From the NCBI RefSeq assembly GCF_015775515.1, contig NZ_CP065383.1, positions 1,550,001-1,614,000 on the forward strand: a DNA stretch of 64,000 nt, read 5' to 3'. A program made the position numbers and the translations under genes. The notes below the pieces were generated by a model. It saw only the letters and a program-made list of their open reading frames with translations, was not told where the DNA came from and did no database searches. This document shows positions 1-64,000 of the stretch, in pieces. Within the stretch, counting starts at the first letter, position 1; the number at the start of each line of letters is the position of its first letter. Source of the stretch: Atribacter laminatus. GTDB lineage: Bacteria; Atribacterota; Atribacteria; Atribacterales; Atribacteraceae.

Positions 1-2
1 TA

Positions 3-572
3 AAAGTTGCCACTATTAGCGATGCCTCCATCGAATGGGCTCATGAGCAGAGAACCAAAGCTTTTATTCAAGGAGTGCAAAATGTTGCTCCAGATATGGA
101 ATGGGTATTCAATGGTGGGAAGAGTAATCGAGAAATCGCTTATAGCACTGCAGAAGATATACTCCAGAGTTTCCCTGATGTCAATATTATGTTTGGTTAT
201 GATGCAGAAAATGTCTTGGGATCATTAGCGGCTTTTGAAGCGGCAGGGCGGGGAAACGCCAAGGATAGAATTCCAGTATCAGAGATTTTTGCCGGTGTGG
301 ATGGTTCGGTTCCCGAATTGGTAAAAGTTGCTGATCCAAACTCAGCTTTTAAACTCACTCTGGCTTTGCAACCAAAGAGCAACGCCAAAAAATGTATTGA
401 TATGCTGCTTAAAATAATTAATGGGGAATTGGATATGCATGCAACTGATAAAAACGAAGCCGTAGTATCTTTTGTTGTTAATGGATGGGATATGAGCAAG
501 GAAGAAATCGAACAATTCGTGAAAGATGAATGGGCATTGGAAGTTGATTTAGCTAAGGAAATAGGAGAATAG
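3..572 (+). CDS. Sugar ABC transporter substrate-binding protein, C-terminal part
   Basis: This is the last 189 codons of a periplasmic sugar-binding protein; the reading frame is open from the window edge, so the true start lies upstream. The visible part resembles the C-terminal lobe of ribose-type (Peripla_BP_4) binding proteins: a stretch near 195-260 with GYDAENVLGSLAAFEAAG matches the region where these proteins list the number and identity of bound effector, followed by a VDGS turn and an ALQPKSNAKK segment. The next genes are the matching ATPase and permease, so it most likely feeds that transporter. An internal ATG at 75 is not the start because the frame continues upstream with family-like sequence. 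The sugar bound cannot be told from this part. Confidence 0.85.
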   Translation, partial: KVATISDASIEWAHEQRTKAFIQGVQNVAPDMEWVFNGGKSNREIAYSTAEDILQSFPDVNIMFGYDAENVLGSLAAFEAAGRGNAKDRIPVSEIFAGVDGSVPELVKVADPNSAFKLTLALQPKSNAKKCIDMLLKIINGELDMHATDKNEAVVSFVVNGWDMSKEEIEQFVKDEWALEVDLAKEIGE

Positions 573-584
573 AAATGAAGTCTT

Positions 585-618
585 AGGGAGACGGGAGAAG
601 GTACGCTCCCATCTCCCT
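585..618 (+). terminator. Hairpin between binding-protein and ATPase genes
   Basis: Arms AGGGAGACGGGAG (585-597) and CTCCCATCTCCCT (606-618) pair over 13 positions with one mismatch. There is only a short T run after it, so it is more likely an attenuator or RNA-stabilising hairpin at the end of the binding-protein message than a full terminator. It is one of five hairpins in this window found directly after a binding-protein gene. Confidence 0.6.
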
Positions 619-638
619 ACTTTAGGAGAATTAATCCT

Positions 639-2150
639 ATGGAAGAAATCATTCTTGAGGTTCGTGAACTTTCTAAGAATTATCCTGGAGTTGCTGCATT
701 AAAAGGAATCAATTTGAATATAGGTCGCAATACCGTTCATTGTATCGTTGGGGAGAATGGAGCGGGGAAGTCAACCTTCATTAAGATATTGACTTGCGCT
801 GAAACCAGAAGTTCAGGGGAAATTATTTTTAATGGAAAAGAATTTAAGCCTCGATCGATACGTGAAGCGATGGATTTGGGGATTAGTACATTATTTCAAG
901 AACTCAACGTAGTAAACCAACTCACCGTTGAAGAGAATCTTATTTTAGGAAGAGAACCAAATCGATGTGGTGTCATTCAAAGAAGTGATCCCTCCGAAAG
1001 AGTTTTCCAGCTCATGAAAGAGTTTGCTCCCGATATTCCACTCAAGAAAAAAGTTGCTCAGCTTAGTTTTGCTGAAAAACAAGTCATTGAAATTGTCAAA
1101 GCTATTGCCGTGGATGCAAGCCTGTTAATTATGGATGAACCAACTGCTGCGGTTTCAGAGAATGAAACCAAACGTTTATTTGATATTATTCGTTTCTTGA
1201 AGGAAAAAAATATCACGGTAATTTATATCAGCCACATATTAGATGATATTTTTACTATAGGAGATGTGGTTACGGTGTTTCGCGATGGTGAAATTGTTGG
1301 AACAAAAAATGTGGTGGACATTGATCGGGATGAATTGATCCGAATGATGATTGGTAAAGTAACCGTGGATAAATATGTACCACGAACGGTTGAATATCAA
1401 AACAAGGTTTTGGAAGTAAATAATCTGACAACTCACAAGCTTAAAAATGTGAGCTTTCATCTGTATAAGGGTGAGATATTGGGGTTTTATGGTTTAAGAG
1501 GAGCGGGAAAAACTGAAATTGCCTTGGCTCTTTTTGGGTTAGACCGAGCATTGAATGGGGATATCCGGATTGAAGGAAAAAGTGTTTTATTTGATATTCC
1601 TCAAGACGCCATGATGAACGGTATATCCATGGTACCGGAAGAACGGCTAACTGAAGGATTAATTATGAAGCTTCCAGTGCGACCAAATATATCGATTACC
1701 AATCTAAGAGCTCTTTCCAATTTTGGAGTCATCCATAGCCAGGAAGATCGTAAAGTAGCGAGAAATTATGTTGATGCAATGAATATCAAGGTAAAACATA
1801 TTGAGCAAAAAGTAGCGACTCTCAGCGGTGGAAACCAACAGAAGGTTGTGGTTTCAAAATACCTGCATGCCGGTTCTAATATTCTATTGATGGATGAACC
1901 CACCCGGGGAGTGGACATTGGTGCCAAGGAAGAAATTCATCGTATTATAAGAAGTTTAGCCGAGAAGAGAAAGTCAATCATCGTTTTTTCTTCAGAATAT
2001 CCGGAGATTTTTAATCTCTGTGATCGCATTTATTTACTCCGAGATGGTCAAATTGTGAAGGAAGTAAAAAATCAAGAGGCGAATCCTGAAGAAATTTTAC
2101 ATATTATCACCCGCGGGAAGAGGGTTCATTATGAATATCAAGCTGAGTAG
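639..2150 (+). CDS. Ribose/galactose-type sugar ABC transporter, two-domain ATPase
   Basis: This 503-residue protein is a fused two-domain ATPase of the RbsA/MglA type that powers sugar uptake from the cytoplasmic face. Domain 1 has Walker A GENGAGKS (residues 38-45), a degenerate signature LSFAEKQ and Walker B LLIMDEPT. Domain 2 has the usual altered P-loop GLRGAGKT, an intact signature LSGGNQQK and Walker B ILLMDEPTRGVD. Degenerate first signatures are normal in this family. Length is typical (about 500). It starts at ATG 639 after a TTAGGAGAAT ribosome site and overlaps the permease gene by 20 bases, so the two are translationally coupled. Substrate is not predictable from the ATPase. Confidence 0.93.
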   Translation: MEEIILEVRELSKNYPGVAALKGINLNIGRNTVHCIVGENGAGKSTFIKILTCAETRSSGEIIFNGKEFKPRSIREAMDLGISTLFQELNVVNQLTVEENLILGREPNRCGVIQRSDPSERVFQLMKEFAPDIPLKKKVAQLSFAEKQVIEIVKAIAVDASLLIMDEPTAAVSENETKRLFDIIRFLKEKNITVIYISHILDDIFTIGDVVTVFRDGEIVGTKNVVDIDRDELIRMMIGKVTVDKYVPRTVEYQNKVLEVNNLTTHKLKNVSFHLYKGEILGFYGLRGAGKTEIALALFGLDRALNGDIRIEGKSVLFDIPQDAMMNGISMVPEERLTEGLIMKLPVRPNISITNLRALSNFGVIHSQEDRKVARNYVDAMNIKVKHIEQKVATLSGGNQQKVVVSKYLHAGSNILLMDEPTRGVDIGAKEEIHRIIRSLAEKRKSIIVFSSEYPEIFNLCDRIYLLRDGQIVKEVKNQEANPEEILHIITRGKRVHYEYQAE

Positions 2151-3081
2151 CGGCTTTATGCAAAAAATGGTTATTGTTGGGGTTTTGTTACTGATTATTA
2201 TTGTTCTTTCTTTTCTTTCTAAATCGTTTCTAACCGTGACCAATTTTAACAATGTTACCCGGCAGGTCGCTTTTGTGGTCATCACCGGTTGTGCCATCAC
2301 GCCTCTGATGATTTCGGGTAACTTTGATTTATCGATAGGAAGCGTATTGGGTCTTACAGGAATGCTCTCAGCCCTCTTTGTTACTCAATCGATTCCCCTA
2401 TGGTTTTCAATTATTCTTTCAACACTAGTGGGAAGCGCAATCGGCCTTTTAAACGGACTGATGGTGGTCAAATTGAAAATCCCTTCTATTATCGCTACCT
2501 TGGGAACCATGTATGCAGCTCGGGGGTTGGCATTAGTCATCAGCGGTGGGAATAGTATCCACATGGGGTTAGGAAAGAGTTTTACTGTCTTGGGGCGAGG
2601 ATATCTTGGTGGGATACCCATTATTTTCATCATCATGTTTTTAACCATTTTCCTTTTTTATTTTATCGAAAGCAAAACCATTTTAGGTCGTTATACGTTT
2701 GCCATTGGTGGGAATAAAAGAACTGCGCTCCTTTCGGGAATCAACGTTGGTTCAATTATTATCTTGCTTTATTTCCTGGTTGGAACTTTGACCGGGTTTT
2801 CGGGTACTTTAATGGCTTCCCGCTTGGGAGTTGGCCAAGCAATGGTCGGATCCGGCTTTGAGTTTGATGTTATCGTGGCTGTGGTGTTAGGCGGAACCAG
2901 TATCGAAGGAGGAGAAGGATCAATATTTGGTATGTTGATTGGGGCTTTTATTGTTGGTTTTATTGCCAATGGTCTCAATTTGATGGGAATTCATTCTTTT
3001 TATCAAAGTATTGTCAAGGGTGTGGTTTTGGTAGGAGCGGTTCTTTTGGATCAAAAATTGAAAGGAAGAATCGCTGATTAA
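2131..3081 (+). CDS. Ribose-type sugar ABC transporter permease
   Basis: This 316-residue very hydrophobic protein is a BPD_transp_2 (RbsC/XylH-like) permease with about eight to ten membrane segments. It carries the family hallmarks GNFDLSIGSVLGLTG early and VVLGGTSIEGGEGSIFG late. The start at ATG 2131 overlaps the end of the ATPase gene by 20 bases. With the upstream binding protein and ATPase it makes a complete binding protein/ATPase/permease set. It is followed after 46 bases by a glycosidase-like gene, which suggests the imported sugar or oligosaccharide is cut or modified by that product. Confidence 0.93.
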   Translation: MNIKLSSGFMQKMVIVGVLLLIIIVLSFLSKSFLTVTNFNNVTRQVAFVVITGCAITPLMISGNFDLSIGSVLGLTGMLSALFVTQSIPLWFSIILSTLVGSAIGLLNGLMVVKLKIPSIIATLGTMYAARGLALVISGGNSIHMGLGKSFTVLGRGYLGGIPIIFIIMFLTIFLFYFIESKTILGRYTFAIGGNKRTALLSGINVGSIIILLYFLVGTLTGFSGTLMASRLGVGQAMVGSGFEFDVIVAVVLGGTSIEGGEGSIFGMLIGAFIVGFIANGLNLMGIHSFYQSIVKGVVLVGAVLLDQKLKGRIAD

Positions 3082-3127
3082 AATATTGATTGTTTTTTAA
3101 AATGAAAAGTATTGACGGGGTAGGGAT

Positions 3128-4567
3128 ATGAGTAAAAAATCATTTCAAAATCGGATTGCTTTTGGGGTTTGGCTAAATGATTTTCGCAGCACACCGATAT
3201 TGGATGATACGTGGCCAAGCGTATTGATTGATCAGCAAATCATAAGCGATTTTCAAAAAACCATGGATTTTTTAAAGAAAGCTGGTTATACCGATATCGA
3301 TTTGTTTGGTCTGCTTACCAATCGAGATTGGCCATTGGATATCGAGAGTGTTTTAACCATTGAGAGAAAAAATCAAGTCGATCACCTTATTCATATCATT
3401 CAGTCCAGCGATTTGCAACTCATATACGGTTTAGGAGTCTATAGCTGGGGTTTTGACACGATTATTCAAAACAATCCAGAAGTTCGAGGGACCAACTCTT
3501 CAGCTTTATGTGGTTCGCAAGGTAAGTCTCAAGAACTGATGGAGAAAGTGATTGATTTTATCGGGAGAAACTTTGCTGTGGATGGATATCATTTAGAAGC
3601 TGCTGACCAAGGTCGTTGTCGCTGTGAAAAATGCATTCAGGAAGGTGATGTTGATTATTATAACCGCTTAAACCGACAAACGGCTGCTTACATACGAAAC
3701 CGTTGGCCGGGAAAGAAACTACTAGTGAATACTTCCGGGTATCTTCCCTGGGGAGACTGGATGAACGAAGCAGAACGTCGTTCGGTTTTGGATTTAGGGA
3801 AGAATATTGATATTTTTATCGATGGCGGTAATCATGGACAGTTTATTCATGAAAATGATCGAGCGGTTTTTATTGATAGATTACCCTGTGACTATGGGAC
3901 TTCAGGTGGGTTTTGGATTTATCCACCCCAACGTTTTGATCGAAACCGCTGGTTTCTTCCCTATATTTTGCGATCAACCACTCATCTTCGCAATCTATAT
4001 CGAGATGGGAGCCGATCCTGTGAATTGTATTTGGGACCCCTGATCAATCCCAGTACCGAGATGAATATCTTCTGTTTAGGACGTTTTCTTCAGGATGTCG
4101 ATCAAAATCCTCTCGATATTATTGAGGAAGGAGTCGAAGAGTTATACCATATTAAAGACCCAGCGCAAAGAAGCAACTTCGTCGAACTATTTCACAATGC
4201 CGAGTCAGCTTTTTTTAATAACTGGTCTCCCCATCGCCTGACTAATATTCCAGAGTTTTATTCCGACGGGATCGATTCTCTCTTTCAATGGTCAAAATTA
4301 CATCGAGATCGAGCGATACCAGGTGAGCTCTTTCTTGATTCTCTTACCGGTCAATATCCTCCTTTTCCAGTTTATCTTACCGTACACCTGGATAAAGAGA
4401 GAAGAGAAAGTTACCAAAGAGAATTGATGGATCTTTTACCATTGGTGAAAAGTTTATTAAAAGTCAATGGTGGAAACCACCACAAGATAGAGACTATTCA
4501 TCTTTGTATTCAAAACACCATTCAAGATATTGAGATGGTCAAAAATCTTCAGGAACTGAACCAATAA
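3128..4567 (+). CDS. Glycosidase-like barrel protein with CxCExC motif
   Basis: This 479-residue protein has no signal peptide and so is probably cytoplasmic. I cannot assign it to a numbered family with certainty. It looks like a TIM-barrel carbohydrate enzyme: residues 153-169 read GYHLEAADQGRCRCEKC, an acidic residue (E157) at a strand end followed by a CxCxxC cluster (C164, C166, C169). A matching motif occurs in the 567-residue protein at 9876. The pattern resembles that of DUF4838 and related barrel hydrolases. It lacks the N-terminal domain of the longer protein. It starts at ATG 3128 and sits directly behind a sugar permease. The most likely role is hydrolysis or modification of an imported glycoside; the catalytic residues are inferred. 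Confidence 0.6.
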   Translation: MSKKSFQNRIAFGVWLNDFRSTPILDDTWPSVLIDQQIISDFQKTMDFLKKAGYTDIDLFGLLTNRDWPLDIESVLTIERKNQVDHLIHIIQSSDLQLIYGLGVYSWGFDTIIQNNPEVRGTNSSALCGSQGKSQELMEKVIDFIGRNFAVDGYHLEAADQGRCRCEKCIQEGDVDYYNRLNRQTAAYIRNRWPGKKLLVNTSGYLPWGDWMNEAERRSVLDLGKNIDIFIDGGNHGQFIHENDRAVFIDRLPCDYGTSGGFWIYPPQRFDRNRWFLPYILRSTTHLRNLYRDGSRSCELYLGPLINPSTEMNIFCLGRFLQDVDQNPLDIIEEGVEELYHIKDPAQRSNFVELFHNAESAFFNNWSPHRLTNIPEFYSDGIDSLFQWSKLHRDRAIPGELFLDSLTGQYPPFPVYLTVHLDKERRESYQRELMDLLPLVKSLLKVNGGNHHKIETIHLCIQNTIQDIEMVKNLQELNQ

Positions 4568-4598
4568 AAACGCCTTTAACCATGAAGGAGGTCATTCT

Positions 4599-4976
4599 AT
4601 GGCAATTGGGAAAAAAGTATGGGTTATTCCAGATGGTGAGCTTCCCCGAAAAGAACTAGGAAGGTGGGATTCTCATGAAGCGATCATGATTCTTAATACC
4701 AATCCTTTTGAGGTAAAAATACGAGTCACGGTCTATTTTAAGGATCAAGAGCCGGTAGAGGGGATCATACTCAAATTAGGGGCTAAGCGAATGTTTGATT
4801 TCCGAGTTGATCGACCTGAGGAATTTGGCGGATATGCCATGCCAGCCGGGAAAGCATATTCTTTGGTTCTTAGCTGTGATCATCCCATAGTCGTGGAATA
4901 TTCCCGCTTGCTCTCCCTTGGTGAATGTTTCGGAATGTTTACTACCATTCCTTATTTTGAAGAGGAAATTAATTAA
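4599..4976 (+). CDS. Anabaena sensory rhodopsin transducer (ASRT) family protein
   Basis: This 125-residue protein matches the ASRT family (PF07100) along its whole length: the WVIPDGELP start, the SHEAIMILNTN segment, ITVYF-type strand (RVTVYFKDQEPV) and a late HPIVVEYSRL segment line up with the cyanobacterial protein as I remember it. In cyanobacteria the founder signals from a retinal photoreceptor, but no rhodopsin gene is here. Homologues elsewhere sit beside sugar genes, and comparative work has proposed the fold binds small molecules. Flanked by a sugar permease/glycosidase pair and a sugar-binding protein, it is probably a sugar-responsive or sugar-processing accessory protein. The start follows a strong AGGAGG site. 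Family assignment is confident, function is not. Confidence 0.8.
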   Translation: MAIGKKVWVIPDGELPRKELGRWDSHEAIMILNTNPFEVKIRVTVYFKDQEPVEGIILKLGAKRMFDFRVDRPEEFGGYAMPAGKAYSLVLSCDHPIVVEYSRLLSLGECFGMFTTIPYFEEEIN

Positions 4977-5081
4977 ATCTTGGAAATGAATGAAGGAGGT
5001 GAGGAAACCAGTATTCACTTTGAATCGTGTTGTTAAAAAAAGTTAGGTTGCTTAGTAAAAAATATTTACAGGAGGGTTTAT

Positions 5082-6170
5082 ATGAGAAAAAGATCGGTAT
5101 TTTCTATCCGTTGTATGGTTATGCTAATTATGTTGGTTTTTTTAGTAGGAACGGCAATGGCCCAGGAACAAGTATTAATGGAAACCAGAGGTCCCCAAGG
5201 AGAAGAACCCACTTGGTATAGTGATGTCACCTTAACTCCAGAAGAAATGCAAAAAGTAAAAGAAGGAAACTACAAAGCAGCTTATTTGATGCATACTTCA
5301 TCTGATTTTGCTAATGCTCTCATGGCGGGTGCCAAAGATCTTTTTAATGAACTGGGAATTGAATTAGTGGTAACGACGGATGCTGCCATGGATCCAACCA
5401 AGCAAAAAACCGATGTGGAAACTGCCCTGGCCCTTAAGCCTGACATTATTCTAACCTTGGTTATCGATCCAGTTGCTGGTGCTGAAGCCTTCCGGCCTGC
5501 AGTAGAAGCTGGAGTGAAGTTGGTATTTATGAGCAACCTTCCTGATGGATATGTTCAGGGAAAAGATTATGTTGGAATTGTTACTGACGACCTTTTTGGT
5601 ATGGGGAAAGTTGCTGCTGAGATGTTGGCTGATGCTTTAGGTGGGAAGGGGAAGATTGCCTGGCTGTTCCATGATGCCAGTTATTATGTCACCAATCAGC
5701 GAGACAACGCTTTTAAAACCGTGATCCAACAAAACTATCCCGATATTGAAATTGTAGCTGAACAGGGCATTGCCAATCCAGCTGACTCTGAAACGATTGC
5801 TTCAGCGCTCATAACCCAGCACCCGGAAATCACTGGATTTTATGTTCCTTGGGATACGCCGGCTGAAGGAGTTGTCGCTGCCTGTCGCGCAGCAAAAAGA
5901 CCAGATATTAAAATTGTCACCTTAGATCTGGGTGCCAACAATGCTCTCGATATGGCACAAGAAGGCAATGTTGTCGGTATCGCTGCTGACTTGGCTTACA
6001 TGCTCGGTTATACCAAGGCGATGTTGGGAGTCTATGGAGTACTGGAAAAACCAGCACCACCATTTGTGATTGTTCCTGCTATTAAAGTAACCAAAGAAAA
6101 TTTGGTAGAAGGTTGGAGAGAATCGCTTCATCAAGATCCACCTCCTGAAATAATGGACATGTATAATTAA
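5082..6170 (+). CDS. Sugar ABC transporter substrate-binding protein
   Basis: This 362-residue exported protein is a Peripla_BP_4-type (ribose/autoinducer-like) binding protein. The N-terminus has two arginines, a hydrophobic core and a signal peptidase site after GTAMA (about residue 27). A lead segment of about 40 residues precedes the first strand (KAAYLMHTSSDFANALMAG), a little longer than in E. coli RbsB. Motifs such as DPVAGAEAFRPAVEAGVKL and KIVTLDLGANNALDMA match the two-lobed fold. It starts at ATG 5082 with an AGGAGG site. It is followed by a perfect hairpin and then the ATPase gene, as in the other systems of this window. Substrate unknown. Confidence 0.9.
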   Translation: MRKRSVFSIRCMVMLIMLVFLVGTAMAQEQVLMETRGPQGEEPTWYSDVTLTPEEMQKVKEGNYKAAYLMHTSSDFANALMAGAKDLFNELGIELVVTTDAAMDPTKQKTDVETALALKPDIILTLVIDPVAGAEAFRPAVEAGVKLVFMSNLPDGYVQGKDYVGIVTDDLFGMGKVAAEMLADALGGKGKIAWLFHDASYYVTNQRDNAFKTVIQQNYPDIEIVAEQGIANPADSETIASALITQHPEITGFYVPWDTPAEGVVAACRAAKRPDIKIVTLDLGANNALDMAQEGNVVGIAADLAYMLGYTKAMLGVYGVLEKPAPPFVIVPAIKVTKENLVEGWRESLHQDPPPEIMDMYN

Positions 6171-6310
6171 AACCAATAATTATCCTATGGAGCTAAAGAT
6201 ACAAACGCAGAATGAGAACCATTATCTTACAGTACTTTTTTTCTAAAAAAGTTTTCGAGGAGCATGGTTTTTCAAGCCTGTAAGTGGGTTTCCAAGTAGG
6301 AAAATAAACT

Positions 6311-6342
6311 AAAGTGGGGAGTAAAAAATTACTCCCCACTTT
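6311..6342 (+). terminator. Perfect 14-bp hairpin between binding-protein and ATPase genes
   Basis: The arms AAAGTGGGGAGTAA (6311-6324) and TTACTCCCCACTTT (6329-6342) are exact reverse complements around an AAAA loop. It lies 19 bases before the ATPase start and has no long T tract, so partial termination or 3'-end protection of the binding-protein message is likely. Confidence 0.75.
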
Positions 6343-6361
6343 GATGAGAAAGGATTTTTTT

Positions 6362-7864
6362 ATGTCAACGCCGGTTTTAGAATGCCGTCAAATCTGTAAA
6401 TCTTTTGGTGGGGTACCCGTTTTAAACAATGTAGATTTTATTCTTGAGAAAGGTGAAATACACGCATTAGTTGGTCAGAATGGCGCCGGCAAATCAACTT
6501 TAATGAAAATTATTAACGGAGTCTATAACCGGGATAGTGGTGATATTTTAATCGAAGGGGAAGAACAGGTTTATAAATCTGCTCAAGAAGCGCGCAAGGC
6601 TGGAATTAGCATGGTGTTCCAAGATTTTAGCTTGGTGCCTACTCTGACAGTTGCCCAAAATATTTTTTTAGCTCGAGAATTATCAGGTGGACGTGTCGTA
6701 TTAGACGATCGAAGAATGGAGGAGATAACCCAAAAACTTCTTGATTCGATCGGAATCGATATTTCCATTCATCCCCGGGAAAATGTTGAAAATTTGAGCG
6801 TCGGCTCAAAACAATTAGTTGAAATAGCGAAAGCTCTTTCAACCGATTCAAAAATACTAATCTTCGATGAGCCCACAGCATCTCTCTCCCAAGCTGAAAT
6901 ATCTTCATTGTTTAGCGTTATTCAAAATTTAAAAAAGAAAGGGATTTCGATCATTTACATTTCCCATTATTTAAAAGATATTTTTAAGTTATGTGATTCG
7001 GTAACTGTTTTACGAGATGGAGTCAACGTTTTATCCCAACCGATTTCAGAAACATCATTAGAAAAAGTTATTGATGCCATGGTTGGGAAGAAAGTTGGAA
7101 ATAGGATTAGTTGGGAAAGAAGCCAGCGAGGTGGCGAAGAAAAACCGCTCCTATCGGTTCGAAACCTTTCTACTGATTCGATTCACCAAATCAGTTTTGA
7201 TCTTTGGCCTGGTGAGATAGTTGGTTTGGCTGGACTATTAGGAAGCGGACGTACCGAAATATTTAAAGCTCTTTTTGGCTTGGATCCTATAAAAAGTGGA
7301 GAAATATTTATTCAGGGTGAAAAATCAACTATTCTATCGGTTCCCGATGCTCTAAAGCACGGGCTGGGTTTGGTCCCAGAGGATCGACGAAATCAGGGTC
7401 TTATTATGGATTTTTCAATTAATGAAAATATCTTGCTTCCTCTAATGAACAAACTGACTCAGCTCATTTTAATCAATGATCAAAAAGGGAAAGAAATCAG
7501 TCAAAAATTTGTCAGTGATTTTAAAGTGAAATGTGATGGTATTGAACAACAGGTTCGGTATCTTTCCGGCGGTAATCAACAAAAAGTTGTCGTTGCTAAA
7601 AATGTGGCCAATCAACCAAAAATCGTTCTCCTTGATGATCCAACATTTGGAGTGGACATTCAATCGAAATGGGAAATTATGAATATAGTTAAAGAATTTG
7701 CCCGATTGGGGAACGGTGTTTTATTTATTTCTTCCGAGTTTGGAGAAATAGCCTCTTTCTGTGATCGGGTGTTGGTGGTTAAAAAAGGAGAGATAATTGA
7801 AACAATTGTTAATTGTAATGAACAAAGCCTTGATGAAGAAGCCCTCTTGAAGATGGTGCAGTAG
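6362..7864 (+). CDS. Ribose-type sugar ABC transporter, two-domain ATPase
   Basis: This 500-residue two-domain sugar ATPase has Walker A GQNGAGKS (residues 38-45), a modified first signature LSVGSKQ, Walker B ILIFDEPTASL, a second P-loop GLLGSGRT and second signature LSGGNQQK. The second Walker B reads IVLLDDPTFGVD: the catalytic glutamate is replaced by aspartate, unlike the other ATPases here. I place the start at ATG 6362, behind GAGAAAGGA; an in-frame GTG at 6314 lies inside the upstream hairpin and would add 16 unrelated residues. The partner permease lies about 1 kb downstream because a group II intron and repeats have been inserted between them. Confidence 0.92.
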   Translation: MSTPVLECRQICKSFGGVPVLNNVDFILEKGEIHALVGQNGAGKSTLMKIINGVYNRDSGDILIEGEEQVYKSAQEARKAGISMVFQDFSLVPTLTVAQNIFLARELSGGRVVLDDRRMEEITQKLLDSIGIDISIHPRENVENLSVGSKQLVEIAKALSTDSKILIFDEPTASLSQAEISSLFSVIQNLKKKGISIIYISHYLKDIFKLCDSVTVLRDGVNVLSQPISETSLEKVIDAMVGKKVGNRISWERSQRGGEEKPLLSVRNLSTDSIHQISFDLWPGEIVGLAGLLGSGRTEIFKALFGLDPIKSGEIFIQGEKSTILSVPDALKHGLGLVPEDRRNQGLIMDFSINENILLPLMNKLTQLILINDQKGKEISQKFVSDFKVKCDGIEQQVRYLSGGNQQKVVVAKNVANQPKIVLLDDPTFGVDIQSKWEIMNIVKEFARLGNGVLFISSEFGEIASFCDRVLVVKKGEIIETIVNCNEQSLDEEALLKMVQ

Positions 7865-7923
7865 GTTTTATTGGTTTTCAGATTGATTTAATTTTTTATT
7901 CATAATCCATGCTAAGTCATTAT

Positions 7924-7959
7924 TTAGTTCCTTCTCCCTTGATGGGAGAAGGCGAGGAT
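7924..7959 (+). repeat. Left half of dispersed repeat family A, with hairpin
   Basis: The block contains CTTCTCCC (7931-7938) and GGGAGAAG (7944-7951) as a perfect 8-bp hairpin and ends GGCGAGGAT. Related copies occur at about 20936-20985 and 51888-51935, and inverted near 40760-40800. In intact copies GAGGAT continues straight into GAGGGTGAAA; here that continuation only resumes at 8620, after the intron. Confidence 0.8.
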
Positions 7960-8619
7960 TTGTGCCCGGCATGGGCCTATTCTATAGGGTGAAAATCCCG
8001 AACGACGAAGGGAATCGTAGTCGTTAGCTCAAGGCAAGGGTGTCCACCGTGAGGTGGAATCTGAAGGAAGCCAGCGGCAAATCTCCGGCCTGAGGAACAC
8101 GAACCTCAAGCGAGGCTCTTGACAAGTGGATGAGCTTGCATCCCAAAGCGAAATCCTGATTCCCAAAGGTGTCAGGAGTACATGAGGCAGGTAGATGGAG
8201 AGACAGAATAGGCTCTTACCCGGGGAGGCCTGCTGGCCGGCCGGGCCATCCGGTAAGGGACATCATATTCAAAAGTGTCCGTGAACCAGCAGGAGTCAGC
8301 AGAGGCCATAGTACTTAAGAAAAAGGAAGGGCCAAACGAAAGGAATGGGAGTCACGTCATGAGTTCAGACCAAAAACACCGACAGCCGAATATCTCGAAT
8401 GAGAGCTTCCTCAAAGGGGAAACGGTGAATCCGTCTTCCTTCCGAGAAGTGCCGAGTTCCCGTCGTGCACCCCGACGCCAGCCTCCCAACGAAGCACTCG
8501 GTTGGTAAGTATAAAAGGCAAATACCAGAAGCTTCGGGTATCCTTTTGAACCGCCGTATACCGAACGGTACGTACGGTGGTGTGGGGGGACGGGGGTTAG
8601 TCGCCCCCTCCTACCCGGT
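7960..8619 (+). mobile_element. Group IIC intron lacking its maturase gene
   Basis: The RNA core of a bacterial group II intron of subclass C is present from domain I to VI. Visible landmarks are the 5' segment GTGCCCGGCATGGG, TAGGGTGAAAATCCCGAAC, CAAGGGTGTCC, GGAATCTGAAGGAAGCC, TGAGGAACACGAAC, ACCCGGGGAGG, the domain V hairpin at 8548-8584 (GAACCGCC...GGTGGTGTG around GAACGG) and a GC-rich domain VI ending CTACCCGGT. They match the Oceanobacillus-type IIC intron as I remember it. Domain IV is only about 225 bases, with no room for a reverse transcriptase of about 400 residues. The ORF at 8275-8508 overlaps the core and at best keeps a start fragment of the maturase. The first intron base is T where G is expected. 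The intron sits 8 bases after a hairpin, the usual IIC target. Confidence 0.9.
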
Positions 8620-8800
8620 GAGGGTGAAAGGTTGGATTTAGAAACAAGTTTTGTGTTTTAAATTGAACTTGAGGAAAATATCCAAATATCCCCCTCACCT
8701 GAATCCTCTCCCACCAGAGGAGAGGAAAAAAAGAGAAATAGGAGAAGGTCAGGATGAGAATCTGGTAAGCTCCATGTCATGACATGGAGCTGCATTAAAT
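8620..8800 (+). repeat. Dispersed repeat cluster after the intron
   Basis: This stretch holds the right end of repeat family A (GAGGGTGAAAG at 8620), a family B block (CCCCCTCACC..CCTCTCCCACCAGAGGAGAGG, about 8690-8728), another partial family A (GGAGAAGGTCAGGATGAG) and a palindrome TCCATGTCATGACATGGA near 8770-8787. No gene is visible between 7864 and 8909 apart from the intron. Confidence 0.7.
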
Positions 8801-8908
8801 AGGTATTGTATTTGTATCCCAACATTTTAAAAATATTTAATAGAGCTTGATTTAAAAAGAATGCTATTGGTTCAGAAAAGAAGAATATCTGAAGGAAGGA
8901 GATTGCTC

Positions 8909-9862
8909 TTGAAAAAAAGAAGTCAATCAAATCGAGCCATCAATACCAATGAATTTATAGTGTATATTGCCTTTTTAGCAATTTTTGTCTTTTTTTCTAT
9001 CGTTCTCAGAGGGCGGGGATTTCTCTCTTCGGAGAATTTAATGAACATTGCTCGTCAGACTGCCATGATTTCGGTTATGGCTGTTGGGATGACTTTTGTC
9101 TTGGCTGCTGGAGAAATTGATCTTTCGATCGGTTCTATTGTAGCGTTGGCGTCACTTACAACTGCATTAGCCCTCCGCCACAGCTCCTTATTGGTTGGAG
9201 TTATTACTGGGTTGGGTACCGGAGTTTTAATTGGTATGGTTAACGGTCTTTTTGTAGCTAAAATCGGAGTCCCCTCCTTTCTTGTCACCCTGGGAATGAC
9301 CGGAATTATTACCGGATTAGCCCGTTGGATTACGCAGCTTAAATCTATTCCGGTAACTAATAAAACCTATAATTTTATTTTTGGATCAGGAGATATCGGA
9401 CCGATATCAATTCTTTTTGTTTGGACAGTTGTTTTGCTCATTATGGGTCAAGTTGCCTTGAGGAAGACCAAATTTGGTCGTTATGTGTTGGCAACTGGTG
9501 GAAATAAAATATCTGCTCTTTATTCAGGAATCAATGTTGAAAGAATTAAATTTTCCGTTATGGTTTTAAATGGTGCCTTAGCAGCTTTGGCTGGAATGCT
9601 ATATGCTGGTAGACTTCATGGTGCTCGTTATACTTTAGGCGAAACTGATTTGATGACGGTTATAGCAGCAGTTATCATTGGAGGCACCAGCATGTCAGGA
9701 GGCCGGGGATCGGTAATCGGTTCCATCGTTGGTTCTCTTATAATGGGAATGATTAATAATGGATTGATATTGATGGGTTTATCAGTCGATCAACAAATGA
9801 TTTTCCGTGGATTGATTATTATTATTGCAGTTTCTTTGACCATGAGAGAAAAGAAAAAATAA
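8909..9862 (+). CDS. Ribose-type sugar ABC transporter permease
   Basis: This permease of about 317 residues belongs to the BPD_transp_2 family, with multiple membrane helices and the family motifs GEIDLSIGSIVALAS and AVIIGGTSMSGGRGS. I choose TTG 8909, six bases after AAGGAGA; an upstream in-frame ATG at 8861 has no ribosome site and would add a charged leader. It belongs with the binding protein at 5082 and ATPase at 6362, from which it is separated by the intron-repeat insertion. It must therefore be transcribed through the intron or have its own promoter; I see no strong promoter between 8620 and 8900. The gap to the next gene is 13 bases, so it is cotranscribed with the glycosidase-like gene. 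Confidence 0.9.
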   Translation: MKKRSQSNRAINTNEFIVYIAFLAIFVFFSIVLRGRGFLSSENLMNIARQTAMISVMAVGMTFVLAAGEIDLSIGSIVALASLTTALALRHSSLLVGVITGLGTGVLIGMVNGLFVAKIGVPSFLVTLGMTGIITGLARWITQLKSIPVTNKTYNFIFGSGDIGPISILFVWTVVLLIMGQVALRKTKFGRYVLATGGNKISALYSGINVERIKFSVMVLNGALAALAGMLYAGRLHGARYTLGETDLMTVIAAVIIGGTSMSGGRGSVIGSIVGSLIMGMINNGLILMGLSVDQQMIFRGLIIIIAVSLTMREKKK

Positions 9863-9875
9863 AGGAGGCCGGTAG

Positions 9876-11579
9876 ATGCCACCATCTTTGCCATTTTTAC
9901 GTATACCAAAGGCTGCTCAACTGGTCGTAGTAACCGATCTTGAACAGGAAAGCTTCCCCGTCACCCAGTTGAAAAAATATTTTCAACAGCGGGATTTTGT
10001 TATTCTTTCTCCTCGAGACTTTAAACTTCGTGATTGGAAAAAGGTTGATAAAAACTTTAAAGGTTTTATTTATCTGGAAGAAAAGGAAAACCAACTTTTC
10101 TCTGATATACAACCTTCAGGGAAAAGCGCTCAACTGGTAGAAGATGGTTTTAAAATTCAAACCGCTCAATGGCAGGAAATTCCATTGATACTCCTTTTAG
10201 GGGGTGGTCGACCGGGTTTGATTTATGCGGTGAATGAATTGGGTCAAAAAATTCTTTCATATCAGGGTGATGAGATATTCATTCCGGAAGTGAATCTTGA
10301 GCAGTCACCTTTACTTCCTTATCGTTTGCTTTGGACCTGGGACCATAGTACCAACTGGTGTTTGGAGCAAGTCGGTATTCAGGAAATCGGTGCCATGAAT
10401 TATTATTCCAAACCCCCAGAGGGGTTTTTAGAAGACTACTATCGATTAGTTGATTTTATGAGTCTCAATCGAATTGGGGGAGTTACTATCTACGGCTTTT
10501 TGAGGGATTGCCATGGAGGAATTGAAGCCGCGCAGAAGCTCTGCCGATATGCAACTGACAGGGGAGTCCGGATTCTCCCCGGAGTTGGAATTAATGCTTA
10601 CGGAGGGATCTATTGGGAAGGAAACCACCGCTTTAATTTAACCCAATGGCTCCGACAACATCCAGAATTAAAAGCCGTATTAGGAGCGCCGGCCGCTTTT
10701 TCCATTCCTGACTTACCTCCTCTTTGGTTTCCAGAAAACCAATACACCGATACCGCCTGTCCTTCAAAATCGGAAAACGCCCGATATCATGAGGAGGCGA
10801 TTGCTTGGTTAGCAGAAACCTTCATGATTGGTGGGATTAATTTTGAAACCGGAGATTATGGAGTTTGCCAGTGCGAAGAATGTTCTCGAAGACGTAAAGA
10901 AAATTCAACTTGGTCGTTACGAGATATGGCTCTCCTTTATCCACGTCTTTTTTCGGCTGCTCGAAATCAGCGTCAAGACCTTTGGTTGGTCAGTGAGGCT
11001 TATTGGGATAACCTTTTAAACCGACAAGTACTTCAATCTCTTGATGAATTGCCCGACGAGGCAATTTATCAATTTTGTTTTAATCGCTCTTACTGGCCTC
11101 GTTTAAAAACTGATTTAACCAGGGAATATGTTCAAGGATTGCCTCGGAGTAAAAATATCTTTCGCACCCATATGGGTTCACAATGGAATCGGGAACGGTA
11201 TGAATTAGTTGCTGACCGTTTCGCTGAAATGATGCAGTTGGCCTTTAAAAGTGGAATGAAAGGCGCAACCATTTTTGGTGAGGTTAGTGCATTTAGCGTC
11301 GTCAATGAAATCAATTATTTAGCGTTCGCTCGCTTTGGTTATCAACCGACTCTGACTTGGGAGAAATTTATTGAAAAAGACCTTAGTCCTCTTTTCGGAG
11401 GGAAACTGGCTGCCGAAATCTATCTTCGGCTTCTTACGGTTCCATCGCAAGGAGATATTTTGAGTCAAGCGATTGGCGAGGCTCGGGAAATGAGTCACTC
11501 GTTGAGCGGAGAGCAGTATCGACGGTGGATATGGCTTCAAAATCGTCTGATGAAAAAGAAAGCCATGGTGATTGATTAA
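9876..11579 (+). CDS. Glycosidase-like protein with N-terminal domain, barrel and CxCExC motif
   Basis: This 567-residue protein has no signal peptide. Residues 1-145 form an alpha/beta domain like the N-terminal domain of GH20/GH67-type enzymes (LILLLGGGRPGLIYAVNELG). From residue 150 a barrel follows (LPYRLLWTWDHSTNW, MSLNRIGGVTIYGFLRDCHG). Residues 320-336 read GINFETGDYGVCQCEEC, with E324 as a possible catalytic residue and C331/C333/C336 as a cluster; TDTACPSKSE (291-300) precedes it, as in DUF4838-like hydrolases. It shares this motif with the protein at 3128, otherwise little similarity is obvious. It starts at ATG 9876 behind AAGGAGG and is probably cotranscribed with the permease. 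Likely a cytoplasmic glycosidase for the imported sugar; exact activity unknown. Confidence 0.65.
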   Translation: MPPSLPFLRIPKAAQLVVVTDLEQESFPVTQLKKYFQQRDFVILSPRDFKLRDWKKVDKNFKGFIYLEEKENQLFSDIQPSGKSAQLVEDGFKIQTAQWQEIPLILLLGGGRPGLIYAVNELGQKILSYQGDEIFIPEVNLEQSPLLPYRLLWTWDHSTNWCLEQVGIQEIGAMNYYSKPPEGFLEDYYRLVDFMSLNRIGGVTIYGFLRDCHGGIEAAQKLCRYATDRGVRILPGVGINAYGGIYWEGNHRFNLTQWLRQHPELKAVLGAPAAFSIPDLPPLWFPENQYTDTACPSKSENARYHEEAIAWLAETFMIGGINFETGDYGVCQCEECSRRRKENSTWSLRDMALLYPRLFSAARNQRQDLWLVSEAYWDNLLNRQVLQSLDELPDEAIYQFCFNRSYWPRLKTDLTREYVQGLPRSKNIFRTHMGSQWNRERYELVADRFAEMMQLAFKSGMKGATIFGEVSAFSVVNEINYLAFARFGYQPTLTWEKFIEKDLSPLFGGKLAAEIYLRLLTVPSQGDILSQAIGEAREMSHSLSGEQYRRWIWLQNRLMKKKAMVID

Positions 11580-11798
11580 TCTTTTTCATGCAATGGTTAA
11601 AGAATGAAAGAAGGTGAGGATGAGGGTGAAAGCCAAGATTGAAATCCAGGTTTGGTGTTATGAAATGAAGTTTATGGAAGGTATCCAATCCCCCCTCACC
11701 TTAATCCTCTCCCACCAGGGGAGAGGAAAAAATAAGATAGAACTCTCCCATCAGGGAAGATTTGGTAGCGGTTTGATAAATCAAGCCCGCTAAAAAGT
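11580..11798. repeat. Intergenic dispersed repeats between convergent genes
   Basis: This gap between convergent genes carries part of family A (GAAGGTGAGGATGAGGGTG at about 11610), a family B block (CCCCCTCACC..CCTCTCCCACCAGGGGAGAGG, about 11692-11728) and a family G piece (TTGATAAATCAAGCCCGC, about 11773-11790). No gene or clear T-rich terminator is seen. Confidence 0.65.
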
Positions 11799-13463
11799 TT
11801 ACAGGACAGAGATAGGAGCTTGACCAGTGAGTGGTTTTTTATTTACAAGATTTTGGGCAGCTGCTAAAGCTGAACAAGGTCGACTGGAGTAAGTACAAAT
11901 ATAAGTACTCACTGAAGGAAATTCGGAAAGCTCATAGGAGCTGCGAAAAGCAAGAACGATCATTCGATCGCCGACAGATGTTGATAGTTTATTTACTAAC
12001 TGTTTTTGGAGGTTGGTTTCAAAATCCGCACCAGGAAGTGGATAATCCTCGGTCACTGCAATGAAAGAATGAGCTGATAATATTGTTTCGGGGATAGCTT
12101 CATCCCTTAAGTCTTCATAATGATAGATTTTAATGTCAACACCTAAACGAACCAGTTCTTTTTCAAAGATGTCAAATGCCGGTTCCGATTGGTTTGGACC
12201 AATGCCTCTGGTGTGAGAGAGAATAGCATAGGCATCGCGTGGGACACAATTAATGACAGTAAGCGGCTGATTTAAATTTATTGGCCATAATTGCGAACGA
12301 TCCCGTAAAATTGTAATTGCTGAAGACGCCGCATCAAGGGCTACTGATGCATGATCACTCAAGCCAAACTGTGGTTTTAAATCGGCTATCATCGACGGAG
12401 CAGAGAAAATCCCTTTATTAAATTTGAGAGTTAGAATTCTTCCCGAAGCTTGGTCTAATCTTTCCTGAGTTATTCTTCCTTTTTTTACCGCTTGAATGAC
12501 GCTTTGGATAAGCTTCATATGCTGTTTAATATATATCGAGGAATCATGATCGTAGTGTTCTTCAGCTAACATAATCATATCAACACCGGCTTGAATGGCC
12601 TTGATGGCGGCTTCATCAGAAGGGTAATTTTTCTTTATAGCTCCCATATTCATGCTGTCAGTGAGCACCACTCCTTTAAAGCCCATTTTTTCCCGAAGGA
12701 GATGGTTCATAATTAAGGGGGACATAGTCGCAGGATTGATAGAATCGATTTGAGGGAAAAGGATATGGGAGGTCATGACCATATTGACACCAGCGTCAAT
12801 ACCTTGTTGAAAAGGATAAAGGTCACCTTGTTCTAATTGATTGAGGTTTTTATTCACAGTTGGGAGATTGCGATGGCTGTCTATGGAAGCATCTCCATGA
12901 CCGGGAAAATGCTTCAAGGTTGATATTATGCCACTGGTATTTGCTCCTTTGACGGCGGCTACAACCTGGTCAGCGACTCTATTGGGAAATTCACCAAAGG
13001 ATCGCATACCGATAATGGCATTATGAGGATTGGAATTACAATCAGCACAGGGAGCAAAAATAGCATTGAAGCCAACCGAGAGCATTTCTTTTCCAAAAAT
13101 ATCGTATATTTTTTGTGTTAGTTCTGGTTTTCCGGTTGCACCCAAGGCTAAATTTCCCGGCCCGGTTGTACTATACGGAACCAGCACTCCCCAGGTTCCC
13201 TCATGATCTACGCCTAAAATAAGAGGAATTTGATGGGATGTTCGCTGGGTAAATTTCTGGAGTGAAAGCGTCAATTCTTTTGCTTCTTCAGGATTGGAGG
13301 CGTTCTCCTGGCTTAAATAGCAGCCACCAATACCGTATTCTACAATAAGTGGTGTAATCGGGTTAAGGTTGTGCCCTGCAAAAGCTAGAAGAAATAGCTG
13401 TCCAACTTTTTCTTCAAGAGAAAGAGAATTCAGAAGGGACTGAATTGGTGATGGAAAATTCAT
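11799..13463 (-). CDS. Glycoside hydrolase family 3, beta-N-acetylhexosaminidase-like
   Basis: This protein of about 554 residues is a GH3 enzyme. It has the diagnostic KHFPGHGDASIDSHRNLP motif of NagZ-type beta-N-acetylglucosaminidases, with the His of the S/G-x-D/H loop, and the nucleophile segment GVVLTDSMNMGAI. A C-terminal GH3_C-like domain follows, so it resembles the longer Bacillus-type NagZ rather than the short E. coli form. There is no signal peptide, so it acts in the cytoplasm. I place the start at ATG 13463, seven bases after GGGAGG; the longer frame to 13517 would run into the divergent promoter. It is divergent from a ROK regulator that probably controls it. Substrate may be an N-acetylglucosamine or other beta-glycoside. 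Confidence 0.88.
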   Translation of the reverse strand: MNFPSPIQSLLNSLSLEEKVGQLFLLAFAGHNLNPITPLIVEYGIGGCYLSQENASNPEEAKELTLSLQKFTQRTSHQIPLILGVDHEGTWGVLVPYSTTGPGNLALGATGKPELTQKIYDIFGKEMLSVGFNAIFAPCADCNSNPHNAIIGMRSFGEFPNRVADQVVAAVKGANTSGIISTLKHFPGHGDASIDSHRNLPTVNKNLNQLEQGDLYPFQQGIDAGVNMVMTSHILFPQIDSINPATMSPLIMNHLLREKMGFKGVVLTDSMNMGAIKKNYPSDEAAIKAIQAGVDMIMLAEEHYDHDSSIYIKQHMKLIQSVIQAVKKGRITQERLDQASGRILTLKFNKGIFSAPSMIADLKPQFGLSDHASVALDAASSAITILRDRSQLWPINLNQPLTVINCVPRDAYAILSHTRGIGPNQSEPAFDIFEKELVRLGVDIKIYHYEDLRDEAIPETILSAHSFIAVTEDYPLPGADFETNLQKQLVNKLSTSVGDRMIVLAFRSSYELSEFPSVSTYICTYSSRPCSALAAAQNLVNKKPLTGQAPISVL

Positions 13464-13491
13464 GCTCATCCTCCCCAATATTATTTTACCA

Positions 13492-13566
13492 ATTATAGCA
13501 TGCATTTCCGTTGACATTGATTCTATTTATTGTTTACAATGTTAATAGTTCGTTCTCGAATCGAAC
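13492..13566. promoter_or_regulatory. Divergent promoters and palindromic operator between GH3 and ROK genes
   Basis: Rightward promoter: TTGACA (13511-13516), 18-base spacer, TACAAT (13535-13540). Leftward: a perfect TATAAT on the minus strand at 13492-13497, about 29 bases before the GH3 start, with a weak -35. A palindrome GTTCG-N9-CGAAC (13548-13566) lies where the rightward transcript should start, fitting an operator for the ROK repressor. The operator role is inferred. Confidence 0.6.
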
Positions 13567-13576
13567 AAATGGTACA

Positions 13577-14752
13577 ATGATGATGACAACTCTAACCAGT
13601 TCTCGAGTTAATGATATCCACAAGAAAATGGTTTTCCGTTATATCTGGGAAAAAGAACAGGTATCACGAACCCAGATACGGTCCAATTTTGGGTTTAGTA
13701 AATCGACGGTATCGGGTATTATTCGTGATTTAATTGACCAAGGTTTAATTGTTGAAAATGGTCAAGAAGATGCTCCTTTGGGGAGGAAACCCGAGCTTCT
13801 CACGGTGAATCCCCAGGGACCAGTGGTCCTCAGCGTTTTACTTAAAGATTTTGGGGACGTTGAAGTTGCTATTGTTGACCTCAAGGGTACCATCCTTAAC
13901 CGAGAATCCTTCACCTTATTAACCAAAGAACCACCCCGAGCCGCTGTGGATGAGGTTGCCTGGTTTGTGAATGAAGCTCTTTCGAGGTTTCCAGAAACGA
14001 CCTGTTTAGGTATAGGCTTGGGTGCTCCGGGTATTGTTAACCATCGTTCGGGAGTTATTGAATACTCAGCTCATTTTGGGTGGAAAGGGATACCAATCGG
14101 TTCGATGTTGGCAGCGAGTGTAAATCAAAAATTCCCTATTTTAGTTGATAACCGAACCACTGCAGCCACCTTGGGGGAAATGTGGTTCGGAAGCGGAAAA
14201 AACTCTCGAAATCTTATCTGTATCAACTGCGGAGAAGCCATTGGAGCAGGAATTGTCATTGAAGGGAAAATATATCGGGGTTTTTTAGATGGCGTTGGTG
14301 AAATAGGTCATATTCCTTTGATCCAAAATGGAAATCCTTGTTTTTGTGGAAAAACCGGTTGTATTGAATCAATGGTTTCACTTCCCGCTTTAATGAAAAA
14401 AATGGGAAGAAAATATACCGGAGAGGACGATGCAACTCGTATACTGCGAGATAAAATTAAGAAACCTTCGACAAGGGAAATGACCTTGGAAGCCTATTCT
14501 ACTTTAGGCGAGATAACTGCCATCCTTACTAATGTTTTAGCACCCGAGAAGATTATTTTTGCCGGAGGGCTTACCCGGATCGAGCCGGAGGAAATGTTAC
14601 GTTCAGTCCAACAAAAAGTCCAAGAAAAAGCTCTGGAACCTTTAGCGCGCAATATTCAGTTAGAAATGAGTCGTTTTCACCAAGAAGCTGAAGCGCTCTG
14701 GGGTGCTTCTCTGGTGATGGAAAATTTATTTAGTTTAGAGATAATTCGTTGA
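13577..14752 (+). CDS. ROK family transcriptional repressor (NagC/XylR type)
   Basis: This protein of about 391 residues has an N-terminal winged helix (VSRTQIRSNFGFSKSTVSG..LIDQGLI) and a C-terminal ROK domain with the zinc motif NPCFCGKTGCIE and the sugar-contact EIGHIPL. The order HTH then ROK marks it as a sugar-responsive repressor, not a kinase. Three consecutive in-frame ATGs (13577, 13580, 13583) can start it; no good ribosome site is present, so initiation may be weak. It is divergent from the GH3 gene and followed after 10 bases by an oxidoreductase gene. It likely represses both directions until an amino sugar or related ligand binds. Confidence 0.9.
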   Translation: MMMTTLTSSRVNDIHKKMVFRYIWEKEQVSRTQIRSNFGFSKSTVSGIIRDLIDQGLIVENGQEDAPLGRKPELLTVNPQGPVVLSVLLKDFGDVEVAIVDLKGTILNRESFTLLTKEPPRAAVDEVAWFVNEALSRFPETTCLGIGLGAPGIVNHRSGVIEYSAHFGWKGIPIGSMLAASVNQKFPILVDNRTTAATLGEMWFGSGKNSRNLICINCGEAIGAGIVIEGKIYRGFLDGVGEIGHIPLIQNGNPCFCGKTGCIESMVSLPALMKKMGRKYTGEDDATRILRDKIKKPSTREMTLEAYSTLGEITAILTNVLAPEKIIFAGGLTRIEPEEMLRSVQQKVQEKALEPLARNIQLEMSRFHQEAEALWGASLVMENLFSLEIIR

Positions 14753-14762
14753 TGGAGGGTTG

Positions 14763-15797
14763 ATGATGGAAAAAATTGGTTTTGGCGTCATCGGTGCCGG
14801 AATCTGGGGCAATTCTCACGCTTGGATTTATTCAACTGAGCCATTTTCAGAACTGATTGCAGTATGTGACAAAGTTGAAGAAAAAGCGAAAATCCTAGCG
14901 GAAAAGTATCATGCTCGGCGTTGGTATACAGATCCAGAAAAAATGTTAAAAGACCCTGAAATACAAGCTGTTGGGATAGCAACACCCGATTTTGCCCACC
15001 GAGAACCTTTTGTTGCTGCCTGTCAAGCAGGTAAGCATATTCTCTTGGAAAAACCGCTGGCAACCAATCATGAGGATTTAAAATTTATGAAAACCGCTTA
15101 TGAAAAATCAGGAGTGCGAGTCATGGTTGATTTCCACGCTCGTTGGAATCCACCTTTAGTCGTTGCCAAAAAGAATATTGACCAGGGAACCATCGGTGAG
15201 ATTATTTCCATGTACTACCGTTTGAATGATACCATTTATGTTCCCACCCAGATGTTATCCTGGGCTGAAGAATCATCCATCCTTTGGTTTTTAGGAAGCC
15301 ATACGGTTGATACCCTTCGATTTCTTTCCGGCAAAGAGGTCAAAAGAGTATATTCGGTTTCCCGGGCTGAAGTCTTAGTGAAGCTTGGTGTGAATGTTCC
15401 CGATATTTATCAAAGTGTTTTGGAAATGGAAGATGGAATTATTGCCAGCATTGAAAACAACTGGATTATCCCAAATTCTCATCCCAACTGGAATGATATA
15501 AAGCTGAACATTTTGGGGAGTAAGGGGATGTTTAATATGGATCTGACCAATAACCAAGCCATTGAACGCTATCTTCCCGAAAAGAGTGATCATCCCGATA
15601 TCCTGGTAATGCCCACCATACATGGCAAGCCGAGTGGTTTTGCTCATGAAAGTATTCGGGATTTTATTCATAGATTAAGGACCAGTGAGAAATTTGTTGT
15701 TGACTTTGAAGATGGATACCGGGTGAGCAAGGTTATTCTCGCTATTATGGAATCAGCAAAAACCCGAATGCCGGTTGAAGTCACCTATAATTCTTAG
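14763..15797 (+). CDS. Gfo/Idh/MocA family oxidoreductase
   Basis: This protein of about 344 residues is an NAD(P)-dependent sugar or inositol dehydrogenase. It has the N-terminal nucleotide-binding motif GVIGAGIWGNSHAW, the conserved EKPLA (lysine-containing active-site motif) and a C-terminal alpha/beta substrate domain with HTVDTLRFLSG. The start is ATG 14763 or 14766, behind GGAGGG; TTG 14760 is possible. It lies 10 bases after the ROK gene and just before an SDR dehydrogenase, so the two oxidoreductases probably process the sugar taken up by this locus. The exact substrate cannot be read from sequence. Confidence 0.9.
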   Translation: MMEKIGFGVIGAGIWGNSHAWIYSTEPFSELIAVCDKVEEKAKILAEKYHARRWYTDPEKMLKDPEIQAVGIATPDFAHREPFVAACQAGKHILLEKPLATNHEDLKFMKTAYEKSGVRVMVDFHARWNPPLVVAKKNIDQGTIGEIISMYYRLNDTIYVPTQMLSWAEESSILWFLGSHTVDTLRFLSGKEVKRVYSVSRAEVLVKLGVNVPDIYQSVLEMEDGIIASIENNWIIPNSHPNWNDIKLNILGSKGMFNMDLTNNQAIERYLPEKSDHPDILVMPTIHGKPSGFAHESIRDFIHRLRTSEKFVVDFEDGYRVSKVILAIMESAKTRMPVEVTYNS

Positions 15798-15819
15798 TAA
15801 TAAGTCAGGAGGGATTCGA

Positions 15820-16605
15820 ATGCTTGATAATGCCATAAAAATATTTGATTTAAGTGGAAAGGTAGCTTTGATAACTGGAGCAAGTAAGGGTTTAGGGAAG
15901 GCATTTGCTACCGCTTTAGCTGAAGCCGGGGCAACGCCAATTTTACTGGCGAGAAATCAATCGGAACTGGAGAAAACTGGCAAGGAAATTGCTCAGATTA
16001 ATCCACAATGTACTTGGTATGCAGCAGATATAACCAAAGAAATTGAAGTTGAAAAAGTTGTGAATAAAATAATTGATCAGTTCGGAAAGATCGATATATT
16101 AGTTAACAATGCAGCAACCGGTCGAATTAATCTTCCCCCCGAAGAAACCAGTTTAGACCAATGGAATTTTGTTATTGATACTAACCTCACCGGTATGTTT
16201 ATTTGTTCCAGGGCGGTTGGGAAGGAAATGATAAAACAAAGGGCCGGGAAGATAATCAACTTGGCTTCAATTTCAGGGTCAATAATCAACAAAGGTGTAC
16301 ATGGCGGATCCTATGAAGTTTCAAAATCGGCAATTGCAGCCTTAACCAGGGCTTTGGCTGTCGAGTGGGCTCCTTATAACATTAACGTCAATGCCATTGC
16401 CCCTGGATATTTCCTGACTGAACCGAATATCAAATTTTTTGAAGCTAACCAGGATTTTTATAACCAGGTAGTGGATATGGTCCCTTTAAAGCGAATTGGG
16501 AATCCCAATGAACTCAAGGGAACCGTTATATATTTAGCGTCGGAAGCTTCCAACTTTATGACTGGATCAATTGTCGTTGTTGATGGAGGATATACTTTGT
16601 GGTAA
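15820..16605 (+). CDS. SDR family oxidoreductase (gluconate 5-dehydrogenase-like)
   Basis: This 261-residue short-chain dehydrogenase has the cofactor motif TGASKGLGKA, the NNAA motif, catalytic Ser in NLASISG and YxxxK as SYEVSKSAI, and the C-terminal VVDGGYTLW ending common in sugar-acid dehydrogenases. The start is ATG 15820, eight bases after AGGAGGG; the longer open frame from 15775 overlaps the upstream gene. The N-terminus (IFDLSGKVALITGASKGLG) resembles gluconate 5-dehydrogenases, so a sugar-acid substrate is a fair guess. It sits between a Gfo/Idh/MocA gene and a sugar-binding protein, in the same direction. Confidence 0.88.
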   Translation: MLDNAIKIFDLSGKVALITGASKGLGKAFATALAEAGATPILLARNQSELEKTGKEIAQINPQCTWYAADITKEIEVEKVVNKIIDQFGKIDILVNNAATGRINLPPEETSLDQWNFVIDTNLTGMFICSRAVGKEMIKQRAGKIINLASISGSIINKGVHGGSYEVSKSAIAALTRALAVEWAPYNINVNAIAPGYFLTEPNIKFFEANQDFYNQVVDMVPLKRIGNPNELKGTVIYLASEASNFMTGSIVVVDGGYTLW

Positions 16606-16701
16606 GAGAAAAGATAAAAAGAAAAAAGGGAGGTGATAGCTTAGCTTTTCATGAGTCACAGATTTTTTAATCAGATAATAATAAAAAGGGGGAAAAATGA
16701 G

Positions 16702-18036
16702 ATGCGTAAGTTTATTATTCCATTCGTGATATTGCTGTTTTTTTCATTAGCAAGTGTTGTTTGGGCAGAAGTCCCGGCCGAGGTAGCTACCTGGTCGAAT
16801 ATGGTTAAAGAAAAATTTGATGGCACAACCATTACCTGTGCTTTTACCTCACACCCAACCACCGATGCCATGCAAGCAATGGTTGACGAGTTCACGGAAT
16901 TGACTGGGATTAAGGTTCGATGGGATATCATTGAGGAAGGCTTGCTCCGCCAGAAACTGCTTTTAGAACACGAAGCCAAAACCGGTGTCTATGACGTTAT
17001 ACTCATCGATGCTTTCAATATGGCTGAGTACGCGCCAAGCGGAGTAGCACTTGATCTTCAGCCGCTCCTCGAAAACAAAGAAATTACTCCTGATTGGTAT
17101 GAATATGCTGATATTCTACCGGCCTACCGGGATGGCATAGGAACTTTCAATGGAGTCATCAGTGGAATTCCAGTCGCTGGTGAGACTCGTTATGTTGGCT
17201 ATCGGACTGATCTTTTCGAAAAATACGGCCAGAAGCCTCCTGAAACCATGGATGAATTGTTAGCAATGGCCAAATTTTTCAAAGGAAAAGAAGAAAACCT
17301 TTATGGAATAGGAATGCGTGCCCAAAGAGGAATCCATTTTGCTTCCGGTTGGTTGACGGTAATGTATCAACTGGGTGGCCAGGTACTCGATCAAAAAACC
17401 TGGGATGTTCTTTTGAATGATCCAAAAACAGTAGCCTCACTTGAATACTATGTGGATCTATTAAATCAAGGACCTCCGGATATTGCCGTTTATACTCATG
17501 AAGAAGCGGTTTCAGTATTTACTTCTGGCCGAGCGGCCATGTGGTTTGACTCAACCGCTCTTACTCCCTGGGTTATTGATCCAACCAAATCGGCCATTAC
17601 TGATAAAGTCAGTTTTGTGCCACCTCCTAGCGGGCCAGCTGGAGCATATGGAGTTTTAGCCGGGTGGAACGTTGGTATTTCCAGCGATGTCGATGAAAAA
17701 AGACAGGAAGCCGCTTGGGCGTTCATCGTGTGGATGACCAGCAAATATAAAGCGAAAGACTATGTCAAACTTGGTGGTACCCCAGTGCGAGAATCGGTTT
17801 ATACTGATGAAGAACTAGTTGCCGCCAACTGGACCTTCCCGATTCAATTAGAATCCTTAGGTCGTGCCGCCAATTTAGTTAAAGATGGTATGATGTGGTT
17901 GCCTCCGCACCCAAAACTAATGAAAGTCTTGGAAATTGCTGGATCCTATGGTTCCGATGTGTTAGCTGGACAGATGTCTGCCAAAGATGCTATGGATAAA
18001 GCCCAAGCTGAATGCGAAAATATCATGGCTGAATAG
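16702..18036 (+). CDS. Maltose-type ABC transporter sugar-binding protein
   Basis: This protein of about 444 residues is a family 1 extracellular solute-binding protein (SBP_bac_1). A signal peptide covers about the first 20 residues (RKFIIPFVILLFF..VVWA). Family features are the DEFTELTGIKVRWDI segment, YDVILIDAFNMAEYAPSG and a late PVRESVYTDEEL. I start it at ATG 16702, behind a GGGGGA stretch; the open frame from 16651 adds an unlikely leader ahead of the signal peptide. Its two permeases follow directly but no ATPase gene is nearby, so it probably uses a shared MsmX/MalK-type ATPase encoded elsewhere. Confidence 0.9.
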   Translation: MRKFIIPFVILLFFSLASVVWAEVPAEVATWSNMVKEKFDGTTITCAFTSHPTTDAMQAMVDEFTELTGIKVRWDIIEEGLLRQKLLLEHEAKTGVYDVILIDAFNMAEYAPSGVALDLQPLLENKEITPDWYEYADILPAYRDGIGTFNGVISGIPVAGETRYVGYRTDLFEKYGQKPPETMDELLAMAKFFKGKEENLYGIGMRAQRGIHFASGWLTVMYQLGGQVLDQKTWDVLLNDPKTVASLEYYVDLLNQGPPDIAVYTHEEAVSVFTSGRAAMWFDSTALTPWVIDPTKSAITDKVSFVPPPSGPAGAYGVLAGWNVGISSDVDEKRQEAAWAFIVWMTSKYKAKDYVKLGGTPVRESVYTDEELVAANWTFPIQLESLGRAANLVKDGMMWLPPHPKLMKVLEIAGSYGSDVLAGQMSAKDAMDKAQAECENIMAE

Positions 18037-18047
18037 GAATGACTCTC

Positions 18048-18069
18048 GGGGAGGGTGAAAACCCTCCCC
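18048..18069 (+). terminator. Hairpin between binding-protein and permease genes
   Basis: Arms GGGGAGGGT (18048-18056) and ACCCTCCCC (18061-18069) form a perfect 9-bp stem with a stable GAAA tetraloop, 20 bases before the permease start. No T tract follows, so it probably protects the upstream message end or dampens readthrough. Confidence 0.7.
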
Positions 18070-18089
18070 CCCCATCGGGAGAATTATCG

Positions 18090-18971
18090 ATGAAGAACAA
18101 AAGGGAAGAACACTATTGGTATTTACTGCCGTCACTGCTTACTTTAGTGGCGATTGTAATTTTTCCCACAATTTTTCTCTGGTATATGGGTTTCACCAAT
18201 TATGATTTGACAATGGGATGGGAACAACACAAATTAATAGGTGTCAGAAATTTTCAATATCTGGCTTTTGAAGACAAAGATTTTTGGCATTCGATGAAAA
18301 TTAGTCTCTGGTTTATGGTTTTTACCGTTGTCATTGAATTCGTATTGGGTTTAGCTATTGCTTTGCTTTTTAATCGACGTATTCGCGGGAAAAGATTATG
18401 GATGTCTTTTTTAATCATACCCATGGTGATCACCCCGACTATCATTTCGCTCATCTGGAAATTAATGCTCAATACCGAATATGGAGTTCTTAATTATATT
18501 CTTTCTTTATTTTCTATTACAAAAATCAACTGGTTAGGGTATGAAAACGCTCTCTGGTCGGTTATGATGGTTGATATTTGGGAATGGACTCCTTTTGTTG
18601 CACTTATTCTTTATGCTGGTTTACAATCTCTTCCTCAGGAACCCTACGAAGCGGTTGTCGTTGATGGCGCCTCACCCCTGCAAATATTTTATTACCTTAC
18701 CCTTCCTCTTTTAAAGCCGATGATTCTTATTGCCATTTTGCTTCGTTCCATTGATTCTTTAAAAATATTTGATATTGTATACGGTTTGACTCAAGGAGGA
18801 CCGGGAAATGCTACTGAGTTAATGAGTATGCATATCTACCGACTCGGTTTCCGACATACCAATTGGATTGGACGAGCATCGGCGAATGCTATGGTTTTAC
18901 TGGTTATTATTACAATATTGACGAACATATTGCTACGGATAATGAGAAGAGGGACCAGGGGGGAATTTTAA
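18090..18971 (+). CDS. Maltose-type ABC transporter permease (MalF-like)
   Basis: This protein of about 293 residues has six predicted membrane helices and the cytoplasmic EAA loop EAVVVDGASPLQIFYYLTLP that docks the ATPase. It belongs to the BPD_transp_1 (UgpA/MalF) family. I start it at ATG 18090 after CGGGAGAAT; the open frame from 18039 would include the hairpin region and a proline-rich leader. It ends at 18971, with the second permease starting at the very next base, so the pair is tightly coupled. Confidence 0.92.
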   Translation: MKNKREEHYWYLLPSLLTLVAIVIFPTIFLWYMGFTNYDLTMGWEQHKLIGVRNFQYLAFEDKDFWHSMKISLWFMVFTVVIEFVLGLAIALLFNRRIRGKRLWMSFLIIPMVITPTIISLIWKLMLNTEYGVLNYILSLFSITKINWLGYENALWSVMMVDIWEWTPFVALILYAGLQSLPQEPYEAVVVDGASPLQIFYYLTLPLLKPMILIAILLRSIDSLKIFDIVYGLTQGGPGNATELMSMHIYRLGFRHTNWIGRASANAMVLLVIITILTNILLRIMRRGTRGEF

Positions 18972-19814
18972 ATGACCACATTTTTTAATTATACCCGACA
19001 AAGAAGAGTCAAAAACATCATCTTAGATATTCTAATTGCTTTGGTGGTTATTGTCTGTGTTTTTCCTTTTATCTGGATGTTTATGACTTCAATAAAAACT
19101 CGGGTTCAGACCATTGATCCTTCAGTTTGGTTTTTCCAACCAACTCTCGAAAATTATCGAGCGATATTTCAAAAAAGAGATATGTTTATGTATATCAACA
19201 ATAGTATCATTGTAGTATTGTTTACCACCTTGATTTCTGTTGTATTAGGCACTTTTGCTGCCTATGGACTAGCACGTTTTCAGTTCAATAGAAAAGAAGA
19301 TATTGCCTATTGGATTCTTTCGCTCCGGATGTTACCACCTATGGCAGTGGTTATACCCTTTTTCCTTCTAGGGCGTTTTGTAGGGCTTCTTGATACCCAC
19401 CTCCTTCTCATTATCGTGTATCTGAGCTTTAATATTCCTTTTACTATTTGGATGATGAGAGGCTTTATTGAGGATATTCCTCGTGAACTCGAAGAAGCAG
19501 CTTGGGTGGATGGCTGTTCAAGATTCCAGGCCATACGACGAATCATTTTCCCGCTCATTGCTCCGGGGATTGCTGCTACTTCAATTTTTTGTGTCATCCA
19601 ATCCTGGAACGAATTTTCTCTGGCCTTTTTTCTAACCAGTTTTAATGCTCGGACTATACCAACGACGGTAACTTTTTTCCTTTCAGTTCTTGGTGTAATC
19701 TGGGGAGAAATGGCGGCAGTGGGAATAGTTGCTACTATACCAGTTCTTATCTTCGCTTTAATAGTTCAAAAATATCTGGTTCGTGGTCTTACTTTTGGTG
19801 CTATTAAGAGCTGA
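18972..19814 (+). CDS. Maltose-type ABC transporter permease (MalG-like)
   Basis: This 280-residue permease has six membrane helices and the EAA loop EEAAWVDGCSRFQAIRRIIFP, and belongs to the UgpE/MalG family. Its ATG follows the stop codon of the MalF-like gene with no gap. Together they form the channel for the binding protein at 16702. The C-terminus (LVRGLTFGAIKS) is the usual ending of the family. No ATPase gene of the MalK type is found in the window. Confidence 0.92.
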   Translation: MTTFFNYTRQRRVKNIILDILIALVVIVCVFPFIWMFMTSIKTRVQTIDPSVWFFQPTLENYRAIFQKRDMFMYINNSIIVVLFTTLISVVLGTFAAYGLARFQFNRKEDIAYWILSLRMLPPMAVVIPFFLLGRFVGLLDTHLLLIIVYLSFNIPFTIWMMRGFIEDIPRELEEAAWVDGCSRFQAIRRIIFPLIAPGIAATSIFCVIQSWNEFSLAFFLTSFNARTIPTTVTFFLSVLGVIWGEMAAVGIVATIPVLIFALIVQKYLVRGLTFGAIKS

Positions 19815-19900
19815 GCAGCTAATAAAGGATTATTGTACCTTGAAATGGAACTCTCCGAGGAATAGAATATGAATGAAGATATTCCTAAGGTGGAGATGAA

Positions 19901-20401
19901 ATGAAAATAACAAGACTAATCGCCTATACCGGGTTGTCGGTTGCAGTGGTCACAGTTGTTACCATGGTAGTACAGGTACCGATACCGCAAACCAAGGGGT
20001 ATATTAATCTTGGTGATGCGGTTATTTTGGTTTTTGCTATGCTTTTTGGTGCCAAGGTGGGGATGATTGGTGGCGGGTTAGGTTCAGCTTTAGCTGATAT
20101 TCTTACTGGTTATGCTCACTGGGCGCCGTTTACTCTTATCATTAAAGGAATAGAAGGGCTGATCGTTGGTCTTTTTGCTTCAAAAGAGATGAGCGCTGGA
20201 AAAAGAATTCCTATTCTTATTCTTGCGGTTCTAGAAATGGTTTTTGGTTATTTTTTAGTTGAAACCCGTCTCTATGGTTTGGGGGCAGCTTTGGTTGAAA
20301 TACCTGGAAACTTAATACAAGCAGGAAGTGCCGTTATCATCTCACTTTTACTTTTTTATGCGATAAAAAGAGTTGAGAAGGTTTATACTCGAGAAGTATG
20401 A
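19901..20401 (+). CDS. ECF transporter S component
   Basis: This 166-residue membrane protein is the substrate-binding S component of an energy-coupling-factor vitamin transporter. It shows about five to six hydrophobic segments and the typical motifs NLGDAVILVFAMLFG, GGGLGSALADILTGY and APFTLIIKGIEGL. The GDA and KGIEGL features are those of the DUF1393/HmpT-like branch of S components. The shared ECF ATPases and T component are not in the window. The substrate (thiamine precursor, other vitamin or a sugar-linked compound) cannot be decided. The start ATG 19901 follows AAGGTGGAG. I see no known vitamin riboswitch in the 86-base leader. A strong terminator follows. Confidence 0.8.
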   Translation: MKITRLIAYTGLSVAVVTVVTMVVQVPIPQTKGYINLGDAVILVFAMLFGAKVGMIGGGLGSALADILTGYAHWAPFTLIIKGIEGLIVGLFASKEMSAGKRIPILILAVLEMVFGYFLVETRLYGLGAALVEIPGNLIQAGSAVIISLLLFYAIKRVEKVYTREV

Positions 20402-20409
20402 AAAAAATT

Positions 20410-20448
20410 AAATAAAGGGATTTTTCTTGAGGAAAAATCCCTTTATTT
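20410..20448 (+). terminator. Rho-independent terminator
   Basis: A long near-perfect stem, AAATAAAGGGATTTTTC paired with GAAAAATCCCTTTATTT around a short loop, begins nine bases after the ECF S stop codon. Its A/T-rich base makes it usable in both directions, so it may also terminate the rubredoxin gene on the minus strand. Confidence 0.85.
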
Positions 20449-20519
20449 AGAAACGGTATTATTTTTAACCTAAAAAATTAGTTCAGAGAAGATAGGTTCT
20501 AAAAGGTCTTGAACTCAGA

Positions 20520-20678
20520 TTATTGTTTTTCGAAGAGGTCTTTTGAAGCACCACATACTGGACATACCCAATCCTCAGGAATATCATCGAAAGATGTACC
20601 AGGTTTTACTCCAGCATCAGGATCGCCTAATTCAGGATCATATACGTATCCGCAAACTGTGCAAACATACTTATCCAT
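20520..20678 (-). CDS. Rubredoxin (52 residues)
   Basis: Translating the minus strand from ATG 20678 gives a 52-residue rubredoxin. It carries the two iron-binding CxxCG pairs, CTVCGYVYD near the start and [13 protein letters not shown] near the end, plus the [19 protein letters not shown] core typical of the family. The iron is held by four cysteines and the protein shuttles single electrons, usually to oxygen- or peroxide-reducing enzymes in anaerobes. An ideal AAGGGAGGT ribosome site lies just upstream. It is monocistronic in view and shares the terminator region with the ECF S gene. A second rubredoxin domain occurs at the C-terminus of the flavoprotein at 29398. Confidence 0.95.
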
Positions 20679-20739
20679 AAATCTACCTCCCTTACAATTT
20701 AAAAAATTATAACTCTATTCTACCAAAATATATTTCCAG

Positions 20740-21120
20740 TTTTGAAAATATTGTGGGCTAAATATTTTCGATATCTCCTCAACGTCTTTTACACTCCACC
20801 TTTAATAAGGCGAGATTTGAAAAAATTCTAAGAGAATCGAATCCCTCTTAATCTCCCTTTATCTAAAAAGAGAGGAATGAAAAAGATTGAACTCATGAGA
20901 TTGCCACATCACTTCGTTCCTCACAATGACGAATCAGAGTTCCTTCTCCCTTAATGGGAGAAGGTGAGGATGAGGGTGAAAAGCCCAAGATTCGACATGC
21001 CCTGGCATGTCGCTACATTAATCGGGTGCAATAAATTGCGCTCCATCATTTTTTAATTCTTTTGTAGGGTCTTGATTTATCAAGCTCGCGGTTTTATGAA
21101 TCAAGTTAGATATCGTTTAT
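20740..21120. repeat. Block of dispersed palindromic repeats
   Basis: In order, this gap holds family F (GAATCCCTCTTAATCTCCC.., about 20840), family C (GAGATTGCCACATCACTTCG.., 20899), family A with its hairpin (20936-20985), family E (CGACATGCCCTGGCATGTCG, about 20993-21012), a GGGTGCAATAAATTGCGC palindrome (about 21021) and family G (TTGATTTATCAAGCTCGC, about 21071). No coding sequence is visible between 20679 and 21293. Confidence 0.75.
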
Positions 21121-21158
21121 AATTAATGATAACTATTCACCTATCACTACTTCATACC

Positions 21159-21187
21159 TTGACAAATATTTGTTGAAAGAGTAATAC
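21159..21187 (+). promoter_or_regulatory. Promoter for binding-protein operon
   Basis: TTGACA (21159-21164), 17-base spacer, TAATAC (21182-21187). It lies about 100 bases before the binding-protein gene at 21293 and downstream of the repeat block. Confidence 0.7.
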
Positions 21188-21292
21188 TATATCTTAGTAT
21201 GGAATAAATAATGGAAAGGAGATGATAACAAAAAAATAAATATCATTATTAGTTATTTAGATTCAATTTTTTAAAAAGGAGTGGGAGGATCA

Positions 21293-22300
21293 ATGAAAAT
21301 GAAGAAATATGTTTTATGGTGTGTGATATTGGTTTTCGCACTTTCCCTGCTTTTCCCAGCTATCAGTATCGCTGCAAACAAATATGTATTTGCTTGGATC
21401 CCAAAAGCTCTAAATAATCCAGTGTTTGAACTAGGCCGAAGTGGTGCCTTGCAAAGAGCTAAAGAATTGACTGAAGAAACCGAAGATACAGTGGAAGTGT
21501 TGTATGTAGCCTCGGTTAATTCCGATGCTGCCGAACAAGTTCGGGTGGTTGAGGATGTTATCTCTAAAGGAGTAGATGGTATTGGTGTATCTTGCAACGA
21601 CCCGACTGCCCTCGAAGATGTAATTGATAAAGCTATCGAAGCCGGTATTCCAGTTATGACCTGGGATTCAGATTCCCCTGAAAGCCAACGCTTTACCTAT
21701 TTAGGGGTTAGTAACTATGATGGTGGAAAGGCAGCGGCTGATCTGTTGGTAAAGGCTATGGGAACGGCAGGAAAAGTTGCATTGCTTACCGGAGTACCAG
21801 GAGCTTTCAATTTAGAGGAAAGAATCCGTGGTTTTAAAGATGGGGTAAAAGACTACCCGGATATTGAGATCGTAACCACGGTTGCCTGTGATGATGATAT
21901 CAATAAAGGAGTTCAGGTAGTTGAGGAAGTTATGCAAGCTAATCCTGATTTGAATGGGTGGTTTTTTGTGGGTCTATGGCCGTTATTTGCTGAGAGAGGC
22001 TCTATGCCTCTATGGGAAGCCGCAGCCAAAGCCGGTACTTTAAAGACGATTGCATTTGATACATTGCCAGTTGAATTAGAACTTTTAAAAGATGGCTATC
22101 TTTCCGGTCTGGTTGGCCAAAAGTATTGGGGTTGGGGGTATGATACAATTCAAATGCTCTACGATTATATTGTAAATAATAAAAGGTACGAGAGCTGGAC
22201 TGACTCCGGTATGGATATTGTAACCATCAAGAATGTCGATGCAATGATTGAAGCTTGGGAAACCCAAGACTTTACAAAACCTCTTCCGCCAGCCTTCTAA
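21293..22300 (+). CDS. Sugar ABC transporter substrate-binding protein
   Basis: This protein of about 335 residues is a ribose-type Peripla_BP_4 binding protein. The N-terminus [10 protein letters not shown] plus a hydrophobic core is a signal peptide with cleavage after about residue 27 (ISIA-AN). The first-lobe segment [19 protein letters not shown], the cofactor-like [18 protein letters not shown] and [18 protein letters not shown] are typical. I choose ATG 21293 behind GTGGGAGGAT. A good promoter lies about 100 bases upstream. Permease and single-domain ATPase genes follow, so this is a binding protein-permease-ATPase set, a gene order different from the other systems here. Confidence 0.92.
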
Positions 22301-22394
22301 TTAGCGAAATGAATGAAGCCCGAGAAAAGAAGGCTACTTCATAGAAATCAATTTCTCCAAATTGAAAATTAGAGTACAAGAGGGAAAATGGGAA

Positions 22395-22431
22395 AGAAGA
22401 ACCTCGCGCTTTTTGAGTGTGAGGTTCTTCT
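22395..22431 (+). terminator. Hairpin between binding-protein and permease genes
   Basis: AGAAGAACCTC (22395-22405) pairs exactly with GAGGTTCTTCT (22421-22431) around a 15-base loop, 22 bases before the permease start. It has no T tract and is probably an intercistronic stabiliser or attenuator. Confidence 0.65.
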
Positions 22432-22453
22432 CCTAAACAGAGGGGAGTGTATA

Positions 22454-23458
22454 ATGCCAACACCAAAAACCGAATCTGATGCGGAAACTACTGCATCTCC
22501 GCAACCGGGAATCGGTAGCAAGCTTTTAAACAATCAACTGACCACAATTGTTCTTATTCTATTTTTAATGATTTTTTTACTAGGTTTGTTTACCCGAACT
22601 TTTTTAACTGCCAATAATATTTTCAATGTTCTGAGAGCATTTTCTTGGATTGCAATTGCTTCTTTTGGCCAATCGATGGTTATTATTGGGGGCGGGATCG
22701 ATCTCTCTTCAGGCTCAACTATGGCTTTTGCCGGTATTATGACTGCTATGATGCTTTCCTATGGTTTAGGAGTTTTGGTTTCTATCCTTATTGGTTTAGG
22801 ATTCGGAGTATTTATTGGTTTCATAAACGGAATTTTAGTAAGCCGTGCAAAACTTCCACCCTTCATTGCAACGTTAGGCATGTTAAGCATTCTGCGGGGG
22901 TTTTGTTATGGATTAACCAGTGGTTGGCCAATCAGAGATCTACCTCGAGGATTTCTTTTTTTGGGCCAAACTGATTTAGCTTTTTATATTTGGAAAGTTC
23001 CCCTTCCCGCACTAATCATGATTTTCTTTGCCATTATTTCATATATCTATTTAAGCAAAACCAAGGTTGGATATCACATTTATGCGGTGGGAGGAAATGA
23101 ATATGCAGCATCGCTGGCCGGTATCGATGCGAAGCGGGTAAAATACGTTATCTATTCATTATCCGGTTTATTTGCTGCAGTTGGTGGGGTTCTTATGACT
23201 TCCCGTCTGGGGGTAGCAGCACCAACGGCTGCTCAAGGATATGAGTTAGATATCATTGCTGCAGCAGTTATTGGCGGCATTAGTCTTAATGGTGGAGAGG
23301 GAAATGTATGGGGAGCGTTAGTGGGAGCAGCCATTATGCAAATTCTTCGTAACGCATTAGTATTGGTGGGTTTTCCCGCTTATTGGCAATCCTCAGCTAT
23401 CGGTGCGGTAATTATAGGCGCGGTAATGATCGACCAGTATCGAAAAAGACGAATCTGA
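22454..23458 (+). CDS. Ribose-type sugar ABC transporter permease
   Basis: This protein of about 334 residues is a BPD_transp_2 permease with motifs GGGIDLSSGSTMAFAG and AVIGGISLNGGEGNVWG. The N-terminal 30 residues are polar and form a cytoplasmic tail. I start it at ATG 22454 behind AGGGGAGTG; the longer frame from 22388 would translate the hairpin. It follows the binding protein at 21293 and is 13 bases before the ATPase gene. Sugar unknown. Confidence 0.92.
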   Translation: MPTPKTESDAETTASPQPGIGSKLLNNQLTTIVLILFLMIFLLGLFTRTFLTANNIFNVLRAFSWIAIASFGQSMVIIGGGIDLSSGSTMAFAGIMTAMMLSYGLGVLVSILIGLGFGVFIGFINGILVSRAKLPPFIATLGMLSILRGFCYGLTSGWPIRDLPRGFLFLGQTDLAFYIWKVPLPALIMIFFAIISYIYLSKTKVGYHIYAVGGNEYAASLAGIDAKRVKYVIYSLSGLFAAVGGVLMTSRLGVAAPTAAQGYELDIIAAAVIGGISLNGGEGNVWGALVGAAIMQILRNALVLVGFPAYWQSSAIGAVIIGAVMIDQYRKRRI

Positions 23459-23471
23459 GGGGGACAATGAG

Positions 23472-24254
23472 ATGAATGAAGAAAAGCAGAAGGATTTTAC
23501 TCCAATTCAAAATGCTCAACCAATTCTTGAGTTGAAAGGAATTTGCAAATACTTTGGTGGGATTCATGCTCTTGAAAATGTCGATTTTGACGTTTTTCCA
23601 GAAGAGATCGTTGCCATTGTTGGTGATAATGGAGCAGGAAAATCAACCTTAATAAAAATTATTGCTGGAGTACATGCTCCAACCGCTGGAGAAATTTATA
23701 TGCAAGGGAAACCGGTCGAAATAGCCTCTCCAATTCAAGCTCGGGAATTAGGGATTGAAACGGTTTACCAGGAACTGGCATTGATAGAAACTCGTGATGT
23801 TCCGTCAAATTTTTTTTTAGGGAGAGAGCCAACTCTTGGGAAAATGGGTATTTTCATCGATAGAAAAAGAATGGTTGATGAAACTGTAAATACCTTAAAT
23901 TCGTTAGGCATAAAACTTCCATCTCTCAATACGATGGTTAGGTATTTATCCGGCGGACAACGTCAATCATTGGCAATTGGTCGGATCATGCCCTGGGGTG
24001 GAAAAATTATTATCATGGATGAGCCGACTGCTGCTTTGGGTGTTAAGGAATCAAGAAAAGTATTAGATTTGGTACTGAAACTAAAGGAAAAAGAATGTTC
24101 GGTAATTGTTATTAGCCACAATATGCGTCACGTATTTAATGTTGCCGATCGTATTGTCGTTTTGCGAGGAGGGGTCAAGGTTGGTGAAAGAATAAAAAAT
24201 CAAACCACTCCCGACGAGATTGTTAAATTAATTGTAGGCGCTGAGATGCTCTAA
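23472..24254 (+). CDS. Sugar ABC transporter ATPase, single-domain type
   Basis: This 260-residue ATPase has one nucleotide-binding domain: Walker A GDNGAGKS (residues 51-58), signature LSGGQRQ, Walker B IIIMDEPTAALG and the switch His in ISHNM. It is about half the length of the RbsA-type ATPases in this window and resembles the FrcA/XylG single-domain branch, which must act as a homodimer. It starts at ATG 23472, 13 bases after the permease stop. The first 17 residues before the domain are polar. The following gene is another binding protein with its own promoter. Confidence 0.92.
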   Translation: MNEEKQKDFTPIQNAQPILELKGICKYFGGIHALENVDFDVFPEEIVAIVGDNGAGKSTLIKIIAGVHAPTAGEIYMQGKPVEIASPIQARELGIETVYQELALIETRDVPSNFFLGREPTLGKMGIFIDRKRMVDETVNTLNSLGIKLPSLNTMVRYLSGGQRQSLAIGRIMPWGGKIIIMDEPTAALGVKESRKVLDLVLKLKEKECSVIVISHNMRHVFNVADRIVVLRGGVKVGERIKNQTTPDEIVKLIVGAEML

Positions 24255-24277
24255 TCTGACTGACGGTTGGAGATTTT

Positions 24278-24307
24278 TAGACAAGATAAAGCGATTAAAG
24301 GTATAAT
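24278..24307 (+). promoter_or_regulatory. Promoter for second binding-protein operon
   Basis: TAGACA (24278-24283), 18-base spacer, TATAAT (24302-24307). A short palindromic run, AATATTATTTGATATCAATATT, overlaps the predicted transcript start and could be an operator. The gene starts at 24348 behind AAGGAGGT. Confidence 0.6.
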
Positions 24308-24347
24308 ATTATTTGATATCAATATTATTATAAGGAGGTAAGATATC

Positions 24348-25349
24348 ATGAAAAAATCTGTTATTAAGGGGCTGGGTGTGGTTTTATTAGTCGCACTCTT
24401 CTCACTTCTTGTTCTTGGTATTGCTTTTGCTGAAGAAAATGAAAAGCTGACTTTCGGTTATATTGCTTTTAGTAGGAAAGACATTTGGAATAATTATTCA
24501 ATTTTGGCTTTTGAATACGCAGCAAAGCAAAAAGGTGTTGAGACCATTGTTCTTGATCCAGAAGGAAATCTAGAAAAAGCTGTTTCTTCAATGGAAGACC
24601 TCATAACTAAAGAGGTTGATGGAATATCGGTTTTCACCATGACTCCTGAATTGGATGTTACTATGGCCGAAATGGCAAACGCCGCCGGGATACCAATTAC
24701 CTTTGAAAACTCACTTCCTGCCGAAAATACCCCCGAATACATTTCCTGTGTAGCCTGCCAATACGATGATATTGGATATGCGGCAGGGAAATATATCAAT
24801 GAAGCTTATCCAGGAAGTAAATTGTTCTACGTAATGGGGGCACCAGGCATGGGGATTACTGAGCTCTATGAACAAGGGCTTCATAAGGCACTCGATGAGT
24901 TTGGTAAGGTTGAACTGGTTTCAACCCAGCCAACCGATTGGGGCGCTGAGCAAGCAATGAATGTTACTCAAAATGCTATACAATCCGGTCTTGAGTTCGA
25001 CGTTATTTTTGCCAATAACGAACAAATGGCAACTGGTGTTATCAATGCTTTAAAAGATGCCGGTTTATTTGGCAAAGTCAAAGTCGTTGCTACCGGAGGA
25101 GGACCCCATGGTCTGGAAATGGTTGAGAAAGGTGAGCTAGATGCAACCATGAGTGCACCAGTCTCGTTGCAAGGCTTGATTACTTTTAAGAGTCTCTATG
25201 AATTTATAACCAAAGGAAAGCAACCAGAAAAATTCATCCCCCTTCCAATTATTCCAATCTACAAGGATAATTTAGATGAAGCGATATCTTGGGAAATAAC
25301 CGATGAAAACTACGAACGGGCTTTAGGTTATATTGGTGGCATTGAATAG
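24348..25349 (+). CDS. Sugar ABC transporter substrate-binding protein
   Basis: This 333-residue Peripla_BP_4 protein has a signal peptide (MKKSVIKGLG then a leucine/valine core) cleaved near residue 28 (IAFA-EE). Lobe motifs include TFGYIAFSRKDIWNNYSI, TPELDVTMAEMANAAGIP and DVIFANNEQMATGVINAL. It has its own promoter just upstream and is followed by a strong hairpin with a T tract, then the two-domain ATPase and permease genes, giving a second complete system next to the one at 21293. The two binding proteins are clearly different and should bind different sugars. Confidence 0.92.
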   Translation: MKKSVIKGLGVVLLVALFSLLVLGIAFAEENEKLTFGYIAFSRKDIWNNYSILAFEYAAKQKGVETIVLDPEGNLEKAVSSMEDLITKEVDGISVFTMTPELDVTMAEMANAAGIPITFENSLPAENTPEYISCVACQYDDIGYAAGKYINEAYPGSKLFYVMGAPGMGITELYEQGLHKALDEFGKVELVSTQPTDWGAEQAMNVTQNAIQSGLEFDVIFANNEQMATGVINALKDAGLFGKVKVVATGGGPHGLEMVEKGELDATMSAPVSLQGLITFKSLYEFITKGKQPEKFIPLPIIPIYKDNLDEAISWEITDENYERALGYIGGIE

Positions 25350-25367
25350 TTCTATTGAAGTTTTTGT

Positions 25368-25401
25368 GATGTCCTTCCTCAGATGAGGAAGGACATCTTT
25401 T
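25368..25401 (+). terminator. Terminator-like hairpin after binding-protein gene
   Basis: GATGTCCTTCCTC (25368-25380) and GAGGAAGGACATC (25385-25397) form a perfect 13-bp stem with loop AGAT, followed by TTTTT. This is a classical rho-independent terminator placed inside an operon. Only a fraction of transcripts should reach the ATPase and permease genes. Confidence 0.85.
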
Positions 25402-25435
25402 TAATTGGAGACAACTTGAAAAAGGAAAACGATTC

Positions 25436-26968
25436 ATGGTAGGACCAGAAAATAGAAAGAATAATATTATTCAAGCCCTTCATATTTACAAAACATTTCC
25501 AGGAGTAAATGCCCTTTCTGACGTATCTTTTGATCTCCGTCAAGGTGAGATCCACTGCATTGTTGGAGAAAACGGTGCCGGAAAGTCAACCTTTATTAAA
25601 ATTCTTACTGGAAGTTATCGGCCTGATAGTGGAGAATTAATAGTTCATGGTAAATCTTATAAATATCTCACTCCATATCTTTCTCAAACTTTGGGGATTC
25701 AGGTTATCTACCAGGAGAACATCGTAGTACCGCAAATGACCGTTGCGGAAAATGTCTTTGTTGGGAGAGAAAAGGCCAGTCGCTTTGGTTTGATTCGTTA
25801 CCAAGATACAGTTCAAGCAACTCAAAAAATCATTGATTCCTTGAAGATTCATCTGGATCCGGAAGCTCCTGTTGAAAAGCTGAGTCCTACTGAGCAACAA
25901 TTTGTGAAAATTGTGAAATCGCTTGCCTATGAGCCTCGGGTATTAATATTGGATGAACCAACTGCTATGTTTAATGTGAATGATGTAAAAGTGGTATTGG
26001 ATTTGGTGAAAGATATCAGCCAGCGGGGTATCAGTGTCATATATATTTCCCATCGATTAGAAGAGATTTCAGAAGTTGCTGACCGAATTACAGTTTTTAA
26101 AGATGGTCAGATAGTCATCACTCATGATAATCCTGATAAGAATTTTGATTTGAACCTCCTCACCCGTGAAATGGTTGGTCGTTCAGTGGAAACTTTTTAT
26201 AAAAAGGATAAGAATTCCATCGGTGATGTGGTACTTGAAGTAAAAAATTTGCAACTCCATCGCCACTCCCCAACCATTGACTTTAATCTCAGAAGAAGTG
26301 AAATATTAGGTATTGCCGGTTTGGTTGGCTCCGGACGTACTGAGTTATTTCGAGCTCTCTTTGGAATGGATCGGAAGGTCGGTGGAGAAGTGTTTCTTCG
26401 TGGAAAGCCGGTCAACATTCGTTCCCCTCAAGATTCTATTCAGGCAGGAATTGGTTTAATTACCGAGGATCGACATAAAACCGGTTTGGCGCTCAACTTA
26501 AGCGTTATCAAAAATACTACCATTGCTGGATTAGACCAATATCCTGGAGGAATCCTTAATTTAAACAAAGAAAAAATAGATGTGGAGCATTTTATTCTTG
26601 ACTTAGACATTAAAACTCCGTCACCTCATCAGGAAGTTCGATTTTTGAGTGGTGGAAATCAACAAAAAGTAGTTCTGGCTCGCTGGCTATTTAAAAACGT
26701 TGACATCCTGATTTTCGATGAGCCGACTATTGGAATTGATGTCAATTCGAAAAATGAAATTTATAAGTTAATAACCGAGCTTGCCAAGGAGGGAAAATCG
26801 ATTATTATGGTTTCTTCCGAATTGCCAGAACTTATTGCTTTGAGCGATCGGGTTTTGGTGGTTAAAAACGGAAGGATCATCACTGAGTTAAACGACCAGG
26901 AAATAACAGAAGAAAATATTATATCTTATGCTTTTGGGGTGACTGAAGATGGACAAGCCGAAAAGTGA
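25436..26968 (+). CDS. Ribose-type sugar ABC transporter, two-domain ATPase
   Basis: This 510-residue two-domain ATPase has Walker A GENGAGKS (residues 44-51), a degenerate first signature LSPTEQQ, Walker B VLILDEPTAMF, second P-loop GLVGSGRT, second signature LSGGNQQK and Walker B ILIFDEPTIGID. Here the second Walker B keeps its Glu. It starts at ATG 25436, lies downstream of the internal terminator, and overlaps the permease gene by 20 bases, as in the first system of the window. Confidence 0.93.
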   Translation: MVGPENRKNNIIQALHIYKTFPGVNALSDVSFDLRQGEIHCIVGENGAGKSTFIKILTGSYRPDSGELIVHGKSYKYLTPYLSQTLGIQVIYQENIVVPQMTVAENVFVGREKASRFGLIRYQDTVQATQKIIDSLKIHLDPEAPVEKLSPTEQQFVKIVKSLAYEPRVLILDEPTAMFNVNDVKVVLDLVKDISQRGISVIYISHRLEEISEVADRITVFKDGQIVITHDNPDKNFDLNLLTREMVGRSVETFYKKDKNSIGDVVLEVKNLQLHRHSPTIDFNLRRSEILGIAGLVGSGRTELFRALFGMDRKVGGEVFLRGKPVNIRSPQDSIQAGIGLITEDRHKTGLALNLSVIKNTTIAGLDQYPGGILNLNKEKIDVEHFILDLDIKTPSPHQEVRFLSGGNQQKVVLARWLFKNVDILIFDEPTIGIDVNSKNEIYKLITELAKEGKSIIMVSSELPELIALSDRVLVVKNGRIITELNDQEITEENIISYAFGVTEDGQAEK

Positions 26969-27929
26969 TGGTCAATTAACTGCAAAATCCACAAACTTGC
27001 CTGCTTTGTTCAAGAATCAATCGTTTTTTTTATTGATTGTAATAATTTTACTTTCGGTGATTTTTGGATCAATGAACCCCCGTTTTTTGACTTGGGGGAA
27101 CTTATTAGCGGTCTTTCAGCAAATTACCGTCCTTGGCATTGCGACTATGGCCATGGCTCTTTTGCTCATTTCAGGTGGGATTGATTTGTCGATTGGCTCG
27201 ATGATCGGTCTTTCCAGTGTCGTCATTTGTACATTGATCATGAGAGGATCGAATGTCGGTTTGGCAATACTCATTGGTTTTGGGATTCCGGTCATCTGTG
27301 GCTTTATTAACGGTGTGATTGTCAGTAAAAGTAAATGTGTTCCTCTCATCGTTACTTTGGGAATGAATTATGTATATTATGGCTTGGCTTTAGTAATATC
27401 CCAAGGTCTATTTCTTTCAATGAAGGGGAATTTTCAATTTTTAGGACGAGGCCGGATTTTAGGAGTTCCCATGCCGATGATTATTGTCATTGTAATGGTT
27501 TTTGCCACCCATTTTTTACTAACCTACACCAAATATGGTCGGCGTCTGGTTGCGATGGGAGGCAATGAACAGTTAGCTTACCTTTCCGGTATCAACGTTG
27601 ATCGTTTGAAGATTATGAACTATACCCTCAGTGGGGCAATTATTGGCTTGGCATCTTTAGTTTTAGTTTCCCGCTTAGGAAATGTTTTAGCGAATGCAGG
27701 CGAAGGGTATGAATTAAGAGCGTTAGCTGCTGCTATCATTGGAGGAGTAACCTTTGAAGGAGGACGAGGAACCATTGCTGGAACATTTCTTGGTGTGATA
27801 TTACTGGGGATTGTCCAGAATGGTTTAAATATTTTAAATGTTTCATCCTACTTTCAGACTCTTGCCGTTGGGGTTATTATCGTCGTTGCAGTTGTAGTAA
27901 GCAATTTGGAAAAGATTCGAAATCGATAA
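26949..27929 (+). CDS. Ribose-type sugar ABC transporter permease
   Basis: This 326-residue permease of the BPD_transp_2 family has a short polar N-terminal tail, about eight to ten membrane helices and the motifs SGGIDLSIGSMIGLSS and AIIGGVTFEGGRGTIAG. Its ATG lies inside the end of the ATPase gene (20-base overlap), so translation is coupled. It completes the transporter of the binding protein at 24348. A tRNA gene on the opposite strand follows within 20 bases, so the operon must end close to 27930; I see no terminator hairpin on the plus strand before the tRNA. Confidence 0.93.
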   Translation: MDKPKSDGQLTAKSTNLPALFKNQSFFLLIVIILLSVIFGSMNPRFLTWGNLLAVFQQITVLGIATMAMALLLISGGIDLSIGSMIGLSSVVICTLIMRGSNVGLAILIGFGIPVICGFINGVIVSKSKCVPLIVTLGMNYVYYGLALVISQGLFLSMKGNFQFLGRGRILGVPMPMIIVIVMVFATHFLLTYTKYGRRLVAMGGNEQLAYLSGINVDRLKIMNYTLSGAIIGLASLVLVSRLGNVLANAGEGYELRALAAAIIGGVTFEGGRGTIAGTFLGVILLGIVQNGLNILNVSSYFQTLAVGVIIVVAVVVSNLEKIRNR

Positions 27930-27948
27930 ATTCTGCATGAGAAAAACA

Positions 27949-28023
27949 TGGTGGGCGAAGCAGGATTTGAACCTGCGACCCCTTGCGTGTAAGGCAAGTG
28001 CTCCGCCGCTGAGCTATTCGCCC
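27949..28023 (-). tRNA. tRNA-Val (anticodon UAC)
   Basis: On the minus strand a 75-base tRNA folds fully: acceptor GGGCGAA/TTCGCCC, D stem GCTC/GAGC, anticodon stem CTTGC/GCAAG with loop CTTACAC (anticodon TAC, reading GUA), T stem GCAGG/CCTGC with loop TTCAAAT, discriminator A and an encoded CCA end. It lies between the sugar permease and the alcohol dehydrogenase gene. Confidence 0.97.
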
Positions 28024-28072
28024 ACGTCACGAAGGCAATTATAACAGGAATAAAAAAAGAAAACAACCAAAA

Positions 28073-28107
28073 ATACCCTCGGAAAAATCCTCCGAGGGTA
28101 TTTTTTT
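28073..28107. terminator. Bidirectional rho-independent terminator
   Basis: ATACCCTCGGA (28073-28083) and TCCGAGGGTAT (28091-28101) form an 11-bp stem with T runs on the plus side and A runs (T on minus) on the other. It sits just after the stop of the alcohol dehydrogenase gene on the minus strand and is its likely terminator. Confidence 0.85.
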
Positions 28108-28113
28108 ATGAGC

Positions 28114-29277
28114 TCATAGACTCATTTTATAAATAGCTAACACATCTTCTTTATTCAGTTTTTTAACACTTCCTAATGGTCCTCTGCTTACTGCTTTGGC
28201 AGCCATTTCTTCCAACCGGTCACTTCCAATTCCGACTTCTTTGAGCGATACTGGGGCGCCAATTCCCTGGAACCAGTTTTTGGTTCGTTCGATAGCCGCT
28301 AAACCGAGCTCACTATCGGATTTTCCATTACGAGGAATATTCCACACCCGTTCACCAAATTGAGCAAATTTCTCTGGAATAAGGTCAAGAACGTATTTCA
28401 TCCATTGAGGAAAAATAATAGCCAAACCAGCACCGTGAGGAATATCATATATGGCACTCAATTCATGTTGAATTCCATGAGTCGACCAGTCACCATCAAC
28501 ACCGGATCCGATCAAGTGATTAAGAGCCATAGTCCCGCACCACATGATGGTTGCCCGAGCATCATAATCATGGAGATTTTTTAGGAGGAGAGGTGTGGTT
28601 TCAACGACGGTTTGAATGATGCTTTCTGCCATTCGATCCTGAAGTGGAGCTTCTTTGGTAGGGTTGAAGTATTGTTCGAAAACATGAGCGAGAATATCGG
28701 CAATTCCGTTAACGGTTTGATCACGGGGGACGGTCATGGTGTTTTCCGGGTCGAGTATGGAGAAGGTTGGAAAAGTGGAAGGATCCTCAAGGCCCAACTT
28801 TTCCTCAGTCTCGTCGTTGGTAATAACTGCGTTATGATTCATTTCAGAACCAGTTGCCGCCAGAGTTATAATGGTTGCCAAAGGGTGCATTCGTTCCGAC
28901 TTCACTTTTTTAATCATAAAATCCCAGGGATCACCATCGTAATATACACCAATTCCCATAATCTTCGAAGCGTCGAGGACACTTCCTCCTCCAACGGCTA
29001 AAATTATATCGATTTTTTCTTTTTTGCAAATTTCAACACCCTGACGAACGCTGGTTATGCGAGGATTGGGTTGAATTCCACCAAGCTCAAATACTTGTAG
29101 ATCGTTTTCTTGAAGTCGTTTCATGACTCGATCATAAAGTCCATTTTGTTTGATGCTTTTCCCTCCATAGGTCAAGAGGACTTTTTTTCCGTATTTCTTG
29201 ATTTCTTTGCCAATCCGGTCGGTTTCTCCTTTTCCGAAAAAGACTTTGGTTGGATTGTGAAATTCAAAGTTAATCAT
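28114..29277 (-). CDS. Iron-containing alcohol dehydrogenase (butanol dehydrogenase/YqhD-like)
   Basis: This 387-residue protein belongs to the group III iron-dependent alcohol dehydrogenases and reduces aldehydes to alcohols with NAD(P)H during fermentation. Seen are the cofactor motif AVGGGSVLDASK, the metal-binding segment NGIADILAHVFEQYF and the second metal-histidine region THGIQHELSAIYDIPHGAG. The N-terminus FEFHNPTKVFFGKG is typical of the BDH/YqhD branch, which often prefers NADPH. It starts at ATG 29277 behind GGAGGTGT. It is monocistronic, with a terminator at its end. The fermentative role agrees with the rubredoxin-type redox proteins nearby. Confidence 0.94.
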   Translation of the reverse strand: MINFEFHNPTKVFFGKGETDRIGKEIKKYGKKVLLTYGGKSIKQNGLYDRVMKRLQENDLQVFELGGIQPNPRITSVRQGVEICKKEKIDIILAVGGGSVLDASKIMGIGVYYDGDPWDFMIKKVKSERMHPLATIITLAATGSEMNHNAVITNDETEEKLGLEDPSTFPTFSILDPENTMTVPRDQTVNGIADILAHVFEQYFNPTKEAPLQDRMAESIIQTVVETTPLLLKNLHDYDARATIMWCGTMALNHLIGSGVDGDWSTHGIQHELSAIYDIPHGAGLAIIFPQWMKYVLDLIPEKFAQFGERVWNIPRNGKSDSELGLAAIERTKNWFQGIGAPVSLKEVGIGSDRLEEMAAKAVSRGPLGSVKKLNKEDVLAIYKMSL

Positions 29278-29397
29278 AGTTCCTGTACACCTCCGAATAG
29301 ATTAATAAATTGAGTATTCATTCTTAGCGGATTTCTTAAAGACAAGTGGTAAGTTTTTCCTTAATAATAAACTTGTTTTATTGTTTTTTGACCGGTA

Positions 29398-30078
29398 TTA
29401 TATTTTGACAAATTTATCTTTACCCGCGCCACAAATAGGACAAACCCAGTCCTCGGGTAAATCCTTAAACAAAACCCCACAATCGATTCCAGAATCAGGA
29501 TCTCCGTAACGGGAGTCATAAATATAACCACAAACTGTACAACGATGTCGTTCAATTTCCGCCTTGTCGGCTTCTTCCGGATGAAAGGTAGCAGCGGTAC
29601 GAGGGACCTTCCCGCCTTTGACATCGCGATAATAATTATAGGTCATTGGTTCTTCTTTGGTTAAAAATTCCGATTCAAGCACTTCGCTTAAAAAAAGAAC
29701 ATGGGTTCCAGCATCCAACTTAGAAACCACTTTGGTTTCGACATAAGAAACAGTGTGGTCGGTAACAATGGGGATTTTATTTTTCCCTAAGATAAATTGG
29801 CTTTTTGAGAATTTATCAATTTTCTTTCCGGTTTGGAATCCGAAAAGACCAATTAACTGCAAGGGAGCATCTTTATCTAACACTGAAATATTATAAAGAC
29901 CACTTTTTTTAATGTATTCCAAGGTCAAGCTCTCTTTGTTGACACTGGCAATAATCTGATTAGGAAAGGCTGTTACCTGGACTAAAGCATTGATTATCAT
30001 TCCATTGTACTTCCCATTATAACCAGAACTGATAATATACATTCCACAATTTAAAGAGAATAGAGCATCTAAGTTCAA
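29398..30078 (-). CDS. Flavin reductase-rubredoxin fusion (high-molecular-weight rubredoxin, Hrb-like)
   Basis: This protein of about 226 residues joins an N-terminal FMN-binding flavin-reductase domain (residues 1-160; [30 protein letters not shown]) to a C-terminal rubredoxin domain with CTVCGYIYD and [11 protein letters not shown]. The same layout occurs in the Hrb proteins of acetogenic clostridia, which pass electrons from NADH to flavodiiron oxygen or NO reductases. I prefer TTG 30078, eight bases after AAGGTGG; the open frame reaches GTG 30090. No flavodiiron gene is visible in this window. It is about 110 bases upstream of the alcohol dehydrogenase but has its own ribosome site. Confidence 0.9.
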
Positions 30079-30114
30079 AATTGACACCACCTTTTATCCA
30101 TGGAGGAAATTAGG

Positions 30115-30438
30115 GGGAATTCATTCCATATTATGTTTCATAAATTTTACTCGATAAATGGTTTGTTGCCAAATTATTCTTTGAAAAACATAAATTATCC
30201 TTTACAGGGGCTACTCTTTTCATCCTCAACTGGCGCTGCAAATGCAGCATGACGATCTACCCTGAGAATACCATCAAATGAATTCCCCCATTGAGGGGGG
30301 TTAGGGGGGTGTGCCTTTCATTCGTCATCCTGAGGCTTCGCTTTTTGAAGCCGTGAGGATCTCATCTTTTCAATTCTTTTTTTTATAAAAACTTTAAAAG
30401 GATGAGATTGCCACGTCGCATAAGACGCTCCTCGCAAT
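30115..30438. repeat. Dispersed repeat block, part 1
   Basis: Repeats seen here include a family H piece (CATCCTCAACTGGCGCTGC.., about 30220), a family F piece (CCCCCATTGAGGGGG, about 30285-30300), a family D piece (CATCCTGAGGCTTCGCTT.., about 30327-30360) and the left part of a family C copy (GAGATTGCCACGTCGCAT.., 30405-30438), which is interrupted by the MITE that follows. No gene is seen. Confidence 0.7.
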
Positions 30439-30597
30439 CAGGCTGTGTCACAATCCCTTTCATGCACCAAGAAGAGCTTGAAAGTGGAGGATACATTCTA
30501 TTTATCTTCAGTTTTTTGGTTATCTATTCCCAATATTCCTGTAAAATATTAACATAAGTGGTGGTAAATATTTACAAAATAATTATGACACAGCCTG
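30439..30597. mobile_element. 159-bp MITE-like element nested in a repeat
   Basis: The element begins CAGGCTGTGTCA (30439-30450) and ends TGACACAGCCTG (30586-30597), exact 12-bp terminal inverted repeats that extend with mismatches to about 17 bp. It is flanked on both sides by AAT (30436-30438 and 30598-30600), a 3-bp target duplication. Removing the element and one AAT restores a family C repeat (..CTCGCAATGACGGA). It has no ORF of note, so it must have been moved by a transposase in trans; no matching full element is in the window. Confidence 0.85.
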
Positions 30598-31240
30598 AAT
30601 GACGGAGTGGGTGGATGGGATGCTTACGTCGTCCGGTCAAAGTCACCGGACTCCTCAGAATGACAGACTCAGTAAATGAGATTGCCACGTCGCTTCGCTC
30701 CTCGAAATGATGGAGAAGGAAAAATTCAAATCCCCCTGACCCCCTTTTCTAAAGGGGGAGATTGGTTCCTGAGTTTATATTTTCATCCTCATCTAGTGAT
30801 GCGATGCAGCATGACAGTCTATCATGTAAATCAAGGAATAAATGAAAAGTAACGAAACAAAAAAAGATAAAGGCACACCCCCCTTGAATCCCCCCTCAAT
30901 GGGGGAATAAGTCAACAATTCCCCTCCGTGGAGGGGTGCCGCTTCGCGGGGGGAGGGTGCCTTTTAGTTTTTAATGATTACCCTGAGACGATGAATAAGT
31001 AACATAAAAAATTTTGCTAAATGAGATTGCCACCTCGCTTCGCTCCTCGCAATGACGGATTGAGAACAGGTATGATGAATCATTCTCTATAATAAATGCT
31101 TATCAATAAGTTTATAATTTTTGTGCCTGATTAATGTAGCGACATGCCATGGCATGTCGTATTCGGATTTTCATCCTTATCTGATGCTACGAAAGCGGCC
31201 TGAAGGTCTATCCTTTAGAAATTATAAAAATTTCAATCTG
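30598..31240. repeat. Dispersed repeat block, part 2
   Basis: Following the MITE are the rest of family C, a family D copy in reverse (ACGTCGTCCGGTCAAAGTC.., about 30627), family C (30678-30715), family F (CCCCCTGACCCCC.., about 30730), family H (about 30783-30815), several G/C-rich family F pieces (30880-30960), family C (31020-31058), family E (CGACATGCCATGGCATGTCG, about 31140-31159) and a family H variant (about 31170-31210). No gene is seen. Confidence 0.7.
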
Positions 31241-31303
31241 TAAATCTTCATGCCAGCTGTCATAAATTATAAATGAAATATTCCAAAATGGGTAAAATTG
31301 TTT

Positions 31304-31309
31304 TATAAT
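31304..31309 (+). promoter_or_regulatory. -10 box of a possibly leaderless transcript
   Basis: A perfect TATAAT ends seven bases before the ATG at 31316. If used, transcription would begin at or next to the start codon, giving a leaderless message, which agrees with the lack of a ribosome site. No good -35 is visible. Confidence 0.4.
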
Positions 31310-31315
31310 TATTTT

Positions 31316-32485
31316 ATGGTTTACTTTCCTAAAAAAATAACTGATATCGATCAAAAAGTAATAATTCTGGGAGAGTCGGCTCAATATGATTTATGTGGAG
31401 CCTGTGCGAACCAGATTGAGAGAAAAAGAAATCCTCAGGGTGGATGGATTTATCCTACAGTGACCCCCGACGGAGAAAGAGTAAATCTCTTAAAAATCCT
31501 CCTTTCCAACGACTGTATTCATAACTGTTATTATTGTGGGAATCGTGAAGGACGAAAGGGAGATCGAGTTCGTTTTTCGCCGGAAGAATTGGTTCGGATA
31601 TTCCTTAACATGAAAGATAGAGGTTTAGTGAAAGGGCTATTTTTAAGTTCAGCAGTTGATAGAAATCCGTTCCAAACTATGGATGATATGATAAAAGTGA
31701 CCGAACTGCTGAGGTGGAAATATCATTTTCGAGGATATATTCATCTAAAAATATTTCCTGAGTCAACCGATGACTATATCGAGACTGCTATAAGATTGGC
31801 TACTCGAGTGTCGATCAACATTGAAGCTCCTGGTTCTGATTATTTAAAGAGTATTGCTCCTCAAAAGAATTTTAATCGAATATGGAACAGATTTCTTTAT
31901 CTGAAAAAGCTTTCTCAAAAGGGGATAAGACCTCGCGCTGGATTCACTACCCAGTTGGTTATCGGAGGAGGTGAAGAAAAAGATCTGGATATAATGAGGA
32001 CTGTTAGCACTCTTTACCATGACTTTTCTATGACCAGAGCTTATTATAGTGCGTTTCATCCGATTATTGAGACTCCTTTAGCCGAAAAACAACCAGAATC
32101 GACTTGGAGAGAACACCGCTTATATCAGGCTGATTATCTTTTTCGGAAATATCACTTTTCTCTTGATGAACTCATTTTTAACCAAAATGGAAATCTGCCC
32201 TTGGAAATAGATCCAAAAACTTTATGGGCATTAAATCATCCAGAAGTTTTTCCTTTAGAAATTAATACTGCTTCTTATCAGGAGTTACTCAGAATACCAG
32301 GCATTGGTCCAATATCGGCAAAAAGAATTATTCAATTTCGCCAAAAGGCCCCTTTTCGTGACTTATCCTCACTTCAAAACTTAGGGATTCGTGCCCAGGC
32401 AACTGCACCTTATATTCTTCTTTCTGGAAAACAATTCCGGATACCTCAGCAACTCTCACTTTTTTCAGAATATATCGCTGGATAA
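31316..32485 (+). CDS. Radical SAM protein with C-terminal helix-hairpin-helix (DNA modification/repair type)
   Basis: This protein of about 389 residues has a radical SAM cluster motif CIHNCYYC near residue 60 and further family features (GLFLSSAVDRNPFQTMDDM, INIEAPG). The C-terminal part has a helix-hairpin-helix DNA-binding unit (INTASYQELLRIPGIGPI, SAKRIIQFRQ). This arrangement matches the family annotated as putative DNA modification/repair radical SAM protein, usually paired with a uracil-DNA-glycosylase-like partner. No such partner adjoins it here. I choose ATG 31316; TTG 31298 is also in frame. Its chemistry is not known. Confidence 0.88.
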   Translation: MVYFPKKITDIDQKVIILGESAQYDLCGACANQIERKRNPQGGWIYPTVTPDGERVNLLKILLSNDCIHNCYYCGNREGRKGDRVRFSPEELVRIFLNMKDRGLVKGLFLSSAVDRNPFQTMDDMIKVTELLRWKYHFRGYIHLKIFPESTDDYIETAIRLATRVSINIEAPGSDYLKSIAPQKNFNRIWNRFLYLKKLSQKGIRPRAGFTTQLVIGGGEEKDLDIMRTVSTLYHDFSMTRAYYSAFHPIIETPLAEKQPESTWREHRLYQADYLFRKYHFSLDELIFNQNGNLPLEIDPKTLWALNHPEVFPLEINTASYQELLRIPGIGPISAKRIIQFRQKAPFRDLSSLQNLGIRAQATAPYILLSGKQFRIPQQLSLFSEYIAG

Positions 32486-32815
32486 ACCCTCAGTCCACTT
32501 GTGCGGCACCAGATGGACATGAAAAACTACCATGGCATGTTGTTACATTAATTAAAGAACAGGCACTCTAACCCCCCCCCACTCAATGGGGGAAGATCAT
32601 TCATTTGATGGTATTTTCTGGATAGGACTTTCATACAAATTTTTTGGCAACAGATGAGAATAAAAATATACACTCAGGAACCAATTTCCTCCTTTAGCAA
32701 AAGGGGGAAAGGGAATTGAATTTATTGGTAACGAATCGAATCCCTTCCAATCTCCCTTTATCCAAAAGGAGAGGTTGATATAAAATGAATTTGCTGAAAA
32801 TTGGATTTAAGGGAT
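32486..32815. repeat. Intergenic dispersed repeats between convergent genes
   Basis: This stretch carries an eroded family E piece (ACCATGGCATGTTGTTAC, about 32530), family F pieces (CCCCCCCACTCAATGGGGG, about 32574-32592, and AATCGAATCCCTTCCAATCTC near 32733) and fragments in between. No gene is seen. Confidence 0.6.
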
Positions 32816-32829
32816 AGGCGAAAAAGGTT

Positions 32830-33621
32830 TTATTGTGCCAAATTATTAAAAGAAACGAACATAGGATTGAAATAGGTTTGTAATTTCTCTTGAAAAACCT
32901 CCTGAGGAGCCTGGCAAAGGAGTGCTGAAAGATAAGAGAAATTGGCAACAGGTATATACAAGACAGTAGCCTGGAGTTGAAAAACAAAAACTTTCCCCTG
33001 GTAAGTTCCTTGAAGAACTACATTCCCTTTGGTTAAATTCATACCGGTTTGAGATGAGCTGGGATCAGTTCGATAATCCTGGTTGACGATTTTCAAGTCA
33101 GGAATGGAAGAATGAAGCCAACTAGAAATCTGTTGAGAATAAGCCTGGGCATCTTGGAGCGTACCTTGAACCGGTAAAAAGGCAGTAAAAGCTGTAAAAC
33201 CACTTTGATCCTCGGAAAAAACAACCCGTTTATTCCAAGTATCAACGTTTACTGCCCAATTCGCTGGATATTTGACTGTACCAGCAATCATTGGATCGAA
33301 TCCGAAGGTCTGAGATAAATCCAGTTGTTTCCATTGAATGACGGGTTGGTCTTGCTGGGGTTGTAATTGACCTTCGGGTTCTTGACTGGGTAAAAAGGGA
33401 TTCGCTGGGCCAGTTGTGGTTTGATTTGGTTCATTCCCTTCAGGAATTGGAAGAGTTGGAGTATCTTGTACTGGTCTTTGTGGATTTTGGTCAAGAGCTG
33501 GCAGTTGAAGGGCATTGACATCGGGGAGGGTATCCTGTGCAACACTTAAAGAAACCAAAGCAAGCACCAATAACGATGTAATAATTAATGTTCTGATGAG
33601 TATTCTTAATCGGAAATTCAT
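32830..33621 (-). CDS. Exported protein of unknown function with proline/glutamine-rich linker
   Basis: I do not recognise a named family. This 263-residue protein has a signal peptide (NFRLRILIRTLIITSLLVLALV, cleavage near SVAQ), then a Pro/Gln/Asn-rich linker (about residues 30-95) and a C-terminal globular domain of about 165 residues that begins DLSQTFGFDPMIAGTVKYPANW. That domain faintly resembles PsbP-like or lipoprotein stress domains (FTAFTAFLPVQGTLQDAQAY, QGTYQGKVFVFQLQATVL) that sit on the outer surface. It starts at ATG 33621 behind AAGGAGGAT. It is convergent with the radical SAM gene and divergent from the histidine kinase. Confidence 0.75.
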   Translation of the reverse strand: MNFRLRILIRTLIITSLLVLALVSLSVAQDTLPDVNALQLPALDQNPQRPVQDTPTLPIPEGNEPNQTTTGPANPFLPSQEPEGQLQPQQDQPVIQWKQLDLSQTFGFDPMIAGTVKYPANWAVNVDTWNKRVVFSEDQSGFTAFTAFLPVQGTLQDAQAYSQQISSWLHSSIPDLKIVNQDYRTDPSSSQTGMNLTKGNVVLQGTYQGKVFVFQLQATVLYIPVANFSYLSALLCQAPQEVFQEKLQTYFNPMFVSFNNLAQ

Positions 33622-33870
33622 TTTATCCTCCTTATTTAAAAAATATCAAGAAATAATTCATTCAAGGATTGTCATCAAAATGATGATAGTAAATTGCCCT
33701 ATTATTAATTAGTGAAAATCAAAGCTTTCTATCTTGAGGTTCTCAATAATAAATTTTAGACTTCATTTTTAACGCCGTCAATTCAAATTTATATTATAGT
33801 ATTTATTATGTTATAGTATTTTGAAAGAACAATATTAAAGTAGGATCTTTTTTAAAAGGAGAAGAGCTAC
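33622..33870. promoter_or_regulatory. Divergent intergenic region upstream of the histidine kinase
   Basis: This AT-rich gap must hold promoters for both the exported protein and the kinase operon. Two direct copies of TTATAGTATTT occur near 33795-33825, each with a -10-like TATAGT; their -35 partners are weak, so the active promoter cannot be named. Confidence 0.35.
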
Positions 33871-35430
33871 TTGAATTCAGTCGAAAATTTATTTAGTAAA
33901 AATGAAATAAAAACTCTTGAAAATATCATTGATACCGCTATTAAGGTATCAAATGCTCAAACCGGTTCGTTGTTGTTAGCCAGAAATGATGGAAGCTTGT
34001 TTATAGCAGCTGGTAGAGATTTGTTAGATAAGTATATCGGATCACGGGTAGATCTGGATAAAAAAACAGTTTCAGGATATGTGTTTCAAACCGGAAAACC
34101 TCTCATTATCGATGACAACAACATTAGCCAATTTTCTCGCCGTAAAGAGAGAAAGAGCTATTCAATTTCTCTTCCCATCAAAAAAACCACCAATCAGGTA
34201 GTTGGAATTTTAAATTTAAATCGAACGGATAAATCCTTTGAGAAAAAATCTATTCCGCAATTAGAAGCTTTTACTACCAACATTGCGATATTATTAGAAG
34301 AGAATAATCTCCGCCAAGATCGAGAACGGATCATTATTGTTCTTTCGGAGATCATTGAACTCTTTTCATCTTTATGTTGCAATGATACATTTAATGCTGT
34401 TTTTGAGAAAACCTATTATGCGGTGAAGATCTTAACTGGCGTGAAAAAGGCTTCGGTGTTTAGGCTTTCAAAAAAAAGGCCTTATTTCGTTTTTACCAAA
34501 GAATGGCCAAGAAAAATGAATTGGAGGACTTTCGATAGTATAAGTCAACAAGTACAAGACCTTATCGATCATAAAAAAGTGACTCTCATTAGTGGTAAAG
34601 CAAAAACCCAGCTTCTTTTTATTCCTTTAATTTCTGATAATCATCCTCCCTTTTTGTTTATAGGAATTCTTAATAAAGAGATTGATATCATTGATTATTT
34701 AGTTCTTTCCATTATTGAGAATATGGGAAGTTCAACCTTAGAGAATATTACACTCTTTAAAAACAGTAAAAAGCTTACCCAGGAAAAAGAACGTAATCGC
34801 TTAGCAAGAGAACTTCACGACGGATTAGCTCAAATATTAGCATCAACCCAGATTTATTTGCATTTTTTGGAAAATATGGTATCGAAAGAAAACCAGAATG
34901 AAATTGAGATATTAAAAAAAATCAAATCGTTGAATACCTTAGGAATTGAGGAGTCACGCTTTATTCTTTCTGAACTCAAGGGAAAACCGATCACGGCAAG
35001 CCAATTCAAGGAGAAAATCGATGAAATCATCGGTCTTTTTATTGTTCCAGGCAATAAAATTCATATAAATTATCAGGTGGAGCTGGAAGAAATCCCCTAT
35101 CGGATATATAAAATGTTTTTAAAAATATTGCAAGAAATTTTATCAAACATCCAAAAGCATGCTCAAGCTAGTTTAATTAATATTCATATCACCAATAGTA
35201 AACGCCAAATGATTCTTTCCGTAGAAGATAATGGAATAGGTTTTGATCCACAGATTATTGACGAAAAAGGTGCTGAACATTTTGGTTTACAAAACCTTCA
35301 AGAAAGGGTGAGAATTTTAAAGGGGAAATTTATTATTGATAGTAAATCGGGTAGAGGAACGAAAATTATGGTGAAAATTCCTTATGAAGAAAATGATTCA
35401 AGTATAGTCTGGGAAGGATTAGAGAAATGA
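33871..35430 (+). CDS. GAF-domain histidine kinase (NarL/HisKA_3 type)
   Basis: This 519-residue kinase has no membrane segment, so it is cytosolic. Residues 1-145 form a GAF sensor domain (TGSLLLARNDGSLFIAAGRD, SYSISLPIKKTTNQVVGILN); a second GAF-like domain covers about 150-300. The dimerisation domain has the HisKA_3 H-box ERNRLARELHDGLAQILAS with phospho-acceptor His at about residue 316, followed by an ATPase domain with EDNGIGFDP and GRGTKIMVKIP. It starts with TTG 33871 behind AAAGGAGAAG. It overlaps the response-regulator gene by four bases (ATGA), so the two form a classical coupled pair. The signal sensed by GAF is unknown. Confidence 0.93.
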   Translation: MNSVENLFSKNEIKTLENIIDTAIKVSNAQTGSLLLARNDGSLFIAAGRDLLDKYIGSRVDLDKKTVSGYVFQTGKPLIIDDNNISQFSRRKERKSYSISLPIKKTTNQVVGILNLNRTDKSFEKKSIPQLEAFTTNIAILLEENNLRQDRERIIIVLSEIIELFSSLCCNDTFNAVFEKTYYAVKILTGVKKASVFRLSKKRPYFVFTKEWPRKMNWRTFDSISQQVQDLIDHKKVTLISGKAKTQLLFIPLISDNHPPFLFIGILNKEIDIIDYLVLSIIENMGSSTLENITLFKNSKKLTQEKERNRLARELHDGLAQILASTQIYLHFLENMVSKENQNEIEILKKIKSLNTLGIEESRFILSELKGKPITASQFKEKIDEIIGLFIVPGNKIHINYQVELEEIPYRIYKMFLKILQEILSNIQKHAQASLINIHITNSKRQMILSVEDNGIGFDPQIIDEKGAEHFGLQNLQERVRILKGKFIIDSKSGRGTKIMVKIPYEENDSSIVWEGLEK

Positions 35431-36074
35431 AAATACGAATTGCCCTCATAGATGATCATCCAATATTTTTAGCTGGTTTGAAACGGCTTATAGAAAGTAC
35501 TAATTCCTATGAGGTTAGCTCAATTGCTAATAGTTATAAAGAAGCATTAGAAAAGATTGACTTCGATAATGTTGATATTGCTTTAGTTGATGTAAATATG
35601 CCTGGTGCAAATGGTATTGAATTATTAAAAGCTATCAAGCAAAGAAGCAGTGCCTGTAAAGTGGTTATGTTGACAATTGAAGAAGATGAAGAAACAATTT
35701 ACCGAGCTATGAAGGAAGGTGCTCGGGGATATATTTTAAAACAGGATTCTCCCGAACGTTTATTAAAGAGCATCCAAGCCTGTGTAGAGGGAGAAATTCT
35801 GTTAAGCAATCAAATTTATTCAAAAGTAGTCGATAGGATAAAGAAAGTTAGTCCTCCTGAAAGTGCTCAGTCGATAATATTTTCTACTCTAACCGATCGT
35901 GAGATTGAGATTACCCGATTGATTGTTCAAGGAAAAAGTAATCCTGAGATTGCTAAAACTTTATATATAAGCGAGAGTACAGTAAAAAATCATATTAGTA
36001 ATATACTCCATAAACTGGAGATGAAAGACCGGGTAGAATTAGCTATTTTAGCTGTTCGTGAAGGAATTGGATAA
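35427..36074 (+). CDS. LuxR/NarL-family response regulator
   Basis: This 215-residue regulator has an N-terminal receiver domain with the acidic pair DD (residues 9-10), phospho-acceptor D55 in ALVDVNMPG and the conserved lysine in YILKQDS, then a LuxR-type HTH (LTDREIEITRLIVQGKSN.., SESTVKNHISNIL). It overlaps the kinase gene by four bases and is its cognate partner. The regulated genes are not known; the next genes (HAD phosphatase, SLH-like/SPOR protein) are candidates by position only. Confidence 0.93.
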   Translation: MKIRIALIDDHPIFLAGLKRLIESTNSYEVSSIANSYKEALEKIDFDNVDIALVDVNMPGANGIELLKAIKQRSSACKVVMLTIEEDEETIYRAMKEGARGYILKQDSPERLLKSIQACVEGEILLSNQIYSKVVDRIKKVSPPESAQSIIFSTLTDREIEITRLIVQGKSNPEIAKTLYISESTVKNHISNILHKLEMKDRVELAILAVREGIG

Positions 36075-36149
36075 ACCTCTTGACAAACTTGCTATAATTC
36101 CTATGGTTTTGGGGATAAAAATTTTAAAATCTTCGAGGGTGACCTACTT

Positions 36150-36833
36150 ATGTTAAAATCTGTTCTTTTTGATATAGATGGAACAATTACTGATACCAAT
36201 CCAATTTTTTTGGATGCGATCGTTCATACCCATTATGAAATGACCGGTCAACAGAAGAATCGTGAGTATTTTCATTTTTCATTGGGTATTCCCAGCCCAG
36301 TTACCATGGGAATTCTTGAGATTCCTCAGGATATTAGGGTGCCTTACATTCAGAGATGGCAAGAACATATTAAAGAAAAGATGCATGAAGTGGTTCTTTT
36401 CCCAGGGATTGTAACAGTCCTTGAGAGTTTAAAAGAGTGGGGGCTTTCCATGGCTTTGGTAACATCAAAAGTCCGTTCGGAATTTTCCTTTCAGTTTGAT
36501 ACATTTGGGCTGAATCATTTTTTTCAAGTGGTTATCTGCGCTGACGATGCACCTCGTCCCAAACCCAATCCAGACCCGTTGTATGAAGCTTGTTCTCGTT
36601 TGAAGGTGAAACCTCGTGATACTGTTTATGTAGGTGATAGCCGATATGATATCATGGCTGCCAAAGCAGCTGGTATTCCATTTCTTTTTGCCTCCTGGGG
36701 AACAATTGATCCTACTTCGGTTTTAGAACTTCATCCCGATTTTTATCTCAAGGAGCCAATTGAGATTTTAGATGTTGTTCAAAAGAAAACTCAGGTGGAA
36801 GCTCATACCCAATTGAATTACCAGAATATGTAA
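36150..36833 (+). CDS. HAD-superfamily phosphatase (PGP/PpaX-like)
   Basis: This 227-residue hydrolase has HAD motif I DIDGTITDT, motif II VTSK (short form of S/T), motif III lysine in PRPKPNPDPLYEA and motif IV VYVGDSRYDIMAAKAAG. The cap domain lies between I and II. Length and motifs fit phosphoglycolate phosphatases or pyrophosphatase PpaX. It starts at ATG 36150 behind GAGGGTGA, 75 bases after the response regulator and may be cotranscribed with it. It is followed by a terminator hairpin shared with the convergent gene. Confidence 0.88.
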   Translation: MLKSVLFDIDGTITDTNPIFLDAIVHTHYEMTGQQKNREYFHFSLGIPSPVTMGILEIPQDIRVPYIQRWQEHIKEKMHEVVLFPGIVTVLESLKEWGLSMALVTSKVRSEFSFQFDTFGLNHFFQVVICADDAPRPKPNPDPLYEACSRLKVKPRDTVYVGDSRYDIMAAKAAGIPFLFASWGTIDPTSVLELHPDFYLKEPIEILDVVQKKTQVEAHTQLNYQNM

Positions 36834-36836
36834 GAG

Positions 36837-36859
36837 TGTGGAATTCCTTTCCACATTTT
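36837..36859. terminator. Terminator between convergent genes
   Basis: TGTGGAA (36837-36843) and TTCCACA (36849-36855) form a 7-bp stem followed by TTTT on the plus strand, four bases after the HAD stop. Weak but well placed. Confidence 0.6.
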
Positions 36860-38606
36860 ACCTAAGAATTATTGCAGTTGAAATTTTTCTTTCTCCAGTT
36901 AGGTCAGATGGCCAATTAAGAATTTTTCCTTGGAGATAAAAAGTTACCGATCCACCACCATCAAGGTTGAGAGCATCAGACACCTGATAGTGCTTTAATT
37001 CCTCAACTAGCTCAGGTATCGTTAAACCCGAACTATGGCCAGGACGTCGACCATCGACGGCAAGAAAGAGAATTTTTCCATCTTGGGTTTGTCCAATAAC
37101 AGCTCGAGGATGTTTATTTTCGACAATTTCTTTGCGAAATGCACCAAAAGGACCTGCTAAACCATTTTGGAAAAGAAGAGGGCCGCTACTGAGTATGTAT
37201 TCTAATCTCAACCATTTTTCCAAGTCTCCAGTTTCGGGGAGAATAGTCATTTTTACTGATAGAGGAGTTCCAGGATAGAGATTTTGCAGCATCCAACCAG
37301 TTATATCACCTTTTCCTTGAAGAATAAATCCGCCCTTGGGTATCAAGGTTTCACCATTGGTTCGAGATGTAACTTGAATAATACCATTTATCACGACAGT
37401 TTCAACCCCTTGCGTTCGAGGGGTTTTGCCATTATAGCTTTCGTCGAAAATAACAATTTCATCTCCACGATTGGGACGGTTAATCCCATGAATAGTGAAT
37501 CCTTGTTGGTTGGGAAGAGAAGCGGTTGTGTTGAGATGAACCATTCCAAAAACCAATTCTTTATTCTGAGTGATTCCGAATGAATACCACCCTTCTTGGG
37601 GGTCACTTAAAACTTTTCTATTAATCATCAAAAGGCCAATGGGGTCACCTTCTTGACTAAAAAATCCAGCATTAACGGCAAAAAATGCATTTTTTTGATG
37701 GGCAATAATGCTCATTTTTTCCCTTTCAAGAATTTTATCATGAGCAAGGACTACTTCGGGGGTATACGTTGATATATTAGGGTCATATAGTAAAGCTATA
37801 GAAAAAACTGATCCACCTTCAACCTTTGATTGGGGTGTGCTTACCACATTTTTTTGTGCAACCGGAACGCTGGGAAAACCTTGTTTATTGAGTTTGTCTT
37901 GAATTGAGGAAATATCTTGAGCGGGGAAAGGACCAACTCGTACCTTAAATAATGATTGTTCTTCAACAATTGAGGTATTATAACCAAGTTCTTTTAAAAA
38001 AGTTGAAGTATTTTCAGCACGAAATCGCTCGCTGAAAGCACCAACTTGAAGGTAGGCTGTTGGTTCTGAGGAAGATGCCGAAGGGAGAGCAACTGGTTCA
38101 CCAAATCCCCACTTTTTAATCATGAGCATTATTCCTGGTTCTAAGATTTTAGAAGATTCATAATAAAGATTCCCATTTGAATAGGCTTTTAATTTTTCCT
38201 TTAAAAAAGAGAATTCTTGGGGTGTGAGTGGATCGTTAGGTCGGAAAAGACCTTGAGCATCACCGGTAAACAAGGGTGGATTGAGTTGAGTGGAAAGAAT
38301 AACAACCTTTTTTTCGTCTTCATTGAGGTTTTGAATATCCTGGAAAGGGATCGACCCAGCATCAAAATAATCATATAAATCATTATATGAAAGAGCATCG
38401 ATTATAGTTCGAGCAGCATCGAGACGAGTAACGAATTGAGTGTTAGTGCGGTTTTGGCTTATAACGATTGTAGGCCCAAGGATATTTTTTAACGAAATAG
38501 TGAAATCATTCCATGACAATCTTGATTCAGCTGTCAACCCTGGCAAAGAAACGGTAATAACAAGAAATAAAAGAACGATTATATGATGAGTCAAATATTT
38601 TTTCAT
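36858..38606 (-). CDS. Exported SLH-like/SPOR/phosphodiester glycosidase protein
   Basis: This 582-residue exported protein has a signal peptide (KKYLTHHIIVLLFLVITV). Next come about 115 residues that look like degenerate SLH repeats (TRLDAARTIIDALSYNDLYD, FRPNDPLTPQEFSFL), which attach proteins to the cell envelope. A SPOR domain (YLQVGAFSERFRAENTSTFL.., VRVGPFPAQDI) that binds bare glycan strands follows. The C-terminal half is a NAGPA/DUF2233 phosphodiester-glycosidase domain with AVNAGFFS and LNLDGGGSVTFY signatures. This suggests an enzyme anchored at peptidoglycan that cleaves phosphodiester-linked sugars. It starts at ATG 38606 behind AGGGATG. The SLH reading is the least certain part. 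Confidence 0.82.
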   Translation of the reverse strand: MKKYLTHHIIVLLFLVITVSLPGLTAESRLSWNDFTISLKNILGPTIVISQNRTNTQFVTRLDAARTIIDALSYNDLYDYFDAGSIPFQDIQNLNEDEKKVVILSTQLNPPLFTGDAQGLFRPNDPLTPQEFSFLKEKLKAYSNGNLYYESSKILEPGIMLMIKKWGFGEPVALPSASSSEPTAYLQVGAFSERFRAENTSTFLKELGYNTSIVEEQSLFKVRVGPFPAQDISSIQDKLNKQGFPSVPVAQKNVVSTPQSKVEGGSVFSIALLYDPNISTYTPEVVLAHDKILEREKMSIIAHQKNAFFAVNAGFFSQEGDPIGLLMINRKVLSDPQEGWYSFGITQNKELVFGMVHLNTTASLPNQQGFTIHGINRPNRGDEIVIFDESYNGKTPRTQGVETVVINGIIQVTSRTNGETLIPKGGFILQGKGDITGWMLQNLYPGTPLSVKMTILPETGDLEKWLRLEYILSSGPLLFQNGLAGPFGAFRKEIVENKHPRAVIGQTQDGKILFLAVDGRRPGHSSGLTIPELVEELKHYQVSDALNLDGGGSVTFYLQGKILNWPSDLTGERKISTAIILR

Positions 38607-38809
38607 ATTGCATCCCTATTTACTAATATTCTTTTTATAATAAAGTTCCTCATAGGGTAACAAATCCAGTAAAAAAATTCAAACCCAATTTTTATTCCAA
38701 CATCTAATTAGTACTTTTAGCTATGAAAATGGGATTAATGACCTATATAAGTTTAAATTTTTTTTTCCTATAATTTCGATAGTGACGATTATGACAGGAG
38801 GAGATTCAA

Positions 38810-39205
38810 CTGATTACAACAAAAACAAAAACAACCACCAAAAAAATATTTGTTGTTGACGATAACCGTTTTTTTCTTGAAAGTTTGGTGTTCCTCCTCA
38901 ACCGTCAGATCGATATGGATGTTGCGGGAACCCATGATCGGATTCAGGGGGTGTTAGAAAGAATTGAAGCGGTTAAGCCCGATGTAATCATTCTTGATAT
39001 GCGACTCCCCGATGGCGATGGGATTACTTTGCTTCAAAAAATAAAATCAAGCTTTGACATTCCAGTTATCATGCTTACTATGTACGAGGAGCATAAAGAA
39101 CGGGCGGCCAGAGCAGGAGCATTTGCCTATCTTGTCAAAGGAGAAGGTCTCGACCGTCTGTATCAACTTATACGAAAAGCCACTGAATCGTTTGTTAATT
39201 CTTGA
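38810..39205 (+). CDS. Stand-alone response-regulator receiver domain with non-canonical start
   Basis: This protein of about 131 residues is a lone CheY-type receiver with the acidic pocket FVVDDNRFF, phospho-acceptor Asp in VIILDMRLPDGDG and the conserved lysine in AYLVKGEG. It has no output domain. The frame opens at 38795, and the first ATG/GTG/TTG is TTG 38885, which would remove the DD pocket, so initiation must be at CTG 38810 or ATT 38813 behind a strong AGGAGGAG (38796-38803). It ends 245 bases before a c-di-GMP riboswitch. A role in the same signalling circuit is possible but not shown. Confidence 0.75.
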   Translation: MITTKTKTTTKKIFVVDDNRFFLESLVFLLNRQIDMDVAGTHDRIQGVLERIEAVKPDVIILDMRLPDGDGITLLQKIKSSFDIPVIMLTMYEEHKERAARAGAFAYLVKGEGLDRLYQLIRKATESFVNS

Positions 39206-39449
39206 GTTATATATTCTATCTTCTCCCTGCTTTCTAACAAGTTAGTTTTATCTTCTTTTTTTGCTCATTCTCTTTCCTGTATATAAAATACAATGAAAAG
39301 TCATGATTTTGTTTTATCGGAATCCTGAGCACTTACTTTTTTGTAAACCTTTTTAAAATTTAGAGGAAAACTTTTTTTAAAAAATCCTAAAGTATTTTGA
39401 TATTGTTCCGATAATTAATAAAGGACTGGAAATATATATTAGATATATA

Positions 39450-39535
39450 TATTAAAGGCAAACTCTCCGAAAGGGGAGGACGCAAAACCACGAACCTAAA
39501 GCACGAAAGTGCTACGGCAGTCGGGTTGCCGGATC
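39450..39535 (+). promoter_or_regulatory. c-di-GMP-I riboswitch aptamer (GEMM)
   Basis: The leader contains the c-di-GMP-I core in order: AAAGGCAAAC, a P2-type stem CTCTCC/GGGGAG with GAAA tetraloop, GACGCAAA, CCACGAACCTAAAG (the tetraloop receptor side), a GCAC-GAAA-GTGC hairpin, then ACGGCAGTCGGGTTGCCG. These match the conserved ligand-binding elements of the class. It controls the lipoprotein gene at 39613. Confidence 0.9.
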
Positions 39536-39566
39536 GGCATCGAGTTGATCTGTTAAAATGTGCGTC

Positions 39567-39613
39567 ACTCTCAAAAATGATTTCGGAGAAAACTCTGAAG
39601 GAGGCATGAGAGT
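39567..39613 (+). promoter_or_regulatory. Possible ribosome-site hairpin (riboswitch expression platform)
   Basis: ACTCTCA (39567-39573) can pair with TGAGAGT (39607-39613), enclosing the GGAGG ribosome site (39599-39603) and ending on the first base of the TTG start. No terminator hairpin with a T tract is visible, so control of translation is the better reading. Confidence 0.45.
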
Positions 39614-40290
39614 TGAAGCACAAACAGTTACTGCCACTCATCATCTTCGGGCTTCTCCTGATGGTGTTTATCTCTGGTTGTACCAACTTCGTAAACACTC
39701 CGGAAACCGATTTTGGTAATAATAACGCGATAACCAATGTGATTTCTTTAGATAGTTTAGATAAATTTATTGAACGCTCTGATACTAAAATCCTACTTGA
39801 CGTTCCTTTCCTTCCGCAAGTTCCTCCTGGAACCTGGTCAAATACTCGAAATTGTGGTCATACCGTCGCAGTCATGATGAGAGCTTACTATTATGGAATA
39901 GAACCACTTCCAGATCACATCATTCAAGCGGATGATTGGTTGAATGATCGATACGGCCTTCCGATTAACAATTATAATGGTGACTGGACAAACAGTTTTC
40001 AGATCCGTGCTTGGTTAGAAAGTGAAGGAGTCCCAACCAAGGTTGGTATGGGTAATTTAGAAAGAGCTCGGAATATGCTTTCAGAAGGGAAACCATTTTT
40101 AGCTGCAGTATATTCTAATATGAATCCGAATGGTGGCGCCAAACATGCTATGTTAGTAATCGGAATCGACTCCGCCAATGTATATGTCAACGATCCGGGT
40201 AAGGTTAATGGTGCCAACAATTCCTATACCATTAATCAATTCCTTTCAGCTTGGGGCGCACAAGGCAATTGGTATGTGGCATTGGATTAA
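39613..40290 (+). CDS. C39-like cysteine peptidase lipoprotein under c-di-GMP control
   Basis: This 225-residue lipoprotein has a signal peptide ending in the lipobox ISGC (lipid-bearing Cys23). The rest is a papain-like C39 fold: Cys81 in RNCGHTVAVMM as likely nucleophile, His178 in AKHAMLVIGID and Asn/Asp in YVNDPGK as the other catalytic residues. Such C39-like proteins process or bind peptides outside the membrane. It starts with TTG 39613, nine bases after GGAGG. The c-di-GMP-I riboswitch upstream suggests a link to surface attachment. It is followed by a strong terminator, so it is a single-gene unit. Confidence 0.85.
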   Translation: MKHKQLLPLIIFGLLLMVFISGCTNFVNTPETDFGNNNAITNVISLDSLDKFIERSDTKILLDVPFLPQVPPGTWSNTRNCGHTVAVMMRAYYYGIEPLPDHIIQADDWLNDRYGLPINNYNGDWTNSFQIRAWLESEGVPTKVGMGNLERARNMLSEGKPFLAAVYSNMNPNGGAKHAMLVIGIDSANVYVNDPGKVNGANNSYTINQFLSAWGAQGNWYVALD

Positions 40291-40377
40291 TTAAATCATA
40301 GATTGATTTTTAACTTCTTAGTTATATTTACGCTTTTATTTTGAATTGACCTGCGGTTTTCTATCTTCAAATTTACC

Positions 40378-40415
40378 AAGGCGATGGCTTTTAGACCATC
40401 GCCTTTTGTTTTTTT
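40378..40415 (+). terminator. Rho-independent terminator
   Basis: AAGGCGATGG (40378-40387) pairs with CCATCGCCTT (40396-40405), followed by TTGTTTTTTTT. It ends the C39-like lipoprotein unit. Confidence 0.9.
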
Positions 40416-40489
40416 TAGCCTTTGTTGAACAATTACTTACTCACTCCTGCCAGATTTTCTTCCATTTTTTTTAAGATGCAACAGGTTAT

Positions 40490-41030
40490 CTATTGAAAAT
40501 ACACGGGCATGATAAATCAAGCCCCTACAAAAGATTTAAAAGTTGTAGGGGTGCAATTCATTGCGCCCGTTTTCCATTTAATGTAGCGACATGCCATGGC
40601 ATGTCGAATCTTTGTTTTCTCCCCCATCTAAACCTTCCCCGTTTTTTCTTTTTTTCCCTCTCCCCTGGTGGGAGAGAATTAAGGTGAGGGGGGAAATTGT
40701 ATACCACGTCGAGCTTTTATTTAAAAATTCCAAACCTGAATATGAATCTGAACTTTGATCCTCATCCTTCCCTTCCCCCATCAAGGGAGAAGGAACTCTG
40801 ACTCGTCATTGCGAGACCTCGTTTTTTGAGGTCGTGGCAATCTTATGAGTTTAATTTTTTTTATTCCTCTCCTTTTAGATAAAGGGAGCTTGAGAAGGAT
40901 TGTTTTTTTTTCCAGTACTTTCAAACCCCCCTAATCCCCTTTGCTAAAGAAGGAGATTCATTTCTGAATAGGTGTTTTCATCTTCATCTAGTGCTGCTAA
41001 GCAGCATGAAGGTTTGTAGAATTCAAGGGA
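40490..41030. repeat. Block of dispersed palindromic repeats
   Basis: In order: family G (GATAAATCAAGCCCC, about 40511), a GGGGTGCAATTCATTGCGCCC palindrome (about 40548), family E (CGACATGCCATGGCATGTCG, about 40587), family B in reverse (CTCCCCTGGTGGGAGAG.., about 40661), family A in reverse (CATCAAGGGAGAAGGAACTC, about 40779), family C in reverse (GTCATTGCGAGACCTCG.., about 40805), family F and family H (CATCTAGTGCTGCTAAGCAG, about 40985). No gene is seen between 40290 and 41163. Confidence 0.75.
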
Positions 41031-41162
41031 ATATTGCCATTGTAGTTTATAAAAATAGTACCACTGGTTGGTAAAAATAGGCATGATTTCCTATATCCGA
41101 TTCATCTCTCCTCAACTAATCTATACCAAGAAATCTAATTATCCCGAGAGGAGGGATTATTC

Positions 41163-43757
41163 GTGAATAGAAAAAAACTATGGTTTTTGGTCTTAACAAC
41201 AATTGTGTTAGCGTCTTTAGTCAGTGGCTGTATCGGTGGTGGCCAATTCGGAGCTCCATCAACTGACAGCTCAGTCACCATCAAAGGAGTGGTGGTGGCC
41301 CCTGATAATAACTGCTTTACCGATACCTGTGCTAACCCATCGATCATTGAAGGAGACCCTCTCCCCAATGCCGATATCATATTAAAAGGAGATACTCATA
41401 CCCTCACCGGGAAAACTGACTGTGCTGGTAACTACCAGATCTCAGGTCTTGCTGATGATGGGTACGTTCTTTATGCCAACCGTGGTGAGGTTTGGGTTAA
41501 AAAAGCCATCTCCCCAGTCACTGGTGATGGAGGAGAAGCCAATTACCTTACCACTGCCCAGGTGATTCTCTGGGAAGTGATTGAAAGTTCATCTCCTGGT
41601 TCGATTCCGATCAAAGACATTCCAACAGTTATTCCTTTTGATGGTATTCCACAAAATTTCATCGATGCTGTCAAAGCTGCTTTGGCTGATTGCCGAGATG
41701 CTCAACAAGATAAAACGGTCATTGGTCTTGCTAAAGAAATTGCAATTGCCAATTTCGGTGCTCCTAGTTATTGCGTGGTGCCAGATTCATCACCACAAAC
41801 TTTTCCATCTCCAGCACCACAGCCTTCACCGGATTGTCCTATTCCAACTGCTAAAATCGGAGTGCCTCAATCAGTGGAAGGAAGTGATGGCGAATTTAAA
41901 TTCGATGCCAGTGGTTCAATAGCAGGTGGAGATGACTTGACTATTACCAATTATAAATGGGATTTTGGTGATGGAGTAACTTTAGAAACCACAGAACCAA
42001 TAGTTCAACATCAGTATTCAGAAACTGGCACTTACCAGGTAACTTTAGTTGTAGTCAATTCATGTGGATCGTCTTCTGCTTCAGTAGGAGTAAGTGTTAC
42101 TTATCAGAAAACGATAACTTATACTCTTACTACCAATGTTTCTCCCAAAGGGAGCGGAACAGTTTCTGGAGCTGGGATTTATAGTGCAGGTTCATCGGCT
42201 GAAGTCACTGCCACTCCAGCAGCTGGTTATAAGTTCGATCACTGGGAGGGTGACCTTACTGGAAACACCAATCCTGATTCTATCACCATGAATAGTAATA
42301 AATCAGTAACTGCAGTGTTCGTCCCGGTTAACTATACCCTTACGATTACTATTGTAGGAGAAGGATCGGTTACCAAAGAGCCTCTTGTATTTAAAAGATC
42401 AAAAAAAGCTAAAGGCCCTGATGTTTCTACTTGGCCGGCAGGGACGATTGTCCAACTTGCTGCAAATCCAGCAAACGGTTGGAGTTTTGCAGGTTGGAGT
42501 GAAGACCTAACTGGTGCAAATAATCCAGAGAATATAACTATGAATAGCAACAAGAGGGTAACGGTAACTTTTAACGAAAATGCCACCTACAACGTGTTCT
42601 ACGATGCCAACGGTGGAACCGGTGCTCCAACTGATCCCAGCTCTCCCTACTTTGCTGGAGTGACAGTAACCGTTGTTTCTGGTGATCCAACCAGAGATAA
42701 TTACACCTTTGCTGGTTGGTTATACAATGGGACCACCTATACTGCTGGACAGACCTTCCAGATGCCAGCAAACAACGTGACCTTGGTTGCTCAGTGGACC
42801 CAAGACAACCAGTACACTGTCACCTACGATGCCAACGGTGGAACCGGTGCTCCAACTGATCCCAGCTCTCCCTACTTTGCTGGAGTGACAGTAACCGTTG
42901 TTTCTGGTGATCCAACCAGAGATAATTACACCTTTGCTGGTTGGTTATACAATGGGACCACCTATACTGCTGGACAGACCTTCCAGATGCCAGCAAACAA
43001 CGTGACCTTGGTTGCTCAGTGGACCGAAAATGTTTGCACTCCAGCAGATATTACTGGTTTTACAGTAACAAGTGAATGTAGTTGCCCTGAATATCAATCG
43101 AGATGTGTGGACTGTGAGAATTGCAAAGAATGTACAATAACTATAAGCAATGTTAGTGCGACAGGAACCGAACCTATTCAATACAATTATGGATACAAAA
43201 AAGCTGGATCAAGCGATTATTCTATGTCTGGATGGACAACAGTTAATGGTTATACATTTACTGATATCGAAGAATGTAATTCAAGAACATATGATGTCAT
43301 TGTTAAAGTAAAAAGTGATTGTAGTACCAGCGACTTTGATGATTCCTTGACGAAGCCAATAACTCTAGATGGAGGTCAATGTGAAAAATGTTGCAAATTT
43401 GATTTCTTTTCGGGTGGCGGAAATCAAAAAGCTAAATGGGATTTTGGTTGGGATTTGAGTAGTAGAGTAAAAGTACAATTTCAAATAAAAAACGTATGTC
43501 AACATGAAAGAATTAATCTTAAAGTTGAAGTATATAAAAAAGTAAAACACGGAAATTGGGTTTTACATGGAACCGATAACACGACATTCACAAATATGGA
43601 GCCTAATTCTGGAGGAAATATTACTAGAAACTCAGAGTGGGAATCAACTACTATAACAGGATGGGAGCTTGGTTATTCATATGAGATTAAGTTTACAATT
43701 ACCGAGGCTCAGGGTTATTGCAGTGGTTATTCACAAACAGTAGAAAGGGATTTTTAG
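41163..43757 (+). CDS. Large PKD and B-repeat surface lipoprotein
   Basis: This 864-residue protein is a lipoprotein (lipobox LVSGC, Cys23). It continues with a carboxypeptidase-regulatory-like domain (about residues 40-115), a PKD domain (about 236-316; NYKWDFGDGVTLETTEP), two Flg_new_2-type repeats (about 319-472; FDHWEGDLTGNTNPDSITM and FAGWSEDLTGANNPENITM), two Listeria-Bacteroides B repeats (about 474-623) that are identical in DNA, and a cysteine-rich C-terminal region of about 240 residues not recognised. The layout is that of an adhesin or matrix protein anchored in the membrane. It starts at GTG 41163 behind GAGGAGGG. No riboswitch was found in its leader. Confidence 0.85.
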   Translation: MNRKKLWFLVLTTIVLASLVSGCIGGGQFGAPSTDSSVTIKGVVVAPDNNCFTDTCANPSIIEGDPLPNADIILKGDTHTLTGKTDCAGNYQISGLADDGYVLYANRGEVWVKKAISPVTGDGGEANYLTTAQVILWEVIESSSPGSIPIKDIPTVIPFDGIPQNFIDAVKAALADCRDAQQDKTVIGLAKEIAIANFGAPSYCVVPDSSPQTFPSPAPQPSPDCPIPTAKIGVPQSVEGSDGEFKFDASGSIAGGDDLTITNYKWDFGDGVTLETTEPIVQHQYSETGTYQVTLVVVNSCGSSSASVGVSVTYQKTITYTLTTNVSPKGSGTVSGAGIYSAGSSAEVTATPAAGYKFDHWEGDLTGNTNPDSITMNSNKSVTAVFVPVNYTLTITIVGEGSVTKEPLVFKRSKKAKGPDVSTWPAGTIVQLAANPANGWSFAGWSEDLTGANNPENITMNSNKRVTVTFNENATYNVFYDANGGTGAPTDPSSPYFAGVTVTVVSGDPTRDNYTFAGWLYNGTTYTAGQTFQMPANNVTLVAQWTQDNQYTVTYDANGGTGAPTDPSSPYFAGVTVTVVSGDPTRDNYTFAGWLYNGTTYTAGQTFQMPANNVTLVAQWTENVCTPADITGFTVTSECSCPEYQSRCVDCENCKECTITISNVSATGTEPIQYNYGYKKAGSSDYSMSGWTTVNGYTFTDIEECNSRTYDVIVKVKSDCSTSDFDDSLTKPITLDGGQCEKCCKFDFFSGGGNQKAKWDFGWDLSSRVKVQFQIKNVCQHERINLKVEVYKKVKHGNWVLHGTDNTTFTNMEPNSGGNITRNSEWESTTITGWELGYSYEIKFTITEAQGYCSGYSQTVERDF
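42599..43025 (+). repeat. Exact 202-bp tandem duplication (B repeats)
   Basis: Bases 42599-42800 and 42824-43025 are identical over 202 bases, spaced 225 bases (75 codons) apart. Full identity, with no third-position changes, points to a recent duplication or to ongoing gene conversion, and the locus should vary in copy number between strains. Confidence 0.9.
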
Positions 43758-43823
43758 TATACTTTAAGTTACTAATGTAAGAGAAGATATTTGTTAAGTT
43801 AAAACTCATCAATTAGCTATAAG

Positions 43824-43859
43824 CCTCCTAGTTTAGGATAATAAACTAGGAGGTGTTTT
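43824..43859 (+). terminator. Rho-independent terminator
   Basis: CCTCCTAGTTTA (43824-43835) and TAAACTAGGAGG (43842-43853) form a perfect 12-bp stem followed by TGTTTTT, 66 bases after the surface lipoprotein stop. Confidence 0.9.
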
Positions 43860-44300
43860 TCTTCTTAAAGATATATGAGATCTTATAGATCTATAAAATA
43901 TTTTGAAGTTTTGGGATGTGGCTGTTGGGGTTCGTTATCCAGGAAACTTAATTCAATTGATTTTGAAATGCCACCCTCGTTTTTTTTGTCCCGTTTGCTG
44001 GAATCAAGTTGTGATTTTAAAATTTAATCATTTCTTAACCCTTTTAAATAAAGCTTTAGGAATGAAGATAATTTTTATTACAATTTTTAAAAAGATGAGA
44101 ATACTACATCGATGTGCTTCATGGAGTAAAAAACATAGCCAGTTTGTAATTGAAATAACCGTGAACCGTTTTTTACTTACCCAATAAGAGACAATGGTTC
44201 AGAATATTAATTAACTCCTTTTTTGCTACAAGAAATTTACTGCAGTTTTATTCAGCTTAATTAGATTCGATAACGTATACTAAAGTTCGCAATTTCGCAC
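43860..44300. other. AT-rich stretch without recognisable genes
   Basis: I see no convincing gene, repeat or RNA here. An open frame of 94 codons at 43903-44187 lacks a ribosome site and family features, and is probably chance or decayed sequence at the edge of the accessory island. Confidence 0.5.
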
Positions 44301-44373
44301 CTTGAAAAAAGCCACCAGAGATTCCAAAATGAAGGTTGCACGAACCAAAAACTTCATCGAGGAGGAATATCCG

Positions 44374-44877
44374 ATGGCTCAAAATAATCATACACCATTT
44401 CTCAAAAAAATGCTCCTTGCATTCATGACTGAACCTGATCCGCTCTATGCCATGCTCGAGTGGTTGACCAATGAACTCATGAAATTAGAAGCTGAAAACA
44501 AAGTAGGAGCTCACAAGGGAGAACATTGCCCAACCCGAACCACCCATTTCTCTGGAACCCGAGTCAGACGATTTGATACCAGGCTGGGAACCATCTACCT
44601 TCTGGTTCCAAAACTAAGGAAAGGAGGCTATATTCCCTTCTTTGTGACCGAAAGGAAACGCTCCGAACAAGCCCTCCTCCAGGTGGTTCAAGAAGCCTTT
44701 ATCAATGGCGTTTCCACCCGAAAAATGGAGCGCCTTGCCCAAAGCTTAGGAATTGAGTCCCTCTCTGCCAGTCAAGCCTCAGAAATCACCAAAGACCTCA
44801 ACGATCAAGTCGAATGGTTCCGTACTCGTCCTTTAGAAAAAGAATACCCCGTTATCTGGGTTGATGCTCTCTATTAA
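44374..44877 (+). pseudogene. Truncated IS256-family (mutator) transposase
   Basis: From ATG 44374, behind GAGGAGGAAT, 167 codons encode the N-terminal part of a mutator-type transposase: LTNELMKLEAENKVGAHKGE, the mutator-family segment FSGTRVRRFDTRLGTI, and VSTRKMERLAQSLGIESLSA. The frame stops right after WVDALY, which holds the first Asp of the DDE triad; the second Asp, the Glu and the whole C-terminal half are missing. The break point coincides with the start of a RAYT-associated repeat at 44876. A full-length relative has about 400 residues. It is surely inactive. Confidence 0.88.
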
Positions 44878-44909
44878 CTTAATGGTGCCTGTCACCTTAG
44901 TTATTAAGT
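44876..44909. repeat. RAYT-associated motif with GGTGCCTGTCACC core, copy 1
   Basis: This motif, AACTTAATGGTGCCTGTCACC continuing CTTAGTTATTA in the fullest copies, has the imperfect palindrome GGTG-CCTGT-CACC at its centre. Other copies begin near 45622, 45647, 46060, 47037, 47279 and 48206. Copies border the RAYT units, so it is their likely recognition end. Here it truncates the IS256 transposase. Confidence 0.8.
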
Positions 44910-45136
44910 TATTGATCAATCCGACACTTCCTAGGTTCACTGTTTTCCAAAATAATCCAAATTCATTAAACCGCCCCTTATCAAATTAGAATTTAAGGCA
45001 GGTTTGTAAATCATTTCAGAAGGATGGTCTCCCCTTATAAAATAAATATTAGTTCTAGGCAATCAGTTATTACGGGCATGACGAGTAAAGGGGCCGATAG
45101 ATAAAAAAGAAGGCATAAAATAAAATGGGGAGGGGA

Positions 45137-45349
45137 TCAAAGATTTTCTAAATCTTCTTTGTGAATACCTGCCTGCTTTAGAATGGTGTAAAAGGTACCC
45201 TTAGGTAGGTCTTTGGTATGCAAGGGAACCACAACTCTTCTTTTTGACTCTGGATGATAGTAGATATGATGACTTCCTCTTGTTCGATGGAGGACGAATC
45301 CTTTTTTCTCAAGGATTCTTATGATTTCCGAAGGTTTAAAATTTGTCAC
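45137..45349 (-). CDS. hicA: HicA-type mRNA interferase toxin
   Basis: This 70-residue protein is a HicA toxin. It has the family start FKPSEIIRILEKKGFVLHRTRGSHHIYYHP, in which the histidine of GSHH is the RNase active-site residue, then RRVVVPLHTKDLPKGTF and a C-terminal helix GIHKEDLENL. It cuts mRNA in the cell when not held by HicB. Its GTG start at 45349 directly abuts the HicB stop, so the antitoxin is translated first. It lies within an island of RAYT elements and two other toxin-antitoxin modules. Confidence 0.93.
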   Translation of the reverse strand: MTNFKPSEIIRILEKKGFVLHRTRGSHHIYYHPESKRRVVVPLHTKDLPKGTFYTILKQAGIHKEDLENL

Positions 45350-45595
45350 TTATAAATCTTCTCTCTGTAAACTAAGAGTATACTCCAGAGTTGTTTCATC
45401 AGTGGGTATTTCTTCTCCTTCAGCTATAAGACTATCGAGGTAGAGTTCAATGGCTTCCCTTGCCATCGCAAGAGCTTCTTCAAGGGTTTCCCCATAGGTA
45501 ACGCATCCAGGGAGGGAAGTTACAATCACTGTAAACCCTCCTTCTTTTTCCTTTCGTAACAGAACTCGATAATTCAACACTCTCATTGGTTTCAC
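45350..45595 (-). CDS. hicB: HicB-type antitoxin
   Basis: This 81-residue antitoxin has the partial RNase H-like HicB fold: YRVLLRKEKEGGFTVIVTSL, PGCVTYGETLEEALAMAREA and IELYLDSLIAEGEEIP are the standard segments. No C-terminal DNA-binding domain is seen, so it is the short HicB form and may repress poorly or not at all by itself. It precedes HicA with no gap. The start may be ATG 45595 or the second Met, MRVLNYRV, at 45586. Confidence 0.92.
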   Translation of the reverse strand: MKPMRVLNYRVLLRKEKEGGFTVIVTSLPGCVTYGETLEEALAMAREAIELYLDSLIAEGEEIPTDETTLEYTLSLQREDL

Positions 45596-45644
45596 CTCTT
45601 GTGTGGATTATAGCATATCGTAACTTAATGGTGCCTGTCACCTA

Positions 45645-46091
45645 AAAACTTAATGGCGCCTGTCACCTTAGTTATTATCATAAATTAAACTGGTTACCAG
45701 GAGGTGTCCTTTTTTTTGGGGAGATATCCACGCATTGAATACAATGGAGGAATGTATCACGTCATTTCTCGGGGAAATAATCGGGAGCATATTTTGAAGG
45801 AGTCATCCGATAAGCAATATTTTATTGATCAGGTAAAAGAATTCAAAAATCCATTTGGTTTAAAAATTTTTGGTTATGTCTTGATGGATAATCATTACCA
45901 TTTCCTCTTACAAACAACCAATAAACCCCTTCACACAATCATGCATCAGCTGAATAACAGGTATAGCAAATATTTTAATAAGAAATATTTAAGATCCGGA
46001 CATGTCTTTGAAGGGAGATATAAAGCAATATTAGTCCTGGATGAGCGATATCTTTTGAAAACTTAACGGTGCCTGTCACCTCAGTTATTAA
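45645..46091 (+). mobile_element. RAYT unit 1, internally truncated
   Basis: The unit begins with the GGCGCCTGTCACC motif at 45645-45677, runs into the same sequence as RAYT unit 2 (413 bases matching almost base for base, offset 1632), then breaks off at 46057 and is closed by another motif copy (46060-46091). Relative to unit 2 the gene's 3' part of about 515 bases is missing. It therefore looks like a non-autonomous derivative that keeps both ends. Confidence 0.8.
45716..46066 (+). pseudogene. REP-associated tyrosine transposase, 3'-truncated
   Basis: The coding part (TTG 45716, or GTG 45704) gives about 116 residues of an IS200-like Y1 transposase: RIEYNGGMYHVISRGNNREH, the HuH segment DNHYHFLLQT, and GHVFEGRYKAILVLDERYLL. 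It ends at a stop made by the junction with the terminal motif. The TnpA_REP C-terminal half is lost. GRYKAI is intact here, whereas unit 2 has lost one A in the same place. Confidence 0.85.
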
Positions 46092-46107
46092 GTTATTGAT
46101 CTGAAAA

Positions 46108-46240
46108 ATACCTCCTGGTATGTTAAATTGAGCTGGTTACCAGGAGGTATCGTTTTTTGGGGAGAAATCTACGTATTCAATACGAGAGGGAAATATACTA
46201 CGTTATTTCTCGGGGAAATAACCGGGAGCATTTTTTTTGG
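46108..46240 (+). mobile_element. RAYT remnant 3 with leading 13-bp hairpin
   Basis: ATACCTCCTGGTA (46108-46120) and TACCAGGAGGTAT (46138-46150) are exact inverted repeats followed by CGTTTTTT. After it, about 90 bases are a diverged copy of the RAYT 5' end (TTGGGGAGAAATCTACG, TCTCGGGGAAATAACCGGGAG), with stops. This older decayed copy shows that the locus has been hit more than once. Confidence 0.7.
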
Positions 46241-46285
46241 ATCCATGTTTAGTAAAAGGAGACATTCAACAAAGAAATATCTTCT

Positions 46286-46744
46286 TTAGCGTTTGATTTT
46301 ACTATTTGCCATTAAATTGACAAACTCTCGGGGGTTTACAATTTTTAAGGTTTCGAACTGTTTTTTCAAAATGAGCAAATCTTTATCTCCTGTTATCAAA
46401 AATTGAGCTTTCGTTTCCAACGCAACCGCAATATAGACATTATCAGCCTTGTCACGGGAAAAGTTCTGAATTTGTGAAGGGCGGTGAGGCTTGGTCTCTT
46501 TTATAAAATCAGTGAAGAACTTTTCAACAAATCTCCTTTGTTTTTCACTAAAAAAGGTGCCCTTCTTAGAAGCCTGTTTCTCAATTTCTTCTAAAAAGGC
46601 AAACAGCTCTTTTTCCATCTCGGGTGGTCGGTATACAGAACCAATGCTAAGAGCGAGAAAAAGAGCGTTGGATGGAATTCCACCACCAATTAAGCTTGAT
46701 ATGATAACATTGGCCTCGATTACTACTTTAATCCGGCGAAGCAT
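46286..46744 (-). CDS. PIN-domain toxin (VapC/COG1569-like)
   Basis: This 152-residue protein has a PIN-type RNase fold: KVVIEANVIISSLIGGG at the start, RDKADNVYIAVALETKAQFL and LITGDKDLLIL near the end. PIN enzymes coordinate magnesium with three or four Asp/Glu residues; the first position, usually Asp in V-x-D-T-N, is Glu here (IEAN), while later Asps of DKADN and GDKDL are present. It overlaps the antitoxin gene by 17 bases, which is typical of a coupled pair. It lies on the minus strand between RAYT copies. Confidence 0.87.
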   Translation of the reverse strand: MLRRIKVVIEANVIISSLIGGGIPSNALFLALSIGSVYRPPEMEKELFAFLEEIEKQASKKGTFFSEKQRRFVEKFFTDFIKETKPHRPSQIQNFSRDKADNVYIAVALETKAQFLITGDKDLLILKKQFETLKIVNPREFVNLMANSKIKR

Positions 46745-46964
46745 AAATTTTTTGGCGAACTTTCTCTAAAATCTCCAGGGCATCTTCATCTGAAATACCG
46801 GTATTCCTCAAAGCTTCTTGAGCTTGTAAAAGAGAGGCTTCAATTGGGCTGAGCGCTTCAATTCTGGCTACTGGTTTATTTCGCATCGTAACAATGATTG
46901 TTTCTTTTGATTTGATCAGGGAAGAAAGCTTACTTTTTGCTTCCCTCATATTTATAACTTTCAT
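46728..46964 (-). CDS. Phd/YefM-type antitoxin
   Basis: This protein of about 78 residues begins MKVINMREAKSKLSSLIK, the Phd/YefM DNA-binding hallmark, followed by ETIIVTMRNKPVARIEAL. Its C-terminal part (QEALRNTGISDEDALEIL) is the flexible region that neutralises the toxin. I choose ATG 46964, five bases after AGGTGG; GTG 46973 is also in frame. It precedes and overlaps the PIN gene, so the pair is a type II toxin-antitoxin module. Confidence 0.88.
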   Translation of the reverse strand: MKVINMREAKSKLSSLIKSKETIIVTMRNKPVARIEALSPIEASLLQAQEALRNTGISDEDALEILEKVRQKIYASPD

Positions 46965-47036
46965 AGTAACCACCTTTGTATTACTCGAGTAGTTACATTG
47001 TATCCCTAGTTTGTTATATAATCAAGGTTTCATTTA

Positions 47037-47276
47037 GTTAAAGGTGCCTGTCACTTCAGTTATTACATTTCTCTCCATTTTTTGATGTTTTTCCCAAATA
47101 TTACCGAAAAAATTAGCATAAATGGGGGCAACTCATTTATAGAATCAATTATTGCAACAATCTGATTGAGGGGAGATTTGAATTTGTTAGAAAAAATCGA
47201 ATCCATCTCGATTCCCCTTTATCCAAAGGGAGAGGCTTTTTTCATGGGTTGCTCAACACAAAAGTTCATCAATTCT
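47037..47276. repeat. RAYT motif copy and family F repeat
   Basis: A motif copy with AAAGGTGCCTGTCACTTC lies at about 47037-47066. A family F block (AATCGAATCCATCTCGATTC.. and ..CCCTTTATCCAAAGGGAGAG) follows at about 47198-47234. No gene is visible in this 300-base gap before RAYT unit 2. Confidence 0.6.
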
Positions 47277-48236
47277 AAAACTTAATGGTGCCTGTCACCT
47301 TAGTTATTATCATAAATTAAACTGGTTACCAGGAGGTGTCCTTTTTTTTGGGGAGATATCCACGCATTGAATACAATGGAGGAATGTATCACGTCATTTC
47401 TCGGGGAAATAATCGGGAGCATATTTTGAAGGAGTCATCCGATAAGCAATATTTTATTGATCATGTAAAAGAATTCAAAAATCCATTTGGTTTAAAAATT
47501 TTTGGTTATGTCTTGATGGATAATCATTACCATTTCCTCTTACAAACAACCAATAAACCCCTTCACACAATCATGCATCAGCTGAATAACAGGTATAGCA
47601 AATATTTTAATAAGAAATATTTAAGATCCGGACATGTCTTTGAAGGGAGATATAAGCAATATTAGTCCTGGATGAGCGATATCTTTTGGAATTAGTTCGC
47701 TACCTTCATCAAAATCCGGTTCGGGCGAAGATGTGTTCCAAAGTAGATGAATATCCGTGGAGTAGCGATATCTTCTACCGGAAGAACGATGAGAGCTTGG
47801 TCGATATTGGTTTGGTGCTCGATACCCTTTCGGAAGAGAGATCAGTTGCGATCAAAATGTATTCCGAGTGTATCGATCAAATTCCAGAAAATACCGTCAA
47901 TTACGAGGAAGGAAAATTAATTGGTGAGGATACTTCACCCGTAATGAATTCTTACAAGGTTAAATATGAAGAGAGAAAAACACTTGATGAACTTTTACTT
48001 TTATCTGGTGCCAGTTCCAATGATCTCATTCTCTTAAAGAAAGGATCAAGGAAGAGGCACCTGACCCCTTACAAACTCAATTTTATTCAATCTTCTTTTG
48101 AAGAGAAATATTCATTCAGTGAGATCGGTCGAGTCATTGGTATGTCGAGTCCAGCTGTCTATGATTTGGTAATGCGATATAAATTAAAGGTTAATGAAAT
48201 AACTTAACTTAACGGTACCTGTCACCTCAGTTATTA
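47277..48236 (+). mobile_element. RAYT unit 2, full-length with both terminal motifs
   Basis: The 960-base unit has the motif at both ends (47279-47309 and 48206-48236; the right copy reads GGTACCTGTCACC). It contains the complete TnpA_REP-type gene, disabled by one frameshift. It defines the whole element of which unit 1 is a deletion derivative. Confidence 0.8.
47348..48207 (+). pseudogene. REP-associated tyrosine transposase with one-base frameshift
   Basis: Reading through one missing A (TATAAGCAAT at 47651 versus TATAAAGCAAT in unit 1) joins the N-terminal frame (47348-47665) to the C-terminal frame (ending 48207) and gives a protein of about 286 residues. Seen are the HuH motif DNHYHFLL, the RAYT helix LVRYLHQNPVRAKMC and DEYPWSSDIFYR. 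A C-terminal helix-turn-helix follows (FSEIGRVIGMSSPAVYDLV). Such transposases cut single-stranded REP ends. A single slip in an AAA run could also be a sequencing error or a programmed slip, but unit 1 does not share it. Confidence 0.85.
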
Positions 48237-48533
48237 TGGTTTTACGATACTAATTGAAATAATTGTGATAGACAGTTCTTGGCAGTTGTATTTGATAGTT
48301 CCTGGTACTGAGTTATTAAGATAATGCAAAGTGAATTGCGACTGTGGAACTGGATAAGTGTATAATAAATTGAAGACAAGAATAAAAGACGATAAATGAG
48401 ATTTGTTTAGTATTGGAAAATGATTCCAGTATATAAATGAAGTTCAATTGGTGAATGAGGAAAGTAAATTTAAAAACCTGAACTCTCATTTAATCAATAT
48501 GAGGGCAGAACAAAAATATGGAGGTGAGTTTCG
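48237..48533. promoter_or_regulatory. Leader of the TumE-like toxin-antitoxin pair
   Basis: The gap has a perfect TATAAT at 48361-48366, with a weak -35 (TTGCGA about 19 bases upstream). The rest of the gap, 48240-48533, shows no gene or repeat I recognise. The SD ATGGAGGTGA sits at 48518-48527. Confidence 0.4.
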
Positions 48534-48812
48534 ATTATAATAAATATATCAAAGGAAGAGATAAAAATTTTAGAGAAATTAGAAGTGATTTCTCAGAGCA
48601 CACCCATTAAAGAAAAGATAAAGTTTTTTGAAAAAAAATATGGATCTAGTTTTAATATATTTGAGCACGAGATAAAAGAAGAAGTAAAAGAGAAAGAAGA
48701 TTTCCAAAAGTGGGATGATTACATAGAATGGAAGGCTTATTTTGAAAAATTAAAAGATTTGGAATTAAAACTAAAAGAGATTGAGAATGCTCAAGAAGTT
48801 AAACTTTATTGA
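48534..48812 (+). CDS. Probable antitoxin partner of a TumE-like toxin, non-canonical start
   Basis: This small, highly charged protein of about 92 residues (KEEIKILEKLEVISQSTPIK, KWDDYIEWKAYFEKLKDLEL) looks mostly helical, with a possible C-terminal coiled coil. I do not recognise a family. The frame opens at 48528 and has no ATG, GTG or TTG before GTG 48585; a strong GGAGGTGA (48520-48527) points to ATT 48534 as start, six bases on. GTG 48585 would give only 75 residues and lacks a ribosome site. It overlaps the next gene by 26 bases, as antitoxin genes often do. Confidence 0.55.
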   Translation: MIINISKEEIKILEKLEVISQSTPIKEKIKFFEKKYGSSFNIFEHEIKEEVKEKEDFQKWDDYIEWKAYFEKLKDLELKLKEIENAQEVKLY

Positions 48813-49131
48813 AAAAAGTAAGATTGTAAAATCATATGAAATACTCGATTTTAAGCAAGGGAAGGATTTTTATTATATAAAGATAAAACTCGTTTTTACC
48901 GATGAAAGCGAGTTTTATGTTAGAGAATTTATTTCTGAGAAAGATTATCTCTATTCATACCATTGGCAAAATAAAGATGGAAAGTTAAGAATTCGATGGG
49001 ATAATGTTCCTCATCATAAAGATATGAAGACTTTCCCTCATCATAAGCATTCTCCAAAACTAGAAGAAAGTACCGAAATAGGTTTTGAAGAAATCATGCT
49101 ATTTATTGAAGAAAAAATGAAAAAAGAATAA
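48787..49131 (+). CDS. TumE-like (DUF6516) toxin
   Basis: This protein of about 114 residues carries the DUF6516/TumE pattern: RIRWDNVPHHKDMKTFPHHKH, a sequence rich in histidines that matches the RxDNaPHH and PHHKH motifs, then a C-terminal helix EEIMLFIEEKMKKE. Strands such as FYYIKIKLVFTDESEFYVREF precede it. The family is annotated as the toxin of TumE-type toxin-antitoxin systems. I choose ATG 48787; TTG 48781 is possible. It overlaps the upstream small gene, its probable antitoxin. Its target is unknown to me. Confidence 0.75.
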   Translation: MLKKLNFIEKSKIVKSYEILDFKQGKDFYYIKIKLVFTDESEFYVREFISEKDYLYSYHWQNKDGKLRIRWDNVPHHKDMKTFPHHKHSPKLEESTEIGFEEIMLFIEEKMKKE

Positions 49132-49211
49132 AGAAACCATTTTTCTAAAATTGAGAAATTTCAATTTGGCATAAAACCACACCCCTTATATAAAACTGTC
49201 AAATCCTTCCA

Positions 49212-49240
49212 TTGACAAACCGGTTTTCATATGTTATGAC
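49212..49240 (+). promoter_or_regulatory. Promoter for lysA-dapB
   Basis: TTGACA (49212-49217), 17-base spacer, TATGAC (49235-49240), about 36 bases before the lysA start at 49276. The lysA ribosome site GGAAGGG follows. No lysine riboswitch is visible in the short leader. Confidence 0.7.
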
Positions 49241-49275
49241 TTCAAAAATGATTTTTTGCCGCGGAAGGGATAAAC

Positions 49276-50604
49276 ATGCTTGGAAATAAAGCCTTTAATC
49301 AAAAAAACCATCTGGAAATAGCTGGGTGTGATATTGTCCAATTAGCAGAAGAGTTTGGAACTCCTCTCTATGTATACGATGAAGCGCTGTTGCGTTCCAA
49401 TATCAAAGACTATCAAAAACGACTGAAGGAATTACACCCGGATAGTACTATTGCTTATGCCGGCAAAGCCTTTCTTTGCTCGGCCATGTGTCGTCTTCTC
49501 GATCAAGAATCGATGTGGTTGGATGTTGTTTCGGGTGGCGAGTATTATGTTGCCCGTGAAAGTGGATTTCCCACCGAACGATTATTGTTTCATGGCAACA
49601 ACAAGAGCCCACAAGAACGAGAATTGGTTTTAAAAAATGGAATAGGACGATGGGTTATTGACAGCGAATGGGAGCTTGCTCTTCTCAGTAAAGAAGCCAA
49701 AAATTACCTCCATGGAAAGTTACCGGTGTTTTTCCGGATTACTCCTGGTATAGATCCTCATACTCATGCCTATATTACCACCGGCAAAGTAGATAGTAAA
49801 TTTGGATTAACCTTGGTAGATGGAATCGCTCAAAGGGTGATTCGACAAGCGTTAAGCTATGAAAATCTTGATGTAAAAGGGCTTCATTGCCATATCGGTT
49901 CGCAAATCGATTCCTTGGAACCTTTCATCAACACCATTAAAGCCATGGTTCGGTTTATGGACAGTTTTAAAGAGCAAAATAACTTTGTATTTTCCGAGTT
50001 AGACTTGGGTGGCGGTTTGGGGGTCCCCTATCTGGAAGAACAAAAGGGGAAATTTCCTTCAGTTCAAGAATATGTTGAAGCGATCGCTAAAACTCTCCAA
50101 GAAGAATGTGAAAAATATCAATATCCACTTCCCAAACTATTTATTGAACCAGGCCGTTCGATTGTGAACAATGCCGGAAATACTGTCTATACCGTCGGAA
50201 CGATCAAGGAGATTCCTGGAATTAAAAAATATATCGCTGTTGACGGTGGAATGACTGATAATCCCCGACCAATACTTTATGATGCTCGTTATCAGGCAAT
50301 CATAGCCAACCGAGTCAATCAGGGATCTCCTGAAATGGTTTCAGTGGTTGGGAAATGCTGTGAGTCGGGTGATGTTGTTATTCAGCAAACGGAAACCATT
50401 TCAGTCCAAAACGGCGATATCTTGGTGGTCGAAGGAACCGGTGCTTATAATTATTCCATGGCTTCAAACTATAATCTCATCCCCCGACCGGGAGTCGTGT
50501 TTATTCGAGACGAAAAGCCGTATTTGGTCGTTCGTCATGAAGGCTGGTATGATTTAGTTCGTAGAGATATCCTTCCCGAGTATCTTATCGAAAAGGGAGA
50601 ATGA
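49276..50604 (+). CDS. lysA: Diaminopimelate decarboxylase
   Basis: This 442-residue PLP enzyme converts meso-diaminopimelate to lysine, the last step of the pathway. Seen are the PLP lysine in AYAGKAFLC, the glycine-rich loop DLGGGLGVPY, and EPGRSIV in the phosphate-binding region; near the C-terminus VVGKCCESGDV carries the conserved active-site cysteine and ends with YDLVRRDI. Start ATG 49276 lies behind GGAAGGG. It overlaps dapB by four bases (ATGA), so they are coupled. It has its own promoter. Confidence 0.97.
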   Translation: MLGNKAFNQKNHLEIAGCDIVQLAEEFGTPLYVYDEALLRSNIKDYQKRLKELHPDSTIAYAGKAFLCSAMCRLLDQESMWLDVVSGGEYYVARESGFPTERLLFHGNNKSPQERELVLKNGIGRWVIDSEWELALLSKEAKNYLHGKLPVFFRITPGIDPHTHAYITTGKVDSKFGLTLVDGIAQRVIRQALSYENLDVKGLHCHIGSQIDSLEPFINTIKAMVRFMDSFKEQNNFVFSELDLGGGLGVPYLEEQKGKFPSVQEYVEAIAKTLQEECEKYQYPLPKLFIEPGRSIVNNAGNTVYTVGTIKEIPGIKKYIAVDGGMTDNPRPILYDARYQAIIANRVNQGSPEMVSVVGKCCESGDVVIQQTETISVQNGDILVVEGTGAYNYSMASNYNLIPRPGVVFIRDEKPYLVVRHEGWYDLVRRDILPEYLIEKGE

Positions 50605-51404
50605 AAATGAAAAAAATTCGAGTAATGATTACTGGGATAGCGGGAAAAATGGGCCAAGAGTTAGTGCGAACTGTTGCCCAGCAAAAAGATATGCTGCTGG
50701 TTGCTGGCTGTGATATTTCCCAGGTTGGTAAAGACGCTGGAGAGATGTGTGGCATTGATGCGATCGGGGTTATTATAGAAATGGATTTAGGAGTTACCTT
50801 ACGAGAAGTAAGACCTGATGTCGTTTGTGATTTTACTTATGGTGAGGCGTTAAGGAAGAATCTACCATTATATCTTGAGAATAGAGTGAATATGGTTATT
50901 GGAACGACTGGTCTTACTCCAGAAGAGCTCAAAAAATTGGAAGATGAATGTCAGCAGAGAGAAATTGGTTGTTTAGTAGCCCCCAATTTTGCTATTGGTG
51001 CAGTGCTTATGATGCAATTTGCTCAAAAAGCTTCTCAATATATGGAAAGAGCCGAGATTATCGAGTTTCACCATCCCCAAAAAAAAGATGCACCCTCCGG
51101 GACAGCAATTAAAACCGCTGAAGGGATTATTGAGGCAAAAGATCGAGCCTATGAAGAGAAGAGCTTTGAATTACTTCCAGGCTCACGAGGCGGACGTTTA
51201 GGCACAGTTAACATCCATAGTGTCCGCCTGTCAGGTTTTGTGGCTTCCCAGGAGGTCATATTTGGGGGTGAAGGTCAGACGCTTACCATCCGCCATGATT
51301 CATTAAGTCGTGTTTCCTTTATGCCCGGAGTTCTCTTGGCAATCCGAAAAATTGCAAAGAATAAGCATTTTTATTATGGTTTAGATAAAATAATGAAATT
51401 GTAA
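50601..51404 (+). CDS. dapB: 4-hydroxy-tetrahydrodipicolinate reductase
   Basis: This 267-residue reductase has the nucleotide motif GIAGKMGQE, the substrate loop FHHPQKKDAPSGTA with the key His and Lys, and the closing region GGRLGTVNIHSVRLSG. It reduces the DapA product with NAD(P)H. The start ATG 50601 overlaps the lysA stop. An alternative ATG at 50607 is possible. It is followed by a repeat block. Confidence 0.97.
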   Translation: MKMKKIRVMITGIAGKMGQELVRTVAQQKDMLLVAGCDISQVGKDAGEMCGIDAIGVIIEMDLGVTLREVRPDVVCDFTYGEALRKNLPLYLENRVNMVIGTTGLTPEELKKLEDECQQREIGCLVAPNFAIGAVLMMQFAQKASQYMERAEIIEFHHPQKKDAPSGTAIKTAEGIIEAKDRAYEEKSFELLPGSRGGRLGTVNIHSVRLSGFVASQEVIFGGEGQTLTIRHDSLSRVSFMPGVLLAIRKIAKNKHFYYGLDKIMKL

Positions 51405-52060
51405 GGACAAACTCTTATGCTGCGTAGCAGCACCAGGTAAGGATGAAAACCCAAGATTCGACATGCCATGGCAGGTTGCTACAACAAAAATAAATTGTGG
51501 AGGCTTGATTTATCAAGCCCACAAATGAGTTTACAGGATTGAAGTTCATGTCACGTTATGGTGCCGGTTGAGGATGAAAAATAGTGTTATCCTCTCAGCC
51601 TGAATCTCTCCCACCGAGGGGTGAGAAAAAAGGTTCCCCCTTTAGAAAAGGGGGTAAGGGGGATTTGAGTTTTTTCCTGCTCTTTCATTGCGAGGAAGTC
51701 AACCGTTCTTTGGTTGGACGACGTGGCAATCTCTGCCACCCAGTTTGTCATTCTGAGGAGTCCGGTGTCTTCTCCCGGACGACGTGAGAATCTCATCTTT
51801 TTCAATTCCACAGTTCAATACATAATAAAAAATGAATCATGAGATTGCCACGACCTCAAAAAACCAGGTATCGCAATGACGACTCAAAGTTCCTTCTCCC
51901 TTGATGGGAGAAGGTGAGGATGAGGATGGAAGCTCTGGATGACGAATGAAAAGCACCCTCCCCGCCGTAAACGGCACCCCTCCAAGGAGGGGAATTGTTC
52001 AATATATTCCCCCATTGAGGGGGGATTTAAGGGGGGTGTACATTTCTCTTTTTTTGTTTA
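51405..52060. repeat. Block of dispersed palindromic repeats
   Basis: In order: family H (TATGCTGCGTAGCAGCACC, about 51417), family E (CGACATGCCATGGCAGGTTG, about 51459), family G (TTGATTTATCAAGCCCAC, about 51508), family B (CTGAATCTCTCCCACCGAG.., about 51600), a CCCCCTTTAGAAAAGGGGG piece (about 51637), family C/D pieces (51686-51800), family C (51840-51880), family A (51888-51935) and family F (51955-52035). No gene is visible. Confidence 0.75.
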
Positions 52061-52176
52061 TTCTTTTTTCACCAATATTGGTATTTTCAGGATAGAACAG
52101 AAAGCTAGCAATAGTTAATGAGTAATAAAGAATCATTAAAAAATTAATAAGTCGGAATTTGAAGAAGGAGGTTGCC

Positions 52177-53037
52177 ATGCATTTGGTTAAAATGCACGGG
52201 TTGGGGAACGATTTTTTAATTATTGAAGACCATGAAGCCCAAAAAATTACTTCAATCAAGGATTTTGCTATTTCTGCTTGTGACCGTCACTTCGGAGTTG
52301 GAGGAGATGGAGTGATACTCATTTTGCCCTCGCAAAAAGCTGATATCCGAATGAGGATATTTAATTCTGACGGGAGTGAGGCAGAGATGTGCGGTAATGG
52401 AATTCGCTGTCTTGCCAAATATGCCTATGAAAGAGGATTAGTTCCTGATCCGATTTTAACGGTTGAAACCGAAGCTGGGATCATAATTCCAGAAATTATT
52501 TTAGAAGATGAAAAGGTGAAGTCAATTCGAGTTGATATGGGACAACCTCGTCTTGAAAGTGGAGAAATTCCAATAACCCTTGATAAAGAGAGGATTATTC
52601 AAGAACCTATTGAGATTTTAGGAAAAGCCTTTTATTTTACTGCTGTGTCAATGGGAAATCCTCATGCAGTAATTTTCGAAATTCCTGATCAGTGGCAAAC
52701 CTATGGGGAAGCCATTGAGAAACATCCCCTCTTTCCTCGTAAAACCAATGTAGAATTTGTTCGTTGTTTGTCTTCCAATCAAGCCGAAGTAAAAGTTTGG
52801 GAGCGAGGAGCAGGGCCGACTTTGGCCTGCGGAACCGGAGCGTGTGCAGTATTGGTAGCCGGAGCTCTCAATCAAAAATTAAACCGTAAAGCTGAAATTC
52901 GGCTGCCTGGCGGAAGCTTAACCATCGAATGGTCATCAAAGAACCAACATGTTTATATGGAAGGTCCAGCTCAAGAAGTGTTTCACGCAGAGTTGTCGGA
53001 GGAGGTTTATGAACTATGGACGTTGCATCGCGCATAA
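52177..53037 (+). CDS. dapF: Diaminopimelate epimerase
   Basis: This protein of about 286 residues interconverts LL- and meso-diaminopimelate with two cysteines: CGNGIRCLAKYA near residue 75 and ACGTGACAV near residue 220. The N-terminus HLVKMHGLGNDFLI is the family signature. I choose ATG 52177 behind AAGGAGGTT; the open frame from 52159 adds six residues only. It overlaps the aminotransferase gene by 22 bases. It heads the second lysine block. Confidence 0.97.
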   Translation: MHLVKMHGLGNDFLIIEDHEAQKITSIKDFAISACDRHFGVGGDGVILILPSQKADIRMRIFNSDGSEAEMCGNGIRCLAKYAYERGLVPDPILTVETEAGIIIPEIILEDEKVKSIRVDMGQPRLESGEIPITLDKERIIQEPIEILGKAFYFTAVSMGNPHAVIFEIPDQWQTYGEAIEKHPLFPRKTNVEFVRCLSSNQAEVKVWERGAGPTLACGTGACAVLVAGALNQKLNRKAEIRLPGGSLTIEWSSKNQHVYMEGPAQEVFHAELSEEVYELWTLHRA

Positions 53038-54173
53038 AAAAATTACCCCCTTATCTTTTTGCCGAAATTGAAAAAAAGGTGGAAAAAATACGAAATCAGG
53101 GGAAAGAAGTGATCGACTTGGGAATTGGTGACCCTGATCTTCCCACTCCCGAATTCATTATAGATCGCTTGTGTTTAGAGGCTAAAAAAGCTGATAATCA
53201 TCGTTATCCTTCTTATCGTGGTTTATCTGCCTTTCGAAAAGCTGCGGCAAGCTGGTATGAAAAACGATTTGGGGTCACTTTAAATCCCGATCGGGAAGTT
53301 GTTTCATTAATCGGTTCAAAGGAAGGGATTGCTCACTTTGCTTGGTGTATAGTCGATCCTGGTGATATCGTTTTGGCGAGCGATCCTGGATATCCGGTTT
53401 ATAAAACCAGCACAATGTTAGCCGGTGGAATTCCCCTTGAACTTCCCCTGCTAAAAAAGAATCAATTTCTTCCCGATTTTACTTCCTTCCCAGATAGTGT
53501 ATTAAAACGAACTAAATTAATTTTTATCAATTATCCCAACAATCCTACCGGAGCTACTGTAGACCATAGGTTTTTTCGAGAAATAGTTCATTTAGCCCAT
53601 GACTACGATTTTGTTATTGCTCACGATTTGGCTTATTCTGAGGTGAGCTACGACGGTTATAATGCCCCGTCAATTTTCGAAGTTGATGGTGCCCGAGAAG
53701 TAGCTGTTGAATTCCATTCTCTTTCTAAAACCTTTAATATGACTGGTTGGAGAGTTGGGTTTGCAGTCGGCAATGAAAAGTTAATCGAGGCTTTAGGTCG
53801 GGTGAAAACTAATATAGATTCGGGAATTTTTAACGCTATACAGTGGTCGGGCGTGGAAGCTTTGGGGAGAACTCAGGAAGTATTGGATTGGATTCACCCA
53901 ATTTATACCCGCCGTCGCAATCTGGTGTTTGAAGCATTGCAAGCTTGTGGATTTGAAGTTGAGAAACCCCGAGCCAGCTTTTATATCTGGGTACCGGTTC
54001 CGACTGGGTATACGTCAATGAGTTTTGCTGAACATCTTTTAGAAAGAACCGGTGTGGTGGTGACTCCAGGTACCGGTTTTGGTCAATATGGAGAAGGATA
54101 TATTCGAATTTCCTTAACCAGCCCGGAAGAAATTTTGGCAAAAGCAATGGAAAAAATTCAAAATGAGCTATAA
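53016..54173 (+). CDS. dapL: LL-diaminopimelate aminotransferase
   Basis: This 385-residue class I/II aminotransferase starts with the DapL-like sequence ASRIKKLPPYLFAEIEKK and has the GIGDPDLPTP motif, PLP lysine in SLSKTFNMTGWRVGFA, and the family-typical YPSYRGLSAFRKAAA and NYPNNPTGA. Placed between dapF and lysC it makes the one-step aminotransferase route from tetrahydrodipicolinate to LL-diaminopimelate very likely; no dapD/dapE/ddh genes are seen in the window. The start at ATG 53016 overlaps dapF. Confidence 0.92.
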   Translation: MDVASRIKKLPPYLFAEIEKKVEKIRNQGKEVIDLGIGDPDLPTPEFIIDRLCLEAKKADNHRYPSYRGLSAFRKAAASWYEKRFGVTLNPDREVVSLIGSKEGIAHFAWCIVDPGDIVLASDPGYPVYKTSTMLAGGIPLELPLLKKNQFLPDFTSFPDSVLKRTKLIFINYPNNPTGATVDHRFFREIVHLAHDYDFVIAHDLAYSEVSYDGYNAPSIFEVDGAREVAVEFHSLSKTFNMTGWRVGFAVGNEKLIEALGRVKTNIDSGIFNAIQWSGVEALGRTQEVLDWIHPIYTRRRNLVFEALQACGFEVEKPRASFYIWVPVPTGYTSMSFAEHLLERTGVVVTPGTGFGQYGEGYIRISLTSPEEILAKAMEKIQNEL

Positions 54174-54190
54174 ATAAGGGGCAAACTGAG

Positions 54191-55417
54191 ATGAAAATTA
54201 TTGTCCAAAAATTTGGTGGAACGTCGGTTCACACTCCCGAGTTACGAGAAAAGGCTGCTTTGAAGTTAAAAGAAGCTTATGAAGAAGGATATTCACCGGT
54301 AGCAGTGGTTTCGGCGATGGGTCGAGCTGGGGCACCCTACGCTACTGACACTCTGATTTCTTTAGCCAAAAATGAATACGAACACTTAGATTCAAGAAAT
54401 TTAGACATATTGATGTCAACTGGAGAAATTATTTCTGCGGTGATTATGACCCAAACTCTCAGGAAATTAGGTTTAAAAGCGGTTGTAGTAACCGGTTGGC
54501 AAGCTGGAATTATAACTGACGATCGTTTTGGAGATGCTACCATTAAACGGGTGGATACCAAAAAAATACTGAGTTACCTGGAAAAAGGATATATTGTTGT
54601 GGTAGCGGGATTTCAGGGGGCATCTGAAGATGGAGAAATTACGACTTTAGGTCGAGGAGGAAGCGATACCTCAGCTGTTATTTTGGGGCTGGCTCTCGAA
54701 GCTGAATATGTTGATATTTTTACCGATGTTATTGGAGTAATGACCGCTGATCCTCGCATTGTTCCCGAAGCCCATATTTTAGAGGGGCTAACTTATACTG
54801 AAGCTGCTGAAATCATTCAACAGGGAGCAAAAGTAATCCACGATAAAGCCATGAATATTGCTCGAGAATATCGTGTCCCGCTTCGGGTCCGGAGTTTAAA
54901 TGACGAAGGGAAAGGGACCTTAATCTGTGATATCCGTTCTATGTCGAAAGAGGGATTGCGATTGTTTTCTCAGGATAGAACGGTTTATAGCATAGCCTTT
55001 CGAAAAGGATTGGCACAGTTTCGAGTAAAGCTTAATGGAAAAAAAGAGGATAATTTATTGATGTTTCAGCTCTTAGCCAACAAGGGAATCAGTATCGACC
55101 TCATCAATCTTTTTCCTGATATCGTAGCCTTTGTCGTTGAAGAGGGGAAAGCCTTAAGGGTCAAGGAAATATTGGAGAAAGAAGGTTTTGAGCTTACTCT
55201 CATTTATCCCTGTGCAAAAATTTCATTGGTTGGTTCAGGAATGGCCGATCGTCCAGGAGTCGTGGCAGATATGGTTGAGGCTCTAAGAGAATCCAAAATT
55301 GAAATCCTCCAAACCAGTGATTCCCATGTGACTATTTCTTGTCTGGTTCACGCTGCCGACATGGAAAAAGCGATTCAAGTTCTTCATCGAAAATTTCAAC
55401 TGGAAGATATTTGTTAG
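54191..55417 (+). CDS. lysC: Aspartate kinase with ACT domains
   Basis: This 408-residue kinase has KFGGTSV at the start, GRGGSDTSA in the ATP site and the C-terminal ACT region (SLVGSGMADRPGVVADMVEA, SDSHVTISCLV). The ACT domains bind the feedback inhibitor, probably lysine given the neighbours. It is cotranscribed with dapL, 17 bases upstream, and dapA follows. Length is that of the monofunctional type. Confidence 0.95.
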   Translation: MKIIVQKFGGTSVHTPELREKAALKLKEAYEEGYSPVAVVSAMGRAGAPYATDTLISLAKNEYEHLDSRNLDILMSTGEIISAVIMTQTLRKLGLKAVVVTGWQAGIITDDRFGDATIKRVDTKKILSYLEKGYIVVVAGFQGASEDGEITTLGRGGSDTSAVILGLALEAEYVDIFTDVIGVMTADPRIVPEAHILEGLTYTEAAEIIQQGAKVIHDKAMNIAREYRVPLRVRSLNDEGKGTLICDIRSMSKEGLRLFSQDRTVYSIAFRKGLAQFRVKLNGKKEDNLLMFQLLANKGISIDLINLFPDIVAFVVEEGKALRVKEILEKEGFELTLIYPCAKISLVGSGMADRPGVVADMVEALRESKIEILQTSDSHVTISCLVHAADMEKAIQVLHRKFQLEDIC

Positions 55418-55492
55418 AAATAGTCAGGAAATAGAGGAAAAGAAGGATATTAATAGAATCGCTTAAAAGAAAAACCCTTGAGGAGGTTCATC

Positions 55493-56380
55493 ATGGAATG
55501 TGATTTTGGTCAAATGTTAACTGCAGTGGTGACTCCATTTGATTCAAATCTTGCCGTGGACTATGATCAATTTCGAAAATTGTTAAATTATTTAGTTAAA
55601 GAAGGATCGGATGGAATTGTGGTTTCCGGAACTACCGGAGAAGCACCGACATTAACCAAGGATGAGAAATTAAAACTTTTTGAGATTGCTTTAGAAGAAG
55701 TAGGAGATCGAGCCAAAATTATTGCGGGAACTTGTAGTTATAATACTCACGAATCTATGATATTCTCTCGAGAAGCGGAAAAAATAGGTGTTCACGGGAT
55801 TTTAGCTGTAGCTCCTTATTATAATAAACCACCGCAAGAGGGTCTTTATCGACACTTTCGAACGATCGCCGAAGGAGTTGCCATTCCGGTTATGTTGTAT
55901 AATATTCCATCTCGAACTGGAGTTAATATTGAACCGGAAACGGTAACCCGGCTTTCAGAAATCCCAAACATCTGCGCTTTGAAGGAAGCTGCCGGGAGCG
56001 CTGATCAGTTATCGGTTTTGAGAACGCTGCTTCCAAAAGATTTTGCTATTTATAGTGGCGATGATAATATGACCTTGGTGGTTTTGGCTTTGGGAGGGAA
56101 AGGAGTGGTGAGTGTTGCCTCCCATGTGGCAGCTCGTGAAATTAAGGATATGATTATTCTTTATAAACAAGGAAAAGTTGAAGAAGCACTTCACTTGCAT
56201 CTTCGTTTATATTCTCTTTTTAAAATAATATTTATTTCAACCAATCCAATACCAATTAAAGCTGCATTGAACCTAATGGGTTGGTCGGTTGGAGAAACTC
56301 GGCTTCCTCTTTATCGAATGGAAAAAGAAAAAGAAGATAAATTGAAAAAAACCTTACTTGATCTTGGATATTTGGGTTGA
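55493..56380 (+). CDS. dapA: 4-hydroxy-tetrahydrodipicolinate synthase
   Basis: This protein of about 295 residues condenses pyruvate with aspartate semialdehyde. The Schiff-base lysine is in CALKEAAGS, with VVSGTTGEAPTL and MLYNIPSRTG (catalytic Tyr) also present. I choose ATG 55493 behind GAGGAGG; the open frame from 55478 starts inside the ribosome site. It ends just before the T-box leader; no terminator hairpin is seen at its end, and the T-box promoter overlaps its last codons. Confidence 0.96.
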   Translation: MECDFGQMLTAVVTPFDSNLAVDYDQFRKLLNYLVKEGSDGIVVSGTTGEAPTLTKDEKLKLFEIALEEVGDRAKIIAGTCSYNTHESMIFSREAEKIGVHGILAVAPYYNKPPQEGLYRHFRTIAEGVAIPVMLYNIPSRTGVNIEPETVTRLSEIPNICALKEAAGSADQLSVLRTLLPKDFAIYSGDDNMTLVVLALGGKGVVSVASHVAAREIKDMIILYKQGKVEEALHLHLRLYSLFKIIFISTNPIPIKAALNLMGWSVGETRLPLYRMEKEKEDKLKKTLLDLGYLG

Positions 56381-56405
56381 ATTTTCTTTTGATTTTTGGC
56401 ATAAT
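56377..56405 (+). promoter_or_regulatory. Promoter of the T-box/arg transcript
   Basis: TTGAAT (56377-56382), 17-base spacer, CATAAT (56400-56405). It overlaps the last codon of dapA and should start a transcript at about 56412, just upstream of the T-box. Confidence 0.65.
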
Positions 56406-56429
56406 AGTTGAACCTTAAAAAAAGAATAC

Positions 56430-56682
56430 GTTAACAGCGATGAATGGGAAGTTCGTCGGAAAAAATTATAGCGAGGAAGTTTTATGGTGAAAGGCTTCCA
56501 ATTATTTCCGATAGAACGAGAGCCTGTGAGCTGATCCTGAAGAAAAGGCTTTTCAAGCCTAAGTAGGGATGTCCGGTTAAACCGTTATGAAAATGAGTAG
56601 AACAGGGTGGCACCGTGTGCCAGTTGGTTCACCCCTGTGGTTCTGTTCGAGAAAACCTCGTCTATAGGACGAGGTTTTTTGT
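56430..56682 (+). promoter_or_regulatory. T-box leader (specifier probably CGA, arginine)
   Basis: The leader has the invariant T-box AGGGTGGCACCGTG (56604-56617), a stem I whose halves pair (GTTCGTCGGAA with TTCCGATAGAAC) and a terminator at 56652-56682 (AAAACCTCGTC/GACGAGGTTTT then T). In stem I the specifier position (GAA-xxx-purine before the lower helix) reads CGA, an arginine codon. Lining up by eye with a glyQS T-box places it there. The downstream arg operon agrees. Uncharged tRNA-Arg would favour antitermination. Confidence 0.88.
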
Positions 56683-56819
56683 TTTAAGGAATAATTGTCC
56701 ATTGTTTTTAAAATTAAGATTTGTGAGAAAGATGAGAAAAAGTTGTTATTGGTCATGAATTAAGCCATCTTCAGGAGAAAATAGGAATAATTGATTCGCT
56801 CTGTCTATTTATAAAAAGA

Positions 56820-57135
56820 AGCTGAAATGGAATGGTGGTGTTTAGGGTAGACCTTCATGCTGCCTGTCAGCACCAGATGAGGATGAAAATACCTATCTAA
56901 ATCCGTCATTGCGAGGAGCGTCTTGTGCGACGTGGCAATCTCTACCATCCACTTAGTCATTCTGAGGAGTCCGGTGTTTTTGCCGGACGACGTAAGAATC
57001 TCATCATTTAAAGTATTTATGAAGAAAAAACTTAAAAGATGAGATCCTCACGCCCTCAAAAAGCGAGGGCTCAGGATGACCGATTAAAGGCACACCCCCC
57101 TTTATCCCCCCTCAATGGGGGAATTTATAAGATGG
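56820..57135. repeat. Dispersed repeats between T-box and argC
   Basis: In order: family H (TTCATGCTGCCTGTCAGCAC, about 56861), family C reversed (GTCATTGCGAGGAGCGTC.., about 56904), family D (GTCATTCTGAGGAGTCCGG.., about 56959), another inverted copy (GAGATCCTCACGCCCTC.., about 57041) and family F (CCCCCCTTTATCCCCCC.., about 57092). The argC ribosome site AAAGGAG follows at 57185. So the leader is about 520 bases upstream of argC. Confidence 0.75.
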
Positions 57136-57199
57136 TATTTTAAGGATAGAATGAAAAATTGAACAGAATGACGATTAATTTAAAAAGGAGATAAGCAAG

Positions 57200-58231
57200 A
57201 TGATTCGGGTGGGAATAGCAGGTGCAACTGGTTATACCGGTCTTGAATTGTTGCGTATTTGTTCTCATCACCCTGAAGTTGAAATCATTTGGGCAACTAG
57301 TGATAGCTATTCGGGGATAGAGTTGGGGAATTATTGTCCAGCATGGCAGGGTCGAACCTGTATGGTTCTTGAAAAACCGGATATGGAGGAAATGGCTCGA
57401 GAAGTTGATGTAGTATTTTTGGGATTACCCCATGGCGTTTCAATGGATTACGTTCCAGCTATTTTTCCCCATGCCAAGGTTATTGATCTGGGAGCCGATT
57501 TTCGTATTCAAAATCTTGAGACATATGAAAAGTATTATGGTTTACACCATAAACTTCCTACGGTTGTTCGAGAAGCGGTCTATGGATTACCGGAAATTTA
57601 CCGACAAAAAATAAAAACCGCTCAAATAATTGCTAATCCCGGATGTTATCCAACTTCAATTATTATTCCCCTTTATCCTTTACTAAAAAATCAAATTATT
57701 CAACCTGAGATTATAGCTGATAGCAAGTCGGGAGTGACCGGTGCCGGAAAAAAACCAACCGAAGTGACCCATTTTTGTGAAATTGATGGAAGTTTTAAGG
57801 CCTATAAGATTGGCGAACACCGGCATCAACCGGAAATACAAGAACAGCTTTCCAGCGCTTACGGTGGTTCGGTTGATATAGTTTTTACTCCTCATCTCCT
57901 TCCTATTAAGAGGGGGATATTAAGCACCATTTATGTTCAGGGAGATCCATCAGTTTCAGAAAAGGAAATGTGGAAAATCATAGAGAATTTTTATCATAAT
58001 GAACCATGGGTAAGGGTTTATCCTCTTGGTCAATTTCCAGAATTAAAGTGGGTATTAGGTTCAAATTTCTGTGATATTGGTTTAAAGAAAGTTGATAAAA
58101 AGCATTTTGTCATTGTGTCGGCCATTGATAACCTAACTAAAGGGGCGTCTGGCCAAGCCGTTCAAAATATGAATATCTTATTTGGAGTCGATGAGCGAGT
58201 TGGATTACCAAGTTCAGTACTCTATCCATAG
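57200..58231 (+). CDS. argC: N-acetyl-gamma-glutamyl-phosphate reductase
   Basis: This 343-residue reductase has the nucleotide motif GIAGATGYTGLELLR and catalytic Cys in ANPGCYPTS, plus the family-specific HRHQPEIQEQL. It makes N-acetylglutamate semialdehyde. It starts at ATG 57200 behind AAAGGAGAT. It is the first gene after the T-box, 13 bases before argJ. Confidence 0.97.
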   Translation: MIRVGIAGATGYTGLELLRICSHHPEVEIIWATSDSYSGIELGNYCPAWQGRTCMVLEKPDMEEMAREVDVVFLGLPHGVSMDYVPAIFPHAKVIDLGADFRIQNLETYEKYYGLHHKLPTVVREAVYGLPEIYRQKIKTAQIIANPGCYPTSIIIPLYPLLKNQIIQPEIIADSKSGVTGAGKKPTEVTHFCEIDGSFKAYKIGEHRHQPEIQEQLSSAYGGSVDIVFTPHLLPIKRGILSTIYVQGDPSVSEKEMWKIIENFYHNEPWVRVYPLGQFPELKWVLGSNFCDIGLKKVDKKHFVIVSAIDNLTKGASGQAVQNMNILFGVDERVGLPSSVLYP

Positions 58232-58243
58232 GGGGTATCAGTA

Positions 58244-59464
58244 GTGGGAAAGGAAATGATTCAACAATCAGGTGGTTTGGATATTGTAGAAGGTTTTTTT
58301 ACCCGAGGAGTACATTGTGGAATAAAGAAATCGAATAATGATTTAGCAATAATTTTTTCTGAAATTCCAGCGACTGCTGCTGCAGTTTTTACTACCAATC
58401 AAGTATGTGCAGCTCCAGTTAATCTAACTCGAAGAAACTTAGAGAAGCATCACAAATTTCAACTGGTGGTTATAAACAGCGGTGTTGCCAATGCCTGTAC
58501 CGGATCGAAAGGTGTGGACGATGCGATACAAATGGCTCAAATGGCAGCCCGAGAATTTAATATAAAGGATCCTTCCTTAGTAGCAGTGGCTTCTACTGGG
58601 GTGATTGGCGACTTTCTTCCTTTAAATAAGATTGAAATTGGTATCAAGAAAGCTCATGATTTTTATCCTGATAATCCATCGGGACATGATACGGCTCGGG
58701 CAATAATGACAACTGATACTTTTAAGAAAGAAAAAGCAGTTTCTTTTTTTATCGATGGTCAAGAATGTAACATGGCAGGAATAGCAAAAGGATCGGGAAT
58801 GATAAAGCCCAACATGGCGACCATGCTCGGCTTTATCATAACTGATGCGGCTATTGATCCAAAGAGCTTACAAAAAGCCTTAAAGGGCGCAGTAGACATG
58901 AGCTTTAACCGAGTTACAGTTGATGGTGACACGAGTACCAACGATATGGTTCTGTTGATGGCAAACGGTAAAAGAGGGAAAATGATGATTAATGAAAATC
59001 ATCCTGATTTCTTCATTTTTCAAGAAGCTCTCAATCAAGTTTGTCAAGATTTGGCCAAAGATATTGCTCGTGATGGAGAGGGAGCTACTAAATTCATCAA
59101 TGTCGTCGTTCAAAAAGCAAGGAACGAATCGGAGGCTCGAGCGGTGGCATTCACGGTTGCTGAGTCACCCCTGGTTAAAACCGCTTTCTTTGGAGAAGAT
59201 CCAAATTGGGGACGGATTATGGCAGCGGTTGGCCGGAGTGGTATTTCAATTCAACCTGAAAAAATTAATATAGTGTTTAATGGAGTTCCTTTTGTTGAAG
59301 AAGGTATGGGAAATCAAAAAATGACTCGGAATGAATTACGGACGGTTGTTCAGACTAAAGAATTGGAGATACTGATCGATTTAGGATTGGGTAGTGCTAG
59401 TTTCAATGTCTGGACTTGTGATTTTTCTTATGATTACGTAAAGATTAATAGTCATTATAGTTGA
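58244..59464 (+). CDS. argJ: Glutamate N-acetyltransferase/amino-acid acetyltransferase
   Basis: This 406-residue protein is the ArgJ bifunctional enzyme that recycles the acetyl group. It is cleaved by itself between Ala and Thr in KPNMATMLGFI to make two chains. FTTNQVCAAPVNL, SGVANACTG and TNDMVLLMANGK are typical. Start is GTG 58244, or ATG 58256. No argA is visible in this window, which fits a cyclic pathway. Confidence 0.95.
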   Translation: MGKEMIQQSGGLDIVEGFFTRGVHCGIKKSNNDLAIIFSEIPATAAAVFTTNQVCAAPVNLTRRNLEKHHKFQLVVINSGVANACTGSKGVDDAIQMAQMAAREFNIKDPSLVAVASTGVIGDFLPLNKIEIGIKKAHDFYPDNPSGHDTARAIMTTDTFKKEKAVSFFIDGQECNMAGIAKGSGMIKPNMATMLGFIITDAAIDPKSLQKALKGAVDMSFNRVTVDGDTSTNDMVLLMANGKRGKMMINENHPDFFIFQEALNQVCQDLAKDIARDGEGATKFINVVVQKARNESEARAVAFTVAESPLVKTAFFGEDPNWGRIMAAVGRSGISIQPEKINIVFNGVPFVEEGMGNQKMTRNELRTVVQTKELEILIDLGLGSASFNVWTCDFSYDYVKINSHYS

Positions 59465-59492
59465 TTTGAAAAGAATAAATGGAGACGGCTCT

Positions 59493-60290
59493 ATGAAGTT
59501 AGTCTTAAAGTTCAGTGGAAAAAATATTGATCCTCATAAAAGTGCTTTTCTCAAACCAGTGGTGGAATTGTGGCAAAAAGGGACAAAGTTGGCATTCGTT
59601 CATGGTGGCGGACCTCAAATAAGCAAATTTATCGAAAAAATGGGAAAAAAGCCATCCTTTGTCCAGGGATTGAGGGTTACCGATCAGGAAGATATGGACC
59701 TTACCGAAATGGTGTTGAGTGGATTGCTAAATAAAGCTTTGGTTGGAATGCTTTCACAATATGGGGTAGCTGCCTGTGGAATCAGCGGAAGAGATGCAAA
59801 TCTTTTCATAGCCAAGAAACATATCATTAATCGTGAAAATCAACTGATTGATATCGGTCGAGTGGGGGATATCAATCAGGTCAATACTCAACTGATAGAA
59901 ACCTTATGGAACAATAAAATTTTACCCGTTGTTTCTCCAATATCCAGTGATGGGAATGGAAAGAGCCTGAATGTGAATGCCGATTGGGCAGCAGCTCAAC
60001 TGGCTATTGCCTTACGAGTTGAAAAACTCCTCCTTTTTACCGATGTTCCTGGAGTTCTATCCGATCCATCGAAGCCGGATAGCTTGATTGAAATTTTATC
60101 GGTGAATGATGTTCCATTGTTGATTCAAAAAGGGATTGTTACCGGAGGGATGATTCCTAAGCTTCAGATGATTGAAACAGTTCTTCGAGGAGGAGTTGAA
60201 GAAGTCTTCATTGCTGAGGGTGCTTCTTTAAAATTCGTCGATCAGCTGTTTAAAGGAAAAAGTATTCCTGGAACTCGGATAATAAGGTAA
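59493..60290 (+). CDS. argB: Acetylglutamate kinase
   Basis: This protein of about 265 residues is an amino-acid kinase: LVLKFSGKNID at the start, FVHGGGPQISKF, GISGRDANLF and NADWAAAQLAIAL are the phosphate and substrate motifs, and LLFTDVPGVLSDP the late motif. I choose ATG 59493 behind GGAGACGG; the frame is open from 59466. It phosphorylates N-acetylglutamate. It is 28 bases after argJ. Confidence 0.95.
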   Translation: MKLVLKFSGKNIDPHKSAFLKPVVELWQKGTKLAFVHGGGPQISKFIEKMGKKPSFVQGLRVTDQEDMDLTEMVLSGLLNKALVGMLSQYGVAACGISGRDANLFIAKKHIINRENQLIDIGRVGDINQVNTQLIETLWNNKILPVVSPISSDGNGKSLNVNADWAAAQLAIALRVEKLLLFTDVPGVLSDPSKPDSLIEILSVNDVPLLIQKGIVTGGMIPKLQMIETVLRGGVEEVFIAEGASLKFVDQLFKGKSIPGTRIIR

Positions 60291-60416
60291 AAGATAATAA
60301 TTTACGAAAAATTAGTACTGATGATTTGAAATATATGGAATGGAAAAAAGGAATTCCATGGTTTGTTGATTGAACTTGCAAATCGATTTATAAAAAAAGT
60401 AAAAAAAGGGTGAAAT

Positions 60417-61607
60417 ATGAATAGCGATCAAGTTATTCAAATGGAAAACGAAAATATGTTGGCAACCTATGCTCGGCTACCAATCGTGATAAAAACTGGC
60501 AAAGGATGTATAGTATATGATCCGGAAGGAAAACCATATTTGGATTTTGTTGCTGGAATTGCTGTGAATCTTTTAGGATATGGGTATCAACCTTTGATTA
60601 ATGCTATCATTGAGCAATCTCGTGAACTGATTCATGCTTCCAACCTTTATTACACTGTTCCTCAAACTCAATTAGCTAAGGACTTGATTAGTGTTTCTGG
60701 ATTTGATCGAGTATTTTTTAATAATAGTGGGGCTGAAGCCAATGAAATAGCTTTAAAAATGGCTCGTTTCTATGGAAGAAGAAAGCATGGAAACCGTTAT
60801 AAATTTATAACTTTTTCTCGGTCCTTCCATGGACGAACTTTTTTAACTCTAACAGCTACCGCTCAGGAAAAATTCCATCATGACCTGGAACCCTTGGTGA
60901 GTGGAATGAGTTATGCAGACTTGAATAAGATAGAAACCGTTATGAAAGTCATTGATGATGAAACCTGTGGAATCATTGTTGAGCCGGTTCAAGGAGAAGG
61001 GGGGATTTTTTGTAGTAAAGCCTCTTTTCTTCAAAAAATTCGCGAAATATGTGATGAGCGAGATATTATTTTGATATTTGATGAAATACAATGCGGAATG
61101 GGTCGAAGCGGTAAATTTTTTGCTTTCGAAAATTATAGTGTGAAACCTGATGTTATTACTTTAGCCAAAGGTTTAGGTGGAGGACTCCCCATAGGAGCAG
61201 TTTTAGTAAACGAAAAAATTGTAAACATAACTCGAAAGGGAGACCAAGGTAGTACTTTTGGAGGAAATCCAGTTTGTACTCGGGCCGCTCAGGTTGTGGT
61301 TAATACTATTGCTCAATCTGATTTTTTGAAAAATGTTATTGAAACCGGAGAGTATTTACAACAACAACTAAACCGAACCCAACAAAAGTTTAGCGATTTG
61401 ATCCAAGAAATTCGTGGCATTGGCTTGATGTGGGGTATGCAAATTCCTGGAAAAGCCAAATTAATCGTCGAAAAGATGTTGGAAAAAGGGGTTATAGTTA
61501 ATGCGGCAAACGATGATGTAGTCAGGTTTCTTCCGCCTCTTGTTGTTGGTAAAAAAGAAATAGACCTAATGGTAAAAAGCTTGGATGAGGTTTTATTAAA
61601 CATTTAA
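60417..61607 (+). CDS. argD: Acetylornithine aminotransferase
   Basis: This 396-residue class III aminotransferase has PLP lysine in TLAKGLGGGLPIGA, NNSGAEANEIALKMAR, and the EIQCGMGRSG motif. It makes N-acetylornithine from the semialdehyde. It starts at ATG 60417 behind AAAGGGTGA, 126 bases after argB; that gap shows no promoter. The same fold also serves other amines, but the operon fixes the role. Confidence 0.95.
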   Translation: MNSDQVIQMENENMLATYARLPIVIKTGKGCIVYDPEGKPYLDFVAGIAVNLLGYGYQPLINAIIEQSRELIHASNLYYTVPQTQLAKDLISVSGFDRVFFNNSGAEANEIALKMARFYGRRKHGNRYKFITFSRSFHGRTFLTLTATAQEKFHHDLEPLVSGMSYADLNKIETVMKVIDDETCGIIVEPVQGEGGIFCSKASFLQKIREICDERDIILIFDEIQCGMGRSGKFFAFENYSVKPDVITLAKGLGGGLPIGAVLVNEKIVNITRKGDQGSTFGGNPVCTRAAQVVVNTIAQSDFLKNVIETGEYLQQQLNRTQQKFSDLIQEIRGIGLMWGMQIPGKAKLIVEKMLEKGVIVNAANDDVVRFLPPLVVGKKEIDLMVKSLDEVLLNI

Positions 61608-61717
61608 TTTGCCACTATAGCGCCTGGAATGAAATAGGGAAAAAAGACTATTCGCCATGCATTCCACTTAGTAGAATTTAAAAGGAAAGTTGGCGAGTTC
61701 GATTGAGGAGGAATAAT

Positions 61718-62926
61718 ATGAGTAAACGAAAAAAGATAGTTCTTGCTTATTCGGGAGGTCTCGATACCTCAGTAGCAATTCGCTGGCTTCAAGAGAAATA
61801 CGATGCCGACGTTTATGCGGTAACCTTAGACTTGGGTCAGGGAAAAGACCTGGATGGAGTTCAAAAAAAAGCTCTGAGTATTGGAGCCAAAGAAGCCTTG
61901 GTTTTTGATGTCCGAGAAGAATTCCTTAGTAAATATGTCTTGCCGGCTTTGTGGGCAAATGCAATTTATGAAAAACGCTATCCCTTGGCAACGGCATTAT
62001 CCAGACCATTGATTGCCAAATATCTAGTTCAAGTCGCTGAGGAAAAAGGAGCAACCTATATTGCCCATGGTTGCACCGGGAAGGGAAATGACCAGGTTAG
62101 GATCGAAGTATCGGTGGCAGCTTTAAATCCTGATTTACAGATTATCGCTCCAGCTCGGATATGGGGTTGGACGCGAGAGGAAGAAATAGAATGGGCTCAT
62201 GCTAATGGAATACCGGTTCCAGTGACAGTTGATAGCCCTTATAGTATTGATGTTAACATCTGGGGTCGAAGCATAGAATGTGGTGTATTAGAAGACCCTT
62301 GGGCTGAGCCTCCTGAAGACATATATCAATGGACTCTTTCACCAGAAAAAGCACCCGATGAACCAGCTACCATTGAAATTGGCTTTGAGAATGGTATACC
62401 CAAGTTACTAAAAGGTCAGTTTTATTCACTGGTCAACATGGTCGAAGAATTAAATACTATTGGTGGTTCCCAGGGTTTTGGAAGAGTAGATCATGTCGAA
62501 AACCGTTTGGTGGGAATAAAATCCCGTGAAATATATGAATGTCCGGCTGCTCTTCTCCTCCTCGATGCGTATAAAGATTTAGAAAACTTAGTTATGCCCC
62601 GAGAAGTCACTCATTTTAAATCGATACTGGAAGAAAAATATTCTTTAATGGTTTACGAGGGACTATGGTTCTCCCCCCTTCGGGAAGCTTTGGATGCCTT
62701 TATGCAAAAGATTGCCGATAGAGTAAGCGGATCGATTCGAATTAAACTTTACAAAGGAAACATGCAGATTACTGGCAGAAAATCCGAAAACTCATTATAC
62801 GATTTTGCTTTGGCAACTTATGATAAAGGTGATCGTTTTGATCACGCTTCTGCTGAGGGATTTATTAAGCTCTGGGGATTACCGACCAAAATAGATGCTA
62901 TTGCTCGGAAAAAAACTGACCAGTAA
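61718..62926 (+). CDS. argG: Argininosuccinate synthase
   Basis: This protein of about 402 residues couples citrulline and aspartate with ATP. It has the PP-loop LAYSGGLDTSVAIRWL, the GCTGKGNDQVR motif and IDVNIWGRSIECG. I choose ATG 61718 behind GAGGAGGAA; the frame opens at 61703. An argF gene for the preceding step (ornithine carbamoyltransferase) is not seen in the window. A terminator-like hairpin follows before argH. Confidence 0.97.
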   Translation: MSKRKKIVLAYSGGLDTSVAIRWLQEKYDADVYAVTLDLGQGKDLDGVQKKALSIGAKEALVFDVREEFLSKYVLPALWANAIYEKRYPLATALSRPLIAKYLVQVAEEKGATYIAHGCTGKGNDQVRIEVSVAALNPDLQIIAPARIWGWTREEEIEWAHANGIPVPVTVDSPYSIDVNIWGRSIECGVLEDPWAEPPEDIYQWTLSPEKAPDEPATIEIGFENGIPKLLKGQFYSLVNMVEELNTIGGSQGFGRVDHVENRLVGIKSREIYECPAALLLLDAYKDLENLVMPREVTHFKSILEEKYSLMVYEGLWFSPLREALDAFMQKIADRVSGSIRIKLYKGNMQITGRKSENSLYDFALATYDKGDRFDHASAEGFIKLWGLPTKIDAIARKKTDQ

Positions 62927-63208
62927 GACAGTAACCAGTGGAAAAATAGTTCACACCAAGGGACATATATTAACAAGATGTATTTTCTCAATCATCCATT
63001 TTATGGTCATGGTTGGGTGTTAGCTTGAATAAAGGTTAACGGTTTAATAAATTCAGCCCGGGCAATTCGTGTAAAATATGGGGGCACAAATAGATTGTGC
63101 CCTCTTTTTTATGTATTATAGTAAAATATTATGGTATGTTGGTTGTTGAAACTTATTATTAACAATTATTTTGAGCGTTATACGCACTTATTTCATTAAA
63201 AGTTGGTG
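62927..63208 (+). terminator. argG-argH gap with a terminator at 63082-63110
   Basis: GGGCACAA (63082-63089) and TTGTGCCC (63095-63102) form an 8-bp stem followed by TCTTTTTT, which should end most argG transcripts. A short family G-like piece (AATAAATTCAGCCCGGGC) lies near 63046. The promoter of argH must lie after 63110 in the AT-rich stretch, but no clear -35/-10 pair is evident. Confidence 0.75.
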
Positions 63209-64000
63209 ATGAAAATGCGCTTGTGGGGAAGCCGAATGGGCAAGGACTTGGATCAAGAAGTTGCTGATTTTTCAACTTCGATAAATGAAGATCAACAGCT
63301 TTACTGGTTTGATATTATTGGTAGTCTTGCCCATTGTAAAATGCTTCGAAAAATTGAAATTTTGAACGAAACCGAAGCGGTTCAGATACAAAAAGGCCTT
63401 GTCCAGCTTTTAAGAGATATAGAAAAAAATCAAATTGATCTCAGTATCTACGAAGATATTCATAGTGCTATAGAAATGAACTTGAAACAGAAGATTGGAA
63501 AGCCGGCTGAAAAATTGCACACAGCGAGAAGTCGTAATGATCAGATAGTTCTTGATGAGCGCTTGTATTTAAGAGAAAAAATTATTCATCTCATTCAGGA
63601 GATCAATGGCCTTCAAAAAGGATTCCTGAATTTAGTTCAAAAATATCCTGATTTGGTAATGCCCGGATATACTCATCTCCAACCTGCGCAGCCGGTTCTT
63701 TTTGCTCACCATCTTATGGCATATTTCTTTATGCTGCAAAGAGATGCTGAGAGACTAAAAGATGCTCTTACCCGTTTCAATCAATTGCCATTGGGGGCTG
63801 GGGCATTGGCTGGGACTTCGATCCCTATTGACCGAAAATATGTAGCTCAACTGCTGGCGTTTCCCGCGGTACAAGTAAACAGCATGGATGTGGTAGCTGA
63901 TCGGGATTATCTTCTTGAAATTCTTGGTGCATTATCAATTGCCTTTCTCCATTTAAGCCGTTTTGGCGAGGAATTAGTGCTTTGGAGCTCACCGGGTTTT
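63209..64000 (+). CDS. argH: Argininosuccinate lyase, partial at the right edge
   Basis: The reading frame from ATG 63209 (or 63215) is open to the window edge, about 264 codons. It shows MRLWGSRM, YEDIHSAIE, LHTARSRNDQIVLDERLYL and GYTHLQPAQPVLFAHHL, all argininosuccinate lyase signatures. The catalytic serine loop (GSSxMPxKxN) would lie beyond the edge. It completes the arginine pathway after argG, though a terminator separates the two, so it may have its own promoter. Confidence 0.95.
   Translation, partial: MKMRLWGSRMGKDLDQEVADFSTSINEDQQLYWFDIIGSLAHCKMLRKIEILNETEAVQIQKGLVQLLRDIEKNQIDLSIYEDIHSAIEMNLKQKIGKPAEKLHTARSRNDQIVLDERLYLREKIIHLIQEINGLQKGFLNLVQKYPDLVMPGYTHLQPAQPVLFAHHLMAYFFMLQRDAERLKDALTRFNQLPLGAGALAGTSIPIDRKYVAQLLAFPAVQVNSMDVVADRDYLLEILGALSIAFLHLSRFGEELVLWSSPGF

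Follow-up and report, generated by a model that had tools for sequence, protein, structure and literature searches.

A probable lineage of group IIC introns with altered terminal bases at hairpin-bearing repeats of Atribacter laminatus

In a 64,000-nucleotide stretch of the Atribacter laminatus genome (contig NZ_CP065383.1, positions 1,550,001 to 1,614,000, hereafter the window), one copy of a dispersed intergenic repeat is split by 660 nt, which raises the questions of what the insert is, how it recognized its landing site and whether its unusual terminal bases carry any meaning. The reading that we favour, to which we would give a probability of roughly 0.78, is that positions 7960–8619 represent a non-autonomous copy from a mobile lineage of group IIC introns that targets repeat hairpins through EBS1 and EBS3 and in which a U1·G-penultimate contact replaces the usual G1·A-penultimate one. 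The intron and repeat features given below for the window lie on the forward strand.

A preliminary description of the window had proposed a 660-base group IIC intron between the halves of an interrupted repeat, and this is borne out by three Rfam group II matches, all exceeding their gathering scores, to the domain 1 core (RF02001; 8043–8214, 128.2 bits), the domain 2/3 region (RF01998; 8261–8332, 51.0 bits) and domains 5 and 6 (RF00029; 8549–8619, 43.7 bits). The last of these matches stops exactly at 8619, the 3′ border of the insert (copy 1), and the branch-point A, predicted by analogy, falls at 8613. The intron has no ORF of its own and carries a remnant of a reverse transcriptase (RT) gene at 8359–8508, comprising the first ∼ 49 codons with the remainder deleted. 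The remnant was recognized by its alignment to the RT of a second copy (88% identity over residues 1–50), and a Pfam search of 8359–8508 gave no match.

The borders of copy 1 can be read from the repeat that hosts it. The 5′ half of this repeat (repeat A; 5′ exon, 7924–7959) contains a 9-bp stem (7930–7938/7944–7952) with a calculated folding energy of −16.7 kcal/mol, followed by a 7-nt spacer, CGAGGAT, that ends at the insertion point; the 3′ half (3′ exon) occupies 8620–8632. The preliminary description had correctly placed a hairpin before the insertion, but its figures of an 8-bp stem and an 8-nt gap have to be amended. It had also reported uninterrupted repeat copies near 20936 and 51888, and these are indeed found at 20942–20978 and 51892–51928 (junction equivalents 20971/20972 and 51921/51922), where they read GGTGAGGAT^GAGGGTG and GGTGAGGAT^GAGGATG, respectively. 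A genome-wide search returned dozens of matches to only the first 36 bases of repeat A, ending at query position 36 and representing empty repeats. Empty repeats with the expected junction, on whose existence the earlier interpretation had staked itself, are thus plentiful: TGAGGAT^GAGGGTG was seen at at least 36 places, in addition to close variants, in the stretches of the genome that were read, and all such counts, which come from searches and from stretches of the genome, are lower bounds. No empty repeat A copy in these stretches had the junction GGATTTGAGG, with an extra TT, and the extra junction bases therefore belong to the insert. As had been claimed, removal of 7960–8619 restores repeat A exactly; the predicted spliced junction is GGCGAGGAT|GAGGGTG.

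The exon–intron pairings are in register with the same borders. IBS1 (GGAT, 7956–7959) forms four of four Watson–Crick pairs with EBS1 (AUCC, 8140–8143), and EBS3 (C8181) pairs with IBS3 (G8620). Both EBS columns were identified by setting the intron against 76 relatives. The EBS1 position is confirmed by its pairing with IBS1 at 3–4 of 4 bases in most of them, and the EBS3 column, with A in 67 of the 76, covaries with the first base of the 3′ exon (A–T in 56 cases, T–A in 3, C–G in 3 and G–C in 1, with 7 mismatched). Column 396 (intron position 245) was rejected as EBS3, since 3′ exon covariation places EBS3 at position 222. The two pairings provide independent support for the proposed borders of copy 1.

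In the 3.10 Mb genome (one contig), only one further intron of this kind was found by searching, namely copy 2 (C1:1260648–1262528), which is full length and encodes an intact RT of 469 aa. Its host, repeat B, is distinct from repeat A and reads TTCCCCCTTTAGCAAAGGGGGTTAGGGG^GATTTG; an empty repeat B twin follows downstream after a few hundred bases, and most readable repeat B copies have the five-G junction. The border of copy 2 could also be drawn one base upstream, giving the exon TTAGGG and an intron beginning with GUCGUG. Such a border would bring the EBS1 pairing to 4/4 and keep G1, with one extra base, but it requires a four-G empty site, of which few were seen among the readable repeat B copies; empty sites, spacing and parsimony all speak for the border as given here. 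In a sister species (G002) there is an intact intron copy, whose RT is 88% identical to that of copy 2, located after a third hairpin (repeat C; GGATTCGCAAAGCGAATCC-TCAGGAT^). On the 5′ side this copy (contig C432, L080) is flanked by sequence matching repeat C copies, on the 3′ side by sequence matching repeat A tails. No single place with both a repeat C 5′ flank and a repeat A 3′ flank was found in the sister genome, and the mixed flanks suggest either that intron copies have recombined or that the assembly is mis-joined. A further genome, G004, retains an intron remnant with a repeat B tail after it. The spacer of the sister species that is syntenic to the copy 1 locus is short and has neither repeat nor intron; this comparison rests on G002, since the contigs of G003, G004 and G005 either break off at that point or have a different spacer. 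Repeats A, B and C are grouped in composite blocks, which are themselves duplicated beside copy 2 (L079, 3040–3800).

The first and penultimate bases rank among the most conserved positions in group II introns, and the contact between them presumably has a spliceosomal parallel. In the structure of the Eubacterium rectale IIC ribonucleoprotein, this pair (G1–A637) positions the last base (PMC10190682), and the first–penultimate contact has also been named in work on RmInt1 (PMC4238363). All three copies of the present lineage with intact ends have U at position 1 (UUGUG, at 7960–7964 in copy 1, or UCGUG, rather than GUGYG) and G as the penultimate base (8618 in copy 1, within CCCGGU), whereas the relatives have G1 in 75 of 75 readable rows (73 of them starting with GT) and a penultimate A in 76 of 77. 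The 5′ end, UUGUGCCCGGCAUGG in copy 1 and the sister species and UCGUGCCC in copy 2, departs at its first base from the published class C consensus, 5′ GUNYGCCNRGCAUGG and CCUACYCGAU 3′ (PMC4028801), and the 3′ end, CCUACCCGGU in all three copies, departs from it as well. These consensus ends are traits and not the sole definition of class C, and on its sequence the lineage is a variant of group IIC. Among IIC introns of viral contigs, all recognizable cases start with GT or GC, and CGAT ends were found in 30 of 30; the few other end letters in that sample belong to weak matches that resemble coding sequence. A pattern search for introns lacking G1 in four genomes of the phylum of G055 found none.

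With the first and the penultimate base both substituted, both partners of one contact have been replaced, and a natural swap of G·A for U·G appears to be the best reading of these ends. With only three copies from two species, the change counts as a single evolutionary event. Two other near-invariant positions have changed in all three copies too, namely position 36 (G to A; 7995 in copy 1, G in 76 of 76 relatives) and position 245 (A to C; 8204, A in 76 of 76), so that the end changes may belong to a wider drift. The terminal bases would then be passenger decay in dying introns, devoid of compensatory meaning, a reading that also draws on the lost ORF of copy 1 and the small number of copies but that we hold to be unlikely in view of the state of the RT and of the RNA core. 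The RTs of copy 2 and the sister species are both intact 469-aa ORFs that differ mostly at silent sites (dN 0.061, dS 0.471, dN/dS 0.13), which indicates purifying selection and speaks for recent function of the lineage, although splicing itself is not thereby proved. Despite a dS of 0.47, the RNA core differs by only ∼ 4.5% (18 of 402 positions) between copy 2 and the sister copy; in the automatic three-copy alignment domains 5–6 of copy 1 are misplaced, and the difference counts for its 3′ part were left out. A paired A-to-G/T-to-C change at positions 46 and 62 was seen by inspection in one stem. The lineage has kept the catalytic domain 5 unaltered, together with the predicted branch A and the last U. 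The copy 2 RT consists of RVT_1 and GIIM only (TIGR04416), with the endonuclease domain absent, and its best structure match is the GsI-IIC RT, the nearest solved relative; the RTs of copy 2 and the sister species form a single long-stemmed clade with support of 100/100.

As to how the landing site is chosen, the three intact-ended copies sit after different hairpins (stems of 8–9 bp), each 7 nt past the stem, a distance that is inside the 5–9 nt range of the relatives. The expectation that other copies would occupy an identical position in one repeat family was not borne out, each copy lying in a different family. Dispersed palindromic repeats do serve as landing sites (A, B and, on the 5′ side of the sister copy, C), but the notion that they would have spread the intron into many intergenic spots finds no support, with two copies in the genome against dozens of empty repeats. 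EBS1 follows the site: it is AUCC facing GGAT in copy 1 and the sister species and CCCU facing GGGG (or AGGG) in copy 2. Thus, three of its four bases differ between copies 1 and 2 and likewise between copy 2 and the sister copy, compared with 18 of 402 core positions overall for the latter pair (P = 3e-4). EBS3 is C throughout, and the C–G pair with the 3′ exon is confined, among the relatives compared, to this lineage. Read from the sequences, EBS1 differs between the copies so as to suit different repeat families, and the target, as we reconstruct it, is a hairpin plus an EBS1/EBS3 match over at least three repeat families, not one repeat family. The earlier interpretation had the right kind of target in mind but defined it by the wrong unit, a single repeat family instead of hairpin plus EBS match, and its author had missed both the changed first and penultimate bases and the co-changed EBS1 and EBS3.

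An ordinary terminator-seeking IIC intron, its target preference unchanged, might in principle have landed by chance in repeats that bear hairpins: IIC introns, as in the E. rectale ribonucleoprotein, read a DNA stem-loop together with very short pairings (PMC10190682), and the repeats supply stem-loops in abundance. This is improbable, however, as the terminator-type T-rich tail is absent from all three sites, the 7 nt preceding the insertion containing 1–2 T versus 3–6 in 65 relatives, and both EBS1 and EBS3 have been altered to suit the repeats, EBS1 differently in copy 2. Finally, a 5′ end at GUGCCC (7962), where the GUG resembles a GUGYG start and TT/TC would be exonic, was rejected as highly implausible, given that none of the empty repeats read has the two extra bases, that EBS1 pairing would drop from 4/4 to 1/4 and that the class C pattern, GUNYG followed by CC, sets position 1 at 7960 (PMC4028801).

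The sequences thus show a lineage whose members insert 7 nt past the hairpins of dispersed intergenic repeats, at sites that match EBS1 (4 nt) and EBS3 (1 nt). On the favoured reading, the ORF-less copy 1 would have been served in trans by the RT of the full-length copy, and the ribonucleoprotein would reverse-splice into single-stranded hairpin DNA, like other IIC introns, with U1·G-penultimate presumably substituting for the G1·A-penultimate contact, by which the 3′ end is held in place in the lariat. A more ambitious version, to which we assign somewhat less than even odds, is that a living IIC lineage swapped G1·A for U1·G as a compensatory change, rewrote EBS1 and EBS3, colonises hairpin repeats and re-aims between repeat families by mutation of EBS1. 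If so, the swap would be a natural example of compensation at a contact with a spliceosome counterpart, and a lineage under selection with both end bases replaced would be a direct test of what that contact requires. Changing five bases would let IIC introns leave terminators for other structured targets, and ends of this kind would probably be overlooked or wrongly placed by standard boundary profiles, which are based on GUNYG and CGAU.

The lineage resembles the terminator-inserting IIC (class C) introns of the B.h.I1, O.i., GsI-IIC and E.r. type in its Rfam domains, its endonuclease-free class C RT, the lengths of EBS1 (4 nt) and EBS3 (1 nt) and the placement of the insert a few nt beyond a DNA hairpin. 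It differs from them in its sites, which are dispersed palindromic repeats without a T-tract, in its EBS1 (AUCC or CCCU) and EBS3 (C) and in its ends, U1 and a penultimate G in place of GUNYG and CGAU. With the IIC-attC introns of integrons it shares a DNA target that is a structured non-terminator repeat (PMC4424553), but its sites belong to three unrelated families of dispersed chromosomal repeats and, judged by this repeat membership, would not be attC sites. Natural departures from GUGYG...AY are also found in fungal rRNA IIB1 introns, C.te.I1 and RmInt1, which has a penultimate C (PMC4424553, PMC4238363). Those introns either have 5′ insertions or are reported with an altered penultimate base but no altered first base, whereas the present lineage substitutes both contact partners with its length unchanged. 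Repeated palindromes are likewise the targets of REP-associated IS elements and group II introns, one of which, in Pseudomonas putida, is listed at REP sequences for 2 of 9 copies (PMC1525189). In contrast to the REP-associated elements, for this lineage the base pairs that define the target have been resolved and vary between repeat families.

Within the same order, IIC introns from another family (G011; L047, L048) start with GTGTG and follow a shared hairpin, TTCGAATATTTGTAAAAGCTAAATATTCGAA, with no T-tract; we count them as a second instance of IIC introns within a repeat. Copy 1 occupies, in sense orientation, the spacer between genes named by inspection as the ATPase and permease of a sugar-type ABC transporter (window 6314–9862), and its splicing could therefore affect readthrough. 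Elsewhere in the window, a c-di-GMP-I riboswitch aptamer is found at 39447–39533 (89 bits).
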